64,000 nucleotides of DNA from Sulfuricystis multivorans (GTDB taxonomy: Bacteria; Pseudomonadota; Gammaproteobacteria; Burkholderiales; Rhodocyclaceae), in assembly GCF_003966565.1 (NCBI RefSeq), contig NZ_AP018718.1, positions 868,001-932,000 on the forward strand, in the 5' to 3' direction. Shown here in pieces: positions 1 to 64,000 of the stretch. The position numbers and the translations under genes were made by a program. Below the pieces are notes generated by a model that had not been told where the DNA came from, searched no databases, and saw only the letters and a list, made by a program, of their open reading frames with translations. The first letter of the stretch is position 1. Each line of letters begins with the position of its first letter.

Positions 1-523
1 GGCTGAATTCGCCGGTGGTGAGCATCGTCGTGCTGCCGTTGCGCCTCAACTCACGGGTGGCGAGATTCACCTCGACCTTGCCGAAGCGGACGATTTCAGG
101 CGTGGGCGCGGGCGCGCCCGCCGGTATCCCGCTGGTGCGTCGGCGCAGGATGGCATGGATGCGCGCGACCAGCTCGCGCGGGTTGAATGGCTTCCCCAGA
201 TAATCGTCGGCGCCGAGCTCCAGGCCGATGATGCGATCGATGTCGTCACCCTTGGCGGTGAGCATCAGGATCGCGATGTCATGGTAAGCGTCGCGCTTCG
301 CACGCAGCCGGCGGCAAATCGACAGACCATCCTCGCCGGGCAGCATCAGGTCGAGGACGATGAGATCATAGAGCTCGCGCTCGAGCTGGCGATCCATCTG
401 CGGCGCATCACCCACTGCCTTGACGGTGAAACCCTGATCGCCGAGATAGCGCTCGAGCTGGCTGCGTAGCCGCACATCGTCATCGACGACGAGGATTTTC
501 GGTTTGCGGGTCTCGGTGTTCAT
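1..523 (-). CDS. ompR: OmpR-family response regulator, 3' end beyond the window
   Basis: The reading frame runs from an ATG at 523 leftward off the window edge without a stop (174 codons visible). Residues 1-120 are a receiver domain: the acidic pocket DDD is at about 14-16, the phospho-acceptor Asp lies in VLDLMLPGEDG near residue 58, followed by the conserved Thr (MLTAKGDD) and Lys (GKPFNPREL). After the linker the protein enters the winged-helix effector domain (ATRELRRNGS, LTTGEF), most of which is missing. The sequence resembles proteobacterial OmpR, the cytoplasmic transcription factor partnered by the sensor kinase EnvZ. The kinase gene would be expected just beyond the left edge, but that is inference. 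The family is clear; the exact OmpR name is a little less certain. Confidence 0.85.
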   Translation of the reverse strand, partial: MNTETRKPKILVVDDDVRLRSQLERYLGDQGFTVKAVGDAPQMDRQLERELYDLIVLDLMLPGEDGLSICRRLRAKRDAYHDIAILMLTAKGDDIDRIIGLELGADDYLGKPFNPRELVARIHAILRRRTSGIPAGAPAPTPEIVRFGKVEVNLATRELRRNGSTTMLTTGEFS

Positions 524-633
524 GAGGCGCAAGGATACCGCCTGAAATCTTTTCCGGATGTTGCCTGGGCTGCCACGGCAACGGATTGTTACAAAGGCAG
601 GCTCGCCTGGGCAGTGCAGCGTCCTACAATGAT
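524..633. promoter_or_regulatory. Intergenic region between ompR and the small secreted protein gene, with a candidate -10
   Basis: This is the original spacer between two divergent genes and should hold the ompR promoter on the minus strand. On the plus strand a TACAAT hexamer at 625-630 fits a sigma-70 -10 box, but no good -35 lies 16-18 bases before it. If it is used, transcription would begin within the inserted element A (634-864), so the element would form most of the 5' leader of the next gene. The assignment is inference from the hexamer position. Confidence 0.3.
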
Positions 634-864
634 CCTAAAAACCTCGGTTGGACGCGCCCGATGGTGCGTGGCGGCGGGTGCATGGCGCGGCGCGACGACG
701 CAGCAGGCTCATGCCTGCAAGGAGGAGCAACAAAGCCAGGCGCGCGCCGGCGCGTGCCAGCGGGTGCGTAGCGGGGTCACCGACTCGGTGAGCGGGGGGT
801 GTAGCAATCTATGATTTTCAAAGGCATTTTTTGCCTACAGGAGCGGTCAACTGAGGTTTTTAGG
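634..864 (+). mobile_element. Element A, copy 1 (MITE-like, 231 bp, 5-bp target duplication)
   Basis: The ends are inverted repeats: CCTAAAAACCTCGGTTG at 634 and the complement of CCTAAAAACCTCAGTTG at 848-864. The 5-bp direct repeat ATGAT flanks the element at 629-633 and 865-869. A second copy lies in reverse orientation at 26993-27226; the first ~107 bp of the two differ at one position only. Inside are a perfect 6-bp stem (703-708/713-718) and a perfect 7-bp palindrome TCACCGA-C-TCGGTGA (777-791), both present in copy 2. There is no convincing transposase gene, so this is a non-autonomous element that would need a transposase supplied elsewhere. The family is not recognised. Confidence 0.85.
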
Positions 865-873
865 ATGATAGCC

Positions 874-1149
874 ATGAAAAAGCTCGCGGCTATTTTGCTG
901 GGTTGGGCGGCAAGTGCGCTGGCGCAAGGCGTGCCGCCTGCACCGCCGCGTGCGCCCTGGCTCGATGAGGCGCCGCCCAGGATGCTGCGCGAACCCTCAG
1001 CGGAGCAGGCGCAGCGTTGGCAGCAGTGGCGTGACGAGCGTCATCGCGAGCACCGCGAAGCTTGGCGCGAGATGAGCCCTGAAGAACGCCGCGCATTACG
1101 CCACGACATCCGCGAGGCGGGCAGGATGTATCGGCGCGGCCCGCGCTGA
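874..1149 (+). CDS. Small secreted protein, basic and Arg/Glu-rich
   Basis: A 91-residue protein with a typical signal peptide (MKKLAAILLGWAASALAQG, cleavage probably after ALA), then a Pro-rich segment and a charged helical tail (EQAQRWQQWRDERHREH, SPEERRALRHDIREAG). The Pro/Arg/Glu composition and the short SPEERRALR stretch resemble DUF3106-type or Spy-like periplasmic proteins of betaproteobacteria, but the match is weak and no function can be assigned. I chose the ATG at 874, which lies 9 bases after the AGG at the end of element A; an in-frame ATG at 865 is inside the target duplication and has no Shine-Dalgarno spacing. Element A separates this gene from its native upstream region. Confidence 0.6.
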   Translation: MKKLAAILLGWAASALAQGVPPAPPRAPWLDEAPPRMLREPSAEQAQRWQQWRDERHREHREAWREMSPEERRALRHDIREAGRMYRRGPR

Positions 1150-1245
1150 AACTTTCCCTTGACTTCCTGGGTTCCTGTGCTTGACTAAAAACATAGTAAA
1201 AAAGTCGGGTAAGCCGACCCGTTCCAAGCCAAAAAGGAGGTCATC

Positions 1246-1611
1246 ATGTACGACATCAACAAATTCATCGCCAATCCCTCGCTCGTCAATCACGATGTCG
1301 AAGGTTTCCTTGCCGATCTGCCGCACTGGTCGCCGCGTTTCGCCCACCAGCGCGCCGAAGAGGAAGGGCTGACGCTCACCGATGCCCATTGGGACGTGAT
1401 CGTCCGTCTGCGCGAGCTGTATCGCGCCGAGGGGCCCGGATGGAATGCGCGTGACGTGACCCGAGCACTCGAGAAGGATTTCGCCGCAGCCGGCGGCCGT
1501 CGCCATCTGTATGCGCTCTTCCCGGGCGGCCCGCTGGCTCAGGGCTGCAAATTGGCCGGCCTGCCGCTACCGGAAGGAACGCTCGATCCCTCGTTCGGCA
1601 GCGTGCATTGA
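1246..1611 (+). CDS. DsrC/TusE-family sulfur-carrier-like protein
   Basis: A 121-residue cytoplasmic protein preceded by a strong ribosome site (AAGGAGG, 1236-1242). The body (DVEGFLADLPHWSPRFAH, LTDAHWDVIVRLRELY, GGRRHLYALFPGGPLAQG) follows the DsrC/TusE/DsvC family. Family members carry persulfide sulfur on a cysteine at the flexible C-terminus: TusE relays sulfur for tRNA 2-thiouridine, DsrC serves dissimilatory sulfite reductase. Here a single cysteine (about residue 101, in QGCKLAGLP) occupies the inner position. The usual penultimate cysteine is missing, because the tail continues as EGTLDPSFGSVH. The gene may therefore be a TusE-like or regulatory homologue. Its stop codon abuts the stop of the convergent nikO. 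Confidence 0.8.
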   Translation: MYDINKFIANPSLVNHDVEGFLADLPHWSPRFAHQRAEEEGLTLTDAHWDVIVRLRELYRAEGPGWNARDVTRALEKDFAAAGGRRHLYALFPGGPLAQGCKLAGLPLPEGTLDPSFGSVH

Positions 1612-2394
1612 TCAGCTGCTTGCCCAATCGTGGGCGTGCAAATGGGAGTGCTGCGTGCCGCCGTGCCGATGACGATGGCGGTGCGCCAGATGCGCTTCAT
1701 CGAGTAGCGCGAGATTGCCTAGTGCCGCCTCGACCGGGCCGTCGAAGAGCATGCGACCCCGCTGACCCAGCACGATACAGCGGCTGCCGAGCTCGGCGGC
1801 GAGCGACAGATTGTGGGTCGCTGCGACTACCGTCACGCTCGATTCGATGATGAGATCGATCAGCCAGCCGACGCTGGCGGGATCCAGGCTCGCCGACGGC
1901 TCGTCGAGCAGCAAAAGTTTCGGCTCCAGCACCAGGATCGCGGCGAGCGCCACTTTCTGCTTTTCACCGCCGGAGAGCAGAAACGGCGGTTTGTCCAAGA
2001 GTTCTGTGAGCCGCAATGCAGCGGCCCAGTGTGCGACGCGCGCTTCGACGTCGGCAAGTCCCAGTTGCCGCGGCCCATAGGCGATTTCCTCGCGCACCGT
2101 CGGATTGAACAGCATCGCCTCCGGATGCTGGAAGAGCAGCGCGCACTCAGAGCGAAAGCGCCGCGCAAAGTGCCGTTCTCCCAGCGCCGACTTGGTGAGT
2201 GGCGTGCCCTCGTAATGAATTGTGCCCGACTGCGGTTCGATGAGTCCATTCATCAGCTTGAGCAGCGTGGACTTGCCGCAGCCATTGGCGCCCAACAGCA
2301 CGAGCTTGTCGCCCGTGCGCACCTCGAGCGAGAGAGCCTCGATCACTGGCTGGTCGGCTTCCCAGCCGAAACGTATGTCATTGAGTTTCAGCAT
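1612..2394 (-). CDS. nikO: Nickel ECF transporter ATP-binding protein NikO with His-rich tail
   Basis: A 260-residue ABC ATPase of the CbiO/NikO type. It has Walker A at residues 35-43 (GANGCGKST), a Q-loop (LLFQHPEAMLFN), the signature LLSGGEKQKVALA, Walker B LLLLDEPSASLD and an H-loop AATHNLSL. It should energise uptake together with NikQ and NikM at the inner membrane. The last ~25 residues are unusually rich in histidine (HRHRHRHGGTQHSHLHAHD), which suggests metal binding. It is the last gene of the operon, and its start codon shares a base with the stop of nikQ. The NikR-type operator upstream of the operon favours nickel over cobalt; that specificity is inference. Confidence 0.88.
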   Translation of the reverse strand: MLKLNDIRFGWEADQPVIEALSLEVRTGDKLVLLGANGCGKSTLLKLMNGLIEPQSGTIHYEGTPLTKSALGERHFARRFRSECALLFQHPEAMLFNPTVREEIAYGPRQLGLADVEARVAHWAAALRLTELLDKPPFLLSGGEKQKVALAAILVLEPKLLLLDEPSASLDPASVGWLIDLIIESSVTVVAATHNLSLAAELGSRCIVLGQRGRMLFDGPVEAALGNLALLDEAHLAHRHRHRHGGTQHSHLHAHDWASS

Positions 2395-2951
2395 CAGTCG
2401 AAGGCGCCGCGCGAGCGCAGAGCCTGCGCGACCTCGGTCGATTGCGCCATTGCCTTGTCGAGCAAGGCAATGGCTTGAGCGCCGGCGTGATGGCGGCGGT
2501 CGAGGAGACGGGGACGCGCGATGTTACGACTATCGAAAGCCAGGCGAAAATCACCCAGCACGCGCTCGAAAGTGCGGATCTGGCCGATCGTCAGAGTGAC
2601 CAGCCGCCGTGCGGTGGGCAGACCTTCGAGCGCCGCGAGGAGTTCGCACCGCGCGATGAACCAGAATCCGAGATAGGCCATCAGCAACACGCGCAGGTTG
2701 GCGAGCAGCAGCCAATCGACATCGATCCGGCCCTGCCACAGGCCGACCAGGACGACGCCGAGGCTCACCGACAGATCGAAGGCGAGGATGGCGATGAGGC
2801 TGCGGCTCAGGATGCGCCAGCGCGTTTTGCCGGCAAGCAGCAAAGCGAAGGCGAACCCAGCGGCGAGAAGCGCCGGCTGATGGATGAGCGTCGGCGCTGG
2901 CAGGACGGCAAGGTAGAGCAGGAGTTTCTGGCGCGGTGTCATGATGTCCAT
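2394..2951 (-). CDS. nikQ: ECF transporter transmembrane protein NikQ (CbiQ family)
   Basis: A 185-residue membrane protein with several hydrophobic segments (LLLYLAVLPAPTLIHQPALL, ALLLAGKTRWRILSRSLIAI, VLLMAYLGFWFIARC) and the C-terminal cytoplasmic part ending AQALRSRGAFD. The motif with Ala-Leu-Arg-Ser-Arg-Gly is the coupling helix region that CbiQ-family proteins use to contact the ATPase. It is shorter than most CbiQ proteins (commonly above 220 residues), which is usual for compact Nik versions. It overlaps nikM by 13 bases. Its role is to scaffold NikM and NikO in the membrane complex. Confidence 0.82.
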   Translation of the reverse strand: MDIMTPRQKLLLYLAVLPAPTLIHQPALLAAGFAFALLLAGKTRWRILSRSLIAILAFDLSVSLGVVLVGLWQGRIDVDWLLLANLRVLLMAYLGFWFIARCELLAALEGLPTARRLVTLTIGQIRTFERVLGDFRLAFDSRNIARPRLLDRRHHAGAQAIALLDKAMAQSTEVAQALRSRGAFD

Positions 2952-3580
2952 TTGCGCGCTTTCGCATAGCGCCAGACGAAGAGGGTGAGGGCTGCTTCGG
3001 CGAGGCCAATGAAGGCATGGGGGATCAGGATCGCCGGCAAGGTGATCGACCAGCCGAAGGGAAAGAAGAGCGGCGAGCCGTCGGGTTTATGGGCGATCAA
3101 GGGCTGCAGTCCCAGCACGAGGGCGACGACGATGCCCGGCAGCAAGACGGAAGCCCAGGCGGCGAACAGCACGGCAAAAGCCTCATTGACCCGCCGCAGC
3201 AGGCGGAAAACGATCAGCGCCGCGCCACTGCCGATGAACCCCATCGCCAGGGCGTTGACCGGCAGCGCGGTCAAACCTCCGGCGCCGAAGAGCAGCGCCT
3301 GCAGGAGCAATACGCCGGAATAGGCAAGGAAGGCGAGCCGCCAGCCGAAGAGCAGCGCGAGCATCGCGACACCGATCAGATGCGCCGAGGTGCCGCCGGG
3401 TAGCGGTAGCATCACCAGCCCCAGGCCATAGGCGAGCGCCGTGACCATCGCCAGCCGCGGCAGCAGCGTTTCATCCAGCCGCGATTTCAATCCGCGTGCC
3501 GCCCAGGCCCACGCCCCGACGGCCATCAGCGTGGCAGGCAGATAGGTCTGTGGCGAGAGAAAGCCGTCGGGGATGTGCAT
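2939..3580 (-). CDS. nikM: ECF nickel transporter substrate-capture protein NikM
   Basis: A 213-residue membrane protein of the CbiM/NikM family. It begins MHIPDGFLS, the signature N-terminus in which the amino group and His2 coordinate Ni or Co; this also fixes the start codon. About six to seven hydrophobic helices follow, with the HLIGVAMLALLFGWRLAFLAY stretch typical of the family (residues ~67-87). It is the substrate-binding component of the NikMQO importer in the inner membrane. The conserved additional small component NikN is absent; NikK and NikL upstream replace it in many proteobacterial operons. Confidence 0.88.
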   Translation of the reverse strand: MHIPDGFLSPQTYLPATLMAVGAWAWAARGLKSRLDETLLPRLAMVTALAYGLGLVMLPLPGGTSAHLIGVAMLALLFGWRLAFLAYSGVLLLQALLFGAGGLTALPVNALAMGFIGSGAALIVFRLLRRVNEAFAVLFAAWASVLLPGIVVALVLGLQPLIAHKPDGSPLFFPFGWSITLPAILIPHAFIGLAEAALTLFVWRYAKARKWTS

Positions 3581-3595
3581 GGCAGAGGTCGGGGA

Positions 3596-4573
3596 TCAGA
3601 AGAGGTAGGAGGCGGAAAAGATCAGCCGATATTTTTCCTTGCCTTCGGCGCCTTGCTGGTCGGCCGATTCGTTGAGACGGGTCCACACCGCTTTCTTGAA
3701 GCCGAAGGCGAAGCTCATGTCGTCCTTGTAGAGCCTCAGCCCTGGCATGAGATAGAGCATTCTGCCGCCGGTGGCTTCGGCAGGCGCACCATTTTCGATG
3801 TCGCGGCCCAGTTGCAGGTATTGCGCTTCGAGCACGCCATCGATGCGGAAGCGACTGTCCGGAATCGTATGGAGGCGCTGGGCAAGGCCGAGGTTGAGGC
3901 GATACTCGGTGCCGAACTTCATCGTCTGGCCGTCGTCGTAACGGTATTCCCGGAAACGGATCGCCGAGGCTTCGAGATTGAAGGTGAGATCACGCGCAAG
4001 CTGCTTGGTCGCCGTGACGCCGAGGCTGAGCGCCGGTTTGCCGAAACCGTGTGCTTTACCGGGATCGATCGTTCCGTCGGCGAGCCGATGGTTGGCGTTG
4101 CCGGTCGGCAAGGTGCTACCGAAGAACACCGTGAAATGCCAATCTTCCATGTCGTCGAGGCTTTCGTGCGCCGGCACGAGTTTGAAGCCGCCGTCGTATT
4201 TGAAGCCGATCTGGCCCATGACCGAGACATCGGCCCAGCCTTTCGAATCGAGCCCGCCGGGCTCGTCGATCTTTTCGTGGTAGGGCGCAAACAGATAGGC
4301 CGAAAACCAGGGGGTGAAGCCGTGGCCGAGCCCGACCATCCAGTAGTTCGCATAATCGCTTTCCGGATTGGCGGGATCCGGATCATAGGTCTTGAACTTC
4401 GCATGATCGAGCTTGGCGTAGGCGAGCGTCTTGCCGGCGGGCAACACTGCGGAACTTGCCGACTCGACCGGGGAACCCGGCCCTTCGAGGGCGGTAGCGC
4501 CGACACCGGCGACGCCGTGATGGGCAAGCGCTACGGCGGGCCAAAGCAGGAAGGAGATCATGAGGCGTTTCAT
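3596..4573 (-). CDS. Predicted outer-membrane beta-barrel protein of the nickel operon
   Basis: A 325-residue protein with a signal peptide (MKRLMISFLLWPAVALA) and a mature start rich in His (HHGVAGVGA). The remainder is alternating, aromatic-rich sequence of beta-barrel type and ends with SASYLF, a C-terminal Phe as recognised by the BAM machinery. It has no TonB box or plug domain. I placed the start at 4573, after a strong GAGGAGG; it overlaps the nikL stop (ATGA). By position between nikL and nikM it may pass nickel, or a nickel chelate, through the outer membrane, but this is inference. It resembles the broad transporter/MetA-degradation-pathway outer-membrane protein group only in general appearance. 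Confidence 0.65.
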   Translation of the reverse strand: MKRLMISFLLWPAVALAHHGVAGVGATALEGPGSPVESASSAVLPAGKTLAYAKLDHAKFKTYDPDPANPESDYANYWMVGLGHGFTPWFSAYLFAPYHEKIDEPGGLDSKGWADVSVMGQIGFKYDGGFKLVPAHESLDDMEDWHFTVFFGSTLPTGNANHRLADGTIDPGKAHGFGKPALSLGVTATKQLARDLTFNLEASAIRFREYRYDDGQTMKFGTEYRLNLGLAQRLHTIPDSRFRIDGVLEAQYLQLGRDIENGAPAEATGGRMLYLMPGLRLYKDDMSFAFGFKKAVWTRLNESADQQGAEGKEKYRLIFSASYLF

Positions 4574-4989
4574 CGTTTCCTCCTCAGGAAAAGTTGCCAC
4601 AGGCCAAACAGGCCGAAGATCAGGGTGAAGCCGGAGAAGGCGATGAGCCAGCGTGGTTGCATGGGGGCGGCGGCTTTACTGGGCGCGCCGCGCGTGGGCA
4701 CGGTGATTTCCTGGCTCACCCCGTGGCCGTCGGCGGAAACGGCCGAAAGTTGCCATTTCTCTTGCTGGCCCGGCAGGAAGACGATGCGCCCGGCGGCGTC
4801 GGTGTTGCCGACCTGCTGCGGCGTTTGTCGTCCTGCGGCGGTGAGGGCGTATTTCTCATAGGCGAAGGGCTCGCCGTTGGCATAGGTGAGCTTGATCACC
4901 ACGGCTTCGGCGACGTCGATCTGCGTATGCACTTCGTGCGCCGCCACGGGCGGGCTCAGGCAAAGCAGCAACAGAAGAAAACGTTTCAT
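4570..4989 (-). CDS. nikL: NikL-like membrane-anchored nickel transport accessory protein
   Basis: A 139-residue protein with an N-terminal signal peptide (MKRFLLLLLCLSPPVAA) followed directly by HEVHTQ. It has a beta-rich periplasmic domain of about 80 residues and a single C-terminal transmembrane helix (residues ~112-134, WLIAFSGFTLIFGLFGLWQLF) ending in RRKR. This architecture matches the NikL components found with NikMQO in proteobacteria, thought to help in capturing the metal on the periplasmic side. It overlaps nikK at its start (4986-4989) and the barrel gene at its stop, so it is translationally coupled on both sides. The role is by family and context. Confidence 0.72.
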   Translation of the reverse strand: MKRFLLLLLCLSPPVAAHEVHTQIDVAEAVVIKLTYANGEPFAYEKYALTAAGRQTPQQVGNTDAAGRIVFLPGQQEKWQLSAVSADGHGVSQEITVPTRGAPSKAAAPMQPRWLIAFSGFTLIFGLFGLWQLFLRRKR

Positions 4990-5696
4990 TGCGGCAGCTC
5001 GAATTGCAGGGTCGTACCGAGGATTTCGACATCGGCCTTGCCGTCGGCAAGCGGCTGCTCGAGGCTGGCCGAGATGAGCTGCAGGCCGCCGTGGCGCAGG
5101 CGGATCGCGATCTGGCCTTGCGGGTCGGTCGTGCCGCGCGTCTCGCCGTGATAGGCCACTGGCACATTCGCCTGCGGCTTACCGGAAAGCAAGACCTGAA
5201 CGACGAGTTTTTCACCGGGCTTGAGCGCGAATGGATCGGCCTGCGGCACGATTTCCAGAGCTTCGCTCAAAGGCTTCGCAAAGGGCGGCGCCCAGCGCTC
5301 GAGCCGCTTGATGGCTTCCTCGGACAGCCAGCTCTTGATCGCGCCGGGCGCTTCTGTCTTCGGCACGTTCCTCGTCTCCCACGGCGTCTTGCTCCAGTAG
5401 CCGGAAGAGGCGGTAATGACGAGCGCCGCGCACGCGCCGCTGGCCTTCCAGGGGGCGGGGCTCGTGATGGTGAGTGGGCGCCTGCCCCCTTGGGCATCGA
5501 AACAGGTGGCGGTGGTGACGAAATTCTTGCCATAGTCCATCGTTTCGGCGCCGGCATGGGCGCTGTGGCGATGGCCTTGATACAGAGTGAATTGCTGGCC
5601 GGATTTTTCGATCCACAGATCGTGGGCGAAGGCCGTAGGGACGGTAAGGCAGAGTGAAACGAGAATTGACAGGCTGAGGGGAAATCGCGAGTTCAT
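4986..5696 (-). CDS. nikK: NikK-like periplasmic DUF4198 protein
   Basis: A 236-residue exported protein. The signal peptide spans residues 1-24 (ending in PTAFA), followed by HDLWIEKSG, the DUF4198 start; further His residues (GHRHSAHAG) could bind metal. The C-terminal part repeats the Ig-like beta fold seen in NikL (GETRGTTDPQGQIAIRLRHG). NikK proteins are predicted periplasmic nickel-binding partners of NikMQO. It is the first gene of the operon; its ATG lies only 10 bases from the NikR-type operator. There is no strong Shine-Dalgarno sequence, which fits a very short leader. Confidence 0.75.
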   Translation of the reverse strand: MNSRFPLSLSILVSLCLTVPTAFAHDLWIEKSGQQFTLYQGHRHSAHAGAETMDYGKNFVTTATCFDAQGGRRPLTITSPAPWKASGACAALVITASSGYWSKTPWETRNVPKTEAPGAIKSWLSEEAIKRLERWAPPFAKPLSEALEIVPQADPFALKPGEKLVVQVLLSGKPQANVPVAYHGETRGTTDPQGQIAIRLRHGGLQLISASLEQPLADGKADVEILGTTLQFELPQ

Positions 5697-5705
5697 CGCC
5701 GTCTA

Positions 5706-5733
5706 GTATGAAGAAAAGTATTTTTCATCATAC
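5706..5733 (-). promoter_or_regulatory. NikR-type operator GTATGA-N16-TCATAC
   Basis: A perfect dyad: GTATGA at 5706-5711, 16 bases, then TCATAC at 5728-5733. This is the same half-site and spacing as the E. coli NikR operator of the nik operon. It overlaps the -10 box of the minus-strand promoter below. Nickel-loaded NikR would therefore be expected to block transcription. The nikR gene itself is not in the window. Confidence 0.85.
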
Positions 5734-5754
5734 TGATCGCACCGGGGAAAGCAA
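5727..5754 (-). promoter_or_regulatory. Sigma-70 promoter of the nickel operon
   Basis: Read on the minus strand: -35 TTGCTT (5754-5749), 16-base spacer, -10 TATGAT (5732-5727). The -10 lies inside the right half of the NikR operator, giving a simple steric repression arrangement. No cobalamin riboswitch fits in the short leader. Confidence 0.7.
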
Positions 5755-5788
5755 CAGGGGCAGGCCGATCGGTTAAGATGGTTGCGCG

Positions 5789-6565
5789 ATGAGCCAAGCC
5801 GATTCCTCCAAGCTTTCATTCCCGGTCCGGCTGCTGCGCGGTATCGAGCGCGAATGGCGCTTCGTGCGCTTCTTTGCGCTGCTATTGACCGCGGCGGTCA
5901 GCCCTGCGAGCCATCGTCCCGCCGTGCGTTTGGCCACGGCGCAGGCGCTGTGCTTCGCGGCCGGGCAGGCGCTGCCTGGCTATGCGCTGTTCTCGGCGCT
6001 CTTCGCCGCGGTGACGACGCGCATCGTCGCGGCGAGCGCTGCCAGTTACGGCCTTTCTCATTTGGCGCTCGAAGGCGTGGTGCGCGTCTTCGTCGTCGAG
6101 CTCTTGCCTTTGGCCGCCGCTTTGTTCGTCGCGATGCGCTCGGGGCTGGCCGTGCTCGATCATCTCGCCGGGCTGCGCGCACATGGCGAGCCGCTGGCCG
6201 TGGGTGATGCCTTCCTGCGCATCGTGCTGCCCGGCTTCATCGCCAACCTGTTCGCCACTGTGCTCTTGACGCTGGCCAGTACCTTGATCGCGCTTTTTGT
6301 GGCCTATCTGATCGTCTATGGCCTGACACCGTGGGGAATCGCCGGCTTTTCGAGACTCGTCGGTCAGGTGTTCGATCCGGTGACCCTGCCCGGTTTTCTG
6401 CTCAAGGCGGCCCTGTTCGGGCTCGCCGTCGGGGCGGCGCCGGCCACGGTGGCGCTCGATACGCCACGCCGCGCCGCCGCGGGCAGCGAAATGCGCGTGA
6501 TGGCGCGGCTGTTTCTCTCGCTCGTGCTGATCGAAGGCGCGAGCCTCATCGTGCTGCATTTCTGA
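5789..6565 (+). CDS. MlaE/YrbE-family ABC transporter permease
   Basis: A 258-residue inner-membrane protein with five to six hydrophobic segments, of the MlaE (DUF140) family that moves phospholipids or other hydrophobic molecules between the inner and outer membranes. Family features include the long central hydrophobic region (VFVVELLPLAAALFVAMRSG), the later IVLPGFIANLFATVLLTLAS and the C-terminal FLLKAALFGLAVGAAPATVAL. It is followed after four bases by an MCE gene and then a lipoprotein gene. The ATPase (MlaF-like) that normally sits between permease and MCE protein is absent here, so it must be encoded elsewhere if the system is active. Confidence 0.78.
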   Translation: MSQADSSKLSFPVRLLRGIEREWRFVRFFALLLTAAVSPASHRPAVRLATAQALCFAAGQALPGYALFSALFAAVTTRIVAASAASYGLSHLALEGVVRVFVVELLPLAAALFVAMRSGLAVLDHLAGLRAHGEPLAVGDAFLRIVLPGFIANLFATVLLTLASTLIALFVAYLIVYGLTPWGIAGFSRLVGQVFDPVTLPGFLLKAALFGLAVGAAPATVALDTPRRAAAGSEMRVMARLFLSLVLIEGASLIVLHF

Positions 6566-6569
6566 ACCC

Positions 6570-7514
6570 ATGAGCGCGCCTGCCGACCCGCGTGACCCGA
6601 ATGCCCTGCCGATCGCGCATGCCACTGCCAAGGCTTATCTGCTTCTCACGCTGCTCATCATTCTTCTTGCCGGATTCGTGCTGTATGTGATGCACGCGCG
6701 CGGGGTGTTCGAGGAGAAACGGCATTTCGTGCTGCTGGCGGAAAATTCCGAAGGGGTTACGGTCGGCATGGACATGACCTTTTCCGGCTTTGCGATCGGC
6801 CGGGTGGCGAAGATCGAGCTGGGCGAAGACGGCAAGGCGCACATCCATGTCGAGGTGCCCGTCAAGGATGCGCGCTGGCTGCGCACTTCATCGGTATTCA
6901 CGCTCGAACGCGGTCTCGTCGGTGGCGCAAAGTTGCGTGCCTATACGGGCATCCTCGACGATCCGCCGCTGCCCGAGGGCGCGCGCCGCGAGGTCTTGAT
7001 CGGCGATGCGACAGCGGGCATCCCGCAGCTCGTGGCCACGATGCGCGATCTCATCGACAATCTGAAACGAATCACCGCTGCCGATGCGCCGCTGCGCGCA
7101 AGCCTCGCCAATCTGCAGACGCTCACCGGCCGGATGACCGGCAAGGACGGCAGCCTGCCCGGCTTGCTGGGCGAGGCCGGTGCAAAACGGGTGCTCGAGG
7201 CGCTCGAGCGCAGCAACCGCCTGCTCGCCCAGGCCGATGCGAAGATCCTGGGCCGCGAAGGCGTGCTGGATGAAACGCAGGCGGCCGTTGCCGAACTGCG
7301 CCACTTGCTCGGCCAAGCGCGGCAAAGCCTCGAGAAGGTCGATGCGACGCTCGATGAGGCGCGGCAGATCGCCGCGAATGCGCGCGTGGCGAGCGAAGAC
7401 CTCGATGTCTTGCGTGCCGAGGTCGAGGCGAGTCTGCGACGCATCTCCCAGCTCGTCGAGGAGGTCAATCGCAAGTGGCCGTTTGCGCGCGAGCGGGAGC
7501 TCAAGCTGCCATGA
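6570..7514 (+). CDS. MlaD-like MCE-domain protein
   Basis: A 314-residue protein anchored by one N-terminal transmembrane helix (residues ~25-46, YLLLTLLIILLAGFVLYVM). It has an MCE domain (residues ~50-130: FVLLAENSEGVTVGMDMTFSG, GRVAKIELGEDGKAHIHVEV) and a long helical C-terminal region (residues ~150-300) with Leu/Ala-rich coiled-coil character. MCE proteins form periplasmic rings or tubes that carry lipids for MlaE-type permeases. Its stop overlaps the start of the lipoprotein gene (ATGA), so the three genes act as one transcription unit. Confidence 0.82.
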   Translation: MSAPADPRDPNALPIAHATAKAYLLLTLLIILLAGFVLYVMHARGVFEEKRHFVLLAENSEGVTVGMDMTFSGFAIGRVAKIELGEDGKAHIHVEVPVKDARWLRTSSVFTLERGLVGGAKLRAYTGILDDPPLPEGARREVLIGDATAGIPQLVATMRDLIDNLKRITAADAPLRASLANLQTLTGRMTGKDGSLPGLLGEAGAKRVLEALERSNRLLAQADAKILGREGVLDETQAAVAELRHLLGQARQSLEKVDATLDEARQIAANARVASEDLDVLRAEVEASLRRISQLVEEVNRKWPFARERELKLP

Positions 7515-8164
7515 AAAGCCTCCTCGCTTTGTTGCTTCTGCTCGCTGGTTGCGCCAGCGCTCCGGCGGTGCCGGACTGGCGGGTCAACGCCCATGCGGCG
7601 CTCGGCAATTACACGGCCGCCTATTTCGCCGGCCGCGAGCGCGTAGCCCGGCTGGAACTGGCGCGCGCCCGCGCCGAGGTCGCGCGGACCGGCGAGGCAA
7701 GCCAGATGGCGCGGGTGGAGCTCGTCGCCTGCGCGCTCGAAGTCGCCAGCCTCGCGGCGACGCAATGCCCGGCATTCCAGGTGCTTGAGCAGGATGCCGA
7801 TGCCGCGGCCAGGGCGTATGCCGACTATCTCGCCGGCCGCTGGGAAAGACTCGATGCCGCGCTCTTGCCGCCAGCGCAGCAGGGTGTGCCGGCAAGCCGC
7901 GATGCGCTCGCAACGCTTTCCGCGATCGAAGATCCGCTTTCCCGGCTCGTCGCGGCCGCATTACTTCTTCGGGCCGGCCGCCTGCCGCCGGCAGGCATCG
8001 ATCTCGCGATCGACACCGCATCGCAACAGGGCTGGCGGCGGCCGCTGCTGGCGTGGCTGAGTTTTGCGCGTGATCGTTGCAAGGCTGCCGGCGATGCTGC
8101 CTGTGCAGCGGCACGTCAGCGGCGGATCGATTATGTGCTCGGTTCCACCCGGCCCGACCGGTAG
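7511..8164 (+). CDS. Putative lipoprotein associated with the MCE transport genes
   Basis: A 217-residue protein starting MKSLLALLLLLAGCASAP, a clear lipoprotein signal with lipobox LAGC (lipidated Cys at residue 14). The rest is Ala/Arg-rich and helical (ELARARAEVARTGEASQMAR, AARAYADYLAGRWERLDAAL) with no recognised domain. Four Cys residues (EVASL-preceding C, TQC, DRC, DAAC) are present. By position it may be the outer-membrane partner of the MCE system, in the manner of PqiC/MlaA-like lipoproteins, but the sequence does not show that. The start at 7511 overlaps the preceding stop. Confidence 0.65.
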   Translation: MKSLLALLLLLAGCASAPAVPDWRVNAHAALGNYTAAYFAGRERVARLELARARAEVARTGEASQMARVELVACALEVASLAATQCPAFQVLEQDADAAARAYADYLAGRWERLDAALLPPAQQGVPASRDALATLSAIEDPLSRLVAAALLLRAGRLPPAGIDLAIDTASQQGWRRPLLAWLSFARDRCKAAGDAACAAARQRRIDYVLGSTRPDR

Positions 8165-8167
8165 AAT
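8162..8167 (+). promoter_or_regulatory. Candidate -10 box before tsaB
   Basis: TAGAAT lies 7 bases before the GTG start of tsaB. Upstream the -35 region is poor (TCGGTT at 17-base spacing), so the call rests on the hexamer alone. If used, the tsaB message would be almost leaderless. Confidence 0.3.
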
Positions 8168-8174
8168 CCGCAGC

Positions 8175-8870
8175 GTGAAACTGATTGCCTTCGAGGCGGC
8201 CACGCGCCGCCTATCCGTTGCCTTGTGGTGCGACGGCTCCCTCTGTGAAAGAAGCGCCGATTACGCCAATGGCGGTTCCGAAGTGCTGCTGCCTTGGACG
8301 CTGGAATTGCTCGCCGAGGCGGGGCTCACCTTACGACGCCTCGACGGCATCGCCTTCGGCGCCGGCCCCGGCGGCTTCACCGGCTTGCGGCTCGCTTGCG
8401 GCGTCGCGCAGGGACTCGCCTGTGGCCTGGATTTGCCGGTGGCGCCGGTTTCCTCTCTTGCTGCGCTGGCCTTGGCGGCGGGCGACGGCCCGGTGCTCGC
8501 CTGCCTCGATGCGCGGATGAACGAAGTCTATCTCGGCGCCTATCGGGTTGCGGGGGATGATGTTGTCGAGCGGATGGCGCCGAAAGTCGGCCCTGGCGCA
8601 ACGGCACCCCTGCCGGAAGGGGATGGCTTTCGCGGCGTAGGAGATGGCTTTGCGACGCCGCACGGCGAGGCAATCCGCGCCCGCATGGGGGCACGTCTCG
8701 AAGCCGTCGCTGCGACGGTATTTCCAAGCGCCGCGGCGGTGGCGCGGCTCGGTGTCCGGCAGCTTGCGCGGGGCGAAGGCGTGCCAGCCAGGCAGGCGCA
8801 GCCGCTCTACGTGCGCGACAAGGTGGCGCTCACCGTCGCGGAACGCCGCGCGCGCGGCGGCGAGAAATGA
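8175..8870 (+). CDS. tsaB: tRNA threonylcarbamoyladenosine modification protein TsaB
   Basis: A 231-residue cytoplasmic protein of the ASKHA fold. Visible family features are MKLIAFEAATRRLSVALW at the N-terminus, GSEVLLPWTLELLAEAGL and the glycine motif GAGPGGFTGLRLACGVAQGLA. TsaB is the non-catalytic scaffold that pairs with TsaD in making t6A37 in ANN-decoding tRNAs. The start is a GTG at 8175, the only one that gives the canonical N-terminus. The stop overlaps rimI by four bases, the usual tsaB-rimI pairing. Confidence 0.9.
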   Translation: MKLIAFEAATRRLSVALWCDGSLCERSADYANGGSEVLLPWTLELLAEAGLTLRRLDGIAFGAGPGGFTGLRLACGVAQGLACGLDLPVAPVSSLAALALAAGDGPVLACLDARMNEVYLGAYRVAGDDVVERMAPKVGPGATAPLPEGDGFRGVGDGFATPHGEAIRARMGARLEAVAATVFPSAAAVARLGVRQLARGEGVPARQAQPLYVRDKVALTVAERRARGGEK

Positions 8871-9304
8871 GTTTCGCGCCGATGACGGCGGATGACGTCG
8901 ATGCCGTGCTGGCGATCGAGGCGGCGGTGCAGGAATTTCCCTGGACGCGCGGCAACTTTCTCGATGCGCTCGCCGCCGGTTATGATGCCTGGGTGATGCG
9001 CGAAGGCGACCGCTTGGTCGGCTTCGCGGTGCTGATGCATGCGGTCGACGAAGCGCATCTGCTGGTGATCGGCATTGCGCCGGATCGTCAGCGCGCCGGG
9101 CGTGGCCGCGCACTGCTCGAGTTCATCGCGGGGCGGGCGCGCGCGGCCGGCATGACGCGCCTCTTGCTCGAGGTGCGTCCCTCGAATCAGCCGGCACTTG
9201 CTTTCTACCGGCAGGCAGGTTTTGTCGAAATCGGCCGGCGGCGGGCTTACTATCCGGCACGGGAAGGAAGGGAAGATGCGATCGTGATGGCCAGGGAACC
9301 ATGA
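8867..9304 (+). CDS. rimI: Ribosomal protein alanine N-acetyltransferase RimI
   Basis: A 145-residue GNAT-fold enzyme. The acetyl-CoA pyrophosphate loop is DRQRAGRGRALLEF (residues ~76-89), preceded by the V-shaped strand AHLLVIGIAP and followed by LLLEVRPSNQPALAFYRQAGF, the Asn-containing C-terminal motif of RimI. RimI acetylates the N-terminal Ala of ribosomal protein bS18. It overlaps both tsaB and the uracil-DNA glycosylase gene by four bases. Confidence 0.88.
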   Translation: MSFAPMTADDVDAVLAIEAAVQEFPWTRGNFLDALAAGYDAWVMREGDRLVGFAVLMHAVDEAHLLVIGIAPDRQRAGRGRALLEFIAGRARAAGMTRLLLEVRPSNQPALAFYRQAGFVEIGRRRAYYPAREGREDAIVMAREP

Positions 9305-10002
9305 ACCGCGAACAGTTGATCAAGGAAATGGGCCTCGGCCCGATCTGGAAACTTCGCCGGCCGCCGCAGAAGTCGGCGGCGGACGCTGCATCGTCCGTCG
9401 CTGCCGCGGCCGCGCCGCTCGATCACCGCACCGCGGCGATCGCGGCGATGGATTGGGATCAATTGCGCCGGGCGGTGGCGGAATGCACCGCCTGTCCGCT
9501 CTATGCCACGCGCAAGCAGGCGGTGCTCGGCGTCGGCGACATCCATGCCGAGTGGCTGTTCGTCGGCGAAGGCCCGGGCGCGGAGGAGGACGAGCGCGGC
9601 GAACCTTTCGTCGGCCAGGCGGGCAAGCTGCTCGACAACATGCTCGCGGCCATTGGCCTTAGGCGGGGGGAGAACGTCTATATCGCCAATGCGGTGAAAT
9701 GCCGGCCGCCCAACAACCGCACGCCGGAAGCCGCTGAGACGGCGGCCTGCTGGCCGTTTCTCGCACGGCAGATCGAGCTCATCCGCCCGAAGCTCATCAT
9801 TGCGCTGGGCAAGCCCGCGGCGCAGACGCTATTGCAACGGGAGGTGACGATCTCGCGGGCGCGCGGCATCATCCACGACTTCGCCGGCACACCGCTGATC
9901 GTCACCTACCATCCGGCCTATCTGCTGCGCAACCTGCCGGACAAAGCCAAGGCCTGGGAGGACCTTTGTTTCATGCGGAAGACGATGGCAAGCCTCCGCT
10001 AA
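9301..10002 (+). CDS. Uracil-DNA glycosylase, Fe-S family 4/5 type
   Basis: A 233-residue protein with a low-complexity N-terminal extension (residues ~1-55, Ala-rich) before the glycosylase domain. Cys residues in [17 protein letters not shown] match the first pair of 4Fe-4S ligands. Motif 1 is [27 protein letters not shown], and [17 protein letters not shown] holds another cluster Cys. A further Cys (TAACWPF) and the terminal motif [11 protein letters not shown] with its His complete the family pattern. These enzymes remove uracil from DNA, and the family often lies next to rimI in betaproteobacteria. The extension resembles the linker of phage-polymerase-like UDG proteins. Confidence 0.87.
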
Positions 10003-10011
10003 AATCGCCCC

Positions 10012-10755
10012 ATGAACCTTTTGCTTTCCAACGACGACGGCTATTCCGCCCCGGGACTTTCCGCGCTCGCCGCAGCCTTGCAGGATCTGGGCCAGGTGAC
10101 CGTCGTCGCGCCGGAGCGCAACCGCAGCGGCGCATCGAATTCGCTCACCCTCGATCGCCCCCTGCTGCTCAAGACGGCGGAGAACGGTTTCCACTATGTG
10201 AATGGCACGCCCAGCGACTGCGTGCATCTGGCGGTGACCGGCATGCTGCCGCAAGAGCCGGACATGGTGATCTCGGGCATCAATCTCGGCGCCAACATGG
10301 GTGACGATACGATCTATTCCGGCACCGTCGCGGCGGCGATGGAGGGCTATCTGCTTGGTATCCCCGCGCTGGCCGTCTCGTTGGCGAGTTTCGCGGGGCG
10401 CCATTTCGAGACGGCGGCGCGCGTCGTGCGCGCGCTGGTCGAGCGCCTGCACGCCCGGCCGTTTCCCGAGCCGGTGCTGCTCAACGTCAATGTCCCGGAT
10501 CGGCCACAGGCAGAGCTTTCCGGCTGGGAGGTCACCCGCCTGGGTCGCCGCCACAAGGCCGAGCCGGTGGTCAAGCAGGTCTCGCCGCGCGGCGACACGG
10601 TATATTGGATCGGGCCCGCCGGTGCGGCGGCCGATGCCGGCCCCGGCACCGATTTCCATGCGGTCGCGCAGGGCCGGGTGTCGATCACGCCGCTCGCGAT
10701 CGACCTGACGCATGTTGCCCAGCTGGACCGGGTGCGGGAGTGGCTCGGACGATGA
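10012..10755 (+). CDS. surE: 5'/3'-nucleotidase SurE
   Basis: A 247-residue enzyme starting [15 protein letters not shown], whose DD pair binds the catalytic metal. Further family motifs are [29 protein letters not shown] and [28 protein letters not shown]. SurE removes phosphate from nucleoside monophosphates and is a stationary-phase survival protein. It heads the classic surE-pcm-nlpD-rpoS cluster. A TAAAAT hexamer at 10000-10005, overlapping the previous stop, could be its -10 box. Confidence 0.93.
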
Positions 10756-11417
10756 ATGCGCATATGGCTTTCCGTGGCGTCGGCATGACCTCGGAGCGCA
10801 CGCGCGCGCGCATGATCGAACGCCTGCGCGAACAGGGGATCAAGAACGAACAGGTGCTGATGGCGTTGGGGCTGGTGCCGCGCCACATCTTCGTCGAGCC
10901 GGCGATGGCGCACCGCGCTTATGAGGACACCGCGCTGCCGCTGATCCTCGGCCAGACCATCTCGCAGCCCTACATCGTCGCGCGCATGATCGAGCTGCTG
11001 CTCGAAGGCCGCGCGAGCCTGGGCAAGACGCTCGAGGTCGGCGCCGGCTGCGGCTATCAGGCGGCGGTGCTCGCCCAGCTCACAAGGGAGGTCTATGGCG
11101 TCGAACGGCTCGCCGCGCTGCTGGCGCGGGCGCGCGAGAACCTCAAGGCGCTGCGCTTGACCCGGGTGCGCCTCAAGCATGGCGATGGCATGATGGGTCT
11201 GCCCGAGGCGGCGCCCTTCGAATCGATCATCGTCGCCGCCGCCGCGGCGGCGGTGCCGCAGGCTTTGAAGGACCAGCTGACAGTCGGCGGCCGCCTGGTG
11301 ATGCCGGTCGGCGGCGGCGCGCAGATGCTGATGGTCGTCGAGCGTACCGCGCAGGGCTGGAAAGAAAGCCTCTTCGAGTCGGTGCGCTTCGTGCCTTTGC
11401 TGCCGGGAGTCGGCTGA
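10752..11417 (+). CDS. pcm: Protein-L-isoaspartate O-methyltransferase
   Basis: A 221-residue SAM-dependent methyltransferase that repairs isoaspartyl residues in aged proteins. Visible motifs: [36 protein letters not shown] (substrate-binding), the SAM loop [17 protein letters not shown] and [20 protein letters not shown]. It overlaps surE by four bases and nlpD by one base. The start at 10752 gives a short extra N-terminus ([12 protein letters not shown]); an internal Met at residue 5 or 12 is also possible. Confidence 0.92.
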
Positions 11418-12400
11418 TGAAACGCAGAATCCTCACCCTCGCGCTGCTACTTCTCGCTGGTTGCGCCAGCACGCTGCCGGCCCCGGTGAGCGAGGTGCAA
11501 TCGACCGCCCACATCGAGAAGCCGCGCCTGCCTGCGCCGGCGGAGACTGCGGCCAAGACCCATGTGGTCAAGAAGGGTGAGACGCTCTACGGCATCGCTC
11601 GCGAGCATGGCCTCAACCCCCGTGATCTGGCGGCCTGGAACTTGCTCGACAATACGAGCCGCCTCGTCGTCGGTCAGACCCTACGGCTGACCCCACCTGC
11701 AGCGCCAGCTGCTACGCCCGCGCCGTCGCCAGAAGCCATCGAAGTGCGGCCGATCATTGGCAGCGGTGCCGTCGTTGCCCGCCCTCTCGACGGCGCTGCC
11801 GCAGGCAGTGCCGTTCCACCAGCGCCGACCGTGGCGCCGAGCAGCCATGATGCCGTCAAACGTGCGCCGAAAGGCGGCAAGCTGCCTTACTCGGCAGAGA
11901 ATCTCGCCCTGCTCAAGGGTGAATCCGCACCACCGCCCGCGGCGCTCGCCGCGCCCGCGCCCGGAAAGCCTGCTGCCCCCATCCCACCGGTAACATCGCC
12001 TGCTGCCGCGACGGACTCCGGCAGCGAATGGCTCTGGCCCGCCAACGGCAAGCTGCTCGCCACTTTCAGCGATGGCAATGGCGGCGCCCAGGCGATCAAC
12101 CGCGGCATCGACATCGCCGGCAAGATCGGCGATCCAGTGCGTGCCGCCGCTGCCGGCAAGGTGATCTTCGTCGGTGTCTATCCGAAGCATGGTAATCTCG
12201 TCGTGCTGCTGCATGCCGATGGCTACAGCAGCGTCTATGCCCACAATAGCCGCATCCTCGTCAAGGAGGGCCAGATGGTCAAGCGGGGCGATAAGATCGC
12301 CGAGCTCGGCGATTCCGACGCCGATCAACCCAAACTGCATTTCGAGCTGCGGCACAAGGGCAAGCCGCTCGACCCGCTGAAGCTGTTGCCTGCTCGATGA
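11417..12400 (+). CDS. nlpD: Murein hydrolase activator NlpD
   Basis: A 327-residue lipoprotein: lipobox LAGC with the lipidated Cys at residue 16, a LysM peptidoglycan-binding domain (residues ~52-95, THVVKKGETLYGIAREHG), a Pro/Ala-rich linker and a C-terminal M23/LytM domain (residues ~210-325). Catalytic metal ligands of active M23 enzymes look degenerate: RGIDIAG replaces HGxD and PKLHFELR replaces HLHFE. That agrees with the known role of NlpD as an activator of the amidase AmiC. Downstream rpoS may be partly transcribed from within nlpD, as in E. coli. Confidence 0.9.
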   Translation: MKRRILTLALLLLAGCASTLPAPVSEVQSTAHIEKPRLPAPAETAAKTHVVKKGETLYGIAREHGLNPRDLAAWNLLDNTSRLVVGQTLRLTPPAAPAATPAPSPEAIEVRPIIGSGAVVARPLDGAAAGSAVPPAPTVAPSSHDAVKRAPKGGKLPYSAENLALLKGESAPPPAALAAPAPGKPAAPIPPVTSPAAATDSGSEWLWPANGKLLATFSDGNGGAQAINRGIDIAGKIGDPVRAAAAGKVIFVGVYPKHGNLVVLLHADGYSSVYAHNSRILVKEGQMVKRGDKIAELGDSDADQPKLHFELRHKGKPLDPLKLLPAR

Positions 12401-13356
12401 CGGCTGCCGACGAAGACAACGCCATCGGCGCCGGCGCGCCTGGCGACGCAGCACTGGCGCCGCCGTCGAATGACCATGAAGCGAGTGGCGAGCTCGCTGG
12501 CGAGGACGGCTTCCTCGACGACGTCACGCAGCTGTATCTGAACGAGATCGGCGCCAAGCCGCTGCTCAAGCCGGAAGAGGAGTTTGCGCTGGCGCGTGCG
12601 GTGCGTGCCGGGGATAGCCAAGCGCGCCAGAGGATGATCGAAGCGAACCTCAGGCTGGTGGTGAGCATCGCCAAACATTACCAGCATCGCGGCATTCCGC
12701 TCGACGACCTGATCGAGGAAGGCAACCTCGGCCTGATTCATGCGTTGGAGAAATTCGATCCGGAGCGCGGCTTTCGCTTCTCGACCTATGCGACCTGGTG
12801 GATCCGCCAGAACATCGAGCGCGCGATCATGAATCAGTCGCGCACCGTGCGTCTGCCGGTGCATGTGGTCAAGGAGCTCAATGGCGTGCTGATGGCGCTG
12901 CGCAGAATCGGCGCCGACCCGGAAATGGTCGATGCGGCGCCGACCCCGGTGCTCGAGAAAGTGGCCGGCTTGCTGCACAAACCGGTCGACGAGATTCGCC
13001 GCCTGTTGCTGCTCAACGAACGCACCGCCTCGCTCGATGCGCCGCTCGACATCGACCCTGATTTGTCGATCGCCGACGCGCTCGCCGACGAAAACGCCGT
13101 CGATCCCGAGGTGAGCGTCGAAGAAGACGAGATCGCCCGCCACATCGAAGGCTGGGTCGCCGAGCTGCCCGAGCGTCATCGTTACATCGTCGAAAGACGC
13201 TACGGCCTGAACGAGCGCGACGTCGCGACGTTGGAGGAGTTGGCCGGCGAGCTCGGCGTCACGCGCGAACGCGTGCGGCAACTGCAGATGGAAGCGCTTG
13301 CCCGCCTGCGCCAGCGCATGGCGAGGGATGGCATAGGGGTGCGCTCGTTACTCTAA
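12397..13356 (+). CDS. rpoS: RNA polymerase stationary-phase sigma factor RpoS
   Basis: A 319-residue sigma-70 family protein. Region 1.2 is DDVTQLYLNEIGAKPLLKPEEEFALA, region 2 contains ARQRMIEANLRLVVSIAKHY and FRFSTYATWWIRQNIERAIM, and region 4 ends GVTRERVRQLQMEALARLRQ. The order after nlpD identifies it as RpoS rather than RpoD or RpoH. It should direct general stress and stationary-phase genes. The final nine bases overlap the convergent mltB gene. Confidence 0.93.
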   Translation: MTAADEDNAIGAGAPGDAALAPPSNDHEASGELAGEDGFLDDVTQLYLNEIGAKPLLKPEEEFALARAVRAGDSQARQRMIEANLRLVVSIAKHYQHRGIPLDDLIEEGNLGLIHALEKFDPERGFRFSTYATWWIRQNIERAIMNQSRTVRLPVHVVKELNGVLMALRRIGADPEMVDAAPTPVLEKVAGLLHKPVDEIRRLLLLNERTASLDAPLDIDPDLSIADALADENAVDPEVSVEEDEIARHIEGWVAELPERHRYIVERRYGLNERDVATLEELAGELGVTRERVRQLQMEALARLRQRMARDGIGVRSLL

Positions 13357-14328
13357 GCGTGCCATCAGTGTCGCGGCGAGCCGATAAACCGCCATCGCAT
13401 AGAAGCTCGAACGGTTATAACGCGTCAGCACATAGAAGTTCTGGTAGCCCAGCCAGTATTCGGTCGGCTTTTCCGGTGTGACGAGGTCGATCAGCGCCGC
13501 AGGGGCGTCGGGCGCATCGGCAGGGATCATGACCCCGAAGCTCGCCATCTCCTGCGGCCGTCGCTGGGGCAGGATGCCTTCCTCGATCAGGGCGTCGGCT
13601 GCCGTCTTACCTGCGCCGACTTTGACCGGGATCGCGATCGGCCCGCCTGCTTCCCAGCCGTGCGAGGCGAGAAAGTTCGCCACGCTGCCGATCGCGTCTT
13701 CCGCGCTGCCGACGAGATCGATGCGGCCATCGTGGTCGAAATCCACCGCATAGTGGCGGATGCTCGAGGGCAGAAACTGCGGCAGGCCGATCGCGCCGGC
13801 ATAGGAGCCGCGGTAGCTGTCGGGTGCGCGTCGCTCGTCGCGCGCGAGTAGCAAAAGCGCCTCGAGCTCGCGCCGGAACGCTTCCGCGCGCGGCGGGTAG
13901 TCGAAGGCCAGCGTGGCCAGCGCCGCGAAGCTGTCGAAGCGGCCGAGATGTTTGCCGTAGAAGGTTTCGATGCCGATGATCGCGGCGATGATCTCCGCCG
14001 GCACACCGGTTTTCGCCTCGGCCCGCGCGAGCGCCGCGCGGTGCTGGCACATGAAGCGCAAGCCAGCGGCGATGCGTTTGGGTTCGATGAAACGTGCGCG
14101 ATAGGTTTGCCACGAGCGGATGCGCGGATCGGTGGGCGGCCTGATGGCCTCGATCACCGCGGGCATCGGTCGCGCCTTGGCAAACAGCGCGGCCAGTCGG
14201 GAGCTATCGAGGCCGTGTTTTTCCTGCATCTCGGTGATGAACGTCTGCACCTCTTCGCGCTCGGCGAAACCGGCGGCGTGGGCGGGCAGGGCGAGCAAAA
14301 CGATGACGAGGAAGACGAGCGGTTTCAT
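13348..14328 (-). CDS. mltB: Lytic murein transglycosylase B
   Basis: A 326-residue protein with a cleavable signal peptide (MKPLVFLVIVLLALPAHAAG; no lipobox Cys, so likely a soluble periplasmic form). The SLT/MltB domain has the catalytic Glu in IIGIETFYGKHLGRFDSF, the YAGAIGLPQFLPSSIRHYAVD signature and a Ca-binding-like DFDHDGRIDLVGSAEDAIGS. It cleaves peptidoglycan glycan strands to 1,6-anhydro ends. The start at 14328 overlaps the upstream transglutaminase gene by four bases. The last gene of the moxR-DUF58-tgpA-mltB run. Confidence 0.9.
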   Translation of the reverse strand: MKPLVFLVIVLLALPAHAAGFAEREEVQTFITEMQEKHGLDSSRLAALFAKARPMPAVIEAIRPPTDPRIRSWQTYRARFIEPKRIAAGLRFMCQHRAALARAEAKTGVPAEIIAAIIGIETFYGKHLGRFDSFAALATLAFDYPPRAEAFRRELEALLLLARDERRAPDSYRGSYAGAIGLPQFLPSSIRHYAVDFDHDGRIDLVGSAEDAIGSVANFLASHGWEAGGPIAIPVKVGAGKTAADALIEEGILPQRRPQEMASFGVMIPADAPDAPAALIDLVTPEKPTEYWLGYQNFYVLTRYNRSSFYAMAVYRLAATLMARLE

Positions 14329-16283
14329 GGGCGGAAGGCGTTGACACGCCGTCTGAGCGCGGCAAGCCCCTCGTGCGAGGTAGGGCCGTAGCGTAGCGCG
14401 CAGTAAGCCTGTGCGATGGCGCGAATATCGTCCGCTGCGGCGGGCAATTCCCGCGCGACGCGTTCCGCGTAATCCAGCGGCCCTTCCCACGGCCGGCGCG
14501 TAAGGCCGCGTTTGGCCAGACGCCGGCAGACCGTCAGCCATGCGCGCTGCGCTTTATCGGGATGCGGACGGCGCTTGAGCAGCACGAGGGCGAGCATGAT
14601 GAGCGCCACGCCGGAAAGGCCGGCGAGCCAGGCGGTCATCGATCGCCAGTCTGGCGTGCTCATACCGAGCCGGAGGAGCAGATCGCGCTGGCGTTGCGGG
14701 TCGAAGCCGAGCACCCACTGGTTCCAGGCGTTGTTGATCGCCCACCAGCGATAGCGCACCGCACGCAGCCAGTCGAAACCCGAACGCGCGAAGAAGGGTA
14801 AGGGATCGCCGGCCGGCAGGGCGGTGGCGAGATCTTCTTCGATGCGCGCCGGCGCGGCGGTCGCGGTGGGATCGATGCGCTGCCAGCCGCGGCCGTCGAA
14901 CCAGACTTCGGCCCAGGCATGCGCGTCCGCCTGGCGGATCACCCAGGTGTCATCGACGGGATTCCTTTCGCCGCCCTGGTAACCGGTGACGACGCGCGCG
15001 GGCACGCCCGCCGCGCGCATCAGCACGACGAACGCGGCGGCGAAATGCTCGCAGAAGCCGCGCTTCGTCTCGAACAGGAAAGTGTCGGCGACATGTTCGT
15101 CGGTGAGCGGCGGCCGCAGCGTGTAGGTGAGCCGCTGGTCTCGCAGGAAGTCGAGGCCGCGCGCTACGCGCTCGGCCGGGGCCAAGCCTGCTGCCGCCCA
15201 GCTGGCGCCGAGCTCTACGGTGCGCGGATTGAGCCCGGCGGGAAGCGTCAGCGCGGCGGCGAGCACGGCAGGGTCTTCGGCGCCGAAATCGACCAGCGGA
15301 TGCGAGACGAGGGTGTAACGCAGGCGTTCGCGCACAGGGCGCTTCGCCTGCAACTGGAAGTCATGGGTGCGAAAAGCGTCGGGCGGCAATGTTTCGGGCA
15401 GCTCGAGCGCGAACAGCCACGGTCGGTTGTGCGCTTCGAGCGTCAGCGTGTAGTGATAGGCAAGGCTTGCCTGTCGAGCCCTGTAGGGCGACTCATCGAG
15501 ACGTCGCACCTCGCCGGCCCGGAAGATGCGGCCATCGAGTCTCGAGAGCACCGGGCCGCGCCAGTACATGTCGCGTTTCGGCGGCGCCGCACCAGCGAAT
15601 TTGACGCGGAAGGCGATCGCATCTGATTGGGCGAGGTTCTGGATCGTGCCTGGCGCCATGCTGTCCGACAATCCGGTCAGGCCGCTGTAGGCATCGCGCG
15701 GCAGGCCCCACAGCGGCCCCTCTACGCGCGGGAAGAGCAAAAACAGGATCAGCATTAGCGGTGCTGCCTGCATCAACAATGTGCCGGCGAGTTTGACCAG
15801 TTCCCGCGGCCGGCCTGCCGGATCGACGAGGCTGGCGAGGGTTGCGGTGATGATCAGCACTGTGCCGAGCATCGTCGCCGCGACCGGAATCGACTGGTTC
15901 GCGAAGAATTGCGCCAGCGTCAGGAAGTAGCCGAGCAACACGATGGCCAGGCCGTCGCGATTCGCGCGCGCCTCGAGCTGCTTCAAGGCCATGAAGACGA
16001 CCAGCAGCGCGACGCCCGCGGCTTGACCGAACAGCGTGCGAGTGTGGATCAGCACCGCCGCGACGCTGCCCAGCGTGACGAGGATCAGCAACCAGCGCGG
16101 CGGCAGCGGCAGGCCGCGCGAGAGAAGCCACGCGCGCCAGAGGAATGCACCGGCGGCGAGGGCGGCAAGCCACGGCGGCACTTGGCTGGCGAGCGGCAGC
16201 GTGGCGACGATGCCCGACGCCAGTAGCCAGCCGCTTTGCGCCGACGTCAGCGGCGGCGCGGTTCGCTCATGCTTCGTCGCCAT
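14325..16283 (-). CDS. TgpA-like membrane transglutaminase (DUF3488)
   Basis: A 652-residue protein. The N-terminal third holds about six transmembrane helices (DUF3488), the middle a periplasmic transglutaminase-like domain, then one more helix near residue 555 (AWLAGLSGVALIMLALVLLK) and a cytoplasmic DUF4129-like tail. The triad is visible: Cys in KRGFCEHFAAAFVVLMRAAG, His in ADAHAWAEVWFDG and Asp in RIDPTATAAP. P. aeruginosa TgpA is an essential relative. Genes for MoxR and DUF58 proteins almost always accompany it, so the three may form a cell-envelope chaperone/processing complex. Confidence 0.85.
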   Translation of the reverse strand: MATKHERTAPPLTSAQSGWLLASGIVATLPLASQVPPWLAALAAGAFLWRAWLLSRGLPLPPRWLLILVTLGSVAAVLIHTRTLFGQAAGVALLVVFMALKQLEARANRDGLAIVLLGYFLTLAQFFANQSIPVAATMLGTVLIITATLASLVDPAGRPRELVKLAGTLLMQAAPLMLILFLLFPRVEGPLWGLPRDAYSGLTGLSDSMAPGTIQNLAQSDAIAFRVKFAGAAPPKRDMYWRGPVLSRLDGRIFRAGEVRRLDESPYRARQASLAYHYTLTLEAHNRPWLFALELPETLPPDAFRTHDFQLQAKRPVRERLRYTLVSHPLVDFGAEDPAVLAAALTLPAGLNPRTVELGASWAAAGLAPAERVARGLDFLRDQRLTYTLRPPLTDEHVADTFLFETKRGFCEHFAAAFVVLMRAAGVPARVVTGYQGGERNPVDDTWVIRQADAHAWAEVWFDGRGWQRIDPTATAAPARIEEDLATALPAGDPLPFFARSGFDWLRAVRYRWWAINNAWNQWVLGFDPQRQRDLLLRLGMSTPDWRSMTAWLAGLSGVALIMLALVLLKRRPHPDKAQRAWLTVCRRLAKRGLTRRPWEGPLDYAERVARELPAAADDIRAIAQAYCALRYGPTSHEGLAALRRRVNAFRP

Positions 16284-17246
16284 AGAGCGCCAAGGCCTTC
16301 AGGCAGGCATGCAAATGGACTGGGCCCTGTGTCTGCGAAATTTCTCGACCGGGCAGTCGCAAGCCATATGACAGACCTGCTTCTTCGGCATCGAGTACCC
16401 AGCGGGCAAGGATCGACAGCCGGGTCTCGACATCGAGTGACCCCGGTAGCTGCGCCCAGTCGAACATGAGCGCCGGGGACGCGGTGCCGGAAAACTGCTT
16501 GGTCTGCAAGCTGGCCTCCGGTCCCAGCCGCGCCGCGATCTTCCAGGCGACGTGATGCAGCGGATCGCCCGGCCGGTGGCGCTTGAGACCAGCGAAATCC
16601 TCGTCACCGGCCTCGCTCGCCAGCCGCCCCTCCTGCATCGCGGCGAAACTCGGCGGCTTCGGCACGGCACGGGCGGGTCGCGGATAGACAAGGCAGCGCG
16701 CCGCGGGCCAGGCGTAGGCCCAACAGCGCACCAGGCCCAACGGCCAGACCGTGTCGATCGTCACGCGCGGCATCGTCAGCCAGCCGCGCCGTCGCGCCGG
16801 CAACGGCAACAGCGCGCGAGTGCTCTCCTGCGGCGGCAGATCGATGGCGACCGCTGCCTGTCCCGGCAAAAACAGCCGCAGGCGGCGGCGCGCGCGGGCA
16901 TCCGGATTGTGGAGCAACAAGGGAAAGCATGCATCGCAGCCGACGAACACGGGGGCCGCCTCAGCGACGCCGAGCGCGATACCGGCCAGATTGCGAAACG
17001 TGTGCAAAATCGTCACGACGCCCACGCCGGCGAGCAGGAACACCAGCGCATAGCCGAGCGAGAGGTTGTAGTTGATCGCGCCGATCAACAGCACGATGAG
17101 GGAGATCGCATAGAGCAGGCCGGCACGCGTCGGTAGCACATAGACGCGCCGCTGCCCGAGCATCACTGGCTGGGCTTCCGGCGGGTGGGCGCGCAGCGCC
17201 CAGGCGATGAACCGCTCGCGCAGCGCCAGACGTAATCCGGACAGCA

Positions 17247-17247
<1 letters not shown>
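16267..17247 (-). CDS. DUF58 domain-containing protein
   Basis: A 326-residue protein with two N-terminal hydrophobic helices (LLYAISLIVLLIGAINYNLS and YALVFLLAGVGVVTILHTF, residues ~39-80) and a C-terminal DUF58 region marked by EAGDEDFAGLKRHRPGDPLHHVAWKIAARLG. DUF58 proteins resemble von Willebrand A-type partners of MoxR ATPases. The gene overlaps the downstream transglutaminase gene by 17 bases and touches moxR by one base, so expression is clearly coupled. The exact biochemical function is unknown. Confidence 0.85.
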
Positions 17248-18161
<914 letters not shown>

Positions 18162-18235
18162 GCGTTACAATCCGAAGAAGCGCCATAATGGCGTTGCCGA
18201 GATTGTAAGCGAAGCCCCCGACGTCCCCCTCCGAC

Positions 18236-19159
18236 ATGCCGATCGCCTTCATCACCCATCGCGAGTGCCTGCTGCACGACATGGGCGCGCATCATCCCGA
18301 ATGCCCCGACCGGCTCGGTGCCATCCAGGATCGGCTGATCGCCGCGGGACTCGACATGTATCTGAACTTTTACGACGCGCCGCTCGTCACCCGAGAACAA
18401 CTGCTGCGCGTCCATCCGCCCGAATACATCGATTTCATCCATGCCAGCGCGCCCGAGCAAGGCATCCACCATCTCGATCCCGACACGGCGATGAGCCCCG
18501 GCACTTTGCGGGCGGCCCTGCGCGCCGCCGGCGCCGGTGTGCTGGCAACCGATCTGCTGATGAAGAATGAGGTTCGGGCGGCTTTCTGCGCGGTACGTCC
18601 TCCGGGCCATCACGCCGAACGCGCCAAGCCGATGGGCTTTTGCTTTTTCAACAACATCGCCGTCGCGGTGCGCCATGCGCTCGACGCCTGGGGCTTGCAG
18701 CGCGTCGCCGTCGTCGATTTCGACGTGCATCACGGCAACGGCACCGAAGACATCCTCGCGGGCGACATGCGCACCTTGATGGTCAGCATCTTCCAGCACC
18801 CCTTCTATCCCTACAGCGGCACCGAGAATCCGGCACCCAACATGTGCAATGTCCCGGTGAAGGCTGGCCTGCGCGGCGAGGCTTTTCGCGAGATCGTGAC
18901 CGAGAAATGGCTGCCGCGGCTGACCGAATTTGCTCCCGAGCTGATCTTCATCTCTGCCGGCTTCGATGCCCATTACGAGGACGACATGGCATCATTGGGC
19001 TTGGTGGAATCCGATTACGCCTGGGTGACCGAACGGCTGCTCGAAGTCGCCCGTAAGAGCGCCCAAGGCCGCATCGTCTCGATGCTCGAAGGCGGCTATG
19101 CGCTTTCGGCGCTCGCGCGCAGCGTGACCGCTCACATCAAGGCACTGGCCGAAATCTAA
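18236..19159 (+). CDS. Histone deacetylase / acetoin utilisation family hydrolase
   Basis: A 307-residue Zn-dependent amidohydrolase of the class II HDAC fold. Active-site features: [37 protein letters not shown] (His-His charge relay), [15 protein letters not shown] (Zn ligands Asp and His) and [19 protein letters not shown] (third Zn ligand). The natural substrate in bacteria is usually unknown; acetylpolyamines or other N-acyl amines are possible. A TACAAT at 18166-18171 might act as its -10. dapA follows 19 bases later. Confidence 0.85.
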
Positions 19160-19178
19160 CCCACGGTTCGTACACATC

Positions 19179-20057
19179 ATGATTCGAGGCTCCATTCCCG
19201 CGATCGTCACTCCGATGCAGGAGGACGGCTCGCTCGATCTTCCCGCACTGCGTCGCCTGCTCGACTGGCACATCGCCGAAGGTTCCGACGCCGTCGTCGT
19301 CGTCGGCACCACCGGCGAATCGCCGACCGTCGACATGGCAGAACACTGCCTGCTCATCCGCGAAACCGTCGCCCACGTCGCCGGACGCATTCCGGTGATC
19401 GCCGGCACCGGCGCGAATTCGACCACCGAGGCGATCGAGCTCGCCCACTGCGCCAAGGCTGCCGGCGCCAGTGCCCACCTGTCCGTCGTGCCCTATTACA
19501 ACAAACCGACCCAGGAAGGGCTTTATCAGCACTTCAAGGCCATCGCCGAGGAAGTCGATCTGCCGATGATCCTCTATAACGTGCCGGGCCGCACCGTCGC
19601 GGATCTCGCCAATGAGACCACGCTGCGGCTGGCGCAGGTGCCCGGCATCGTCGGCATCAAGGATGCCACCGGCAACCTGGAGCGCGGCATCGACCTGATC
19701 AAGCGCGCCCCGGCGGGCTTCGCGATCTACAGTGGCGACGATGCGACCGGCCTCGCGCTGGTGCTGCTGGGCGGTCACGGCATCATCACCGTCACCGGCA
19801 ATGTCGCGCCGCGGTTGATGCACGAGATGGTCGCCGCGGCGCTTGCCGGCGACGTCGAGACGGCGCGCGAGATCAATCTGAAGCTGATGGGTCTGCACAA
19901 GCAACTGTTCTGCGAAGCGAACCCGATTCCCGTCAAATGGGCCTGCGCACGCATGGGCCTGATCAAGGACACGCTGCGGCTGCCGCTCACCGTTCTGTCG
20001 CCCGAATATCACGGCCGGGTGCGCGCGGCCATGCTCGAAGCCGGCATCGACCTGTGA
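19179..20057 (+). CDS. dapA: 4-hydroxy-tetrahydrodipicolinate synthase
   Basis: A 292-residue (beta/alpha)8 enzyme that condenses pyruvate with aspartate semialdehyde in lysine and diaminopimelate synthesis. Visible residues: GTTGESPTV near residue 44, the Tyr motif [15 protein letters not shown] near 107, and the Schiff-base Lys in [12 protein letters not shown] near 161. Near the end, [14 protein letters not shown] is typical of proteobacterial DapA. It is followed after 2 bases by bamC, the conserved dapA-bamC pairing. Confidence 0.94.
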
Positions 20058-20059
20058 CC

Positions 20060-21217
20060 ATGAGCATGAAACTTCCCCTGTTCCGTCTCGCGGGCGCGCT
20101 GTTTGGCGCTGTCCTGCTCTCCGCATGCACCGGCAACATCCTGCCGGAATCGAAGAAAATCGAATACAAGTCGGCGGGCAAGCTGCCCTCGCTCGAAGTG
20201 CCGCCGGATTTGACCCAGCCGTCGCGCGACGATCGTTACGCGGTGCCCGACATCACGCCGCGGGGCAGTGCGACTTATTCCGAATATGCCGGCGAACGCA
20301 AGGGGGGGACGACCACCGCGGCGGCGAGCCCAGTGTTGCCGAATGCCGAGAAGATGCGCATCGAACGCGCCGGCACGCAGCGCTGGCTGGTGGTTGCCGG
20401 CACGCCTGACGAGTTGTGGCCCAAGCTCAAGGAATTCTGGCAGGAAATGGGTTTCATCATCGATGTCGAGCTTCCCGAAGCCGGTGTGATGGAAACCGAC
20501 TGGGCCGAAAACCGCGCCAAGATTCCCCAGGACATCATTCGCTCGACGATCGGCAAGGTGTTCGACAGCCTGTATTCGACGCCGGAGCGCGACAAGTTCC
20601 GTACCCGGATCGAAAAGGGCGCGGAGCCCGGCACCGTGGAGATCTACATCAGCCATCGCGGCATGTACGAGGTCTATGTCACCGAAGGCAAGGACCAGAC
20701 CCGCTGGCAGCCGCGTCCGCCCGATCCCGAGCTCGAAGCCGAGATGCTCAGACGCCTGATGGTGCGTCTCGGCGTCGAGGAAACGCGTGCCAAGACCTTG
20801 ATGGCCGCCGAGAAGGCGCCGGAACGCGCCAAGCTCACGCGCGCTGCCGACGGCGCCGGCACGTTGTTGATCGAGGAGTCCTTCGACCGCGCCTGGCGGC
20901 GCGTTGGTCTCGCGCTCGACCGCGTCGGCTTCACGGTCGAAGACCGCGACCGCAGCCAAGGGCTGTACTACGTGCGCTACATCGACCCGGAAGCCGATCC
21001 GAAGAAGAAGGGCGAGAATGAGGGCTGGCTGTCCAAGCTCAATCCGCTCAATCTCTTCAAAGGCAAGCCCGAAGTCGACCCGAAGCAGCAGTACCGCATC
21101 CACGTGCAGGGCAACGGCCCGGAAAGCAGCGTGCGCGTACTGACCCGCGAGGGCGGCGCCGACAATTCGGAAACGGCGAGAAAGATCCTCACCCTGCTGC
21201 ACGAACAGTTGAAGTGA
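20060..21217 (+). CDS. bamC: Outer membrane protein assembly factor BamC
   Basis: A 385-residue lipoprotein. After MSMKLPLFRLAGALFGAVLLSAC the lipobox LSAC gives the lipidated Cys, then the flexible N-terminal segment that binds BamD (ESKKIEYKS...LEVPPDLTQPSRDDRY). Two helix-grip domains follow (residues ~115-230 and ~275-385). It is an accessory lipoprotein of the BAM complex that folds outer-membrane barrels. Start 20060 is adjacent to the dapA stop; an ATG at 20066 (MKLP) is equally possible. Confidence 0.88.
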   Translation: MSMKLPLFRLAGALFGAVLLSACTGNILPESKKIEYKSAGKLPSLEVPPDLTQPSRDDRYAVPDITPRGSATYSEYAGERKGGTTTAAASPVLPNAEKMRIERAGTQRWLVVAGTPDELWPKLKEFWQEMGFIIDVELPEAGVMETDWAENRAKIPQDIIRSTIGKVFDSLYSTPERDKFRTRIEKGAEPGTVEIYISHRGMYEVYVTEGKDQTRWQPRPPDPELEAEMLRRLMVRLGVEETRAKTLMAAEKAPERAKLTRAADGAGTLLIEESFDRAWRRVGLALDRVGFTVEDRDRSQGLYYVRYIDPEADPKKKGENEGWLSKLNPLNLFKGKPEVDPKQQYRIHVQGNGPESSVRVLTREGGADNSETARKILTLLHEQLK

Positions 21218-21975
21218 TTCGCTTCGCTTCACTGGGCAGCGGCAGCAAGGGCAATGCGCTGATCGTCGAATCGGGCGCAACCCGCGTGCTGCTCGACTGC
21301 GGCTTTGGACCGCGCGAGCTGGCACGGCGGCTCGCGCGCCTCGCCATCGTTCCGGAGAGCATCGCCGCGGTGCTGATCACGCACGAGCATGCCGACCATG
21401 TCGGCGGCGCGGCGCGCTGCGCGGCGCGCTACGGCTGGCAGGTTTTTGCCAGTTTCGGCACCGTTGCAGCATCCCGGCAACTGGAGGACGTGCCGGTGCG
21501 CCGTTTCGACAGCCACACCTGCTTTGCCATCGGTGATCTGGAAATTCATCCTTACCCCGTGCCGCACGATGCGCGCGAGCCGACCCAGTTCGTCTTCTCC
21601 GATGGCGCCAGCCGCTTGGGCGTGCTCACCGATGCCGGCGGCATCACCGCGCACATCGTCGCGATGCTCAGGGACTGCGTGGCGCTGGTGCTCGAATGTA
21701 ACCACGATGCCGAGATGCTCGCCAACGGTCGCTATCCGCCACCGTTGAAGCAGCGCATCGCCGGCGGTTATGGCCATCTGGAAAATGGCCAGGCCGCCGA
21801 ACTGCTGCGCGCCATCGGCGGGCGGAAACTGCGTCACGTCATTGCCGCGCATCTTTCCGAGGAAAACAACCGTCCGCATCTTGCCCGCGCGGCGCTCGCG
21901 CAGGCGCTCGATTGCTCGGCCGACTGGATCGGCGTGGCGACGCAGGCCGAGGGAACGGGCTGGCTGATGCTCTGA
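21214..21975 (+). CDS. MBL-fold metallo-hydrolase (YycJ/WalJ-like)
   Basis: A 253-residue metallo-beta-lactamase-fold protein beginning MIRFASLGSGSKGNALIVES, the characteristic start of the YycJ/WalJ subgroup. The metal motif is LITHEHADHVGGAARC (residues ~49-64), with further ligand His/Asp at LTDAGGIT and ECNHDAEML and the late His in VIAAHLSEENN. It overlaps bamC by four bases. WalJ relatives are implicated in nuclease or cell-wall coordination, but the substrate here is unknown. It converges with the next gene three bases away. Confidence 0.82.
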   Translation: MIRFASLGSGSKGNALIVESGATRVLLDCGFGPRELARRLARLAIVPESIAAVLITHEHADHVGGAARCAARYGWQVFASFGTVAASRQLEDVPVRRFDSHTCFAIGDLEIHPYPVPHDAREPTQFVFSDGASRLGVLTDAGGITAHIVAMLRDCVALVLECNHDAEMLANGRYPPPLKQRIAGGYGHLENGQAAELLRAIGGRKLRHVIAAHLSEENNRPHLARAALAQALDCSADWIGVATQAEGTGWLML

Positions 21976-21978
21976 GCT

Positions 21979-24507
21979 TCACTTCCAAGCCGCCAACCAC
22001 TCCTCGACGGGGAGCGGCTTGCCGTAGTGATAGCCTTGGCGGATGATTTCACCCTTGCCGTCGAGGAAGGCGGCATGAAGCGCGGTCTCCACGCCTTCGG
22101 CGACGACGCGTAACTTGAGCTGCCGCGCCACGCCTAGGATGGTATCGACGAGCGCTGCGTCGTCGGCATCGAATGGCGCGTCGAGGACGAAACTCTTGTC
22201 GATCTTGAGCTCCGAGATCGGCAGCCGTTTCAGATAGGCGAGCGACGAATAGCCGGTGCCGAAATCATCGAGCGAGAAATGCAGGCCCATGGCGCGCAGC
22301 GCATGCATGCGGCCGACGGTGACGGCGAAATCCTCGATGGCGAGGCTTTCCGTGACTTCGAGCGTCATGAGCGCCGGATCGGCGCCATGCGCCTCGATCA
22401 AATCGGCGAGCCAGCGCTCGAAGCCAGGCTGGCGAAACTGCCGTGCCGAGAGATTCACCGACAGGCGCAGCGGACGGCCTGCGTCGAGCTGGCGGCGGAT
22501 CAGCAGGCAAGCTTCTTTGAGCACCCAGGCACCGAGCTCGACGATCAGCTTCGACTCTTCGGCGATCGGAATGAACTGGCCGGGCGGAACGAGCCCGCGT
22601 TCGGGATGCTGCCAGCGCAGCAAGACTTCGGCGCCGATGATGCGCCCGGCGGCATCGACTTGGGACTGTAGATACAAACGCAGCTCGTCACGCAGCAAGG
22701 CTTGGCGCAGCGCTTTTTCGATCTCGAAACGCAGCCGGGCGGTTTCGCCCATCGCCTCCTCGAAGAAGGCGTATTCGCCCGGCCCTTTCGCCTTCGCGCG
22801 ATGCAACGCGGTATCGGCGCGACGCAGGGCGGCTTCAGCGCTGTCAGCCGCAGTTGTGGGCAGATGGGTGATGCCGAAGCAGGCGGCGAGGGCGAGTTCC
22901 TCGCCGTCCAGGAACATCGGCGCAACGATGGCTTGTTGCAGTTTGCCGAGCACGGAGACGATCTGCTTCGTGGCCAGATCGCTGTGCTTGTCGAGATGGG
23001 TGAGCAACAGAGCGAATTCGTCACCATAGGTGCGTGCGACGAGATCGCCTTCGCGCAGCGTGTGCTGGAGGCGCTCGGCCACGGCGATCAGTACCCGGTT
23101 GCCGAAATCTTCACCACGCGCTTCGTTGAGCCGCTTGAAACCGGAAAGATCGATCAGGATCAACGCCGCCAGCATCTTCTGTCGCGACGATGTGGCGAGC
23201 ACGTAGGCGAGCCGCTCGATCATTTCGCGGCGGTTCGGCAGGCCGGTCAGCGCATCCTGGTAGGCGAGCCGTTCGGCCTCGGCCTCGGCGTGTTTGCGCG
23301 CGGTGATGTCGCGGAATGCACCGCGCCGGCCAAGATAGCGGCCCTCCTCGAACACCGGCATGCAGTCGTGCTCGATCCAGACGGTCTCGCCATCGGGGCG
23401 TAGCAGGCGCAGTTCCATGCCTTCGGTGGCCAGATCGGCATGTCCGAGATGCTCCTGCCAGCGTCGCCGATCCTCGGGCGCGATCCGCTCGAGCAGATCG
23501 GATGCATGGGCGCGGAGCAAGGCTTCGGGCGCTACGCCGAAAATGGCGCGCGCCGCGGGTGAGACATAGGAAAAACCTCCTTCGGGCAATTCGAAAGTGA
23601 TGCAATCCCGCGCATGCTCGGCGAGCAGCCGGTAGCGCGCCTCCGATTCGCTCAGCGCCTTCTGCGTCTGACCGAGCGTGGTGGCCATGCGATTGAAGCT
23701 GTCGGCGACGGCACGCACTTCGTCGATCGTCGAAGCGGAATGCGCCCGCGCAGTCAGATCGCCAGTGGCCAGCTGCTGCGCAGCCGCGGCAACGCTCGCC
23801 AATGGCCGGGCGAGATCACGGCGCAGCCGCCAAACGAGGAATGCGCCGGCAGCGAAAAAGACGATCAGGCTGATCAACAGCTGCCAGCGGAAATTGCGCC
23901 AAGCATGCACGGTGACCTGTTCACGAGGCAGCTTGATCGACAGCACGCCGCGTAAATCACCCACCTTGTAACCGTAGGCATTCGGGTAACGCGCGCGGAT
24001 CGAGGGTGGCGCATCCTCCGGCTTGCCGTGGCACTTCAGACAATAATCCTCGATCCAGATCGGCCGCGCATAGAGGAGCTTTTCGCGGCCGTCGGCGTCG
24101 ATGATCGGAGCTGTGTAGCGTTCGGCCTTCGGGTGTTCGCGGAAGAAAGCGATGGCTTTGAGTTCTTCGGCATCCGCCTGGTTGTGGTGGTTACGCGCCT
24201 GATCCGAGACGTTGTTGAAAGAAAAGCCGCTGCTGTCGAAATTCTTCAGCTCTTCGGCCATTCGGGCCATCGCGAAAGCCGGCAAGAGCGGCAGCGTCTT
24301 TTCGTTGAGCTCGAGGCCGGATTCCAGGAACGCATGCTGGGAGACGCGGCGCAGGCTCATCAAGACCCCGCGGATGCGCTCGGCGTTTTCGAGCAGCTGA
24401 TCTTCGGCGGCCTGCCTGGCCAGCCGCCAAGAGACGAGCTGGTAGAGCAGCAACGCCCCCAGCAAAATGCCGGCGAGGATGAGCAGGATCAGACGGTGGA
24501 ATTTCAT
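21979..24507 (-). CDS. Membrane GGDEF-EAL protein with haem-type Tll0287 sensor, HAMP and PAS
   Basis: An 842-residue signalling protein. Order: TM helix (residues ~6-27), periplasmic Tll0287-like/DUF3365 domain with a c-type haem motif CLKCH at about 158-162, second TM (~208-230), HAMP (~230-285), PAS (~290-410), GGDEF (~425-580) and EAL (~590-840). The GGDEF site reads YGDEF; the EAL site reads EVL with the glutamate kept. [24 protein letters not shown] and VVAEGVET supply the other phosphodiesterase residues. It probably adjusts c-di-GMP in response to a redox or gas signal, with phosphodiesterase activity more likely than cyclase. Solitary gene, convergent with its neighbour. Confidence 0.85.
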
Positions 24508-24591
24508 TGCAAGCGGCGCACCTTACCATGTTCGAAAGGGCTCGCTATTGATCGGCATCAATTGCGCATCTGGGCGAAGCGAGGCGGCCTC

Positions 24592-24597
24592 TATAAT
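24592..24597 (+). promoter_or_regulatory. Candidate -10 box for rlmD
   Basis: A perfect TATAAT stands 28 bases before the rlmD start, between divergent genes. I see no matching -35 at 16-18 bases (the nearest, TTGCGC, is 24 bases away), so strength is uncertain. Confidence 0.4.
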
Positions 24598-24625
24598 CGC
24601 GCCCCCGACCTTGCGAAGCGCCATC

Positions 24626-25924
24626 ATGAACATCGCCATCATCGAATCGCTCGACCATGAAGGACGCGGCGTTGCCCACGTCGAGGGCAAGGTGGTGTTC
24701 ATCGAAGGCGCGTTGCCGGGCGAGCGCGTACGTTACGCGCGCCTGCGCAGCAAGCCGAAGTTCGATACCGGCCGTGTCGAGGACATCCTCGAACCCTCGA
24801 GCCAGAGAGTCGCGCCGCGCTGCCCCCACTTCGGCATCTGCGGCGGTTGCAGCATGCAGCATCTGGAACCGGGCGCGCAGGCGGCCGTCAAGCAGCGGGT
24901 GCTCGAGGATGCCTTTTGGCACATCGCGCGGCTCGAACCCGAGACGATGCTACCGCCGATCATCGGCCCGGCCTGGGGCTATCGCCGCCGCGCCCGGCTT
25001 GCGGTGCGGTTCGTTGCGAAGAAGGGCGGCGTGCTGGTCGGCTTCCACGAGAAAAAGAGCAGTTTCGTCGCCGACATGACTTCCTGTGCCGTGCTGCCAG
25101 CGCCGATTTCCGCACTGTTGCCGGCTTTGCGGACCTTGGTTGGCCGGCTTTCGATCGCCCAGCAGCTGCCGCAGATCGAGGTTGCCGTCGGCGACGGGCC
25201 GCCCGTCTTGGTGTTGCGCATCCTCGAGCCGCTGACCGCTGCGGATGAGGATGTGCTGCGCGGCTTCGCCGACAGGCACGGTGTGCATCTCTGGCTGCAG
25301 CCGGGTGGGCCGGATACGGCGACACCCTTTCATCCGGCCGAAGCGCCCTTGCCCGTCTATCGGCTGGCGGATTTCGCGGTCGGCTTGCGTTTCCGGCCGA
25401 CCGATTTCACGCAGGTGAATCACGATGTGAACCGCGTGCTGGTGCGCCGCGCGATCGGGTTGCTCGCGCCACGACCAAAGGAGCGCATCGCCGACATGTT
25501 CTGCGGGCTGGGCAATTTCACGCTGCCGCTGGCGCGTTGCGGGGCGACGGTGGTCGGCGTCGAGGGCAGCGCCCCGCTGGTGGCGCGGGCGCGGGAAAAT
25601 GCGTTGGCCAATGGCCTCGCTGCGCGGATCGACTATCACGTCGCCAATCTGTTCGCGGTAACCCCGGAGCAGCTTTCTGGCTGGGGGTGTTTCGACAAGA
25701 TGCTGATCGATCCGCCGCGCGAGGGCGCGATCGAGCTCGTCAAATGTCTCGGCAGCGATGCGCCGGCGCGCATCGTCTATGTCTCGTGCAATCCGGCCAC
25801 CTTGGCGCGCGATGCGGCCGTGCTGGTGCACGAAAAGGGCTATCGGCTGCGCGCGGCGGGCATCGCGAACATGTTCCCGCACACCTCGCACGTCGAGTCG
25901 ATCGCGCTATTCGAGCGTGGCTAG
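24626..25924 (+). CDS. rlmD: 23S rRNA (uracil(1939)-C(5))-methyltransferase RlmD
   Basis: A 432-residue enzyme: N-terminal TRAM domain ([21 protein letters not shown]), a 4Fe-4S site [15 protein letters not shown] with a further Cys in MTSCAVLP, and a C-terminal SAM methyltransferase domain. The SAM loop is [14 protein letters not shown]; catalytic Cys is in [14 protein letters not shown] and DPPREGA is also present. I used ATG 24626, which gives the TRAM domain at the very start. The end overlaps the convergent DsbA-like gene by 18 bases. Confidence 0.92.
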
Positions 25925-26557
25925 CGCGGCTTCGACGGTCTTTTGCAGCACGCCGAAACCGAAGCCAGGCAGCGGCCGGCCGTTGACGTAAAAAGTCGGC
26001 GTCGTGTCGATCCTCAGGCGGTTGGCGTCTTCCTCGTCCTGCTGGATGCGCGCGGCGATTTCCGGATCGCTCATGTCACGGCGCAGCCGGTCGAGATCCA
26101 GTTCCAGTCCGTCCAGGTGTTTCCAGACGCGCGGCAGCTCCGCTTCGTGCAGCGGCTTCCAGTCGTCCTGTGTTTCCATCAGCACATCGAGTACTGGCCA
26201 GAATTTGTCCTGGCGGCGGGCGGCCTCCAGCAGCGCGACGATGTGCTCCGCGCCGATCTGGAAGGGGGCATAGCGCAGCACCAGTTTGAGTTTGCCCGGA
26301 TGGGCGGCGACGAGTGCTTTGAGAGGCTCATGGAATGCCTGGCAGGTAGCGCAGGCCGGATCGAAAAACTCGACGATCGTCACCGGCGCAGTGACATCGC
26401 CGAGGATCGGCGCATGCGGGCGGATCAGCCGATCGCCGTGATCGATCGCGCGCCGGGTGGCGGCATCGGCTTGTGCGCGGTGATAAAGCGCGGTTGCCGC
26501 GACGAATGCGGACAGCAACAGCGCGGCGGTGACGAGGACGAGGGTGCGGGGATTCAT
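25907..26557 (-). CDS. DsbA-like thioredoxin-fold protein
   Basis: A 216-residue exported protein, with an N-terminal membrane anchor or signal ([20 protein letters not shown]). The thioredoxin-like domain has the redox motif CATC in [18 protein letters not shown] (residues ~68-86), an inserted helical region and the cis-Pro loop [16 protein letters not shown]. The four-base overlap with dsbB suggests that DsbB reoxidises it. Such BdbC/BdbD-like pairs introduce disulfide bonds, often for a few dedicated substrates. I set the start at 26557, just inside the end of dsbB. Confidence 0.82.
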
Positions 26558-26988
26558 CGTCGCCCCTGCCGGAAGGCGAGCGTGAGCAACAGGACGATGG
26601 CCGCGAATGCGGCGATCGACAGCCAGGGAAGCGTGAGGAAACCGAACCACTCGACGACGGTCTTCGAACAGGGCACGCCGCGCGCGCAGGGTTCCAGGCT
26701 TTTCGGCACCCAGCCGGACACCAGCGCTTGATGGAACAGCGCGATGGCCAGGCCGATCATGGCGAGCGGCAGCGCATAGCGCACGATGTGACGATCTTGG
26801 GCGGCAAGCCCGAGCGGCAGGATCAGCGCCAGCGGGAACATGCAGATACGCTGATACCAGCACAGCAGACAAGGCGGCAGCCCCATCACCTCGCCGAAGA
26901 ACAAGGCGCCGAGTGTCGCCGTAGCGGCGACGAGCCAGGCCGCGAACACCAGCCACCAGTCGGCGGGCAGACGGGCGTTCATTTTCAT
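26554..26988 (-). CDS. dsbB: Disulfide bond formation protein B
   Basis: A 144-residue membrane protein with four hydrophobic helices. The first periplasmic Cys pair is in LPPCLLCWYQR (CxxC) and the second in LEPCARGVPCSKTV, the standard DsbB electron path to quinone. The start is 26988 (MKMNARL); an ATG at 26982 (MNARL) is also plausible and gives better spacing from the AGG at the end of element A. The element is inserted directly before this gene, with one target repeat base forming part of the ATG. That replaces any native upstream region. Confidence 0.88.
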   Translation of the reverse strand: MKMNARLPADWWLVFAAWLVAATATLGALFFGEVMGLPPCLLCWYQRICMFPLALILPLGLAAQDRHIVRYALPLAMIGLAIALFHQALVSGWVPKSLEPCARGVPCSKTVVEWFGFLTLPWLSIAAFAAIVLLLTLAFRQGRR

Positions 26989-26992
26989 TGAA

Positions 26993-27226
26993 CCTAAAAA
27001 CCCCAGTTGACCGCTTCTGTAAGCAAAAAATGCCTTTGAGAATCAGAGCTTGCCACACTTTCCCCGCTCACCGAGTCGGTGACCCCGCTACGCACCCCCT
27101 GGCGCTTCCTAAGCTGGCACCTGGCTTTGTTGCTCCTCCTTGCAGGCATGAGCCTGCTGCGTCGTCGCGCCGCGCCATGCACCCGCCGCCACGCACCATC
27201 GGGCGCGTCCAACTGAGGTTTTTAGG
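26993..27226 (-). mobile_element. Element A, copy 2 (MITE-like, 234 bp, 5-bp target duplication)
   Basis: The same element as at 634-864, in the opposite orientation. Ends are CCTAAAAACCCCAGTTG (26993) and the complement of CCTAAAAACCTCAGTTG (27210-27226). TTGAA is duplicated at 26988-26992 and 27227-27231. The palindrome TCACCGA-G-TCGGTGA (27068-27082) and the stem 27142-27147/27152-27157 are conserved. The two copies are nearly identical over the ~107 bp at one end, differ in the middle (~35 bp) and diverge mildly at the end nearest the next gene. No transposase is encoded. Confidence 0.85.
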
Positions 27227-27231
27227 TTGAA

Positions 27232-27352
27232 CCCAGATTGTCCATTAGACCGTCCTGTCATCGGATGAGCGTGAGTAAACCTTGCCATGCTGGACTGCGC
27301 GGGCGCGCATCATCTGCGGGCGGGCCCTTCGCGCCCTAATGGACAATCTGGG
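27232..27352. mobile_element. Element B, copy 1 (short MITE, 121 bp)
   Basis: Perfect 17-bp terminal inverted repeats: CCCAGATTGTCCATTAG at 27232 and its complement ending at 27352. TTGAA stands on both sides (27227-27231 and 27353-27357), and the left one is also the right target repeat of element A. Its interior differs from copies 2 and 3 of element B, so this is a distinct deletion or recombinant type. The ends and TTNAA target recall the IS1380 family, an inference that needs a database comparison. Confidence 0.8.
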
Positions 27353-27363
27353 TTGAAACGAAA

Positions 27364-27385
27364 ACGGCGACCCCGAGGTCGCCGT
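27364..27385 (-). terminator. Rho-independent terminator of the Bax-inhibitor family gene
   Basis: A perfect 9-bp stem ACGGCGACC (27364-27372) / GGTCGCCGT (27377-27385) with a four-base loop. Read on the minus strand it is followed by TTTTCGTTT. It lies 48 bases after the stop of the minus-strand gene. Element B copy 1 sits only 11 bases further on, so the insertion spared the terminator. Confidence 0.85.
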
Positions 27386-27432
27386 CTGAGATGAAGCGCG
27401 GCGTGCCATTGCGCCAGCGCCGAATTTCATCG

Positions 27433-28122
27433 TCAATCCCGCTGGCCGGTAAAGGCGAGCAGCAGGTTCAAGAGGCTGACGAAGACGTTGTAGATGTCGA
27501 GATAGACCGCCAGCGTCGCCGAGATGTAGTTGTCCTCACCACCCCGGACGATGCGGTTGATGTCGTAGAGAATCAGCGCGGAGAAGATGCCGATCGCGAG
27601 CACCGAGATCGTCAGCGCCAGCGCCGGGATCTGGAAGAAGGCATTGGCGAGCGCGGCAAGCAGGATCAGGATCACACCGGCGAAGAGGAACTTGCCAAGG
27701 TTGGAGAAGTCGCGCTTGCTCGTCGCGGCGATGCCGGCCATCACGAAGAAGATCGCGCCGGTGCCGCCCGCGGCCAGCGCGATCAGTTGTCCGCCGTTGG
27801 CAAAGCCCAGCGCCACCTGCAGGATGCGCGAGAGCATCAAGCCCATGAAGAAAGTGAAGCCCAACAGCAGCACGACGCCCATGCCGTTGTTCTTGGTGCG
27901 CTCGATGCCGTACATGAAGCCCCAGGCGATGCCGAGGAACAGCAGGAAGGCCAGCAACGGGCTGCCAGCGAGGAAGGAGAACTTCAGCTGGACGCCGAGC
28001 AGCGCGCCGAGCACGGTCGGCACCATCGACAGGCCGAGCAGTGCGTAAGTGTTGCGCAGCACGCGGTTTTGACGGACGACCGATTCGGCAGAGGTTTGGG
28101 TGACGATGTCGAACGGTTGCAT
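27433..28122 (-). CDS. Bax inhibitor-1/YccA family membrane protein
   Basis: A 229-residue inner-membrane protein with seven hydrophobic helices and the family stretches VLRNTYALLGLSMVPTVLGA, GIFSALILYDINRIVRGGEDNYISATLAVYLDIYNVFVSLL (residues ~175-215, shown only in part in other members). E. coli YccA modulates FtsH proteolysis; YbhL is another relative. It is preceded by AGAGGAAAA and ends before a strong terminator, so it is transcribed alone. Element B copy 2 lies 68 bases upstream of its start and limits the space for its promoter; the TTGAA repeat next to the element could be part of a -35. Confidence 0.87.
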   Translation of the reverse strand: MQPFDIVTQTSAESVVRQNRVLRNTYALLGLSMVPTVLGALLGVQLKFSFLAGSPLLAFLLFLGIAWGFMYGIERTKNNGMGVVLLLGFTFFMGLMLSRILQVALGFANGGQLIALAAGGTGAIFFVMAGIAATSKRDFSNLGKFLFAGVILILLAALANAFFQIPALALTISVLAIGIFSALILYDINRIVRGGEDNYISATLAVYLDIYNVFVSLLNLLLAFTGQRD

Positions 28123-28190
28123 GGTGTTTTCCTCTCTGTGGTTACGACATAAATGATTTTTAGACTACCGAAAGCGCCAGAAAGTTTCAA

Positions 28191-28395
28191 CCCAGATTGT
28201 CCATTGGAACACGAGCGGGTATCAAAAGGCGAGGGCGAGCAGGTTTGCGTCACCGCGACGAGCCAATAACCGTGTCTGGCGATACGCGGGGGCGCAAAGA
28301 TGCCGCCCGCAGGCCGAAAAGCCGCCGCGTAAAGCAATGAAATGATCGTATCGAATGCTCATGGCGCATCAGCCAGATCTAATGGATAATCTGGG
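28191..28395. mobile_element. Element B, copy 2 (MITE, 205 bp)
   Basis: Terminal inverted repeats CCCAGATTGTCCATTGG at 28191 and complement of CCCAGATTATCCATTAG ending at 28395, with a duplicated TTCAA at 28186-28190 and 28396-28400. The interior is closely similar (about nine bases in ten by eye) to copy 3 at 58262-58465 and contains no gene that I can support. The right target repeat contains the stop codon of the small minus-strand gene 28397-28537. Confidence 0.85.
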
Positions 28396-28396
28396 T

Positions 28397-28517
28397 TCAA
28401 CCATAGATCTTGCACATCAGCGGCATCACCGGGGTCTGGGAAGAAAGCCCGATCAGCGCGAGGATCGCGCCGGCGATCGCGATGCGCAACAGCCAGCGAC
28501 GCGCCGCCGGCGGCGGC

Positions 28518-28537
<20 letters not shown>
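28397..28537 (-). CDS. Possible 46-residue single-helix membrane protein downstream of typA
   Basis: A minus-strand frame from GTG 28537 to TGA 28397 encodes 46 residues: a short basic, Pro-rich head (MRNLLHKPPPAARRW), a hydrophobic segment of about 16 residues (LLRIAIAGAILALIGL) and a tail SSQTPVMPLMCKIYG. It overlaps the end of typA by 20 bases, so translation could be coupled. The basic head and single helix suggest an inner-membrane microprotein. The stop codon lies in the duplicated TTCAA next to element B copy 2, so it existed before the insertion. No recognised family and no strong ribosome site, so this is tentative. Confidence 0.45.
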
Positions 28538-30338
<1,801 letters not shown>

Positions 30339-30406
30339 TGGCGTGCGTCTGGAAAAAGGGCGCGCATTCTAGCAGAGGCTCTGTCCCCATCACGAAGGAG
30401 ATCAGA

Positions 30407-31153
30407 ATGTTGGCAGTCATCGGCGGCAGCGGGCTCACTCAGCTGGCGAGTCTCGAAGTGACGCGGCGCGAGGTGGTGCGCACGCCTTACGGCGACCCCT
30501 CGGGCGTGCTCACGTTCGGCCGCATCGGCAGGCAGGATGTCGTCTTCCTGCCGCGCCACGGCTACGGTCACACGATCCCGCCGCATCGCGTCAATTACCG
30601 CGCCAATCTCTGGGCGCTGGTCAAGGCGGCTGGAGCGAGCGGCATCGTTTCCGTCGCCTCGGTCGGCGGCATTCGCGCCGACCTCGGCCCGGGTTCGCTC
30701 GCGGTGCCGCACCAGATCATCGATTACACCTGGGGGCGAGCGCATACCTTTTTCGATGGCGGCGAAGCACCGGTGGTGCATGTCGATTTCACCGAGCCCT
30801 ACGATCGCGCCTTGCGCGAACGGCTGTTGTGCGCCGCCGATGCCTCTGGCATCAAGGCGGCCGGCTCGGCGGTTTATGCCGCGACCCAGGGACCGCGTCT
30901 GGAAAGTGCCGCAGAAATCGAGCGCTTGGCGCGCGATGGCGCCGACATCGTCGGCATGACCGGCATGCCCGAGGCTGGCCTGGCGCGCGAGCTGGAAACG
31001 CCCTACGCAGCGATCTGTGCGGTGGCGAACTGGGCGGCCGGGCGCGGCGATTCGAAAACGGCGATCAGTTTCGCTCAGCTCGAAGCGGTTCTGGAAGAAG
31101 CGCTGATCAAGGTGCGTCGGGTGGTCGAGCATTTGTGCGAGGCGCCACTGTAG
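30407..31153 (+). CDS. S-methyl-5'-thioadenosine/thioinosine phosphorylase family
   Basis: A 248-residue nucleoside phosphorylase of the PNP/MTAP class. It starts MLAVIGGSGLTQLASLEV after GAAGGAG with good spacing. Phosphate and base motifs are FLPRHGYGHTIPPHRVNYRAN, SVASVGGIRADLGPGSLAVP and ATQGPRLESAAEIERLARDGADIVGMTGMPEAGLARE. Beta- and gammaproteobacterial relatives are S-methyl-5'-thioinosine phosphorylases (PA3004 type) that salvage MTA after deamination. Which substrate this one prefers cannot be read from the sequence by eye. Confidence 0.82.
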   Translation: MLAVIGGSGLTQLASLEVTRREVVRTPYGDPSGVLTFGRIGRQDVVFLPRHGYGHTIPPHRVNYRANLWALVKAAGASGIVSVASVGGIRADLGPGSLAVPHQIIDYTWGRAHTFFDGGEAPVVHVDFTEPYDRALRERLLCAADASGIKAAGSAVYAATQGPRLESAAEIERLARDGADIVGMTGMPEAGLARELETPYAAICAVANWAAGRGDSKTAISFAQLEAVLEEALIKVRRVVEHLCEAPL

Positions 31154-31176
31154 TGCCGTCCTGCCAGCGCCGAGTT

Positions 31177-33762
31177 TCAGATCTTCAGCGTGTCGAGCAA
31201 CTCCTGCTCCAACTGCACCAGCGAGGCGGTCTGGCCGAGCTCCGCGCCGCTGATCAGGAAGGTGTCCTCGACGCGCTCGCCGAGCGTCATGATCTTCGCG
31301 CCATGTACCGCGATACCGTGCCGCGCCAGCACGCGGGCGATCGCATAGAGCAATCCGGTGCGGTCGGCGGCGACCAGCGACAGCAGATGATGACGGCCAT
31401 CTTCGGCGCTGCGGATCGACACTTCCGGAGCGAGCGGCATGTGCCGCGCGCGGCGCGATAGCCGGGCGCGCGGCGGCGGCGCCAGCGGTGGCAGCCGGGT
31501 GAGCTCGTCGGAAAGTTCGTGCTCGATGAAGCTCAGCATGTCGCGGTAGGGCATCTGATGCTCCGGATCGAGCAGCGCGAAGCTGTCGAGCGCGTAACCA
31601 TGACGCGTGGTGTGGATCTTCGCATCGACGATCGTGAAACCGAGGCGGGCGAAAAAGCCGCAGATGCGGGCGAACAGCTCCGGTTGATCCTGCACGTAGA
31701 TCATCGCCTGCAAACCGGCGCCGGCGGGATTGATGCGCGCCTTCACCAGCGGCCTAGCGGGCGCCAGACGGTGATAGAGCTGCTGGGTGTGCCAGGCGAT
31801 CTCGTCGCCGTCGTGACGGAGGAAGTAGGCAGTGTCGAGCTCGCGCCACAAGGCGTCCTCGATGCCGGGGCGCAGGCCACGCAAGCGCAGCCGGTTGCGC
31901 GCTTCTGCCTGGCGTTCCTCGACGCCGGTCGGCGTGTGGCGCTCGCCAGTGAGCAGCGGACGCGTCAGCCGGTAGAGGTCTTCGAGCAGCTTGGCCTTCC
32001 ATGGGTTCCACACCTTCGGGCCGGTGCCGCGGATGTCGCAGACGGTGAGCAGATACAGTGCGGTCAGTCGCTCTTCCGTGGCCACGATCGCGGCAAAGCG
32101 CCGGATCGTTTCCGGATCGGTGAGATCGCGCTTTTGTGCAAACAGCGACATCGTCAAATGATGCTCGACGAGAAACACGATCAGCGCCGTATCGTCCTTG
32201 CCGAGGCCGTGGGCACGGCAGAAACGTCGCGCATCGCGCATGCCGAGCTTCGAGTGGTCGCCGCCGCGTCCCTTGGCGATGTCGTGGAACAATGCGGCGA
32301 GATACAGCCGCCAGCGTTCCGGAAAGCCGGCCATCAGGCTCGAGTGCTCCGGGTACTCGTGGGCGAATTCGGGCAGCGAGAGGCGGCGCAGGTTGCGCAC
32401 TACCTGCAGGATGTGCTGATCGACGGTATAGACATGGAACAGGTCGTGCTGCATGCGCCCGACGATGCGTCCGAAGGCCGGTAGATAAGCGCCGAGGATG
32501 TCGAACTGGTTCATGCGCCGCAGCTGGTGGGTCAAACCGCGCTGCGCTTTGAACAGCGCCAAAAAGCGCTCACAGTTGGCCGGGTCGTGGCGAAAGGCGG
32601 CGTCGATGCGGTGGCGCGCATGCCACAGCGCGCGCAGACAGCGCGGCGTCATGCCCTTCAGTTCCGGCCGCTGCGAGAGCAGCCAAAAGCTCGTCAGCAG
32701 CGCGCCCGGTTTGCGCTCGAACAAATCATCGCGGCGGATGTCGAGCAGATCTTGATCGATCTGGAAATCGGCGTCGATCGGGATGGCGGCGGCGGGGGGG
32801 TGCCGTTCCAGCCGCGCCGCCAGATCGAGCAGGATCAGGGTATTGAGCTGCGTGATGCGCTTGGCATTACGGTAATAGCGCTGCATCAGCACTTCGGCAG
32901 CGCGGCGGTTGGCGGTGGCCTTGCAGCCGAGCAGCGCGGCGAGCGCCCCCTGATGGTCGAACAGCAAGCGATCCTCGCGCCGGCGAGCGATCAGGTGCAA
33001 ACCGATCCGCACGCGGCGCAGGAAGTTCTCCGTACCCGCCAGTTGCCGTGCTTCGATCGCCGAGACAAGCCCCTGGCGGGCGAGCGCCTGCCAGCCGATG
33101 GCTCCGGTCGCCGCGCGCCCGACCCAGAGGATGATCTGCAGATCACGTAAGCCGCCCGGATGCTCCTTGCAATTGGGCTCGAGTGCGTAGGGCGTGTCGT
33201 TGTATTTCGCGTAGCGTTCTTCCTGTTCGAGACGCTTCGCACGGAAAAAAGCGAGGGAATCGAACTGCGCTGCAAAGGCGCTCTGGAAACGCTCGAACAA
33301 CGTGCGTGCGCCGCACAGGAAGCGCGCTTCGAGTAAGGCGGTCTGCACCGTGATGTCGCGCCCGGCGGCTTCCAGACATTGCTCGATGGTACGCACGCTG
33401 TGACCGATTTCGAGGCCGATGTCCCAGAGCATGCCGATGAATGCTTCCAATTGCGGCGCTGGGCCTTCCTCGGCGCCCGCTGGCAGCAGGATCAGAAGAT
33501 CGACGTCCGAGGCTGGATAAAGCTCGCCGCGTCCGTAACCGCCGACCGCGACGAGGGCGAGCCGCCGGTCGATGCCGGCGCTCCGCCAGAGATGGCGCAG
33601 CACTCGATCCACCAGCCGTGCCGTGCCGCGCAGCAGTGCGGCCGGATGGCCGCCGGCGAGATAATGCTGCTCGAGCGCAGCGCGTCCTTGGCTGAGTCGC
33701 TCGCGGCAGCTGGCGATCGGATCGGCCGACGGGGAGGGGCAGCGAGGCCGGGAGCGACTCAA
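31177..33762 (-). CDS. glnD: Bifunctional uridylyltransferase/uridylyl-removing enzyme GlnD
   Basis: An 861-residue nitrogen-sensing enzyme for PII proteins. Nucleotidyltransferase site: VGGYGRGELYPASDVDLLILL (residues ~75-95); HD phosphohydrolase site: LAALFHDIAKGRGGDHSKLG; two C-terminal ACT domains (IYVQDQPELFARICGFFA and LVAADRTGLLYAIARVL) that sense glutamine. The best start is a TTG at 33762 overlapping the map stop (TTGA), which gives the normal length for the family; no ATG lies nearby in frame. Co-transcribed with map. Confidence 0.9.
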   Translation of the reverse strand: MSRSRPRCPSPSADPIASCRERLSQGRAALEQHYLAGGHPAALLRGTARLVDRVLRHLWRSAGIDRRLALVAVGGYGRGELYPASDVDLLILLPAGAEEGPAPQLEAFIGMLWDIGLEIGHSVRTIEQCLEAAGRDITVQTALLEARFLCGARTLFERFQSAFAAQFDSLAFFRAKRLEQEERYAKYNDTPYALEPNCKEHPGGLRDLQIILWVGRAATGAIGWQALARQGLVSAIEARQLAGTENFLRRVRIGLHLIARRREDRLLFDHQGALAALLGCKATANRRAAEVLMQRYYRNAKRITQLNTLILLDLAARLERHPPAAAIPIDADFQIDQDLLDIRRDDLFERKPGALLTSFWLLSQRPELKGMTPRCLRALWHARHRIDAAFRHDPANCERFLALFKAQRGLTHQLRRMNQFDILGAYLPAFGRIVGRMQHDLFHVYTVDQHILQVVRNLRRLSLPEFAHEYPEHSSLMAGFPERWRLYLAALFHDIAKGRGGDHSKLGMRDARRFCRAHGLGKDDTALIVFLVEHHLTMSLFAQKRDLTDPETIRRFAAIVATEERLTALYLLTVCDIRGTGPKVWNPWKAKLLEDLYRLTRPLLTGERHTPTGVEERQAEARNRLRLRGLRPGIEDALWRELDTAYFLRHDGDEIAWHTQQLYHRLAPARPLVKARINPAGAGLQAMIYVQDQPELFARICGFFARLGFTIVDAKIHTTRHGYALDSFALLDPEHQMPYRDMLSFIEHELSDELTRLPPLAPPPRARLSRRARHMPLAPEVSIRSAEDGRHHLLSLVAADRTGLLYAIARVLARHGIAVHGAKIMTLGERVEDTFLISGAELGQTASLVQLEQELLDTLKI

Positions 33763-34565
33763 GACTGAAACGGATTCGGTGGCGCGCCAGCCGAGAGCGT
33801 CAGCACTTCGACGCCGGTTTCGGTGACGGCGACGGTGTGTTCCCATTGGGCGGAAAGGCTGCGATCCTTGGTGACGATCGTCCAGCCGTCGGGCAGCTCG
33901 GAGATCGCCGCCTTGCCCGCATTGATCATCGGCTCGATCGTAAACACCATGCCGGGCTCGAGGCGCAGGCCATCGCCGCGCTTGCCGTAATGGAGCACTT
34001 GCGGCTCTTCGTGGAACTTGCGGCCGATGCCGTGGCCGCAGAATTCGCGCACCACCGAAAAGCCGTTCGCTTCGGCATGGCGCTGGATCGCCGCGCCGAT
34101 GTCGCCCAGATGCGCACCCGGGCGCACGGCGGCGATGCCCAGCCACAGACACTCGTGCGTGATGCGGATCAGCCGCTTGGCGAGGATCGAGGCGGCCTCC
34201 AGGCCACCGGCGACGAACATCCGGGAGGTGTCGCCATGCCAGCCGTCCTTGATCGTCGTGATGTCGAGATTGACGATGTCGCCCTTCTTCAGCGGCCGGT
34301 CATTCGGCACGCCGTGGCAGACCTGGTGATTGACGGAAGCGCAGATGGACTTCGGATAAGGCACATAACCGGGCGGTGCGTAATTGAGCGGCGCGGGGAT
34401 GCAGCCTTGCACCTTGACCATGTAATCGTGGCACAGCCGGTCGAGCTCCTCGGTGGTGACGCCGGGCTTGACGAAGGGCTCGATGTAGTCGAGCACTTCG
34501 CCGGCGAGCCGGCCGGCGATGCGCATCTTTTCGATTTCTTCCGGGGTCTTGATCGTGACGCTCAT
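33759..34565 (-). CDS. map: Methionine aminopeptidase, type I
   Basis: A 268-residue metalloprotease that removes N-terminal Met. Metal ligands are visible in NLDITTIKDGWHGDTSRMF (Asp pair), GHGIGRKFHEEPQVLHYG (His) and FTIEPMINAG (Glu), with the final Glu in QWEHTVAVTETGVEVLT. The standard type I length without insertion. It is divergent from rpsB, a common bacterial arrangement, and overlaps glnD by four bases. Confidence 0.95.
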   Translation of the reverse strand: MSVTIKTPEEIEKMRIAGRLAGEVLDYIEPFVKPGVTTEELDRLCHDYMVKVQGCIPAPLNYAPPGYVPYPKSICASVNHQVCHGVPNDRPLKKGDIVNLDITTIKDGWHGDTSRMFVAGGLEAASILAKRLIRITHECLWLGIAAVRPGAHLGDIGAAIQRHAEANGFSVVREFCGHGIGRKFHEEPQVLHYGKRGDGLRLEPGMVFTIEPMINAGKAAISELPDGWTIVTKDRSLSAQWEHTVAVTETGVEVLTLSAGAPPNPFQS

Positions 34566-34640
34566 GTTTCTCTGTCGGAGATGTCGGGCCTGCCGATTCT
34601 AACCCGCCGCCGCCAGCGAAAATCCAACCGCATCCGGCGC

Positions 34641-34670
34641 TTGCTGCACGGCATGCAATCCATTTATAAT
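34641..34670 (+). promoter_or_regulatory. Sigma-70 promoter of the rpsB-tsf operon
   Basis: TTGCTG at 34641-34646, 18-base spacer, perfect TATAAT at 34665-34670. It would start transcription about 110 bases before rpsB, leaving a leader (34678-34786) with GC-rich pairing potential (around ACCCGGCGCCGAATGGGTGCC) that could serve S2 autoregulation. The leader function is inference. Confidence 0.8.
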
Positions 34671-34786
34671 CCGCCGCTTGTTTTGCTTTGCGCAGGACAA
34701 AATTCACACACCCGGCGCCGAATGGGTGCCTTGCGCTTGAAAGACTGGCCGGGTGGCGGACCAACCCATATCGGAGATCGATCCAA

Positions 34787-35542
<756 letters not shown>

Positions 35543-35559
35543 GCGAAGGGAAGATGAGC

Positions 35560-36453
35560 ATGGCTGAAATTACCGCGAGCATGGTCAAGGCGCTGCGCGA
35601 GAAGACCGATGCGCCGATGATGGAATGCAAGAAGGCGCTGACCGAGGCGGGTGGCGACATGGCCAAGGCCGAGGAGATCCTGCGCGTCAAGCTCGGCAAC
35701 AAGGCAACCAAGGCGGCGGCCCGCATCGCCGCCGAGGGTGTGATCGGCCTGTATCTGTCAGCCGACGGCAAGCTGGGCGCGATGGTGGAAGTGAACTCCG
35801 AAACCGACTTCGTCGCCAAGAACGAGGAATTTATCGCGCTCGCCAAGAGCTGCGCCGAGCTGGTGGCCAAGAACAACCCGGCTGACGTCGCGGCGCTCTC
35901 CGCGTTGCCGCTCGGTGAGGGGACGGTCGAAGATACGCGCGCCGCGCTGGTCGGCAAGATCGGCGAGAACATGACGATCCGCCGCTTTACGCGCATCGAG
36001 GCGGAAGGCAAGCTCGCCGCCTATGTGCATGGCGGCGCCAAGATCGGCGTGCTGGTCGATGTCAGCGGCGGCGACGATCAGATGGCCAAGGACATCGCGA
36101 TGCACATCGCCGCCTCCAAGCCCAAGGCGCTGGATGCTTCCGGCGTGCCGGCCGAGCTCATCGAGACCGAGCGCCGCATCGCGATCGAGAAGGCGCGCGA
36201 GGCCGGTAAGCCCGAAGCGATGCTCGAAAAGATCGCCGAAGGCACGGTGCAGAAGTTCCTCAAGGACGTCACGCTGCTCGGTCAGGTGTTCGTCAAGGCC
36301 GAGGATGGCAAGCAGACCATCGCTGAGCTGCTGAAGAGCAAGGGCGCGACGGTGAATGGCTTTGCGCTCTACATCGTCGGCGAGGGCATCGAGAAGAAGC
36401 AATCCGACTTCGCTGCCGAGGTGGCGGCACAGGCGGCTGCGGCGAAGAAGTAA
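35560..36453 (+). CDS. tsf: Elongation factor Ts
   Basis: A 297-residue guanine nucleotide exchange factor for EF-Tu. It opens [19 protein letters not shown] and holds the [10 protein letters not shown] motif (in [13 protein letters not shown]) that contacts EF-Tu, plus [17 protein letters not shown] chose the ATG at 35560 for its match to other EF-Ts and its 9-base spacing from AAGGGAAG; ATG 35554 in the same frame is an alternative. Seventeen bases after rpsB. Confidence 0.96.
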
Positions 36454-36461
36454 GCAGCATC

Positions 36462-37184
36462 ATGCCCGCCGCCGCACCGCATTACCGTCGCATCCTGCTC
36501 AAGCTCTCCGGCGAGGCGTTGATGGGCGATGATGCCTATGGCATCAATCGCGAGACGCTCTGGCGCATCGTCAATGAAGTGAAGGCGGTCGTCGATCTCG
36601 GTGTCGAGATCGGCGTGGTGATCGGCGGCGGTAACATCTTCCGTGGCATGGCCGGGGCTTCCGCCGGCATGGATCGCGCCACCGCGGACTACATCGGCAT
36701 GCTGGCCACGGTGATGAATGCGATGGCGCTCGCCGATGCGATGCGCCAGGCGGGTATGAATGCGCGCGTGCAATCGGCACTGACCATCGAACAAGTCGTC
36801 GAGCCCTACATCCGCGGCAAAGCGATCCGCTATCTCGAAGAAGGCAAGGTGGTGATCTTCGGCGGCGGCACCGGCAATCCGTTCTTCACCACCGATACCG
36901 CGGCGGCGCTGCGCGGCTCGGAGATCGGCGCCGAGATGGTCTTGAAAGCCACCAAGGTCGATGGCGTCTATAGCGCCGATCCGAAGAAGGATCCGGCCGC
37001 GATTCGCTACACGAAGATCAGCTTCGACGAGGCGATCGGCCGCAATCTCGCCGTGATGGATGCCACGGCGTTTGCGCTGTGCCGCGACCAGAAGCTGCCG
37101 ATCAACGTGTTCTCGATCTTCAAGCCCGGCGCCTTGCAGCGTGTCGTGATGGGCGAAGACGAGGGCACGCTGGTGCATTGCTGA
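36462..37184 (+). CDS. pyrH: Uridylate kinase
   Basis: A 240-residue amino-acid-kinase-fold enzyme that converts UMP to UDP. Motifs: [58 protein letters not shown], and [19 protein letters not shown]. Bacterial PyrH is hexameric and regulated by GTP and UTP. Eight bases after tsf, in the conserved rpsB-tsf-pyrH-frr order. Confidence 0.96.
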
Positions 37185-37205
37185 GTTGCCAAGCGGGAGT
37201 TTTCC

Positions 37206-37766
37206 ATGATCATTGCGGAACTGAAGAAAACCACCGAACACAAGATGCAGAAGAGTGTCGAGGCGCTGAAGGCCGATTTGGCCAAGGTGCGCACCGGCCG
37301 CGCGCACACCGGCCTGCTCGATCACGTGATGGTCGATTATTACGGCAGCCTGGTGCCGATCAACCAGGTGGCGAACGTCACCTTGCTCGATGCCCGCACC
37401 ATCGGCGTACAACCCTGGGAAAAGGGCATGGGGCCGAAGATCGAAAAGGCGATCCGCGAATCCGACCTCGGCCTCAATCCTTCGGCACAGGGCGATTTGC
37501 TGCGCGTGCCGATGCCGATGCTCACCGAGGAACGGCGCCGTGATCTGATCAAAGTGGTGCGCCACGAAGGTGAGACCGCCAAGGTGGCGGTGCGCAACCT
37601 GCGCCGCGATGCGATCACCCATCTCAAGGATGCGCTCAAGAAGCACGAGATTTCCGAAGACGAGGAACGGCGCGCGCAGGACGAGGTGCAGAAGCTCACC
37701 GACAAGTATGTCGCCGAGATCGACAAGCTGCTCGCCGAAAAGGAAAAGGACCTGATGGCCGTCTAG
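37206..37766 (+). CDS. frr: Ribosome recycling factor
   Basis: A 186-residue tRNA-mimic protein that, with EF-G, splits post-termination ribosomes. Its domain I helices include [20 protein letters not shown] and the family core [22 protein letters not shown], with [23 protein letters not shown]; ends in the long helix [24 protein letters not shown]. Length is exactly typical. SD GGGAG precedes the ATG. Confidence 0.96.
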
Positions 37767-37775
37767 GCCGTCGCT

Positions 37776-38576
37776 GTGAGCCGCACGATGTTTTCCAGCA
37801 CGACGCGCAGCATCCCGGCACCGCGCAGCGTTCCGCGCCATCTGGCGATCATCATGGATGGCAACGGGCGCTGGGCGAAGCAGCGTCTATTGCCGCGCGT
37901 CGCCGGCCACAAGCAGGGCCTCGAGGCGGTGCGCCGCATCGTCGCCGCCTCGATCGAGCGCGGCATCGAATATCTGACGCTGTTCGCCTTCAGCTCGGAA
38001 AACTGGCGTCGTCCCCCCGAGGAAGTCGGCTTCCTGATGAACCTGTTCATGGCGGCGCTGGAACGCGAGGTCGGCAAGCTGCACCAAAACGGCGTGCGTC
38101 TGCGCGTCATCGGCGATCTGGCCGCTTTCGAGCCGCGTCTGATCGACCTGATCCGCCGCGGCGAAAACCTGACCGCGGAAAACAAGCGCCTCACCTTGAC
38201 GATCGCCGCCAACTACGGCGGCCGTTGGGATATGATGCAAGCGGTCAATGGCCTGGCGCTCGCCTTTCCTGAAAAGGCCGGCAACTATGGCGAGGGGGAT
38301 CTGGAGCCGTTTTTGGCGATGAGCTACGCGCCGGAGCCGGACCTGTTCATCCGCACCGGCGGTGAGCAGCGCATCAGCAATTTCCTGCTCTGGCAGCTCG
38401 CTTACACCGAGCTGTATTTCACGGACACGTTCTGGCCCGATTTCGACGCCGCGGCGCTCGATGCCGCGATCGAAAGCTACCGCAAACGCGAACGCCGTTT
38501 CGGGCGCACCAGCGAGCAGCTACTCTCCGCCACGGGCACTGCCGTTGCGCCAGCGCCGACTTCAACCAATGCTTAA
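37776..38576 (+). CDS. uppS: Isoprenyl transferase (undecaprenyl diphosphate synthase)
   Basis: A 266-residue cis-prenyltransferase making the C55 lipid carrier for cell wall and O-antigen. Motifs: [16 protein letters not shown] (catalytic Asp), [32 protein letters not shown] and [34 protein letters not shown] at 37776 has an AGG eight bases earlier; the ATG at 37788 is an alternative start. The last eight bases overlap cdsA. Confidence 0.93.
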
Positions 38577-39351
38577 AGCGCGAATCATCACCGCGCTGTT
38601 CCTCGTCGCCGCTTTTCTGGCCGTCTTGTTTTTGCTGCCGCCGCGACTGGCGGGGATGACGTTCGCACTGGTGGCCGCAATGGCCGCCTGGGAATGGGCC
38701 GGCCTGATGCAAGCCCCGCTCCGCGGGCGCATCGCCTTCGGGCTACTCGCCTTCGGGCTGTGTCTGCTGTTCTGGACGCGGCCCGAAGACGGTTTTCGGC
38801 TCCTCTGGGGGCTTGCCACACTGTTCTGGCTTGGCGTTGCGCCGTTGTGGCTGAAGTGGCAATGGCCTACCGCCTGCGCCACGCTTGGCCTGGTGCTGAT
38901 CCTGCCGGCCTGGGCGGCCCTGGTCGCCTTGCATGCGCGCAGCCCAGTCCTGTTGCTGGCGGTGATGGCGCTGGTCTGGGTCGCCGACATCGCGGCCTAT
39001 TTCAGCGGCCGCGCCTTCGGTCGGCACAAGCTCGCACCGAGCATCAGCCCGGGGAAAACCTGGGAGGGCGTGGCCGGAGCGCTGATCGGCGTTCTGGTCT
39101 ATGGTTTCGCGGTCGCACCACTGCTGCCGGCCGTGCAAAACCTCGACCGGTTCGTGCTGGCCGGCTGCCTGCTCATCATCACCGCACTGTCGATCGTCGG
39201 CGATCTGTTCGAGTCGCTCGCCAAGCGCCAGGCGGGCGTCAAGGACAGCAGCCAGTTGTTGCCGGGTCATGGCGGCATCCTCGACCGCATCGACAGCCAG
39301 CTGTCGACGCTGCCGCTCGTCGCGCTCGGTCTGCATTTCCTTTCGGCATGA
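38569..39351 (+). CDS. cdsA: Phosphatidate cytidylyltransferase
   Basis: A 260-residue inner-membrane enzyme making CDP-diacylglycerol. About seven to eight hydrophobic helices and the CDP-DAG synthase signature [21 protein letters not shown], followed by [19 protein letters not shown], near the C-terminus. [21 protein letters not shown] is also a family hallmark. The ATG at 38569 lies within the end of uppS, and the gene overlaps dxr by four bases. Confidence 0.93.
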
Positions 39352-40529
39352 AGAAGCTCACGGTTCTCGGCGCGACCGGCTCGATCGGTGTTTCCACGCT
39401 CGACGTCGTCGCGCGACATCCGGATCGCTTCCAGGTCGTGGCGCTGACCGGCAACAGCCGCATCGAAGTGCTCTACCAGCAATGCCTGCAGCATCGGCCG
39501 CGCTATGCGGTGGTCGGTCGGCCCGAGGATGCTGCCGCGGTGGGCGCAAGGCTAAGCGATGCCGGCGTGGCTACCGAGGTGTTGGCCGGCCCGCAGGCGC
39601 TCGAATTCGTCGCCGCGCTGCCGGAAGTCGATGCGGTGATGGCCGCGATCGTCGGCGCCGCGGGGCTGATGCCGACGCTCGCCGCAGTGCGCGCAGGAAA
39701 ACAGGTGCTGCTGGCGAACAAGGAAGCGCTGGTGATGGCCGGCCAGCTGTTCATGGCCGAAGTCAAGGCGCATCGCGCCACCCTGCTGCCGATCGATTCC
39801 GAGCACAATGCGGTGTTCCAGTCGCTGCCGGCCGACTATGCCGGCCAGCCTGCGCGCGCGGGCGTGAGCCGCATCCTGCTCACCGCCTCGGGCGGACCGT
39901 TTCGCACCACGCCGCACGAGGCGCTGCGTGCGGTGACCCCAGAGGCCGCCTGCGCCCATCCGAACTGGTCGATGGGCCGCAAGATCTCGGTCGATTCGGC
40001 GACGCTGATGAACAAGGGCCTCGAAGTGATCGAGGCGCATTGGCTGTTCGGTCTGGCGCCAGAGCAGATCGAGGTGGTCGTCCATCCACAGAGCGTGATC
40101 CATTCGCTGGTGCAATACATCGATGGCTCGGTGCTCGCCGAGCTGGGTAATCCGGACATGCGTACGCCGATCGCCCATGCGCTCGCCTGGCCGGAACGCG
40201 TCGCCGCGGGGGTGGCGCCGCTCGATCTGCCGGCGATCGCGCGGCTCGATTTCGAGCGCCCCGATCTCGAACGCTTCCCTTGCCTCGGCCTGGCCTATCG
40301 CGCGCTCGCCGCGGGCGGCAATGCAGCGACCGTGCTCAATGCCGCCAACGAAGTGGCGGTCGCCGCCTTCCTCGACGGCCAGTTGCCCTTCCTCGGCATC
40401 AGTGAGGTGATCGGTGCGACGCTGGACGCGATCCCGGTCGAGGAAATGCCCGATCTCGCCGCGATCCTCGCCACTGATGCGCATGCGCGCAACATCGCGA
40501 GCGAAATGCTGCAACGCTGCCGGGCATGA
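39348..40529 (+). CDS. dxr: 1-deoxy-D-xylulose-5-phosphate reductoisomerase
   Basis: A 393-residue MEP-pathway enzyme: NADPH-binding [18 protein letters not shown] at the N-terminus, metal and substrate residues in [15 protein letters not shown], the flexible-loop region [23 protein letters not shown](V) spread over residues ~203-225, and [20 protein letters not shown]. It supplies isoprenoid precursors used by UppS upstream. Overlaps cdsA and rseP by four bases on each side. Confidence 0.95.
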
Positions 40530-41899
40530 ATTCCTCGGGCATTTTCGGGACGCTCGGCGCTTTCCTGCTGGCGCTGGGGGTGCTGATCGTCGTGCATGAG
40601 CTGGGCCACTATTGGGCCGCGCGGCTATGCAACGTCAAGATCCTGCGTTTTTCGATCGGTTTCGGACGGCCGCTCCTGACATGGCGTTTCGGCCGCGATG
40701 CCACCGAATGGCAGATCGCCGCGTTTCCGCTCGGCGGTTACGTCAAGATGCTCGACGAACACGAGGGCGAGGTGCCGGCCGATGAGCTTTCGCGCGCCTT
40801 CAATCGCCAAAGTCTCGCCCGGCGCGCATTCATCGTCGTTGCCGGGCCATTCGCCAACCTGCTGCTCGCCGTGGCGCTTTATGCCGCGCTGTTTACGAGC
40901 GGCGTCGAGGAACCGCGGCCGATCCTCGCCGCCCCGCCTGAAAACACCTTGGCGGCAGAGGCGAAAGTCGGGGCTGGCGAGACGGCACGCAGCATCAATG
41001 GCAAAGCGGTGGCGACCTGGAGTGAGCTGCGCTGGGAAATCCTGCGTCATGTGCTGGAGCGCGATGCGATCGTGCTCGAAACCATCGATGCACATGGCAA
41101 CATCAATTTTCATCGCTTCGATCTGGCCCGGTTGCCTTCATCGGCGCTGGAAGGCGACGTGCTGCCGGCCCTCGGCCTCAAGCTTAAGGCCCCCGATTTC
41201 CCAGCGCTGATCGGCAGCGTGCAGCCGGATTCGCCGGCGGCGCGGGCCGGTCTGCGGGTCGGAGATCGCATCGTCGCGATCGATGGCGAACCGATGGCCG
41301 GCTGGCAGGAGGTCGCGGCGACGATCCGTGCTGCCGGCGCACGCGTGCTGACGCTCGAAATCGAACGCGGCGGCGAGCGGCTCAGCGTCGCCGTGACGCC
41401 CGCGCTGGTCGAGGAGCGCGGCAAGCCGGTGGCGCGGATCGGCATCGGCGTGCGCAGTGACCCCGAGGCGCGCCGCGCGTTTTTGGTGAAGGTGCGCTAT
41501 GCGCCGCTCGAAGCGCTCGAGCGCGCCATTGCGCAGACCTGGGATACCGCGGCGCTGTCGCTGCGCATGATCGGCCGCATGGTCAAGGGCGAGGCCTCGA
41601 TCCGCAACGTCTCGGGCCCGGTGACGATCGCCGACTATGCCGGCCAGTCTGCGCGCATGGGCGGCGAGCACTATCTCCGTTTCCTCGCGCTGATCAGCAT
41701 CAGTCTCGGCGTGCTGAACCTGCTGCCGATCCCGGTGCTGGATGGCGGACACTTGATGTATTATCTGGCCGAACTGATCAAGGGGAAACCGCTCTCGGAA
41801 CGCGTCATGGCAATCGGCCAGCAAATCGGTCTGACCGTGCTTGCATTGCTGATGGGGCTGGCCCTATACAACGACTTTTTCCGACTGCTTTCCGACTGA
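40526..41899 (+). CDS. rseP: Site-2 intramembrane metalloprotease RseP
   Basis: A 457-residue zinc protease. HELGH in [16 protein letters not shown] (residues ~21-36) lies in the first transmembrane helix; two PDZ domains are centred near residues 130-215 and 225-300 ([21 protein letters not shown]); the third metal ligand is in [19 protein letters not shown] (LDG) near residue 400. RseP cleaves anti-sigma factors such as RseA during envelope stress and clears signal peptides. Located directly before bamA. Confidence 0.93.
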
Positions 41900-41912
41900 T
41901 TTCGGCCAACGC

Positions 41913-44201
41913 ATGAAACGTTCTTTACTTGCGGGTCTGATCGCGGCAATGCTGGCCACGAGCGCTGCCGCCTTCGAACCTTTCGTGGTGCACGACATCC
42001 GTGTCGAAGGCATCCAGCGCACCGAGGCCGGCACGGTGTTTTCCTATCTGCCGGTCAAGGTCGGCGACACGCTCACCGAAGAGAAGGCCTCCCAGGCGAT
42101 CAAGGCCCTTTTTGCCACCGGCTTCTTCAAGGACGTGCGGCTCGAGGTCGAAGGCAATGTGCTGGTGGTGTTGGTCGAGGAACGCCCGGCCATTGCCTCG
42201 CTCGAATTCATCGGCGTCAAGGCGTTCGAGAAGGAGCAGTTGCGCAAGGGTCTGCGTGAAGTGGGGCTTGCCGAATCGCGCATTTTCGACCGTTCGCTGG
42301 TCGAGCGCGCCGAGCAGGAACTGAAGCGCCAGTATCTGTCGCAGGGCTACTATGCGGCGCAGGTGACGACGACGGTCACGCCCTTGGAGCGCAATCGCGT
42401 CGGCATCACCTTCGCGGTCGAGGAAGGCGACATCGCCAAGATCCGCCAGATCAACATCGTCGGCGCCAAGGCGTTCAAGGAAAAGGAACTGCTCGAGCAA
42501 TTCACCTTGCGTACCCCTGGCTGGCTGACCTGGTATACCAAGAACGATCAGTATTCGAAGCAGAAGCTCTCGGCCGACCTGGAAACCCTGCGTTCGTGGT
42601 ATCTCGATCGCGGCTTCATCGAGTTCACCATCGAATCGACGCAGGTGATGATCACGCCGGATAAGCAGGACATCTACATCACGATCAACATCAATGAGGG
42701 TGAGCGCTACACGGTGTCATCGGTCAAGCTTGCCGGCGAGCTCTTGTTGCCGGAAGACGAGCTACTCAAACTGGTGACGATCAAGCCCGGCAGCCTGTTC
42801 TCGCGCGAGCAGGTAACCGCGACCACCAAGGCGATCGCCGAGCGTCTCGGCAACGACGGCTATGCCTTCGCCAACGTGAATGCCGCGCCCGAGCTCGACA
42901 AGGAAAAGAAACAGGTCGCCTTCACGTTGTTCATCGATCCAGGCCGCCGCGTCTATGTGCGGCGCATCCAAGTGCAGGGCAACACGCGCACGCGTGACGA
43001 AGTGATCCGCCGCGAGATGCGCCAGATGGAGGCCGCCTGGTATGACGGCGAGAAGATCAACAAGTCGCGTACCCGCGTCGACCGGCTCGGCTATTTCGAC
43101 GAGGTGACGGTCGAGACGCCTGCGGTGCCGGGCACCACCGACCAAGTCGACGTGGTGATGAATGTCAAAGAAAAACCCACCGGCAATTTGATGCTCGGCG
43201 CCGGCCTGTCGAGCTCCGAAGGGCTGGTGTTCTCCGGCTCGGTCAACCAGCAGAACCTGTTCGGCAGCGGCAAGCATGTCGGCATCGGCTTCAACACCAG
43301 CAAGATCAACACGCTGTATTCGTTTTCCTATACCGATCCCTATTACACGGTCGATGGGGTCAGCCGCGGTTTCGACGTCTATGCGCGCGATACCGACACC
43401 ACGAAGCTGACGAGCCTGGCGACCTATGCCACGAAATCGCTGGGTGGCGGCATCCGTTATGGCTTTCCGATCGGCGAGGACGACACGATCAACTTCGGCC
43501 TCGCCGTCGACAGCACCGAGATCAAGACGACGAGCTATACGACGCCGACGATCCAGCGCTTCCTCGACCAATACGGCAGCAAATTCACCGGCGCGATCGG
43601 CACGCTCGGCTGGGCCAAGAACACGCTCGACAGCATCATCTACCCGATGTCCGGCTACAACGCGCGTGTCAGTGGTGAGGTGGGGCTGGGCGGCAGCCTG
43701 CGCTATTACCGAGCCAATTTCCAATATCAGCGCTTTTTCCCGATCGGCCGCGAATACACGCTGATGCTCAATGGCGAATATGGCCAAGGAGGCGGCATCG
43801 GCAGCAAGCCGCTGCCGTTCTATAAGTATTACTATGCCGGTGGCGTTGGCTCGGTGCGCGGTTTCAAGGCGGGAGCGCTCGGCCCGGTCGATCCGTATGC
43901 GACCGATACCGACCAGCGCATCGGTGGTGACCGGCGCCTGGTGATGAACGCCGAATTCCTCTTCCCGATGCCCGGCAGCGGCAAGGACAAATCCTTCCGC
44001 CTCGGTGCCTTCGTCGATGCCGGTTGGGTATGGGGCGTCGGCGAGAAGCTCAACGTCGGCGACCTGCGCTACAGCACCGGGCTTTCGCTGTCCTGGTCCT
44101 CGCCGCTCGGCCCGTTGAAGTTCAGCCTGGCGCAGCCGCTCAACCGCAAGGAGGGCGACAAGACGCAGCGACTGCAGTTCCAGATGGGGACCGTCTTCTG
44201 A
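41913..44201 (+). CDS. bamA: Outer membrane protein assembly factor BamA
   Basis: A 762-residue Omp85 protein: signal peptide to residue ~20 (MLATSAAAF), five POTRA domains (residues ~23-420), then a 16-strand barrel (~425-762). Signatures include VRGFKAGALGPVD (the conserved loop 6 VRGF/Y motif) near residue 650 and the C-terminal Phe in QMGTVF. It is the essential core that inserts beta-barrels into the outer membrane; bamC lies 20 kb away in this window. Confidence 0.96.
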   Translation: MKRSLLAGLIAAMLATSAAAFEPFVVHDIRVEGIQRTEAGTVFSYLPVKVGDTLTEEKASQAIKALFATGFFKDVRLEVEGNVLVVLVEERPAIASLEFIGVKAFEKEQLRKGLREVGLAESRIFDRSLVERAEQELKRQYLSQGYYAAQVTTTVTPLERNRVGITFAVEEGDIAKIRQINIVGAKAFKEKELLEQFTLRTPGWLTWYTKNDQYSKQKLSADLETLRSWYLDRGFIEFTIESTQVMITPDKQDIYITININEGERYTVSSVKLAGELLLPEDELLKLVTIKPGSLFSREQVTATTKAIAERLGNDGYAFANVNAAPELDKEKKQVAFTLFIDPGRRVYVRRIQVQGNTRTRDEVIRREMRQMEAAWYDGEKINKSRTRVDRLGYFDEVTVETPAVPGTTDQVDVVMNVKEKPTGNLMLGAGLSSSEGLVFSGSVNQQNLFGSGKHVGIGFNTSKINTLYSFSYTDPYYTVDGVSRGFDVYARDTDTTKLTSLATYATKSLGGGIRYGFPIGEDDTINFGLAVDSTEIKTTSYTTPTIQRFLDQYGSKFTGAIGTLGWAKNTLDSIIYPMSGYNARVSGEVGLGGSLRYYRANFQYQRFFPIGREYTLMLNGEYGQGGGIGSKPLPFYKYYYAGGVGSVRGFKAGALGPVDPYATDTDQRIGGDRRLVMNAEFLFPMPGSGKDKSFRLGAFVDAGWVWGVGEKLNVGDLRYSTGLSLSWSSPLGPLKFSLAQPLNRKEGDKTQRLQFQMGTVF

Positions 44202-44214
44202 CACAGGAGAGAAC

Positions 44215-44733
44215 ATGAATCGCATCATCCAGGTTATTGCTCCGGTTTTGCTGGCCCTGACCTTCACGCCCGCGCGCGCGGAAACGGTGAAGATCGGCTT
44301 CGTCAATGGCCAGCGGGTGGTCAATGAATCGCCGCAGGCCAAGCGCGCCAAGCTAAAGCTCGAGAAGGAATTCGCGCCACGCGACCAGGAGCTGCAGCAA
44401 ATGGCCAAGCGCCTGCAGGCGCTGCAGGAAAATCTCGACAAGAACGGCGTGACGATGGCCGAGAGTGAGCGGCGCAGCAAAGAGCGCGAATTTGCCGAGC
44501 TGAACCGTGAATTCCAGCGCAAGCAGCGCGAATTCCGCGAGGATCTGAATCTGCGCCAGAACGAGGAGCTGGCGGCAATTTTCGAGCGCGCCAACAAGGT
44601 CATCAAACAGGTCGCCGAAACCGAGAAGTTCGATCTGATCGTCCAGGAGGCGGTGTATTTCAGCCCGCGCATCGACATCACCGAGAAGGTGATCAAGGCG
44701 CTCAGCAACGAGACTGCGCCCGCTGCGAAGTAA
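44215..44733 (+). CDS. skp: Periplasmic chaperone Skp/OmpH
   Basis: A 172-residue protein with a signal peptide ending in TPARA and the start of the mature region [20 protein letters not shown]. The rest is a long basic coiled coil ([22 protein letters not shown]..., residues ~45-130), matching the tentacles that hold unfolded outer-membrane proteins. The conserved bamA-skp-lpxD order supports the call. Confidence 0.92.
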
Positions 44734-44746
44734 CGGCAAGCAACAG

Positions 44747-45778
44747 GTGGCAACGCCACGCACCCTGGGCGAGATCGTCGCCCGTTTCGGCGGCGAGCTG
44801 AAAGGCGACCCGCAGCGGCTCGTCTGCGGGTTGGCGACGCTCGAAAACGCGACGTCCGATCAACTCAGTTTTCTGGCGAATCCGAAGTATCGCCGTCAGC
44901 TCATGACGACGCGTGCGGGCGCAGTGATCCTCGCCCCCGAAGCTGCGGCGGAATGTCCTGTCGATGCGATCGTCACGGTACAGCCTTATCTCTACTTCGC
45001 CCGCGTCTCGCAATGGCTGGCGAAGGTGCCGCGCCCGGCGCCGGGCATCCATCCGAGTGCGGTGGTCGAATCGGCGGTACCGGCAAGCTGCGCGATCGGT
45101 CCGCTGGCCTGGATCGGTCCAGATGTCGCGATCGGTGAAAATTGCGTCATCGGCGCGCACTGCCGCATCGGCGCCGGTGCAGTGGTTGGTGACGATAGCT
45201 GGCTGTATCCCAATGTGACGGTCTATCACGGTTGCCGCATCGGCCGACGAGTGATCGTTCATTCGGGCGCGGTGATCGGGGCAGATGGTTTCGGCTTCGC
45301 GGCCGACGGCGCGACATGGGTGAAGATCGCCCAGAGCGGCGGCGTCGTGATCGGCGACGACGTCGAGATCGGCGCCAATACGACGATCGACCGTGGCGCG
45401 CTGGAGGATACGGTGATCGAGGATGGCGTCAAGCTCGACAACCAGATCCAGATCGCGCACAACGTGAAAATCGGCCGGCACACGGCGATCGCCGGCTGCG
45501 TTGGCATCGCCGGCAGCACGAAGATCGGCGCGCGCTGCACCATCGGCGGTGCGGCGATGATCATCGGCCATCTGACGCTGGCGGACGACGTTCATGTCGC
45601 CGCCGGCACCTTCGTTGGCAAGTCGATCCTCGCGCCAGGCCATTACACCGGCGCCGTGCCCCTGCAACCTCATGCCGAGTGGCTGAAAAACTTCGCCCAT
45701 CTGCGGCATCTTAATGCGCTGGCCGATAAAATACGCGCACTCGAAAAACGCCTCGCCGAACTGGAGAACGCCCGATGA
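44747..45778 (+). CDS. lpxD: UDP-3-O-(3-hydroxyacyl)glucosamine N-acyltransferase
   Basis: A 343-residue left-handed beta-helix acyltransferase of lipid A synthesis. An N-terminal uridine-binding domain ([36 protein letters not shown]) is followed by hexapeptide repeats ([20 protein letters not shown]) and the catalytic His region near [19 protein letters not shown]. The start is a GTG at 44747, giving MATPRTLG. Overlaps fabZ by four bases. Confidence 0.94.
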
Positions 45779-46251
45779 ACGCCCCGACCGCAATGGACAT
45801 CCACCAGATCCTCGAATATCTGCCGCACCGCTATCCGATCCTGCTGGTCGATCGGGTGCTCGAGATCGTGCCGGGCGAACGGATCGTCGCCCTCAAGAAC
45901 GTCAGCATGAACGAGCCGTTCTTCCCCGGCCATTATCCGCATCATCCGGTGATGCCCGGCGTATTGATCGTCGAGGCGATGGCGCAGACGGCGGCGATCC
46001 TGTCGTTCCGCAAGATGGATGGCAAGCCCGAGACGGATGCCGTCTATTATTTCGTCGGCATCGACGGTGCACGCTTCAAGCGACCGGTGACACCGGGCGA
46101 TCAGCTGATCATCGAAGTGACCATCCTCGGCAATAAACGCGGCATGTGGAAGTTTTCCGGCAAGGCCAGGGTCGATGGCCAACTCGCCTGCGAGGCGGAA
46201 CTGATCTGCACGATGCGCAAGCTGGAAAAGCCGGGACAGCCGGAACAGTGA
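45775..46251 (+). CDS. fabZ: 3-hydroxyacyl-ACP dehydratase FabZ
   Basis: A 158-residue hot-dog fold dehydratase. Catalytic His in [21 protein letters not shown] (residues ~49-70) and the catalytic Glu at the end of that stretch. Family start [20 protein letters not shown]. Supplies unsaturated acyl chains and sits among the lpx genes whose substrate pool it shares. One base separates it from lpxA. Confidence 0.95.
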
Positions 46252-46252
46252 G

Positions 46253-47035
46253 ATGGCGGTCAGTATCCACCCCACTGCGCTCGTCGACCCGCAGGCGCAG
46301 TTTGGCGAAAACGTCACGGTCGGCGCCTACACCATCATCGGCGCCGAGGTCGAAATCGGCGACGGCACTTGGATCGGTCCGCATGTCGTGATCAACGGGC
46401 CGACGCGCATCGGCCGCGACAACCGCATCTTCCAGTTCTCTTCGCTCGGCGAGATGCCGCAGGACAAGAAGTACGCCAATGAACCGACCCGGCTCGAAAT
46501 CGGCGACCGCAACACCATCCGCGAGTTCTGCACCTTCAATCGCGGCACCGTCCAGGATGCTGGCGTGACGCGTCTTGGCAATGACAACTGGATCATGGCC
46601 TATGTGCATATCGCCCATGACTGCCAGGTGGGCAACCACACGATCTTCGCCAACAACGCGCAACTCGCCGGCCATGTGCATGTCGGCGACTGGGCGATCC
46701 TCGGCGGTTATACCGGCGTGCATCAGTTCGTGCGCGTCGGCGCGCACTGCATCACCGGTGTCGGCAGCGTCGTGCTGCAGGACATCCCGCCCTACGTGAT
46801 GGCCGCCGGCAACCCGGCCGCGCCGCATGGTATCAACAGCGAAGGCTTGCGGCGACGCGGTTTCGCCCCAGAGACGATTGCCAGCATCCGTCGCGCCTAC
46901 AAGACACTCTACCGTAGCGGTCTCAAGCTCGACGAGGCGGTCGTGGCGATTGCCGCCGAAGCGCAAGCCGGTGTCGCGGCTCTCGCGCCGCTGGCCGAAT
47001 TCCTCGCGACACCCGGACGCGGCATCATTCGCTGA
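46253..47035 (+). CDS. lpxA: Acyl-ACP--UDP-N-acetylglucosamine O-acyltransferase
   Basis: A 260-residue hexapeptide-repeat acyltransferase, the first step of lipid A. It begins [20 protein letters not shown] and shows [18 protein letters not shown] with the catalytic His (residue ~121), [19 protein letters not shown], and the C-terminal helical domain containing [12 protein letters not shown]. Typical full length; follows fabZ. Confidence 0.95.
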
Positions 47036-47041
47036 TCTCCC

Positions 47042-48187
47042 ATGACGCGTATTGCCCTGGTGGCAGGCGAGGCGTCGGGCGACCTGCTGGCCGCACACCT
47101 GATCGAAGCCTTGCAGCGCCGCCTGCCCGACGCCGAATTCGTCGGCATCGGTGGACCGCAGATGCAGCGTGTCGGATTCACCGCCTGGTGGCCGGCGGAA
47201 ACCCTCGCGGTGCGCGGTTATGCGGAGGTATTGCGGCATTATCGCCGCATCGCCGCCGTCCGCAGGCAGTTGCTCGAACGCCTGCTCGCCGAGCGGCCCG
47301 ACGTCTTCATCGGCGTCGATGCACCGGATTTCAATCTCTGGCTCGAAGCGCGCATGAAGCGTGCCGGCGTTTGCACCGTCCATTACGTCAGCCCATCGGT
47401 GTGGGCCTGGCGCCGTGGACGTATCGGCAAAATCGCCCGTGCCTGCGACCAGTTGCTGGCGCTGTTTCCCTTCGAGCCGCCGCTTTACGAAAAAACCGGT
47501 CTCGATGTGGTCTATGTCGGGCACCCGCTGGCCGATATGCTGCCCATCGAGGTCGACCGCGCCGCAGCGCGTGAGCTTCTGGAGATTCCCGACGCTGGCC
47601 CCGTCTTTGCGCTGTTGCCGGGCAGCCGCCAATCGGAAGTCGGTTATCACGCCGAGCTGTTCATCCGTACCGCCGGTCTGTTACGCGAACGTTTTCCCAC
47701 CTCACGTTTTCTCGTCCCCCTCGTCTCGCGAGAAACGCGCCTTTTGTTCGAGACCGCGCTGTGGCGGCTGGGCGCACAGGAGTGGCCGATCCGCCTGCTG
47801 TTCGGTCATGCACGGGATGCCCTCGCCGCCTGTGATGGCGCCCTCGTCGCCAGCGGCACCGCGACGCTCGAAGCAGCGCTGAGGAAGGCCCCGCATGTCA
47901 TCACCTATCGCATGTCCGACTGGTCGTGGCGCATCATGAAACGGATGGGCTATCTGCCCTGGGTGGGCCTGCCCAACATCCTCGCCGGCCGTTTCGTCGT
48001 CCCGGAATTTCTGCAGCACGATGCAACAGCGGAGAACCTCGCCCAGGCGCTCGGCAATCTCGTCCAGGATGAGGAGGTCGAAAAACGTCTGGCCCGCTGC
48101 TTTACCGAGATGCACCTAACGCTGCGTCAGAATACCGCCGAACGCGCGGCCACGGCGATCCTGGCGTTGTTGGAAAAGCGTCGATGA
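47042..48187 (+). CDS. lpxB: Lipid-A-disaccharide synthase
   Basis: A 381-residue GT19 glycosyltransferase. [20 protein letters not shown] opens the protein, followed by VGIGGPQMQ, the [21 protein letters not shown] stretch and [18 protein letters not shown], the UDP-binding loop. The motif [20 protein letters not shown] is also typical. Overlaps rnhB by four bases. Confidence 0.94.
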
Positions 48188-48747
48188 TTTGCGGTGTCGA
48201 CGAAGCGGGCAGGGGGCCCTTGGCGGGCCCGGTCGTCGCCGCGGCGGTGATCCTCGATCCAACTCGTCCCATCGATGGTCTGGCCGACTCGAAAAAACTG
48301 ACGCCGGCCAAGCGGGCAAGGCTCGCCGATGCGATTCGCGCCAAGGCATTGGCCTGGCATGTCGCGGTAGCGAGCGTCGAGGAAATCGACACGCTCAATA
48401 TCCTGCAGGCGACGTTGCTGGCGATGCAGCGCGCGGTCGCGGGTCTGGCCATTCGGCCCCACGAAGTGTTGATCGATGGCAACCGCTGCCCATCGCTCGA
48501 CATCCCAGCCCGCGCGATCGTCGGCGGCGACGCCACGGTGGCATCGATCTCGGCCGCCTCGATCCTCGCCAAGACGGCGCGCGACGCCATCATGCTCGAC
48601 TTGCACGCACGCCATCCGCAATATGGTTTCGATCGCCACATGGGCTACGGCACCGCGGAACATCTCGCGGCATTGCGCGCGCATGGGCCCTGTCGAGCGC
48701 ATCGCAAGAGCTTTGCGCCGGTGCGCCAATTCGAGCTATTCGCATGA
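48184..48747 (+). CDS. rnhB: Ribonuclease HII
   Basis: A 187-residue enzyme cleaving RNA in RNA-DNA hybrids. Motif [20 protein letters not shown] carries the first catalytic Asp-Glu pair. Later DGNRCPSLD and [22 protein letters not shown] supply the other acidic residues. [21 protein letters not shown] near the end is also a signature. Conserved after lpxB; overlaps the methyltransferase gene by four bases. Confidence 0.94.
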
Positions 48748-49559
48748 AGACGATCACCTCACGTGACAATCCGACGTTCAAGGATCTGCACGATCTCGCC
48801 GTCACCGCGCGACGGCAGAAGCGTGAAGGCCGCGCACTCTTGGAGGGCCCTCATCTGGTTGCCGCGGCGCTCGATCATGGCGTGGTTCCCGAGCTCGTCG
48901 CCGTGGCGGAAGAAGCCCTCGATCATCCCGAGATCGCCGCCCTGCTGGTGCGCATTCCCGGCGTTCCGGTGCTTTGCCTGCGCAGCACACTGTTCCGTGA
49001 GGTGAGCGAATTGAAGACGCCAGTCGGCATCCTGGCTCGCATTGCCGTGCCGAAGGTGACGAAAGCCGGGGGTGCCGTCTCGTCAGCTCCAAGTTTGCGC
49101 ACGGGGACGGCTGGTGACTGTCTGCTGCTCGACGCGATACAGGATGCAGGCAATGTCGGCACGCTGCTGCGCACCGCGGCAGCGGCCGGCGTGCGCGACG
49201 TGCTGCTCGGCCCAGGTTGCGCCGGTGCCTGGACGCAGCGCGTGCTGCGTGCCGCGCAGGGTGCGCATTTTTCGCTCGCCATCCATGAGAACGTCGATCT
49301 CGCTGCTTTCGTGCAAAGCTTTTCCGGTCGGTCGCTGGCAGCCGTTGCACATGGCGGCGAGTCGTTGTATGCGCTCGATTTCTCTCAACCGACCGCATGG
49401 CTGTTCGGCAACGAGGGGGCGGGGCTCTCCCCCGACCTCGTGGCCTTGGCCACGAAGCGCGCAACGATTCCGCTCGCCCCGGACAGCGAATCGCTCAACG
49501 TCGCCGCTGCGGCGGCGGTGTGCCTGTTCGAGATGCGCCGCCAGCGAGAATTCGGGTAA
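48744..49559 (+). CDS. TrmH-family (SpoU) RNA 2'-O-methyltransferase
   Basis: A 271-residue SPOUT methyltransferase. An N-terminal RNA-binding domain begins [20 protein letters not shown] and includes [13 protein letters not shown]. The C-terminal knotted domain shows [23 protein letters not shown] (motif 1), [12 protein letters not shown] (motif 2) and [22 protein letters not shown] (motif 3). The site methylated (23S rRNA or tRNA) cannot be told from sequence. The Met start at 48744 overlaps rnhB, ending the long plus-strand run. Confidence 0.88.
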
Positions 49560-49597
49560 AGTCGGTGCTGCCGGGACGGCACGACGGGGGAAAAGCT

Positions 49598-50038
49598 ATG
49601 GACCTTGCATGGTGGCACTGGGCGGTGGGCGGCATCGTGTTGATCGTCGCCGAGCTCGTCGTGCCCTCGTTCGTGCTGATCTGGTTCGGTGCCGGGGCGC
49701 TCGTCGTCGCATTGGCCGTAGCGCTGGCCGATTTGACGCTCACCGCACAGCTCGGGCTGTGGCTGATCGTCTCGCTGGTGCTGGTCGCGGCCTGGTTCAA
49801 GGTGTTCAAGCCGGGCATGCACAAGACGAAGGTTGGCATGGCCGATGCGGGCGTGATTGGCGAGGTCGGCGTGCTGGTGCATGAGGTAGCGCCGTTCCAT
49901 AAGGGCAAGGTGCGTTTCCAGAAGCCGGTGCTCGGCGACGATGTATGGGTTTGCATTGCCGACGAGGAAATCAAAAGCGGCGAACGCGTCCGGGTGCTCG
50001 CGATCGAAGGCAGTTTGTTGAAAGTCGGGAGGGTTTGA
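49598..50038 (+). CDS. NfeD-like membrane protein
   Basis: A 146-residue protein: two or three hydrophobic helices in residues ~7-65 (HWAVGGIVLIVAELVVPSFVLIWFGAGALVVA shown in part) and a C-terminal OB-fold domain (ADAGVIGEVGVLVHEVAPFH, GERVRVLAIEG), the standard short NfeD layout without protease domain. NfeD proteins accompany SPFH/stomatin proteins, here the next gene one base away. Likely partner in membrane-domain quality control. Confidence 0.87.
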   Translation: MDLAWWHWAVGGIVLIVAELVVPSFVLIWFGAGALVVALAVALADLTLTAQLGLWLIVSLVLVAAWFKVFKPGMHKTKVGMADAGVIGEVGVLVHEVAPFHKGKVRFQKPVLGDDVWVCIADEEIKSGERVRVLAIEGSLLKVGRV

Positions 50039-50039
50039 G

Positions 50040-50891
50040 ATGGATGTGATGATCTTCGTCGTCGCGCTGCTGGTCTTTACCGGCATCACGCTCGCCAAGG
50101 GCATCCGCATCGTGCCGCAGGGAGAGGAGTGGATCGTCGAACGGCTCGGCAAGTACCACGGCACCTTGCACCCAGGCTTGAACATCATCATTCCATACCT
50201 GGATCAGGTGCGTTACAAGCTCGTCACCAAGGACATCATCCTCGACGTGCAGGAGCAGGAGGTGATCACGCGTGACAATGCGGTGATCGTCACCAATGCG
50301 ATCGCCTTCATCAAGGTCACCGATCCGATCAAAGCGGTCTATGGGGTGACCGACTTCGCCGAGGCGATCCGCAACATGATCATGACCACGCTGCGCTCGA
50401 TCATCGGCGAGATGAATCTCGACGAGGCGCTCTCGAACCGCGACAAGATCAAGGCAAGGTTACGCGAGAGCATTGCCGACGAAGCGATCGACTGGGGGCT
50501 GACGGTCAAATCCGTCGAGATCCAGGACATCAAGCCCAGCCCATCGATGCAGAAGGCGATGGAGATGCAGGCCGCCGCGGAGCGCGAAAGGAAGGCGATG
50601 GTGACCAAATCCGAGGGCGAGAAGCAGTCGATGATCCTGCAGGCCGAGGCGCGCCTCGAATCGGCGCGCCGCGACGCCGAGGCGCAAGTGACGCTGGCCG
50701 AGGCGTCCGCCGAGGCGATCAAGCGGGTCAGCCAGGCGATCGGCGACAACGAAGGGCCGATGCGCTACATGCTCGGCGAGAAATACATCCTGGCGATGAC
50801 GAAGCTCGCCGATTCTCATAACGCGAAGACGATCCTGATTCCTGGCGACCTGCAGGAGACGATCCGCGCCGTGCTGGGCAGGAAAGCTTAG
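50040..50891 (+). CDS. SPFH/Band 7 (stomatin/QmcA-like) membrane protein
   Basis: A 283-residue protein with an N-terminal membrane helix (MIFVVALLVFTGITLAKG), an SPFH domain (residues ~20-180; RIVPQGEEWIVERLGKYHGTL, VITRDNAVIVTNAIAFIKV) and a C-terminal coiled-coil region rich in Glu/Ala (residues ~180-250). Pairs with the upstream nfeD, as QmcA-YbbK does in E. coli. Oligomers form membrane scaffolds associated with FtsH. TTTTTTGAG sequences in the spacer after it do not make a clear terminator. Confidence 0.87.
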   Translation: MDVMIFVVALLVFTGITLAKGIRIVPQGEEWIVERLGKYHGTLHPGLNIIIPYLDQVRYKLVTKDIILDVQEQEVITRDNAVIVTNAIAFIKVTDPIKAVYGVTDFAEAIRNMIMTTLRSIIGEMNLDEALSNRDKIKARLRESIADEAIDWGLTVKSVEIQDIKPSPSMQKAMEMQAAAERERKAMVTKSEGEKQSMILQAEARLESARRDAEAQVTLAEASAEAIKRVSQAIGDNEGPMRYMLGEKYILAMTKLADSHNAKTILIPGDLQETIRAVLGRKA

Positions 50892-50970
50892 CGGCCCTTT
50901 GCTTCCGTCGGTCAATTTTTTGAGACAGCGGGGATTTGACGGTCGGGACGGCGCAAGAGGTCTGTCCAGG

Positions 50971-51912
50971 TCAGAGGCCCGGATCCTCGCCGTCACCGCG
51001 TAGCGTAGCCTCGATGACACGGCGTGTCAGGTGCGGAGCAAAGAGTTCGATGAAATCGAAATCGTAGCGACGTAGCCAAGCCCCTTTGCGAATGGCTAAC
51101 CGGGTGGTATTGGTCTCAAACAAGTTATTCGCAGACAGGGCGACGATGTCCGTGTCGCGTGTCGAATCGAAAGCCATCGCAGCGATGATGCCGATGCCCA
51201 GCCCCAAGGCGACATAGGTCTTGATGACATCGGAATCGATGGCGGTCAATACGACATTCGGCGCAACGCCCGCCCGGTCGAAAGCGCGATCGATCTTGGT
51301 GCGGCCCGTGAAGGTCGGGTCGTATGTGATCAGCGGCCACTCGGCAAGCATGGCGAGAGTGATGTCTTTGTGCGCCAGTAGCGGATGATTCCGGGGTGTA
51401 ATGACGAGATGCGACCATTGGTAGCAAGGCAATGCGATGAGGCGTGGGTGTTCCGCCAATGCCTCTGTAGCTATTCCCAGGTCGGCCGTGCCATCTGCCA
51501 CCCAGCTTGCCACTTGGATCGGATTGCCCTCCTGTAAACGTAAGCGCACCTGAGGGTGTCTTTCCATGAAACCTTTCACCACCGCCGGCAGTAGGTAGCG
51601 TGCCTGAGTGTGCGTGGTTGCCACACTCAGAGTACCGCTGGATTCATTGGCGTAGTCTTCGCCGACGCGCTTGAGATTACGGGTCTCATCGAGTATGCGG
51701 CCGACGATGGCGAGCACATGACGACCTGGCTCGGTGATGCCCGTCAAACGTTTGCCCTTGCGGGTGAAGATGGTTACGCCAAGCTCCTCCTCCAGCAAAG
51801 CCACTTGCTTCGAAACCCCTGGCTGTGAGGTGTAAAGAGCGCTTGCCGCCTCGGAAACATTGAGGTCATGGCGCGCTATTTCGTACAGATAGCGCAGTTG
51901 TTGCAGTTTCAT
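50971..51912 (-). CDS. cysB: LysR-type regulator CysB
   Basis: A 313-residue LysR family activator. The helix-turn-helix lies at residues ~18-38 (NVSEAASALYTSQPGVSKQV), starting MKLQQLRYLYEIARHDLN, the standard CysB N-terminus. A periplasmic-binding-like domain for N-acetylserine follows (VATTHTQARYLLPAVV, YVALGLGIGIIAAMA). It should activate the divergent sulfate assimilation genes when cysteine is scarce. Base use is visibly less GC-rich than the genes to its left. Confidence 0.93.
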   Translation of the reverse strand: MKLQQLRYLYEIARHDLNVSEAASALYTSQPGVSKQVALLEEELGVTIFTRKGKRLTGITEPGRHVLAIVGRILDETRNLKRVGEDYANESSGTLSVATTHTQARYLLPAVVKGFMERHPQVRLRLQEGNPIQVASWVADGTADLGIATEALAEHPRLIALPCYQWSHLVITPRNHPLLAHKDITLAMLAEWPLITYDPTFTGRTKIDRAFDRAGVAPNVVLTAIDSDVIKTYVALGLGIGIIAAMAFDSTRDTDIVALSANNLFETNTTRLAIRKGAWLRRYDFDFIELFAPHLTRRVIEATLRGDGEDPGL

Positions 51913-51987
51913 GGCAACCAGAATATTCCTAAAAGTTATATGAATTTAATTATAAAGTATTTCAAGGAATTAAAGGAAGTCGATACG
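51913..51987. promoter_or_regulatory. AT-rich control region between cysB and the sulfate assimilation genes
   Basis: This short spacer is much more AT-rich than anything around it (51921-51965). A TATAAA lies at 51951-51956 on the plus strand with no proper -35, as expected for an activator-dependent promoter, and a TATAAT on the minus strand at 51954-51949 faces cysB. CysB binding here is inferred from context; no clear consensus site can be read. Confidence 0.5.
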
Positions 51988-52074
51988 ATGCACCGCAACG
52001 AAGTTTTGGAACGAGCGGAGCATCATTCGTGGAACTTGCGCAAATCATTTCGGGTTTTGCCGTTGGCACCCTAG
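51988..52074 (+). CDS. Possible 28-residue leader peptide overlapping the exporter start
   Basis: An ATG at 51988 with a strong AAAGGAAG eight bases before it opens a frame of 28 residues (beginning MHRNEVLERAEHHSW) ending at TAG 52074, inside the next gene in another frame. The exporter's own GTG at 52029 has a poor ribosome site (GGAG, 9 bases off). Either this peptide couples translation of the exporter or the good ribosome site serves a regulatory leader. It could be chance. No known family. Confidence 0.35.
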   Translation: MHRNEVLERAEHHSWNLRKSFRVLPLAP

Positions 52075-52799
52075 TCGGGATTACCGGCGTGGGTGGCGGC
52101 GCGTTGATGACACCGCTGCTGGTGCTGCTGTTTGGCGTTGCACCCATCACGGCAGTGGGCACCGACCTACTGTATGCGGCGCTCACCAAGACTGGCGGCG
52201 CCATCATCCATGCGCGCTATGGCCATATCGAATGGCGCATCGTCGGTCGCCTCGCGCTGGGCAGCCTGCCGGCAGCGGTGCTTGCTCTCCTGTTCGTCCA
52301 TCATTTCGTCCCGGGCGGCCTCGGCAACGCCCACCAGACCATTCGTTTTTTTCTCGGTCTGGCTTTGCTGTTTACCGCCGCGGCAATGATTTTGCGGCTT
52401 CGCCTGTTGGCCAGGGGAAAGGGCGGCAATCGGGTGACTCGGGATCGAGCGTGGCCGACGGTGCTGGCCGGCACCGTGCTCGGCATCCTCGTCGCTCTGT
52501 CATCCGTCGGTGCCGGTGCTCTCGGCGTCACGGCGCTGTTCTTTCTTTACCCGGGACTATCACCGATCCGCATTGTCGGCGCCGACATAGCTCATGCGGT
52601 CCCACTGACGCTGGTGGCCGGACTGGGGCACTGGTGGTGGGGAAACATCGACTGGTCGTTACTGAGCGCTTTGCTGGTCGGCTCATTGCCCGGCGTCTGG
52701 CTTGGCAGCCATCTGGCGCCGCGCATACCGGAGGTTTTTCTCCGCGCTGCCTTGGCGGTTTTGCTCGTGTTTGCCGGCGGCAAGCTCATTACTAACTGA
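52029..52799 (+). CDS. TauE/SafE-family sulfite/sulfonate exporter
   Basis: A 256-residue membrane protein with about eight hydrophobic helices; TauE features are FAVGTLVGITGVGGGALMTPLLVLLFGV near the N-terminus and the second-half repeat GTVLGILVALSSVGAGALGVT. Being the first gene of the sulfate reduction cluster, it may transport sulfite or a related sulfur compound; direction and substrate are unproven, and in assimilation clusters it has also been proposed as a sulfate importer. GTG start; may be coupled to an upstream 28-codon frame. Confidence 0.8.
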   Translation: MELAQIISGFAVGTLVGITGVGGGALMTPLLVLLFGVAPITAVGTDLLYAALTKTGGAIIHARYGHIEWRIVGRLALGSLPAAVLALLFVHHFVPGGLGNAHQTIRFFLGLALLFTAAAMILRLRLLARGKGGNRVTRDRAWPTVLAGTVLGILVALSSVGAGALGVTALFFLYPGLSPIRIVGADIAHAVPLTLVAGLGHWWWGNIDWSLLSALLVGSLPGVWLGSHLAPRIPEVFLRAALAVLLVFAGGKLITN

Positions 52800-52814
52800 A
52801 GAAAGGGCTTGGGT

Positions 52815-54509
52815 ATGTATGCCTACAACGATATCGATCGTCGCATTGTCGCTGAACGTGTAACTCAGTTCCGCGATCAAACGCGCCGCTATCTAGCCGG
52901 CGAATTGACCGAGGACCAGTTCCGCCCGTTGCGGCTGCAAAACGGGCTCTATTACGAGAAACACAACCCTTTGCTGCGCATTGCGATTCCCTACGGACAA
53001 TTGTCTAGCAAGCAACTGAGAACGCTGGCGCGCATCACCCGTATCTATGATCGTGGTTATGGTCACTTCACCACACGCCACAACTTGCAACTCAACTGGG
53101 TGCGCGTCGATCGGGTACCTGAGATTCTCGCCGAACTGGCCGAGGTCGACATGCATTCGATACAAAGCTGCGGAAACTGCATCCGCGTGGTGACCGCCGA
53201 TCCTCTTGCCGGCGTTTCGCCCTCGGAAATTGCCGATCCACGCCCTTGGGCTGAGTTGTTCCGCCAATGGGCGACACTGCATCCTGAATTCGCCACTTTG
53301 CCACGCAAATTCAAGGTGGCGTTCTCAGGTGGGCCGGATGACGCAGCGAGCACCCGCATTCATGATCTTGGTTTCGAAATGCTCAAGGATACTGCCGGCA
53401 ATCCTGGTTTTCGCGTTTGGGCCGGAGGTGGTCTTGGGCGTACTCCCATCCTCGGACGGATGGTTCGCGACTTTCTGCCGGCAGCTGAGCTGCTGAACTA
53501 CAGCGAAGCGTTACTGCGTGTCTATAACCTGCAGGGCCGGCGCGACAATCTTTACAAATCGCGTCTCAAAGTTCTTGTCCAATCGCTGGGCGCGGAGGAG
53601 TTTTCCAGGCGCGTGGAGGCAGAGTGGACGCATTTGCGTGGCGGTCCGCTGACGCTGACTCCGGAACGGATCGCTGCCGTCATGGCTCATTTTGCCGCTC
53701 CCGCCTATGAAAACCTGCCGCATTGCGATGCACGCTTCGAGCTCGCACGGCGTTCGGACAAAGGTTTTGCTGCCTGGGTCGCCAGCAATGTCCATGCGCA
53801 TCGTGTGCCCGGCTATGCTGCCGTCACGTTGTCGCTCAAGCGCCCGGGGAAAGCGCCTGGGGATGCATCGGCACAGACGATGGAAGCAGCGGCCGATCTT
53901 GCCGAACGCTTTGGTTTTGGCGAGCTGCGCACGTCACAAACCCAGAATCTGATTCTGCCCGACGTGAAGAAAAGTGATCTTTATAACCTCTGGCAGGAAG
54001 CGAAAAAATTCGGGCTGGCGACCGCGACGGTGGGGCTGCTCGCCGATGTCGTCGCCTGCCCAGGCGGCGATTACTGCTCGCTGGCATATGCACGCACGCT
54101 ACCCGTGGTGGCGGAAATCCAGGCGCGTTTTTCCAGCCAGACGGAGCTGGCTGACATAGGTCCGCTGCGGCTCAACATTTCAGGCTGCGTCAATGCTTGC
54201 GGCCACCACCATGTGGGTGACATAGGCATCCTTGGTATCAACAAGGCCGGCGAAGAGCACTACCAGATCATCCTTGGGGGCAGGAGTACCGCGCCAGCTG
54301 CCATCGGCAAAGTAATTGGCCCATCGGTATCTGCCGCTGAGGTGCCCGAGGTCGTGGCGCGAATCGTTGCGCACTACCGTGCCTGTCGATACCCCAAGGA
54401 AAACTTCAGCGACACACTGCGACGTATCGGTATCAGCAGCTTCATGTCTGCCGCATACGCAATTGAAGAGCAAACTTTTGATAATGAAAGAGAGGTTGCA
54501 AATGGCTAA
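52815..54509 (+). CDS. cysI: Sulfite reductase hemoprotein (nitrite/sulfite reductase family)
   Basis: A 564-residue sirohaem 4Fe-4S reductase. Two halves show FSGG-like and ferredoxin-like repeats: IRVVTADPLAGVSPSEIAD, and near the C-terminus VVACPGGDYCSLAYART and LNISGCVNACGHHHVGDIG, the Cys residues binding the cluster and sirohaem. There is no flavoprotein CysJ in the cluster, so electrons probably come from ferredoxin or another donor. I set the start at the ATG 52815 after GAAAGGG; the product reduces sulfite to sulfide. Confidence 0.88.
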   Translation: MYAYNDIDRRIVAERVTQFRDQTRRYLAGELTEDQFRPLRLQNGLYYEKHNPLLRIAIPYGQLSSKQLRTLARITRIYDRGYGHFTTRHNLQLNWVRVDRVPEILAELAEVDMHSIQSCGNCIRVVTADPLAGVSPSEIADPRPWAELFRQWATLHPEFATLPRKFKVAFSGGPDDAASTRIHDLGFEMLKDTAGNPGFRVWAGGGLGRTPILGRMVRDFLPAAELLNYSEALLRVYNLQGRRDNLYKSRLKVLVQSLGAEEFSRRVEAEWTHLRGGPLTLTPERIAAVMAHFAAPAYENLPHCDARFELARRSDKGFAAWVASNVHAHRVPGYAAVTLSLKRPGKAPGDASAQTMEAAADLAERFGFGELRTSQTQNLILPDVKKSDLYNLWQEAKKFGLATATVGLLADVVACPGGDYCSLAYARTLPVVAEIQARFSSQTELADIGPLRLNISGCVNACGHHHVGDIGILGINKAGEEHYQIILGGRSTAPAAIGKVIGPSVSAAEVPEVVARIVAHYRACRYPKENFSDTLRRIGISSFMSAAYAIEEQTFDNEREVANG

Positions 54510-55020
54510 GTTGATCAAGCGACGCGCCGTCGTCGCGAACGACTGGAACATCCTGACCCTTGCCGAAGGTACGCCCCCCGCCGCAGCCAGGCTACCCTAT
54601 GGCGACGTGTTGGTGCCGCTCGCCGTCTGGCAGGCGCGCAAATGGGATTTGATCCAGCGGCAATGGAATGATGGCGGCCAGGGTAATCGGCTTGGGATAT
54701 GGCTGGCGCCTACGGATGATCCTTTGACCCTTGCCGGCGATCTTGAAGACTTGGACGTGATTGCCGTGCATTTCCCGGCCGTGGGCGACGGTCGCGGCTA
54801 TTCGATTGCCCGCATGCTGCGCTCGCGCCTCGGCTATCGCGGCGAGTTGCGTGCCATCGGCGCCGTGGAGCGCGATTATCTGCATTTTCTGGAACGGGTG
54901 GGCTTCGATGCTTTCGAAATAGAGGGAGACGAAAGCGTGCTGGATTCTTTCGACACCTTTAGTGTCGCTTACCAACCCACTACGATCCCAGGATCTTGGC
55001 AACATGAGGTAGCGGCATGA
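54502..55020 (+). CDS. DUF934 domain-containing protein of the sulfate assimilation cluster
   Basis: A 172-residue soluble protein without Cys motif or membrane segment. Features: MAKLIKRRAVVANDWNILTL, PYGDVLVPLAVWQARKWDLI, LGIWLAPTDDPLTLAGDLEDL and FPAVGDGRGYSIARMLRSRLGYRGELRAIG. DUF934 proteins are almost always encoded between cysI and cysH in proteobacteria and may serve as an electron-transfer or assembly partner of the reductase, although no function has been demonstrated that I know of. Overlaps cysI by 8 bases and cysH by four. Confidence 0.85.
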   Translation: MAKLIKRRAVVANDWNILTLAEGTPPAAARLPYGDVLVPLAVWQARKWDLIQRQWNDGGQGNRLGIWLAPTDDPLTLAGDLEDLDVIAVHFPAVGDGRGYSIARMLRSRLGYRGELRAIGAVERDYLHFLERVGFDAFEIEGDESVLDSFDTFSVAYQPTTIPGSWQHEVAA

Positions 55021-55802
55021 AACGCGAAGATTTCTTGGATTCCTATGAAGATTCCACCGGCGACCTCGCAGAGCGGGCAGCCGAGGTGGCTCGTTTATTG
55101 AGCGCGGCCGCCCGCGACTTCGCGCCCGTAGTTTTTGCCAGCAGCCTCGGCGCCGAAGACATGGTGCTTACTGACTTGATCTGGCGCCAAGACATTGGCA
55201 TCGAGATCTTCACCATCGATACCGGTCGGCTACCCACCGAAACTCATGATCTGATCGCCAGGACAGAACGGCACTATGGCCGCCGCATCGAGATCTGCCA
55301 TCCCGATGCCGAGCAGCTGGCGCTGTTCGTTCGTACCTACGGCATCAATGGCTTCTACGATTCCATCGAGGCACGCAAGGCTTGCTGTCAAGCGCGCAAG
55401 GTCGAGCCCTTGCGCAGGAAACTTGCGGGCAAGAAGGCATGGGTCACGGGCTTGCGCGCTGAACAGTCTATTACCCGTAACAGCCTGCGGCGCATTGACT
55501 ATGACTTCGCCTTCGATCTCGTAAAGTTCAACCCGCTTGTCGACTGGAGCGAGCGTGAAGTCTGGGCCTACCTGCATTTGCATAATGTTCCCTATAACGC
55601 ACTGCATGACCGACATTATCCGAGTATCGGCTGCGCACCATGCACGCGCGCCATTCAACCCGGCGAGGACATTCGCGCCGGACGTTGGTGGTGGGAATCC
55701 CCCATTACGAAGGAGTGTGGCCTGCACCTGGTCGAAGGTCGTCTGATGCGCAAAGCCTGCACTGACGAGACGTTAGAGATCGTTACGCGGGAGGCGGCAT
55801 GA
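55017..55802 (+). CDS. cysH: Adenylylsulfate (APS) reductase, 4Fe-4S type
   Basis: A 261-residue enzyme reducing APS to sulfite with thioredoxin. The PP-loop-like motif is FASSLGAEDMVLTDLI. A 4Fe-4S site is shown by KACCQARKVEPL (Cys pair) and IGCAPCTRAIQPGEDIRAGRWWWE, the pattern of bacterial APS reductases and absent from PAPS-specific CysH of E. coli. The C-terminal redox Cys is in KECGLHL. The absence of cysC (APS kinase) in the cluster is consistent with direct APS reduction. Confidence 0.92.
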   Translation: MKREDFLDSYEDSTGDLAERAAEVARLLSAAARDFAPVVFASSLGAEDMVLTDLIWRQDIGIEIFTIDTGRLPTETHDLIARTERHYGRRIEICHPDAEQLALFVRTYGINGFYDSIEARKACCQARKVEPLRRKLAGKKAWVTGLRAEQSITRNSLRRIDYDFAFDLVKFNPLVDWSEREVWAYLHLHNVPYNALHDRHYPSIGCAPCTRAIQPGEDIRAGRWWWESPITKECGLHLVEGRLMRKACTDETLEIVTREAA

Positions 55803-56719
55803 CTTTCGCAATCATGGGTCAGCACACCCTCAATCATCTCGATTGGCTGGAGGCGGAGGCGATCCATATTTTGCGCGAAGTGGCTGGGCAGTGTGCTCAT
55901 CCTGTCCTACTGTTTTCCGGTGGCAAGGATTCGATCGTGTTGCTGCGCCTCGCGGAAAAGGCGTTTCGCCCTGGCCGCTTTCCATTTCCGCTGATGCATA
56001 TCGATACGGGTCACAATTTTCCTGAGGTGATCGAGTTCCGCGACCATCGCGTCGCCGAGTTGGGCGAACGACTGATCGTGCGTTCGGTGGAGGATTCGAT
56101 CGCGCGCGGTACTGTGGTGTTGCGTTCGGCTGAGGAGTCGCGTAACAAGCACCAATCGGTGACATTACTCGAAGCCATCGAGGAGTTCGGCTTCGATGCC
56201 TGCATCGGTGGCGCACGGCGCGATGAGGAGAAAGCACGCGCCAAGGAGCGGATCTTCTCGTTTCGCGATGCCTTCGGACAATGGGATCCGAAGAATCAGC
56301 GAGCGGAACTCTGGAATCTCTACAATGCCAGAGTCCACCCAGGCGAACACATGCGCGTCTTCCCGATTTCGAACTGGACTGAGCTCGACGTTTGGCAATA
56401 CATTGCGCGTGAAAACCTGGAAGTGCCAACCATATATTTTGCTCATCTTCGACCGGTCATACGCCGCAGAGGGCTGCTGTTGCCGATCACCCCGCTTACC
56501 CCGCTGCAAGAGGACGAGAAGGCAGAAAACCTTTCGGTGCGTTTTCGTACCGTCGGCGATATCACTTGCACGGCTGCGGTCGAATCGCATGCCGATAGCG
56601 TCGACAAAATCATTGCCGAGACAGCGGCTGCTAGCATTACCGAGCGCGGCGCCACGCGCCTCGACGATCAAGCCACGGAAGCAGCCATGGAGCAACGTAA
56701 AAAGGAAGGATACTTTTGA
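55799..56719 (+). CDS. cysD: Sulfate adenylyltransferase subunit 2
   Basis: A 306-residue catalytic subunit of ATP sulfurylase. Motifs: LNHLDWLEAEAIHILREVAGQ, PP-loop LLFSGGKDSIVLLRLAEKA, PFPLMHIDTGHNFPEVIEFRD, DACIGGARRDEEKARAKERI(FS) and NWTELDVWQYI. With CysN it makes APS from sulfate and ATP, driven by GTP hydrolysis. Overlaps cysH by four bases and ends in TGATG shared with cysN. Confidence 0.94.
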   Translation: MTFAIMGQHTLNHLDWLEAEAIHILREVAGQCAHPVLLFSGGKDSIVLLRLAEKAFRPGRFPFPLMHIDTGHNFPEVIEFRDHRVAELGERLIVRSVEDSIARGTVVLRSAEESRNKHQSVTLLEAIEEFGFDACIGGARRDEEKARAKERIFSFRDAFGQWDPKNQRAELWNLYNARVHPGEHMRVFPISNWTELDVWQYIARENLEVPTIYFAHLRPVIRRRGLLLPITPLTPLQEDEKAENLSVRFRTVGDITCTAAVESHADSVDKIIAETAAASITERGATRLDDQATEAAMEQRKKEGYF

Positions 56720-58002
56720 TGGGGGCTGCGGAACTTTTCGATCAAGGCGCTCCGGCGCTTGACAACGGCCTATTGCGCTTTATGACTTGCGGTAGTGTCG
56801 ACGACGGCAAAAGCACACTGATCGGCCGATTGCTCTATGACAGCAAGGCGATCCTTGCCGACACGCTGCACGCCATTGCCAAAACCTCTCGGAAGCGAGG
56901 ACTCTCGGCCGTTGATCTCTCGTTGCTTACCGACGGTCTTGTCGCCGAGCGCGAGCAGGGAATTACCATCGACGTTGCCTATCGTTACTTCAGTACCGGC
57001 ACGCGCAAATACATTATCGCCGACGCGCCCGGCCACGAGCAGTACACTCGCAACATGGTTACTGCCGCATCCACGGCTGACCTGGCGATCATTCTCGTCG
57101 ATGCACGGAAGGGCGTATTGCCGCAGACGCGTCGCCATTCGGCCATCGCGCGTCTGTTGGGTATTCCGCAGCTCGTCGTCGCGGTGAATAAGATGGATTT
57201 GGTCGGTTATGACGAAGATGTATTCGCGCGTCTGCGCGCCGACTATCTCGACTGTGCCCATCGTCTCGGCATCGATGATGTGTCGTTCGTTCCGATCTCG
57301 GCCCTTGAGGGCGACATGATCGTCGAACGCGGCGAGCGACTTGGCTGGTATCGCGGTCCGACCTTACTGGAGATTCTCGAAGCTGCGCCGGGTGCCGGCA
57401 CCGTGGCATGCGACGAACGTTTTCGCTTCCCGGTGCAATATGTATGTCGACCTCAGCAGAGCGACGGTAGTTTTCGCGGTTACATGGGGCGTATCGAATC
57501 CGGCTCGGTCGCTGTCGGCGATCGGGTGGAAATCCTGCCTGCGGGTCTCGTCACCCATATCAAAGATATTCGGCTGTATGGTCGCTCACTGCCGTCGGCT
57601 GTCGCTGGTCAGTCGGTCACATTGCTAGTGGAGGATGAGATCGACGTCTCACGAGGCGATATGATCGTCAAACCTGACGAACGACCGCTGTCCTCCGCGT
57701 TGCTGAAGGCCGACCTTTGCTGGTTGTCTGGATCTCCCCTTGATCCAATGCGACGTTACCTGATCCGCCACACGACACGCGAGGTGCCGGCCCGACTCGC
57801 GGGTATCGACTACCGGCTGGACATCACCACCCTGAGGCATGTGGATACCAGCCACATCGGCATGAACGACATCGTCCGGGTAGGCTTCCGTCTTGGCCGT
57901 CCGATCTTCGTCGATCGATATGCGGACAACCGTGCCACCGGCGCCTTTATCGTCATTGATCCCTCGACCAATGATACCGTGGGGGCCGGCATGATCGTCT
58001 AA
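56719..58002 (+). CDS. cysN: Sulfate adenylyltransferase subunit 1 (GTPase)
   Basis: A 427-residue EF-Tu-like GTPase. G1: FMTCGSVDDGKSTLIGRLLYDS; G3: YIIADAPGHEQYTRNMVTAA; G4: VAVNKMDLV. Beta-barrel domains follow. No C-terminal CysC kinase domain is fused, in line with the APS-type reductase. SD AAGGAAGG precedes ATG 56719. Last gene of the sulfate reduction cluster. Confidence 0.93.
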   Translation: MGAAELFDQGAPALDNGLLRFMTCGSVDDGKSTLIGRLLYDSKAILADTLHAIAKTSRKRGLSAVDLSLLTDGLVAEREQGITIDVAYRYFSTGTRKYIIADAPGHEQYTRNMVTAASTADLAIILVDARKGVLPQTRRHSAIARLLGIPQLVVAVNKMDLVGYDEDVFARLRADYLDCAHRLGIDDVSFVPISALEGDMIVERGERLGWYRGPTLLEILEAAPGAGTVACDERFRFPVQYVCRPQQSDGSFRGYMGRIESGSVAVGDRVEILPAGLVTHIKDIRLYGRSLPSAVAGQSVTLLVEDEIDVSRGDMIVKPDERPLSSALLKADLCWLSGSPLDPMRRYLIRHTTREVPARLAGIDYRLDITTLRHVDTSHIGMNDIVRVGFRLGRPIFVDRYADNRATGAFIVIDPSTNDTVGAGMIV

Positions 58003-58093
58003 CCTAACGCGCATGATCGCCACGCCCACCCGCGAAGGCATGAAAACCCCATGCGCAAAAATGAACACCCGCCCTCTCTTAAGCACCGCCCAC

Positions 58094-58115
58094 GGCCGGC
58101 TCTGCATAGCCGGCC
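58094..58115. terminator. GC-rich hairpin after cysN
   Basis: A perfect 8-bp stem GGCCGGCT (58094-58101) / AGCCGGCC (58108-58115) with the loop CTGCAT. It stands 91 bases after the cysN stop. No T-tract follows, so it may be a weak or factor-dependent terminator, or only mRNA 3'-end protection. Confidence 0.4.
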
Positions 58116-58261
58116 GGCTAGGCCTGGAGCGAGCAGTGCGCGCCGAAACAGCGCCCCCCCCCGCGGGAGGGAAGACTGTCAGCGCGGCTTTCGCCGCGAG
58201 GTTTGGCTGCCGTCGAGGAAACTTAAGTTGGCGCACTTATTGCCTTGTATTTCACGTTAAA
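58116..58261. other. Non-coding stretch before element B copy 3
   Basis: No supportable gene. It contains a run of nine C (58154-58162), a small hairpin around GCGCGGCTTTCGCCGCG and an AT-richer end next to the element. Frames through it have no family resemblance. Confidence 0.5.
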
Positions 58262-58465
58262 CCCAGATTGTCCATTGGAACGTGAGCGGGTATCAAAAGC
58301 GAGGGCGAGCAGGTTTGGGTCTCCGCGACGAGCCAATAACCGTGTCCGGCGATACGCGGAGGCGCAAAGATGCCGCCCGCAGCTCGAAAACCGCCGCGTA
58401 GGGCGTTGCAATGATCGTATCGGATGCTCATGGCGCATCAGCCCGCTCTCAATGGACAATCTGGG
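58262..58465. mobile_element. Element B, copy 3 (MITE, 204 bp)
   Basis: Ends CCCAGATTGTCCATTGG at 58262 and complement of CCCAGATTGTCCATTGA ending at 58465. The flanks are TTAAA (58257-58261) and TTAAG (58466-58470), a TTNAA-type duplication with one changed base. The body matches copy 2 (28191-28395) along its whole length with scattered substitutions and small indels. It has no gene of its own. Confidence 0.82.
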
Positions 58466-58704
58466 TTAAGCTGAATAAACCTGCTGCGTGTCCGGAGGGC
58501 TGTGTTGCGCGAGGCTCGGATGCTCGCCTATCTAGTTGAGGACACTTGCCCCCGGTTTCGTTCTGCGCTATCACCGGTGTGGCGCCGGAATCGCTGGCCA
58601 GATGGGGCAGGGAGGCGAGGTAGGGGGTGGTCGGCAGCGGCTGCAGCATCAGGCAGCCGACGATCAGTCAGAGGTTGGAAGTCGGTGTCACGGAAGGCAA
58701 GGAT
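58466..58704. other. Gene-poor gap between element B copy 3 and smpB
   Basis: No confident gene. A short minus-strand frame near 58645-58523 (product beginning MLQPLPTTPYLASL) has plausible codon use but no recognised family, start signal or homologue I can name; it may be a decayed fragment. Nothing else is seen. Confidence 0.4.
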
Positions 58705-59151
58705 TCAGCGCGTTTCCTTCATCAGCCGTTGTTTTTCCCGATTCCATTCGCGCTCTTTTTCCGCGGCCCGCTTGTCGTATTGTTTCTTGCCTTTGGCGAG
58801 CCCGATTTCGAGCTTGATGCGGCCCTTGCTGAAATGCAGGTCGAGCGGCACCAGCGCATAACCCGCGCGCTCGACCTTGCCGATCAGCTTGGCGATCTCG
58901 CGTTCGTGCAACAGGAGCTTGCGCGTCCTGACCGGATCATGCTTGGTGTGGGTCGAGGCCGTGGACAGCGGGCTGATATGGCAACCGAGCAGCCAGACTT
59001 CGCCGTTCTTGACGATCACGTAGGCCTCTTTGATCTGCACGCGACCGGCGCGGATCGCCTTGACTTCCCAGCCTTCGAGCACCAGGCCGGCCTCGATGCG
59101 TTCCTCGATGAAGTAATCGTGGAAGGCTTTCTTGTTTTCGACGATGCTCAT
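58705..59151 (-). CDS. smpB: SsrA-binding protein SmpB
   Basis: A 148-residue tmRNA partner of trans-translation. It begins [20 protein letters not shown] and shows [44 protein letters not shown] and the C-terminal basic tail [20 protein letters not shown]. The ATG at 59151 is the only one giving the family start. The tmRNA gene itself is not seen in this window. Confidence 0.95.
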
Positions 59152-59177
59152 GAACGAAGGGTATGGCGCTGCGGAGG

Positions 59178-59195
59178 TAGAATCCTCGCATTCTA
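59178..59195. promoter_or_regulatory. Back-to-back -10 boxes for ratA (plus) and smpB (minus)
   Basis: TAGAAT (59178-59183), six bases, ATTCTA (59190-59195): the second is TAGAAT read on the minus strand. Start codons lie 26 bases (ratA) and 38 bases (smpB) away. The -35 regions are poor matches, so this rests on the hexamers and their symmetric placement. Confidence 0.45.
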
Positions 59196-59209
59196 GAACA
59201 CCCTCCATC

Positions 59210-59641
59210 ATGGCCGTCGTCGAGAAATCCGTTTTGATCATGCGCACGCCCGAACAGATGTTCGCGCTCGTCGATCATGTCGAGGACTATCCGCAATTCC
59301 TGCCCTGGTGCGGCGGCGTCGAGGTGCTGGAACGCACGAACGACAAGACTGCGGCGCGCATCCACATCCACTATCGCGGCATCCGCACGCACTTCGCCAC
59401 CGAAAACAGCAAGACACCGCCGCATTTGATGCGGCTTTCGTTCCGCGAAGGCCCGTTCCGCCGCCTAGACGGCAGCTGGCGCTTCACGAAACTGGGGGAG
59501 CAGGGTTGCAAGGTGGAGTTCCACCTGAACTACGAGTTTTCCAACAAACTGCTCGAGAAGGCGCTGGGGCCGGTGTTCGGCCACATCGTCAATACCTTCG
59601 TCGATTCTTTCGTCAAACGCGCCCAGCAAATCCATGACTGA
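59210..59641 (+). CDS. ratA: RatA-like START/polyketide-cyclase family protein
   Basis: A 143-residue protein of the ribosome-association toxin / coenzyme Q-binding COQ10 family: [36 protein letters not shown] and the C-terminal helix [20 protein letters not shown] (family signature). E. coli RatA (YfjG) blocks 70S association when overproduced; the COQ10 relatives carry quinone. Overlaps rnfH by eight bases; the smpB-ratA-rnfH order is conserved. Confidence 0.9.
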
Positions 59642-59957
59642 CACGATCAAGATCGAAGTGGTCTATGCGTTGCCGACCCGGCAAGAGGTGGTTCCGCTGA
59701 CTCTGCCGGCCGGCTCGACGCTCCAGCAGGCGCTCGAGGCTTCTGGTCTGCTCGCCAAATATCCGGAAATCGATCTGGCGAAAGGCAAGTTCGGCATCTA
59801 CAGCAAGCTCGCGAAACTGGATACGCTGCTGCGGGACCGTGACCGCGTGGAAATCTACCGGCCGCTGATCGCCGATCCGAAGGAAGTCAGAAAGCTGCGC
59901 GCCGCCGAGGGTAAGGTGCTCAAGAAGGGTGCTGGCGCGACAGCAGGGGAAGAATAG
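59634..59957 (+). CDS. rnfH: RnfH family protein
   Basis: A 107-residue beta-grasp (ubiquitin-like) protein: IKIEVVYALPTRQEVVPLTL, LQQALEASGLLAKYPEIDL, FGIYSKLAKLDTLLRDRDRVEIYRPL. The fold and context match RnfH/YfjF (UPF0125), whose function is unsettled and which is found beside ratA. Ends with a Gly-Ala-rich tail. Ordinary codon use. Confidence 0.88.
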   Translation: MTDTIKIEVVYALPTRQEVVPLTLPAGSTLQQALEASGLLAKYPEIDLAKGKFGIYSKLAKLDTLLRDRDRVEIYRPLIADPKEVRKLRAAEGKVLKKGAGATAGEE

Positions 59958-59963
59958 CAGAGG

Positions 59964-60422
59964 CTATTTGCACCACTCGGCGACCGATTGCCGCGCCCGG
60001 ACGAGCTCCTCTTCGCGTAACGGACCTTCGAGGGCGACACGCTCTCCCTTGGCGTCGATCGTGAAGCGTATCTGGCCGGATTCGAGGGCTGCAAGCTGGT
60101 TCTTTGCGCGTTGACAGTTTTCGGCGCGCAGCTTGGCCTGCGCCGGGTCTTCCGGCGCCGATTTGTCTTGACTTCTCGTCTGCTTTTCACGCTGGGCGAA
60201 CTGTCGCTCGGCTGCTGCCTTGCGGGCGGCTTCGACATCGGGGGTCGCAGCGGGCGCACCCGGCAACTGACGCACCTGGGCCTGACGTTCCGCAGGCGGT
60301 CGGTCGCCATAATGGACCTTGCCACTGGCGTCTTTCCAGGAATAGACCTGGGCCGCGGCCGCAAGGGGTAGCAGCGCGAGCAGGATGGCGTAGGGGTGAC
60401 GCAGGAACGAGAATGAGCGCAT
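59964..60422 (-). CDS. DUF4124 domain-containing periplasmic protein
   Basis: A 152-residue secreted protein: signal peptide through LLPLAAAAQ, then the DUF4124 motif VYSWKDASGKVHYGDRPPA at residues ~26-44. The rest is a charged helical region with two Cys (ENCQRAK, AEWCK) that could form a disulfide. Function unknown; common in betaproteobacteria and often near guaBA. Divergent from guaB. Confidence 0.82.
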   Translation of the reverse strand: MRSFSFLRHPYAILLALLPLAAAAQVYSWKDASGKVHYGDRPPAERQAQVRQLPGAPAATPDVEAARKAAAERQFAQREKQTRSQDKSAPEDPAQAKLRAENCQRAKNQLAALESGQIRFTIDAKGERVALEGPLREEELVRARQSVAEWCK

Positions 60423-60473
60423 GATCGATCCTCACGGAACTCGGGATGGGGATGGGGCCGGGGAGGGCCTGAA

Positions 60474-61989
<1,516 letters not shown>

Positions 61990-62005
61990 GACAGCGCAAC
62001 TCCCG

Positions 62006-62028
62006 ACGGGCGGCTTAAGGCCGCCCGT
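62006..62028 (+). terminator. Hairpin between guaB and guaA
   Basis: A perfect 9-bp stem ACGGGCGGC (62006-62014) / GCCGCCCGT (62020-62028) with loop TTAAG and only a short T stretch (TTT). It may partly terminate transcription or mark mRNA processing, giving guaB more product than guaA. That effect is inference. Confidence 0.55.
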
Positions 62029-62050
62029 TTCACATGCAGAGGCAGCCATC

Positions 62051-63616
62051 ATGTCCCATCAAAAAATCCTCATCCTCGATTTCGGATCGCAAGTCACCCA
62101 GTTGATCGCCCGCCGCGTGCGCGAGCAGCAGGTGTATTGCGAGCTGCATCCGTTCGACGTTTCCGAACAGTTCATTCGCGAGTTTGCACCTGCCGGCATC
62201 ATCCTCTCGGGCGGGCCGAATTCGGTCTATGAGGCCGAGGATTGGCGCGCGCCGCAGCTCGTTTTCGAGCTGGGCGTGCCGGTGTTGGGTATCTGCTACG
62301 GCATGCAGACGATGGCGGCGCAGCTCGGCGGTAAGGTCGAAAGCTCCGGCAAGCGCGAGTTCGGCTATGCCGAAATGCGCGCCCATGGCCACTCGAGGCT
62401 GTTCGCAGGCATCCAGGATCGCACCAATGCCGAGGGTCATGGCCTGCTCGAAGTCTGGATGTCGCATGGCGACAAAGTCACGCTACTGCCACCGGGCTTC
62501 AAGGTCATCGGCAGCAACGAGGCGACACCGATCGCCGCGATGGCCGACGAAGAACGTCGCTTCTATGGTGTGCAGTTCCACCCCGAAGTGACGCATACGC
62601 TCAAAGGCCGCGAAATCATTGCCCGTTTCGTGCATGACATTTGCGGCTGCAGGGGTGATTGGAACATGCCCGGCTATGTCGACGAAGCGACCGCGCGCAT
62701 CCGCGAGCAAGTCGGCAAGGACGAAGTCGTCCTGGGGCTCTCGGGCGGCGTCGACTCCTCGGTCGTCGCCGCGCTCCTGCACAAGGCGATCGGTGATCAG
62801 CTCACCTGCGTGTTCGTCGACAACGGTCTGCTGCGACTGAATGAGGCCGAGCAGGTGATGCAGACTTTCGCGCGTAATCTCGGTGTGAAAGTCATCCACG
62901 TCGATGCCGCCGCCCAGTTCATGGAGCATCTCAAGGGCATCAGCGATCCGGAACAGAAACGCAAGATCATTGGCCGCGAATTCATCGAAGTGTTTCAGGC
63001 CGAAGCCAAGAAACTGCCGAATGCGAAGTGGCTGGCGCAGGGCACCATCTACCCTGATGTGATCGAATCTGCGGGCGGCAAGACCAAGAAGGCGCACACC
63101 ATCAAGAGCCATCACAACGTCGGCGGACTACCCGAAACGCTGAACCTGAAACTGCTCGAACCCTTGCGCGAACTTTTCAAGGACGAAGTGCGCGAACTGG
63201 GCATCGCTTTGGGACTGCCTCATGAGATGGTTCATCGCCATCCGTTCCCGGGGCCGGGCCTTGGCGTGCGCATCCTCGGTGAGGTGAAGCCGGAATATGC
63301 CGATCTGCTGCGCCGTGCGGATGCGATCTTCATCGATGAGCTTAGGGCCGCCGAATGGTATGAAAAGGTTAGCCAGGCCTTCGCCGTGTTCCTGCCGGTG
63401 AAAAGCGTCGGCGTGATGGGCGATGGCCGCGTCTATGACTATGTCGTCGCATTGCGCGCCGTCGAAACCACCGACTTCATGACCGCCCGCTGGGCCGAAC
63501 TGCCGCATGAACTCTTGGCGCGCGTCTCCAATCGCATTGTCAATGAGATTCGCGGCATCTCGCGCGTCGTCTATGACATCACGGGTAAGCCGCCCGGTAC
63601 GATCGAGTGGGAGTGA
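62051..63616 (+). CDS. guaA: GMP synthase (glutamine-hydrolysing)
   Basis: A 521-residue two-domain enzyme making GMP from XMP. N-terminal class I amidotransferase: [16 protein letters not shown] (nucleophile Cys near residue 86) and [11 protein letters not shown] (His-Glu). C-terminal PP-loop synthetase: [20 protein letters not shown] near residue 235, and [22 protein letters not shown] 62051 after CAGCCATC. Full length. Confidence 0.96.
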
Positions 63617-63640
63617 GCGAAGTGCTAGTCAGCGTATCGC

Positions 63641-64000
63641 TCACGTCCGCCCACCGATGATGAGTCCAGCCAGCGCCACCAAGGAGAAGGCCGCACCGGC
63701 ATAGAAGGTCGCAGCCGGCCCGAGCCAGGTCCATAGGCTACCGGCGATGACGCTGGCGGCGAGCAGCGCCGCCCCGCTCACCAGGTTGAAAACGCCAAAG
63801 GCCGTGCCGCGCAGGCTCGCCGGCGCGGCATCGGCGATGAGTGCCGAGAGCAGTCCCTGGGTTGCGCCCATGTGCAGGCCCCAGATCGCGGCGCCCAGGC
63901 CGACGGCCCAGGCGTTGGCGGCGAGCGCGAGAACGATGTCGGCGGCGATCAGAAACAGCACGCCCCAGACGAGCAGGCTGCGGCGGCTGGCGTTGTCGGA
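63641..64000 (-). CDS. MFS transporter, C-terminal part (start beyond the window)
   Basis: The last ~119 codons of a minus-strand gene; the frame stays open to the right edge. Four hydrophobic helices are visible, and the loop between two of them reads LIADAAPASLRGTAFGVFNL, the typical MFS cytoplasmic motif. The substrate cannot be told. It converges with guaA; the stop is 24 bases from the guaA stop. Confidence 0.75.
   Translation of the reverse strand, partial: SDNASRRSLLVWGVLFLIAADIVLALAANAWAVGLGAAIWGLHMGATQGLLSALIADAAPASLRGTAFGVFNLVSGAALLAASVIAGSLWTWLGPAATFYAGAAFSLVALAGLIIGGRT

Follow-up and report, generated by a model that had tools for sequence, protein, structure and literature searches.

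Insertion sequences of the IS1380 family have ends that start with CCT and produce a 5-bp target duplication. Among the short repeats of bacterial intergenic space, mini-elements of the Correia, ERIC/IRU and NEMIS type are short, palindromic and able to fold when transcribed, and REP/BIME and RAYT-associated hairpins are also dispersed between genes, the REPs being ~20-40 nt long and lacking target duplications. MITEs are usually viewed as empty shells that are kept just for their ends. Duplications of 5 bp are also generated by the TIMEs. These are described as non-autonomous mini-elements derived from Tn3 (PMC4133298).

Here we analyse element A, a ~233-bp inverted-repeat element present twice in the window (the whole 64,000-nucleotide stretch of Sulfuricystis multivorans DNA under study). 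We read it, with a probability of roughly 0.8, as a non-autonomous mini-transposon that is moved by an IS1380-family transposase and carries a selected hairpin module.

Element A is a recently mobile, gene-less DNA element

A first-pass annotation of the window had reported two copies of the element with perfect and differing 5-bp duplications, and both copies lie where it placed them, in opposite orientations, with matching inverted ends and with their duplications directly against them (Table 1). The inverted ends reach ~22 bp. A detail of the annotation has to be amended: one end of copy 2 is CCTAAAAACCCC and not -CCTC. The length of the element is 231-234 bp, and its interior, as the annotation had it, is devoid of a transposase, there being no long ORF and the longest wholly internal one having 47 aa. 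At 0-1 mismatch, the window contains its 12-bp end four times; when up to two mismatches are allowed there are five matches against 1.26 expected, a number that none of 100 shuffles reached.

Table 1. Positions in the window of the two element A copies, their borders and their interior hairpins
Feature	Position	Strand	Remarks
Left target duplication, copy 1 (ATGAT)	629..633	.	single ATGAT at the empty site in G003
Element A copy 1 (MITE, 231 bp)	634..864	+	ATGAT duplications to left and right
Left terminal inverted repeat, copy 1	634..655	+	CCTAAAAACCTCGGTTGGACGC
Conserved covarying fold (model R1)	652..794	+	long stem with internal loops, plus small hairpin
Core hairpin, copy 1	678..743	+	model R2, 54.7 bits, E 1.1e-12
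Small hairpin after core stem	777..791	+	TCACC-GACTC-GGTGA
Right terminal inverted repeat, copy 1	843..864	+	GCGGTCAACTGAGGTTTTTAGG
Right target duplication, copy 1 (ATGAT)	865..869	.	
Left target duplication, copy 2 (TTGAA)	26988..26992	.	
Element A copy 2 (MITE, 234 bp)	26993..27226	-	inverted relative to copy 1
Core hairpin, copy 2	27117..27182	-	model R2, 50.6 bits, E 1.4e-11
Right target duplication, copy 2 (TTGAA)	27227..27231	.	also borders the adjoining element B

The full genome (G000, 2.81 Mb) carries element A in 20 full-length copies. A further copy is nested, another mini-element having inserted into it (C1:1804919-1805362), and one more (C1:244195-244328) has an internal deletion and a duplication that agrees at four of five positions. 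Perfect 5-bp duplications flank the nested copy and each of the 20 full-length ones, that of locus L020 being counted as perfect because it reads ATAAT once a mutated first base is allowed for. The duplications seen are ATGAT, ATCAT, ATTAT, ATAAT, TTGAA and TTCAA. Every perfect one is thus an ATNAT or a TTNAA, a pattern that a random 5-mer would fit about once in 128 times. The target of element A is therefore a palindromic WTNAW site.

The annotation would have been refuted by a lack of empty sites in relatives, but clean ones are present in two genomes of the same genus, G003 and G017. At the site of window copy 1, only one ATGAT is found in G003 (CTACAATGATCGTCATGAAAAA), and G017 is also without the element. 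Another copy, L005, reads TTTTCCCGA-TTGAA-[element]-TTGAA-GCTTTTTC in its own genome, and the corresponding stretch of G017 is uninterrupted (TTTTCCCGATTGAGGCTTTTTC). The inverted ends, the 5-bp duplications, the many dispersed copies, the empty orthologous sites and the lack of a long ORF all support the original reading of a MITE, and we consider it confirmed that element A is a real, recently mobile DNA element without genes.

Copy 1 lies just upstream of the start codon of a small gene (874-1149) and copy 2 just upstream of that of a DsbB-like gene (26554-26988). In both, one frame is open across the right end of element A (window 811-1149 and 25907-27058), which could provide the downstream frame with an N-terminal extension, LKGIFCLQ(E/K)RST(E/G)VFR. 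Copy 2 is directly adjoined by element B, a 121-bp inverted-repeat element (window 27232-27352; CCCAGATTGTCCATTAG...CTAATGGACAATCTGGG) with TTGAA on either side, and a second copy of element B, with the duplication TTAAT, has an element A around it (G000:C1:1804919-1805362). Since both elements have a 5-bp WTNAW target, the transposase that moves element B may be of the same type as that of element A.

Full-length relatives of the IS1380 type

Beta- and Gammaproteobacteria account for most of the more than 119 stretches returned by a scan for the 17-bp end, with one genome per species. Where the ends are paired, they mostly enclose elements of ~140-240 bp with 5-bp duplications. Lone end matches in Chloroflexi, Poribacteria and others are probably due to chance, as they have no paired end and those genomes lack the hairpin core described below.

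The hunt for a full-length insertion sequence with the same ends, also suggested by the first-pass annotation, succeeded, and the elements found are of the IS1380 type. One from Aquabacterium (L099) is 1648 bp long, with the ends CCTAAAAACCGCAGTT / CCTAAAAACCTCAGTTG, the duplication TTGAT and a 539-aa transposase whose best match is IS1380 (NF033539, 2.6e-44); a second full-length one (L200) has 1687 bp and the duplication ATGAT. On a plasmid of Polaromonas sp. P1-6 (L206; CP087967.1), an IS1380-type element (1475-3104) and a 234-bp structured mini-element (3462-3695) are only 358 bp apart, and CCTAGAAACGGCAGTT is found both in the right end of the insertion sequence and in the mini-element; these two form a natural test pair for trans-mobilisation. 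In genome G219, one end of an insertion sequence and one end of a mini-element both read CCTAGATTAATCAGTTG. Autonomous elements that have ends and a duplication length of the element A type are found in L099, L200, L206 and L360, the duplications being perfect in L099 and L200 and 4/5 in L360.

The transposases of these relatives all find their best NCBIfam match in NF033539 (E 1.6e-45 to 2.3e-37) and match Pfam PF13701 above its cut-off. The IS1380 scores of the full-length relatives, 129-156 bits, fall below the curated cut-off of 180, so that they make up a divergent branch of the family. When five such transposases were aligned, D179/D181, D260 and E393 were invariant, and we take these for the DDE triad. 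Because an insertion sequence and a MITE have an identical 16-17-bp end in two genomes (the Polaromonas plasmid and G219), the type of mobiliser is identified, and it is IS1380. Which transposase moved the copies described here, we infer; a matching IS1380 transposase was looked for in the window's genome and not found. PF13701 has a single match above cut-off there, and this fragment is not related to the L099 transposase.

A conserved fold in the interior

The interior hairpins that the annotation had called conserved belong to a covarying fold that is kept across genera. Between element A and elements of 233-237 bp from Thiobacillus, Formivibrio, Polaromonas, Lysobacteraceae and other taxa, identity is 70-80% along ~110-160 bp. 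In Nitrosomonas, copies of that length have no detectable similarity to element A past the ends, and these and the element A-like copies fold alike. The loop motif GGCAAGGCGCAACGA begins at offset 50 in nearly all elements compared. Among 21 elements, 36 of the 50 pairs have changed on both sides and 88.8% of cells pair; the covariation score of the fold is 0.619, as against 0.207 for shuffled and at most 0.156 for slid controls, with the caveat that the structure was derived from the same 21 sequences. For the core alone (model R2, 51 sequences), 20 of 22 pairs covary and the score is 0.533 versus 0.196 for the control. The two copies in the window stand well apart under this model (54.7 and 50.6 bits), the next match scoring 13.8.

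Fixed letters line the internal loops of the central ~57 nt (GGC-AA-G-GC-GCRAY-GA ... GA-GYYGC-AA-C-GCN-GCC). There is next to no variation in the GA/GA step or in the AA/GC and GC/AA loops, and two neighbouring wobble pairs, UG and GU (columns 14-108 and 15-107), are conserved in 16 and 15 of the 21 rows, respectively. These core letters have been kept while everything around them changed. The interior of element A is not filler but a hairpin module, in the arms of which pairing is conserved and sequence is not.

The hairpin core in other mini-elements

The fold model (R1) has matches in 72 of the 369 genomes of the class, some of them with other flanks. With the core-only model (R2) at E <= 1e-4, matches are found in 97 of 398 Pseudomonadota genomes, in 52 of 212 genera. 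A strict pattern of core letters, used without a structure model, occurs in 43 of the 398 genomes, far above the backwards control, some of the single matches being unlike the core and probably coincidences. The other carriers of the core include TATA-CCCGTGGCGTT (~154-158 bp), CTAG-GGCCTGTTCAC (~255-290 bp), and CTAG-TGTGGTGTTTC and CTAG-TGGTCTGCTTC (both ~159 bp). In these TATA and CTAG types 46-54 nt separate the core from the end of the element, and in element A its distance to the left end is ~50 nt. Both IS1380-type and CTAG/TA-type carriers occur in Thiobacillus (G802), and likewise in Formivibrio (G803).

The targets of the mini-elements with the common core are therefore of more than one type, 5-bp WTNAW and CTAG/TA, and as the ends differ as well, the core module is a passenger used by different transposons and not a part of one transposition system. 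That one core fold is kept across genera and target types while the ends differ argues that the interior is under selection.

One draft genome (G346; L285-L288, L384 and others) has ~125 core matches, many of them at contig ends, and it is probable that these repeats break its assembly. Pairs of cores in opposite orientation, ~110 bp apart, occur at G541:C47:5615-5777, G541:C112:32882-33044 and G547:C86:14231-14390, which suggests that some ~260-bp elements of the CTAG type carry one core near each end. There is also one borderline core match (E 1e-4) in a Desulfobacterium genome.

Pairing in the core is selected on one strand

The arms of 71 non-redundant cores contain 287 G.U and 46 A.C oppositions, counted by symmetric criteria that treat both alike, and 61 elements have more G.U as compared to four with more A.C; the cells counted are not independent and p-values are only indicative. 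Strand-neutral mutation alone would yield G.U and A.C equally often, and the excess of G.U thus means that one strand is selected, as would be the case for an RNA. This points to a core that works as RNA or as single-stranded DNA of the selected strand. Judging from the G.U excess, the working form would most likely be an RNA of the sense strand, produced upon transcription of the element.

Discussion

In the reading that we favour, an IS1380-family transposase would act in trans on element A, recognising the ends CCTAAAAACC(T/C)CAGTTG and inserting the element at a palindromic WTNAW site with duplication of 5 bp. Wherever the element is transcribed, it would yield a folded sense-strand RNA in which G.U pairs are allowed. 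This RNA may bind a widely conserved host factor and in that way help the element to persist or spread, either because transcripts in which it has landed would suffer less damage or through an action in trans; the step is speculative, and we would sooner bet against it than for it. We see even odds that the core is a previously undescribed structured RNA module, found in mini-elements of several DNA-transposition systems, selected as RNA on one strand and travelling as a selfish passenger.

The hairpin might instead act as DNA, single-stranded or as a cruciform that is recognised in transposition or replication, with the core serving as a subterminal binding site set from the ends. That mini-elements with different types of end have the core ~50 nt from the left end would fit such a role, the genomes with two inverted cores ~110 bp apart would suit a function tied to the ends, and insertions show no bias towards the sense strand of genes. 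However, a site specific to one transposase would not predict a core common to the WTNAW and TA/CTAG target types, and pairing is selected on one strand only, so that we regard this explanation as unlikely. Another possibility, and a considerably less probable one, is that of a plain MITE with a junk interior, in which the common core reflects shared descent together with gene conversion within the hairpin that keeps the arms complementary. Template switching can indeed keep palindromes, and with them the two arms, complementary, and the carriers examined are mobile repeats, but conversion would erase the non-complementary loops, the conserved UG/GU pairs and the G.U excess, and it would have to contend with core letters that persist despite changed surroundings.

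A role in cis at the 3' end of genes, with insertion at a stop codon giving the upstream gene a terminator or stabiliser, draws on the TGA contained in a WTGAW target and on the many copies that lie at most 25 bp from a gene end. Target preference alone accounts for placement at stop codons, however. Copies near gene ends number ~7 in sense and ~15 in antisense to the neighbouring gene (as called by a simple codon-based ORF caller), and as sense insertions are thus not preferred, the counts do not support a simple cis role in host mRNA; both window copies, moreover, are just upstream of start codons and not at gene ends. We consider this role very improbable. Finally, the conservation of structure over many genomes could be taken for that of a non-mobile host regulatory RNA gene or a conserved intergenic repeat, to which we assign practically no probability, as the perfect duplications, variable locations, empty sites and nested insertion refute it for element A.

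A scan of 28 own and foreign loci with Rfam 15 gave nothing overlapping the element or the core at E <= 1, and in the papers searched, whether by the letters of the ends and the core or for MITEs of IS1380, no description was found. By Rfam 15 and these papers, element A would be a new MITE of the IS1380 type, and the common structured core is possibly a new RNA class. The core groups a large set of intergenic repeats of the Proteobacteria as one superfamily, of which the CCTAAAAACC branch is tied to IS1380. Its 57 nt are a defined target for RNA-seq, structure probing and pull-down, and they raise the question of whether DNA mini-transposons gain from making a folded RNA.

Compared with described systems, element A is closest in its CCT ends and 5-bp duplication to the IS1380 family (IS1380, ISEcp1) and its non-autonomous derivatives, and its full-length relatives, like IS1380, have a DDE transposase matching NCBIfam IS1380; unlike the insertion sequences of that family, element A has a structured interior in place of a transposase. 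The TIMEs are likewise non-autonomous, but they are described with Tn3-type ends and transposase where element A has ends of the IS1380 type. REP/BIME and RAYT-associated hairpins resemble it in their intergenic dispersal, whereas element A has long inverted ends and duplications. The Correia, ERIC/IRU and NEMIS elements are, like element A, short, palindromic, intergenic and foldable, but their ends and targets differ, and what sets element A apart from them is a fold that covaries across genera and a core common to several target types.
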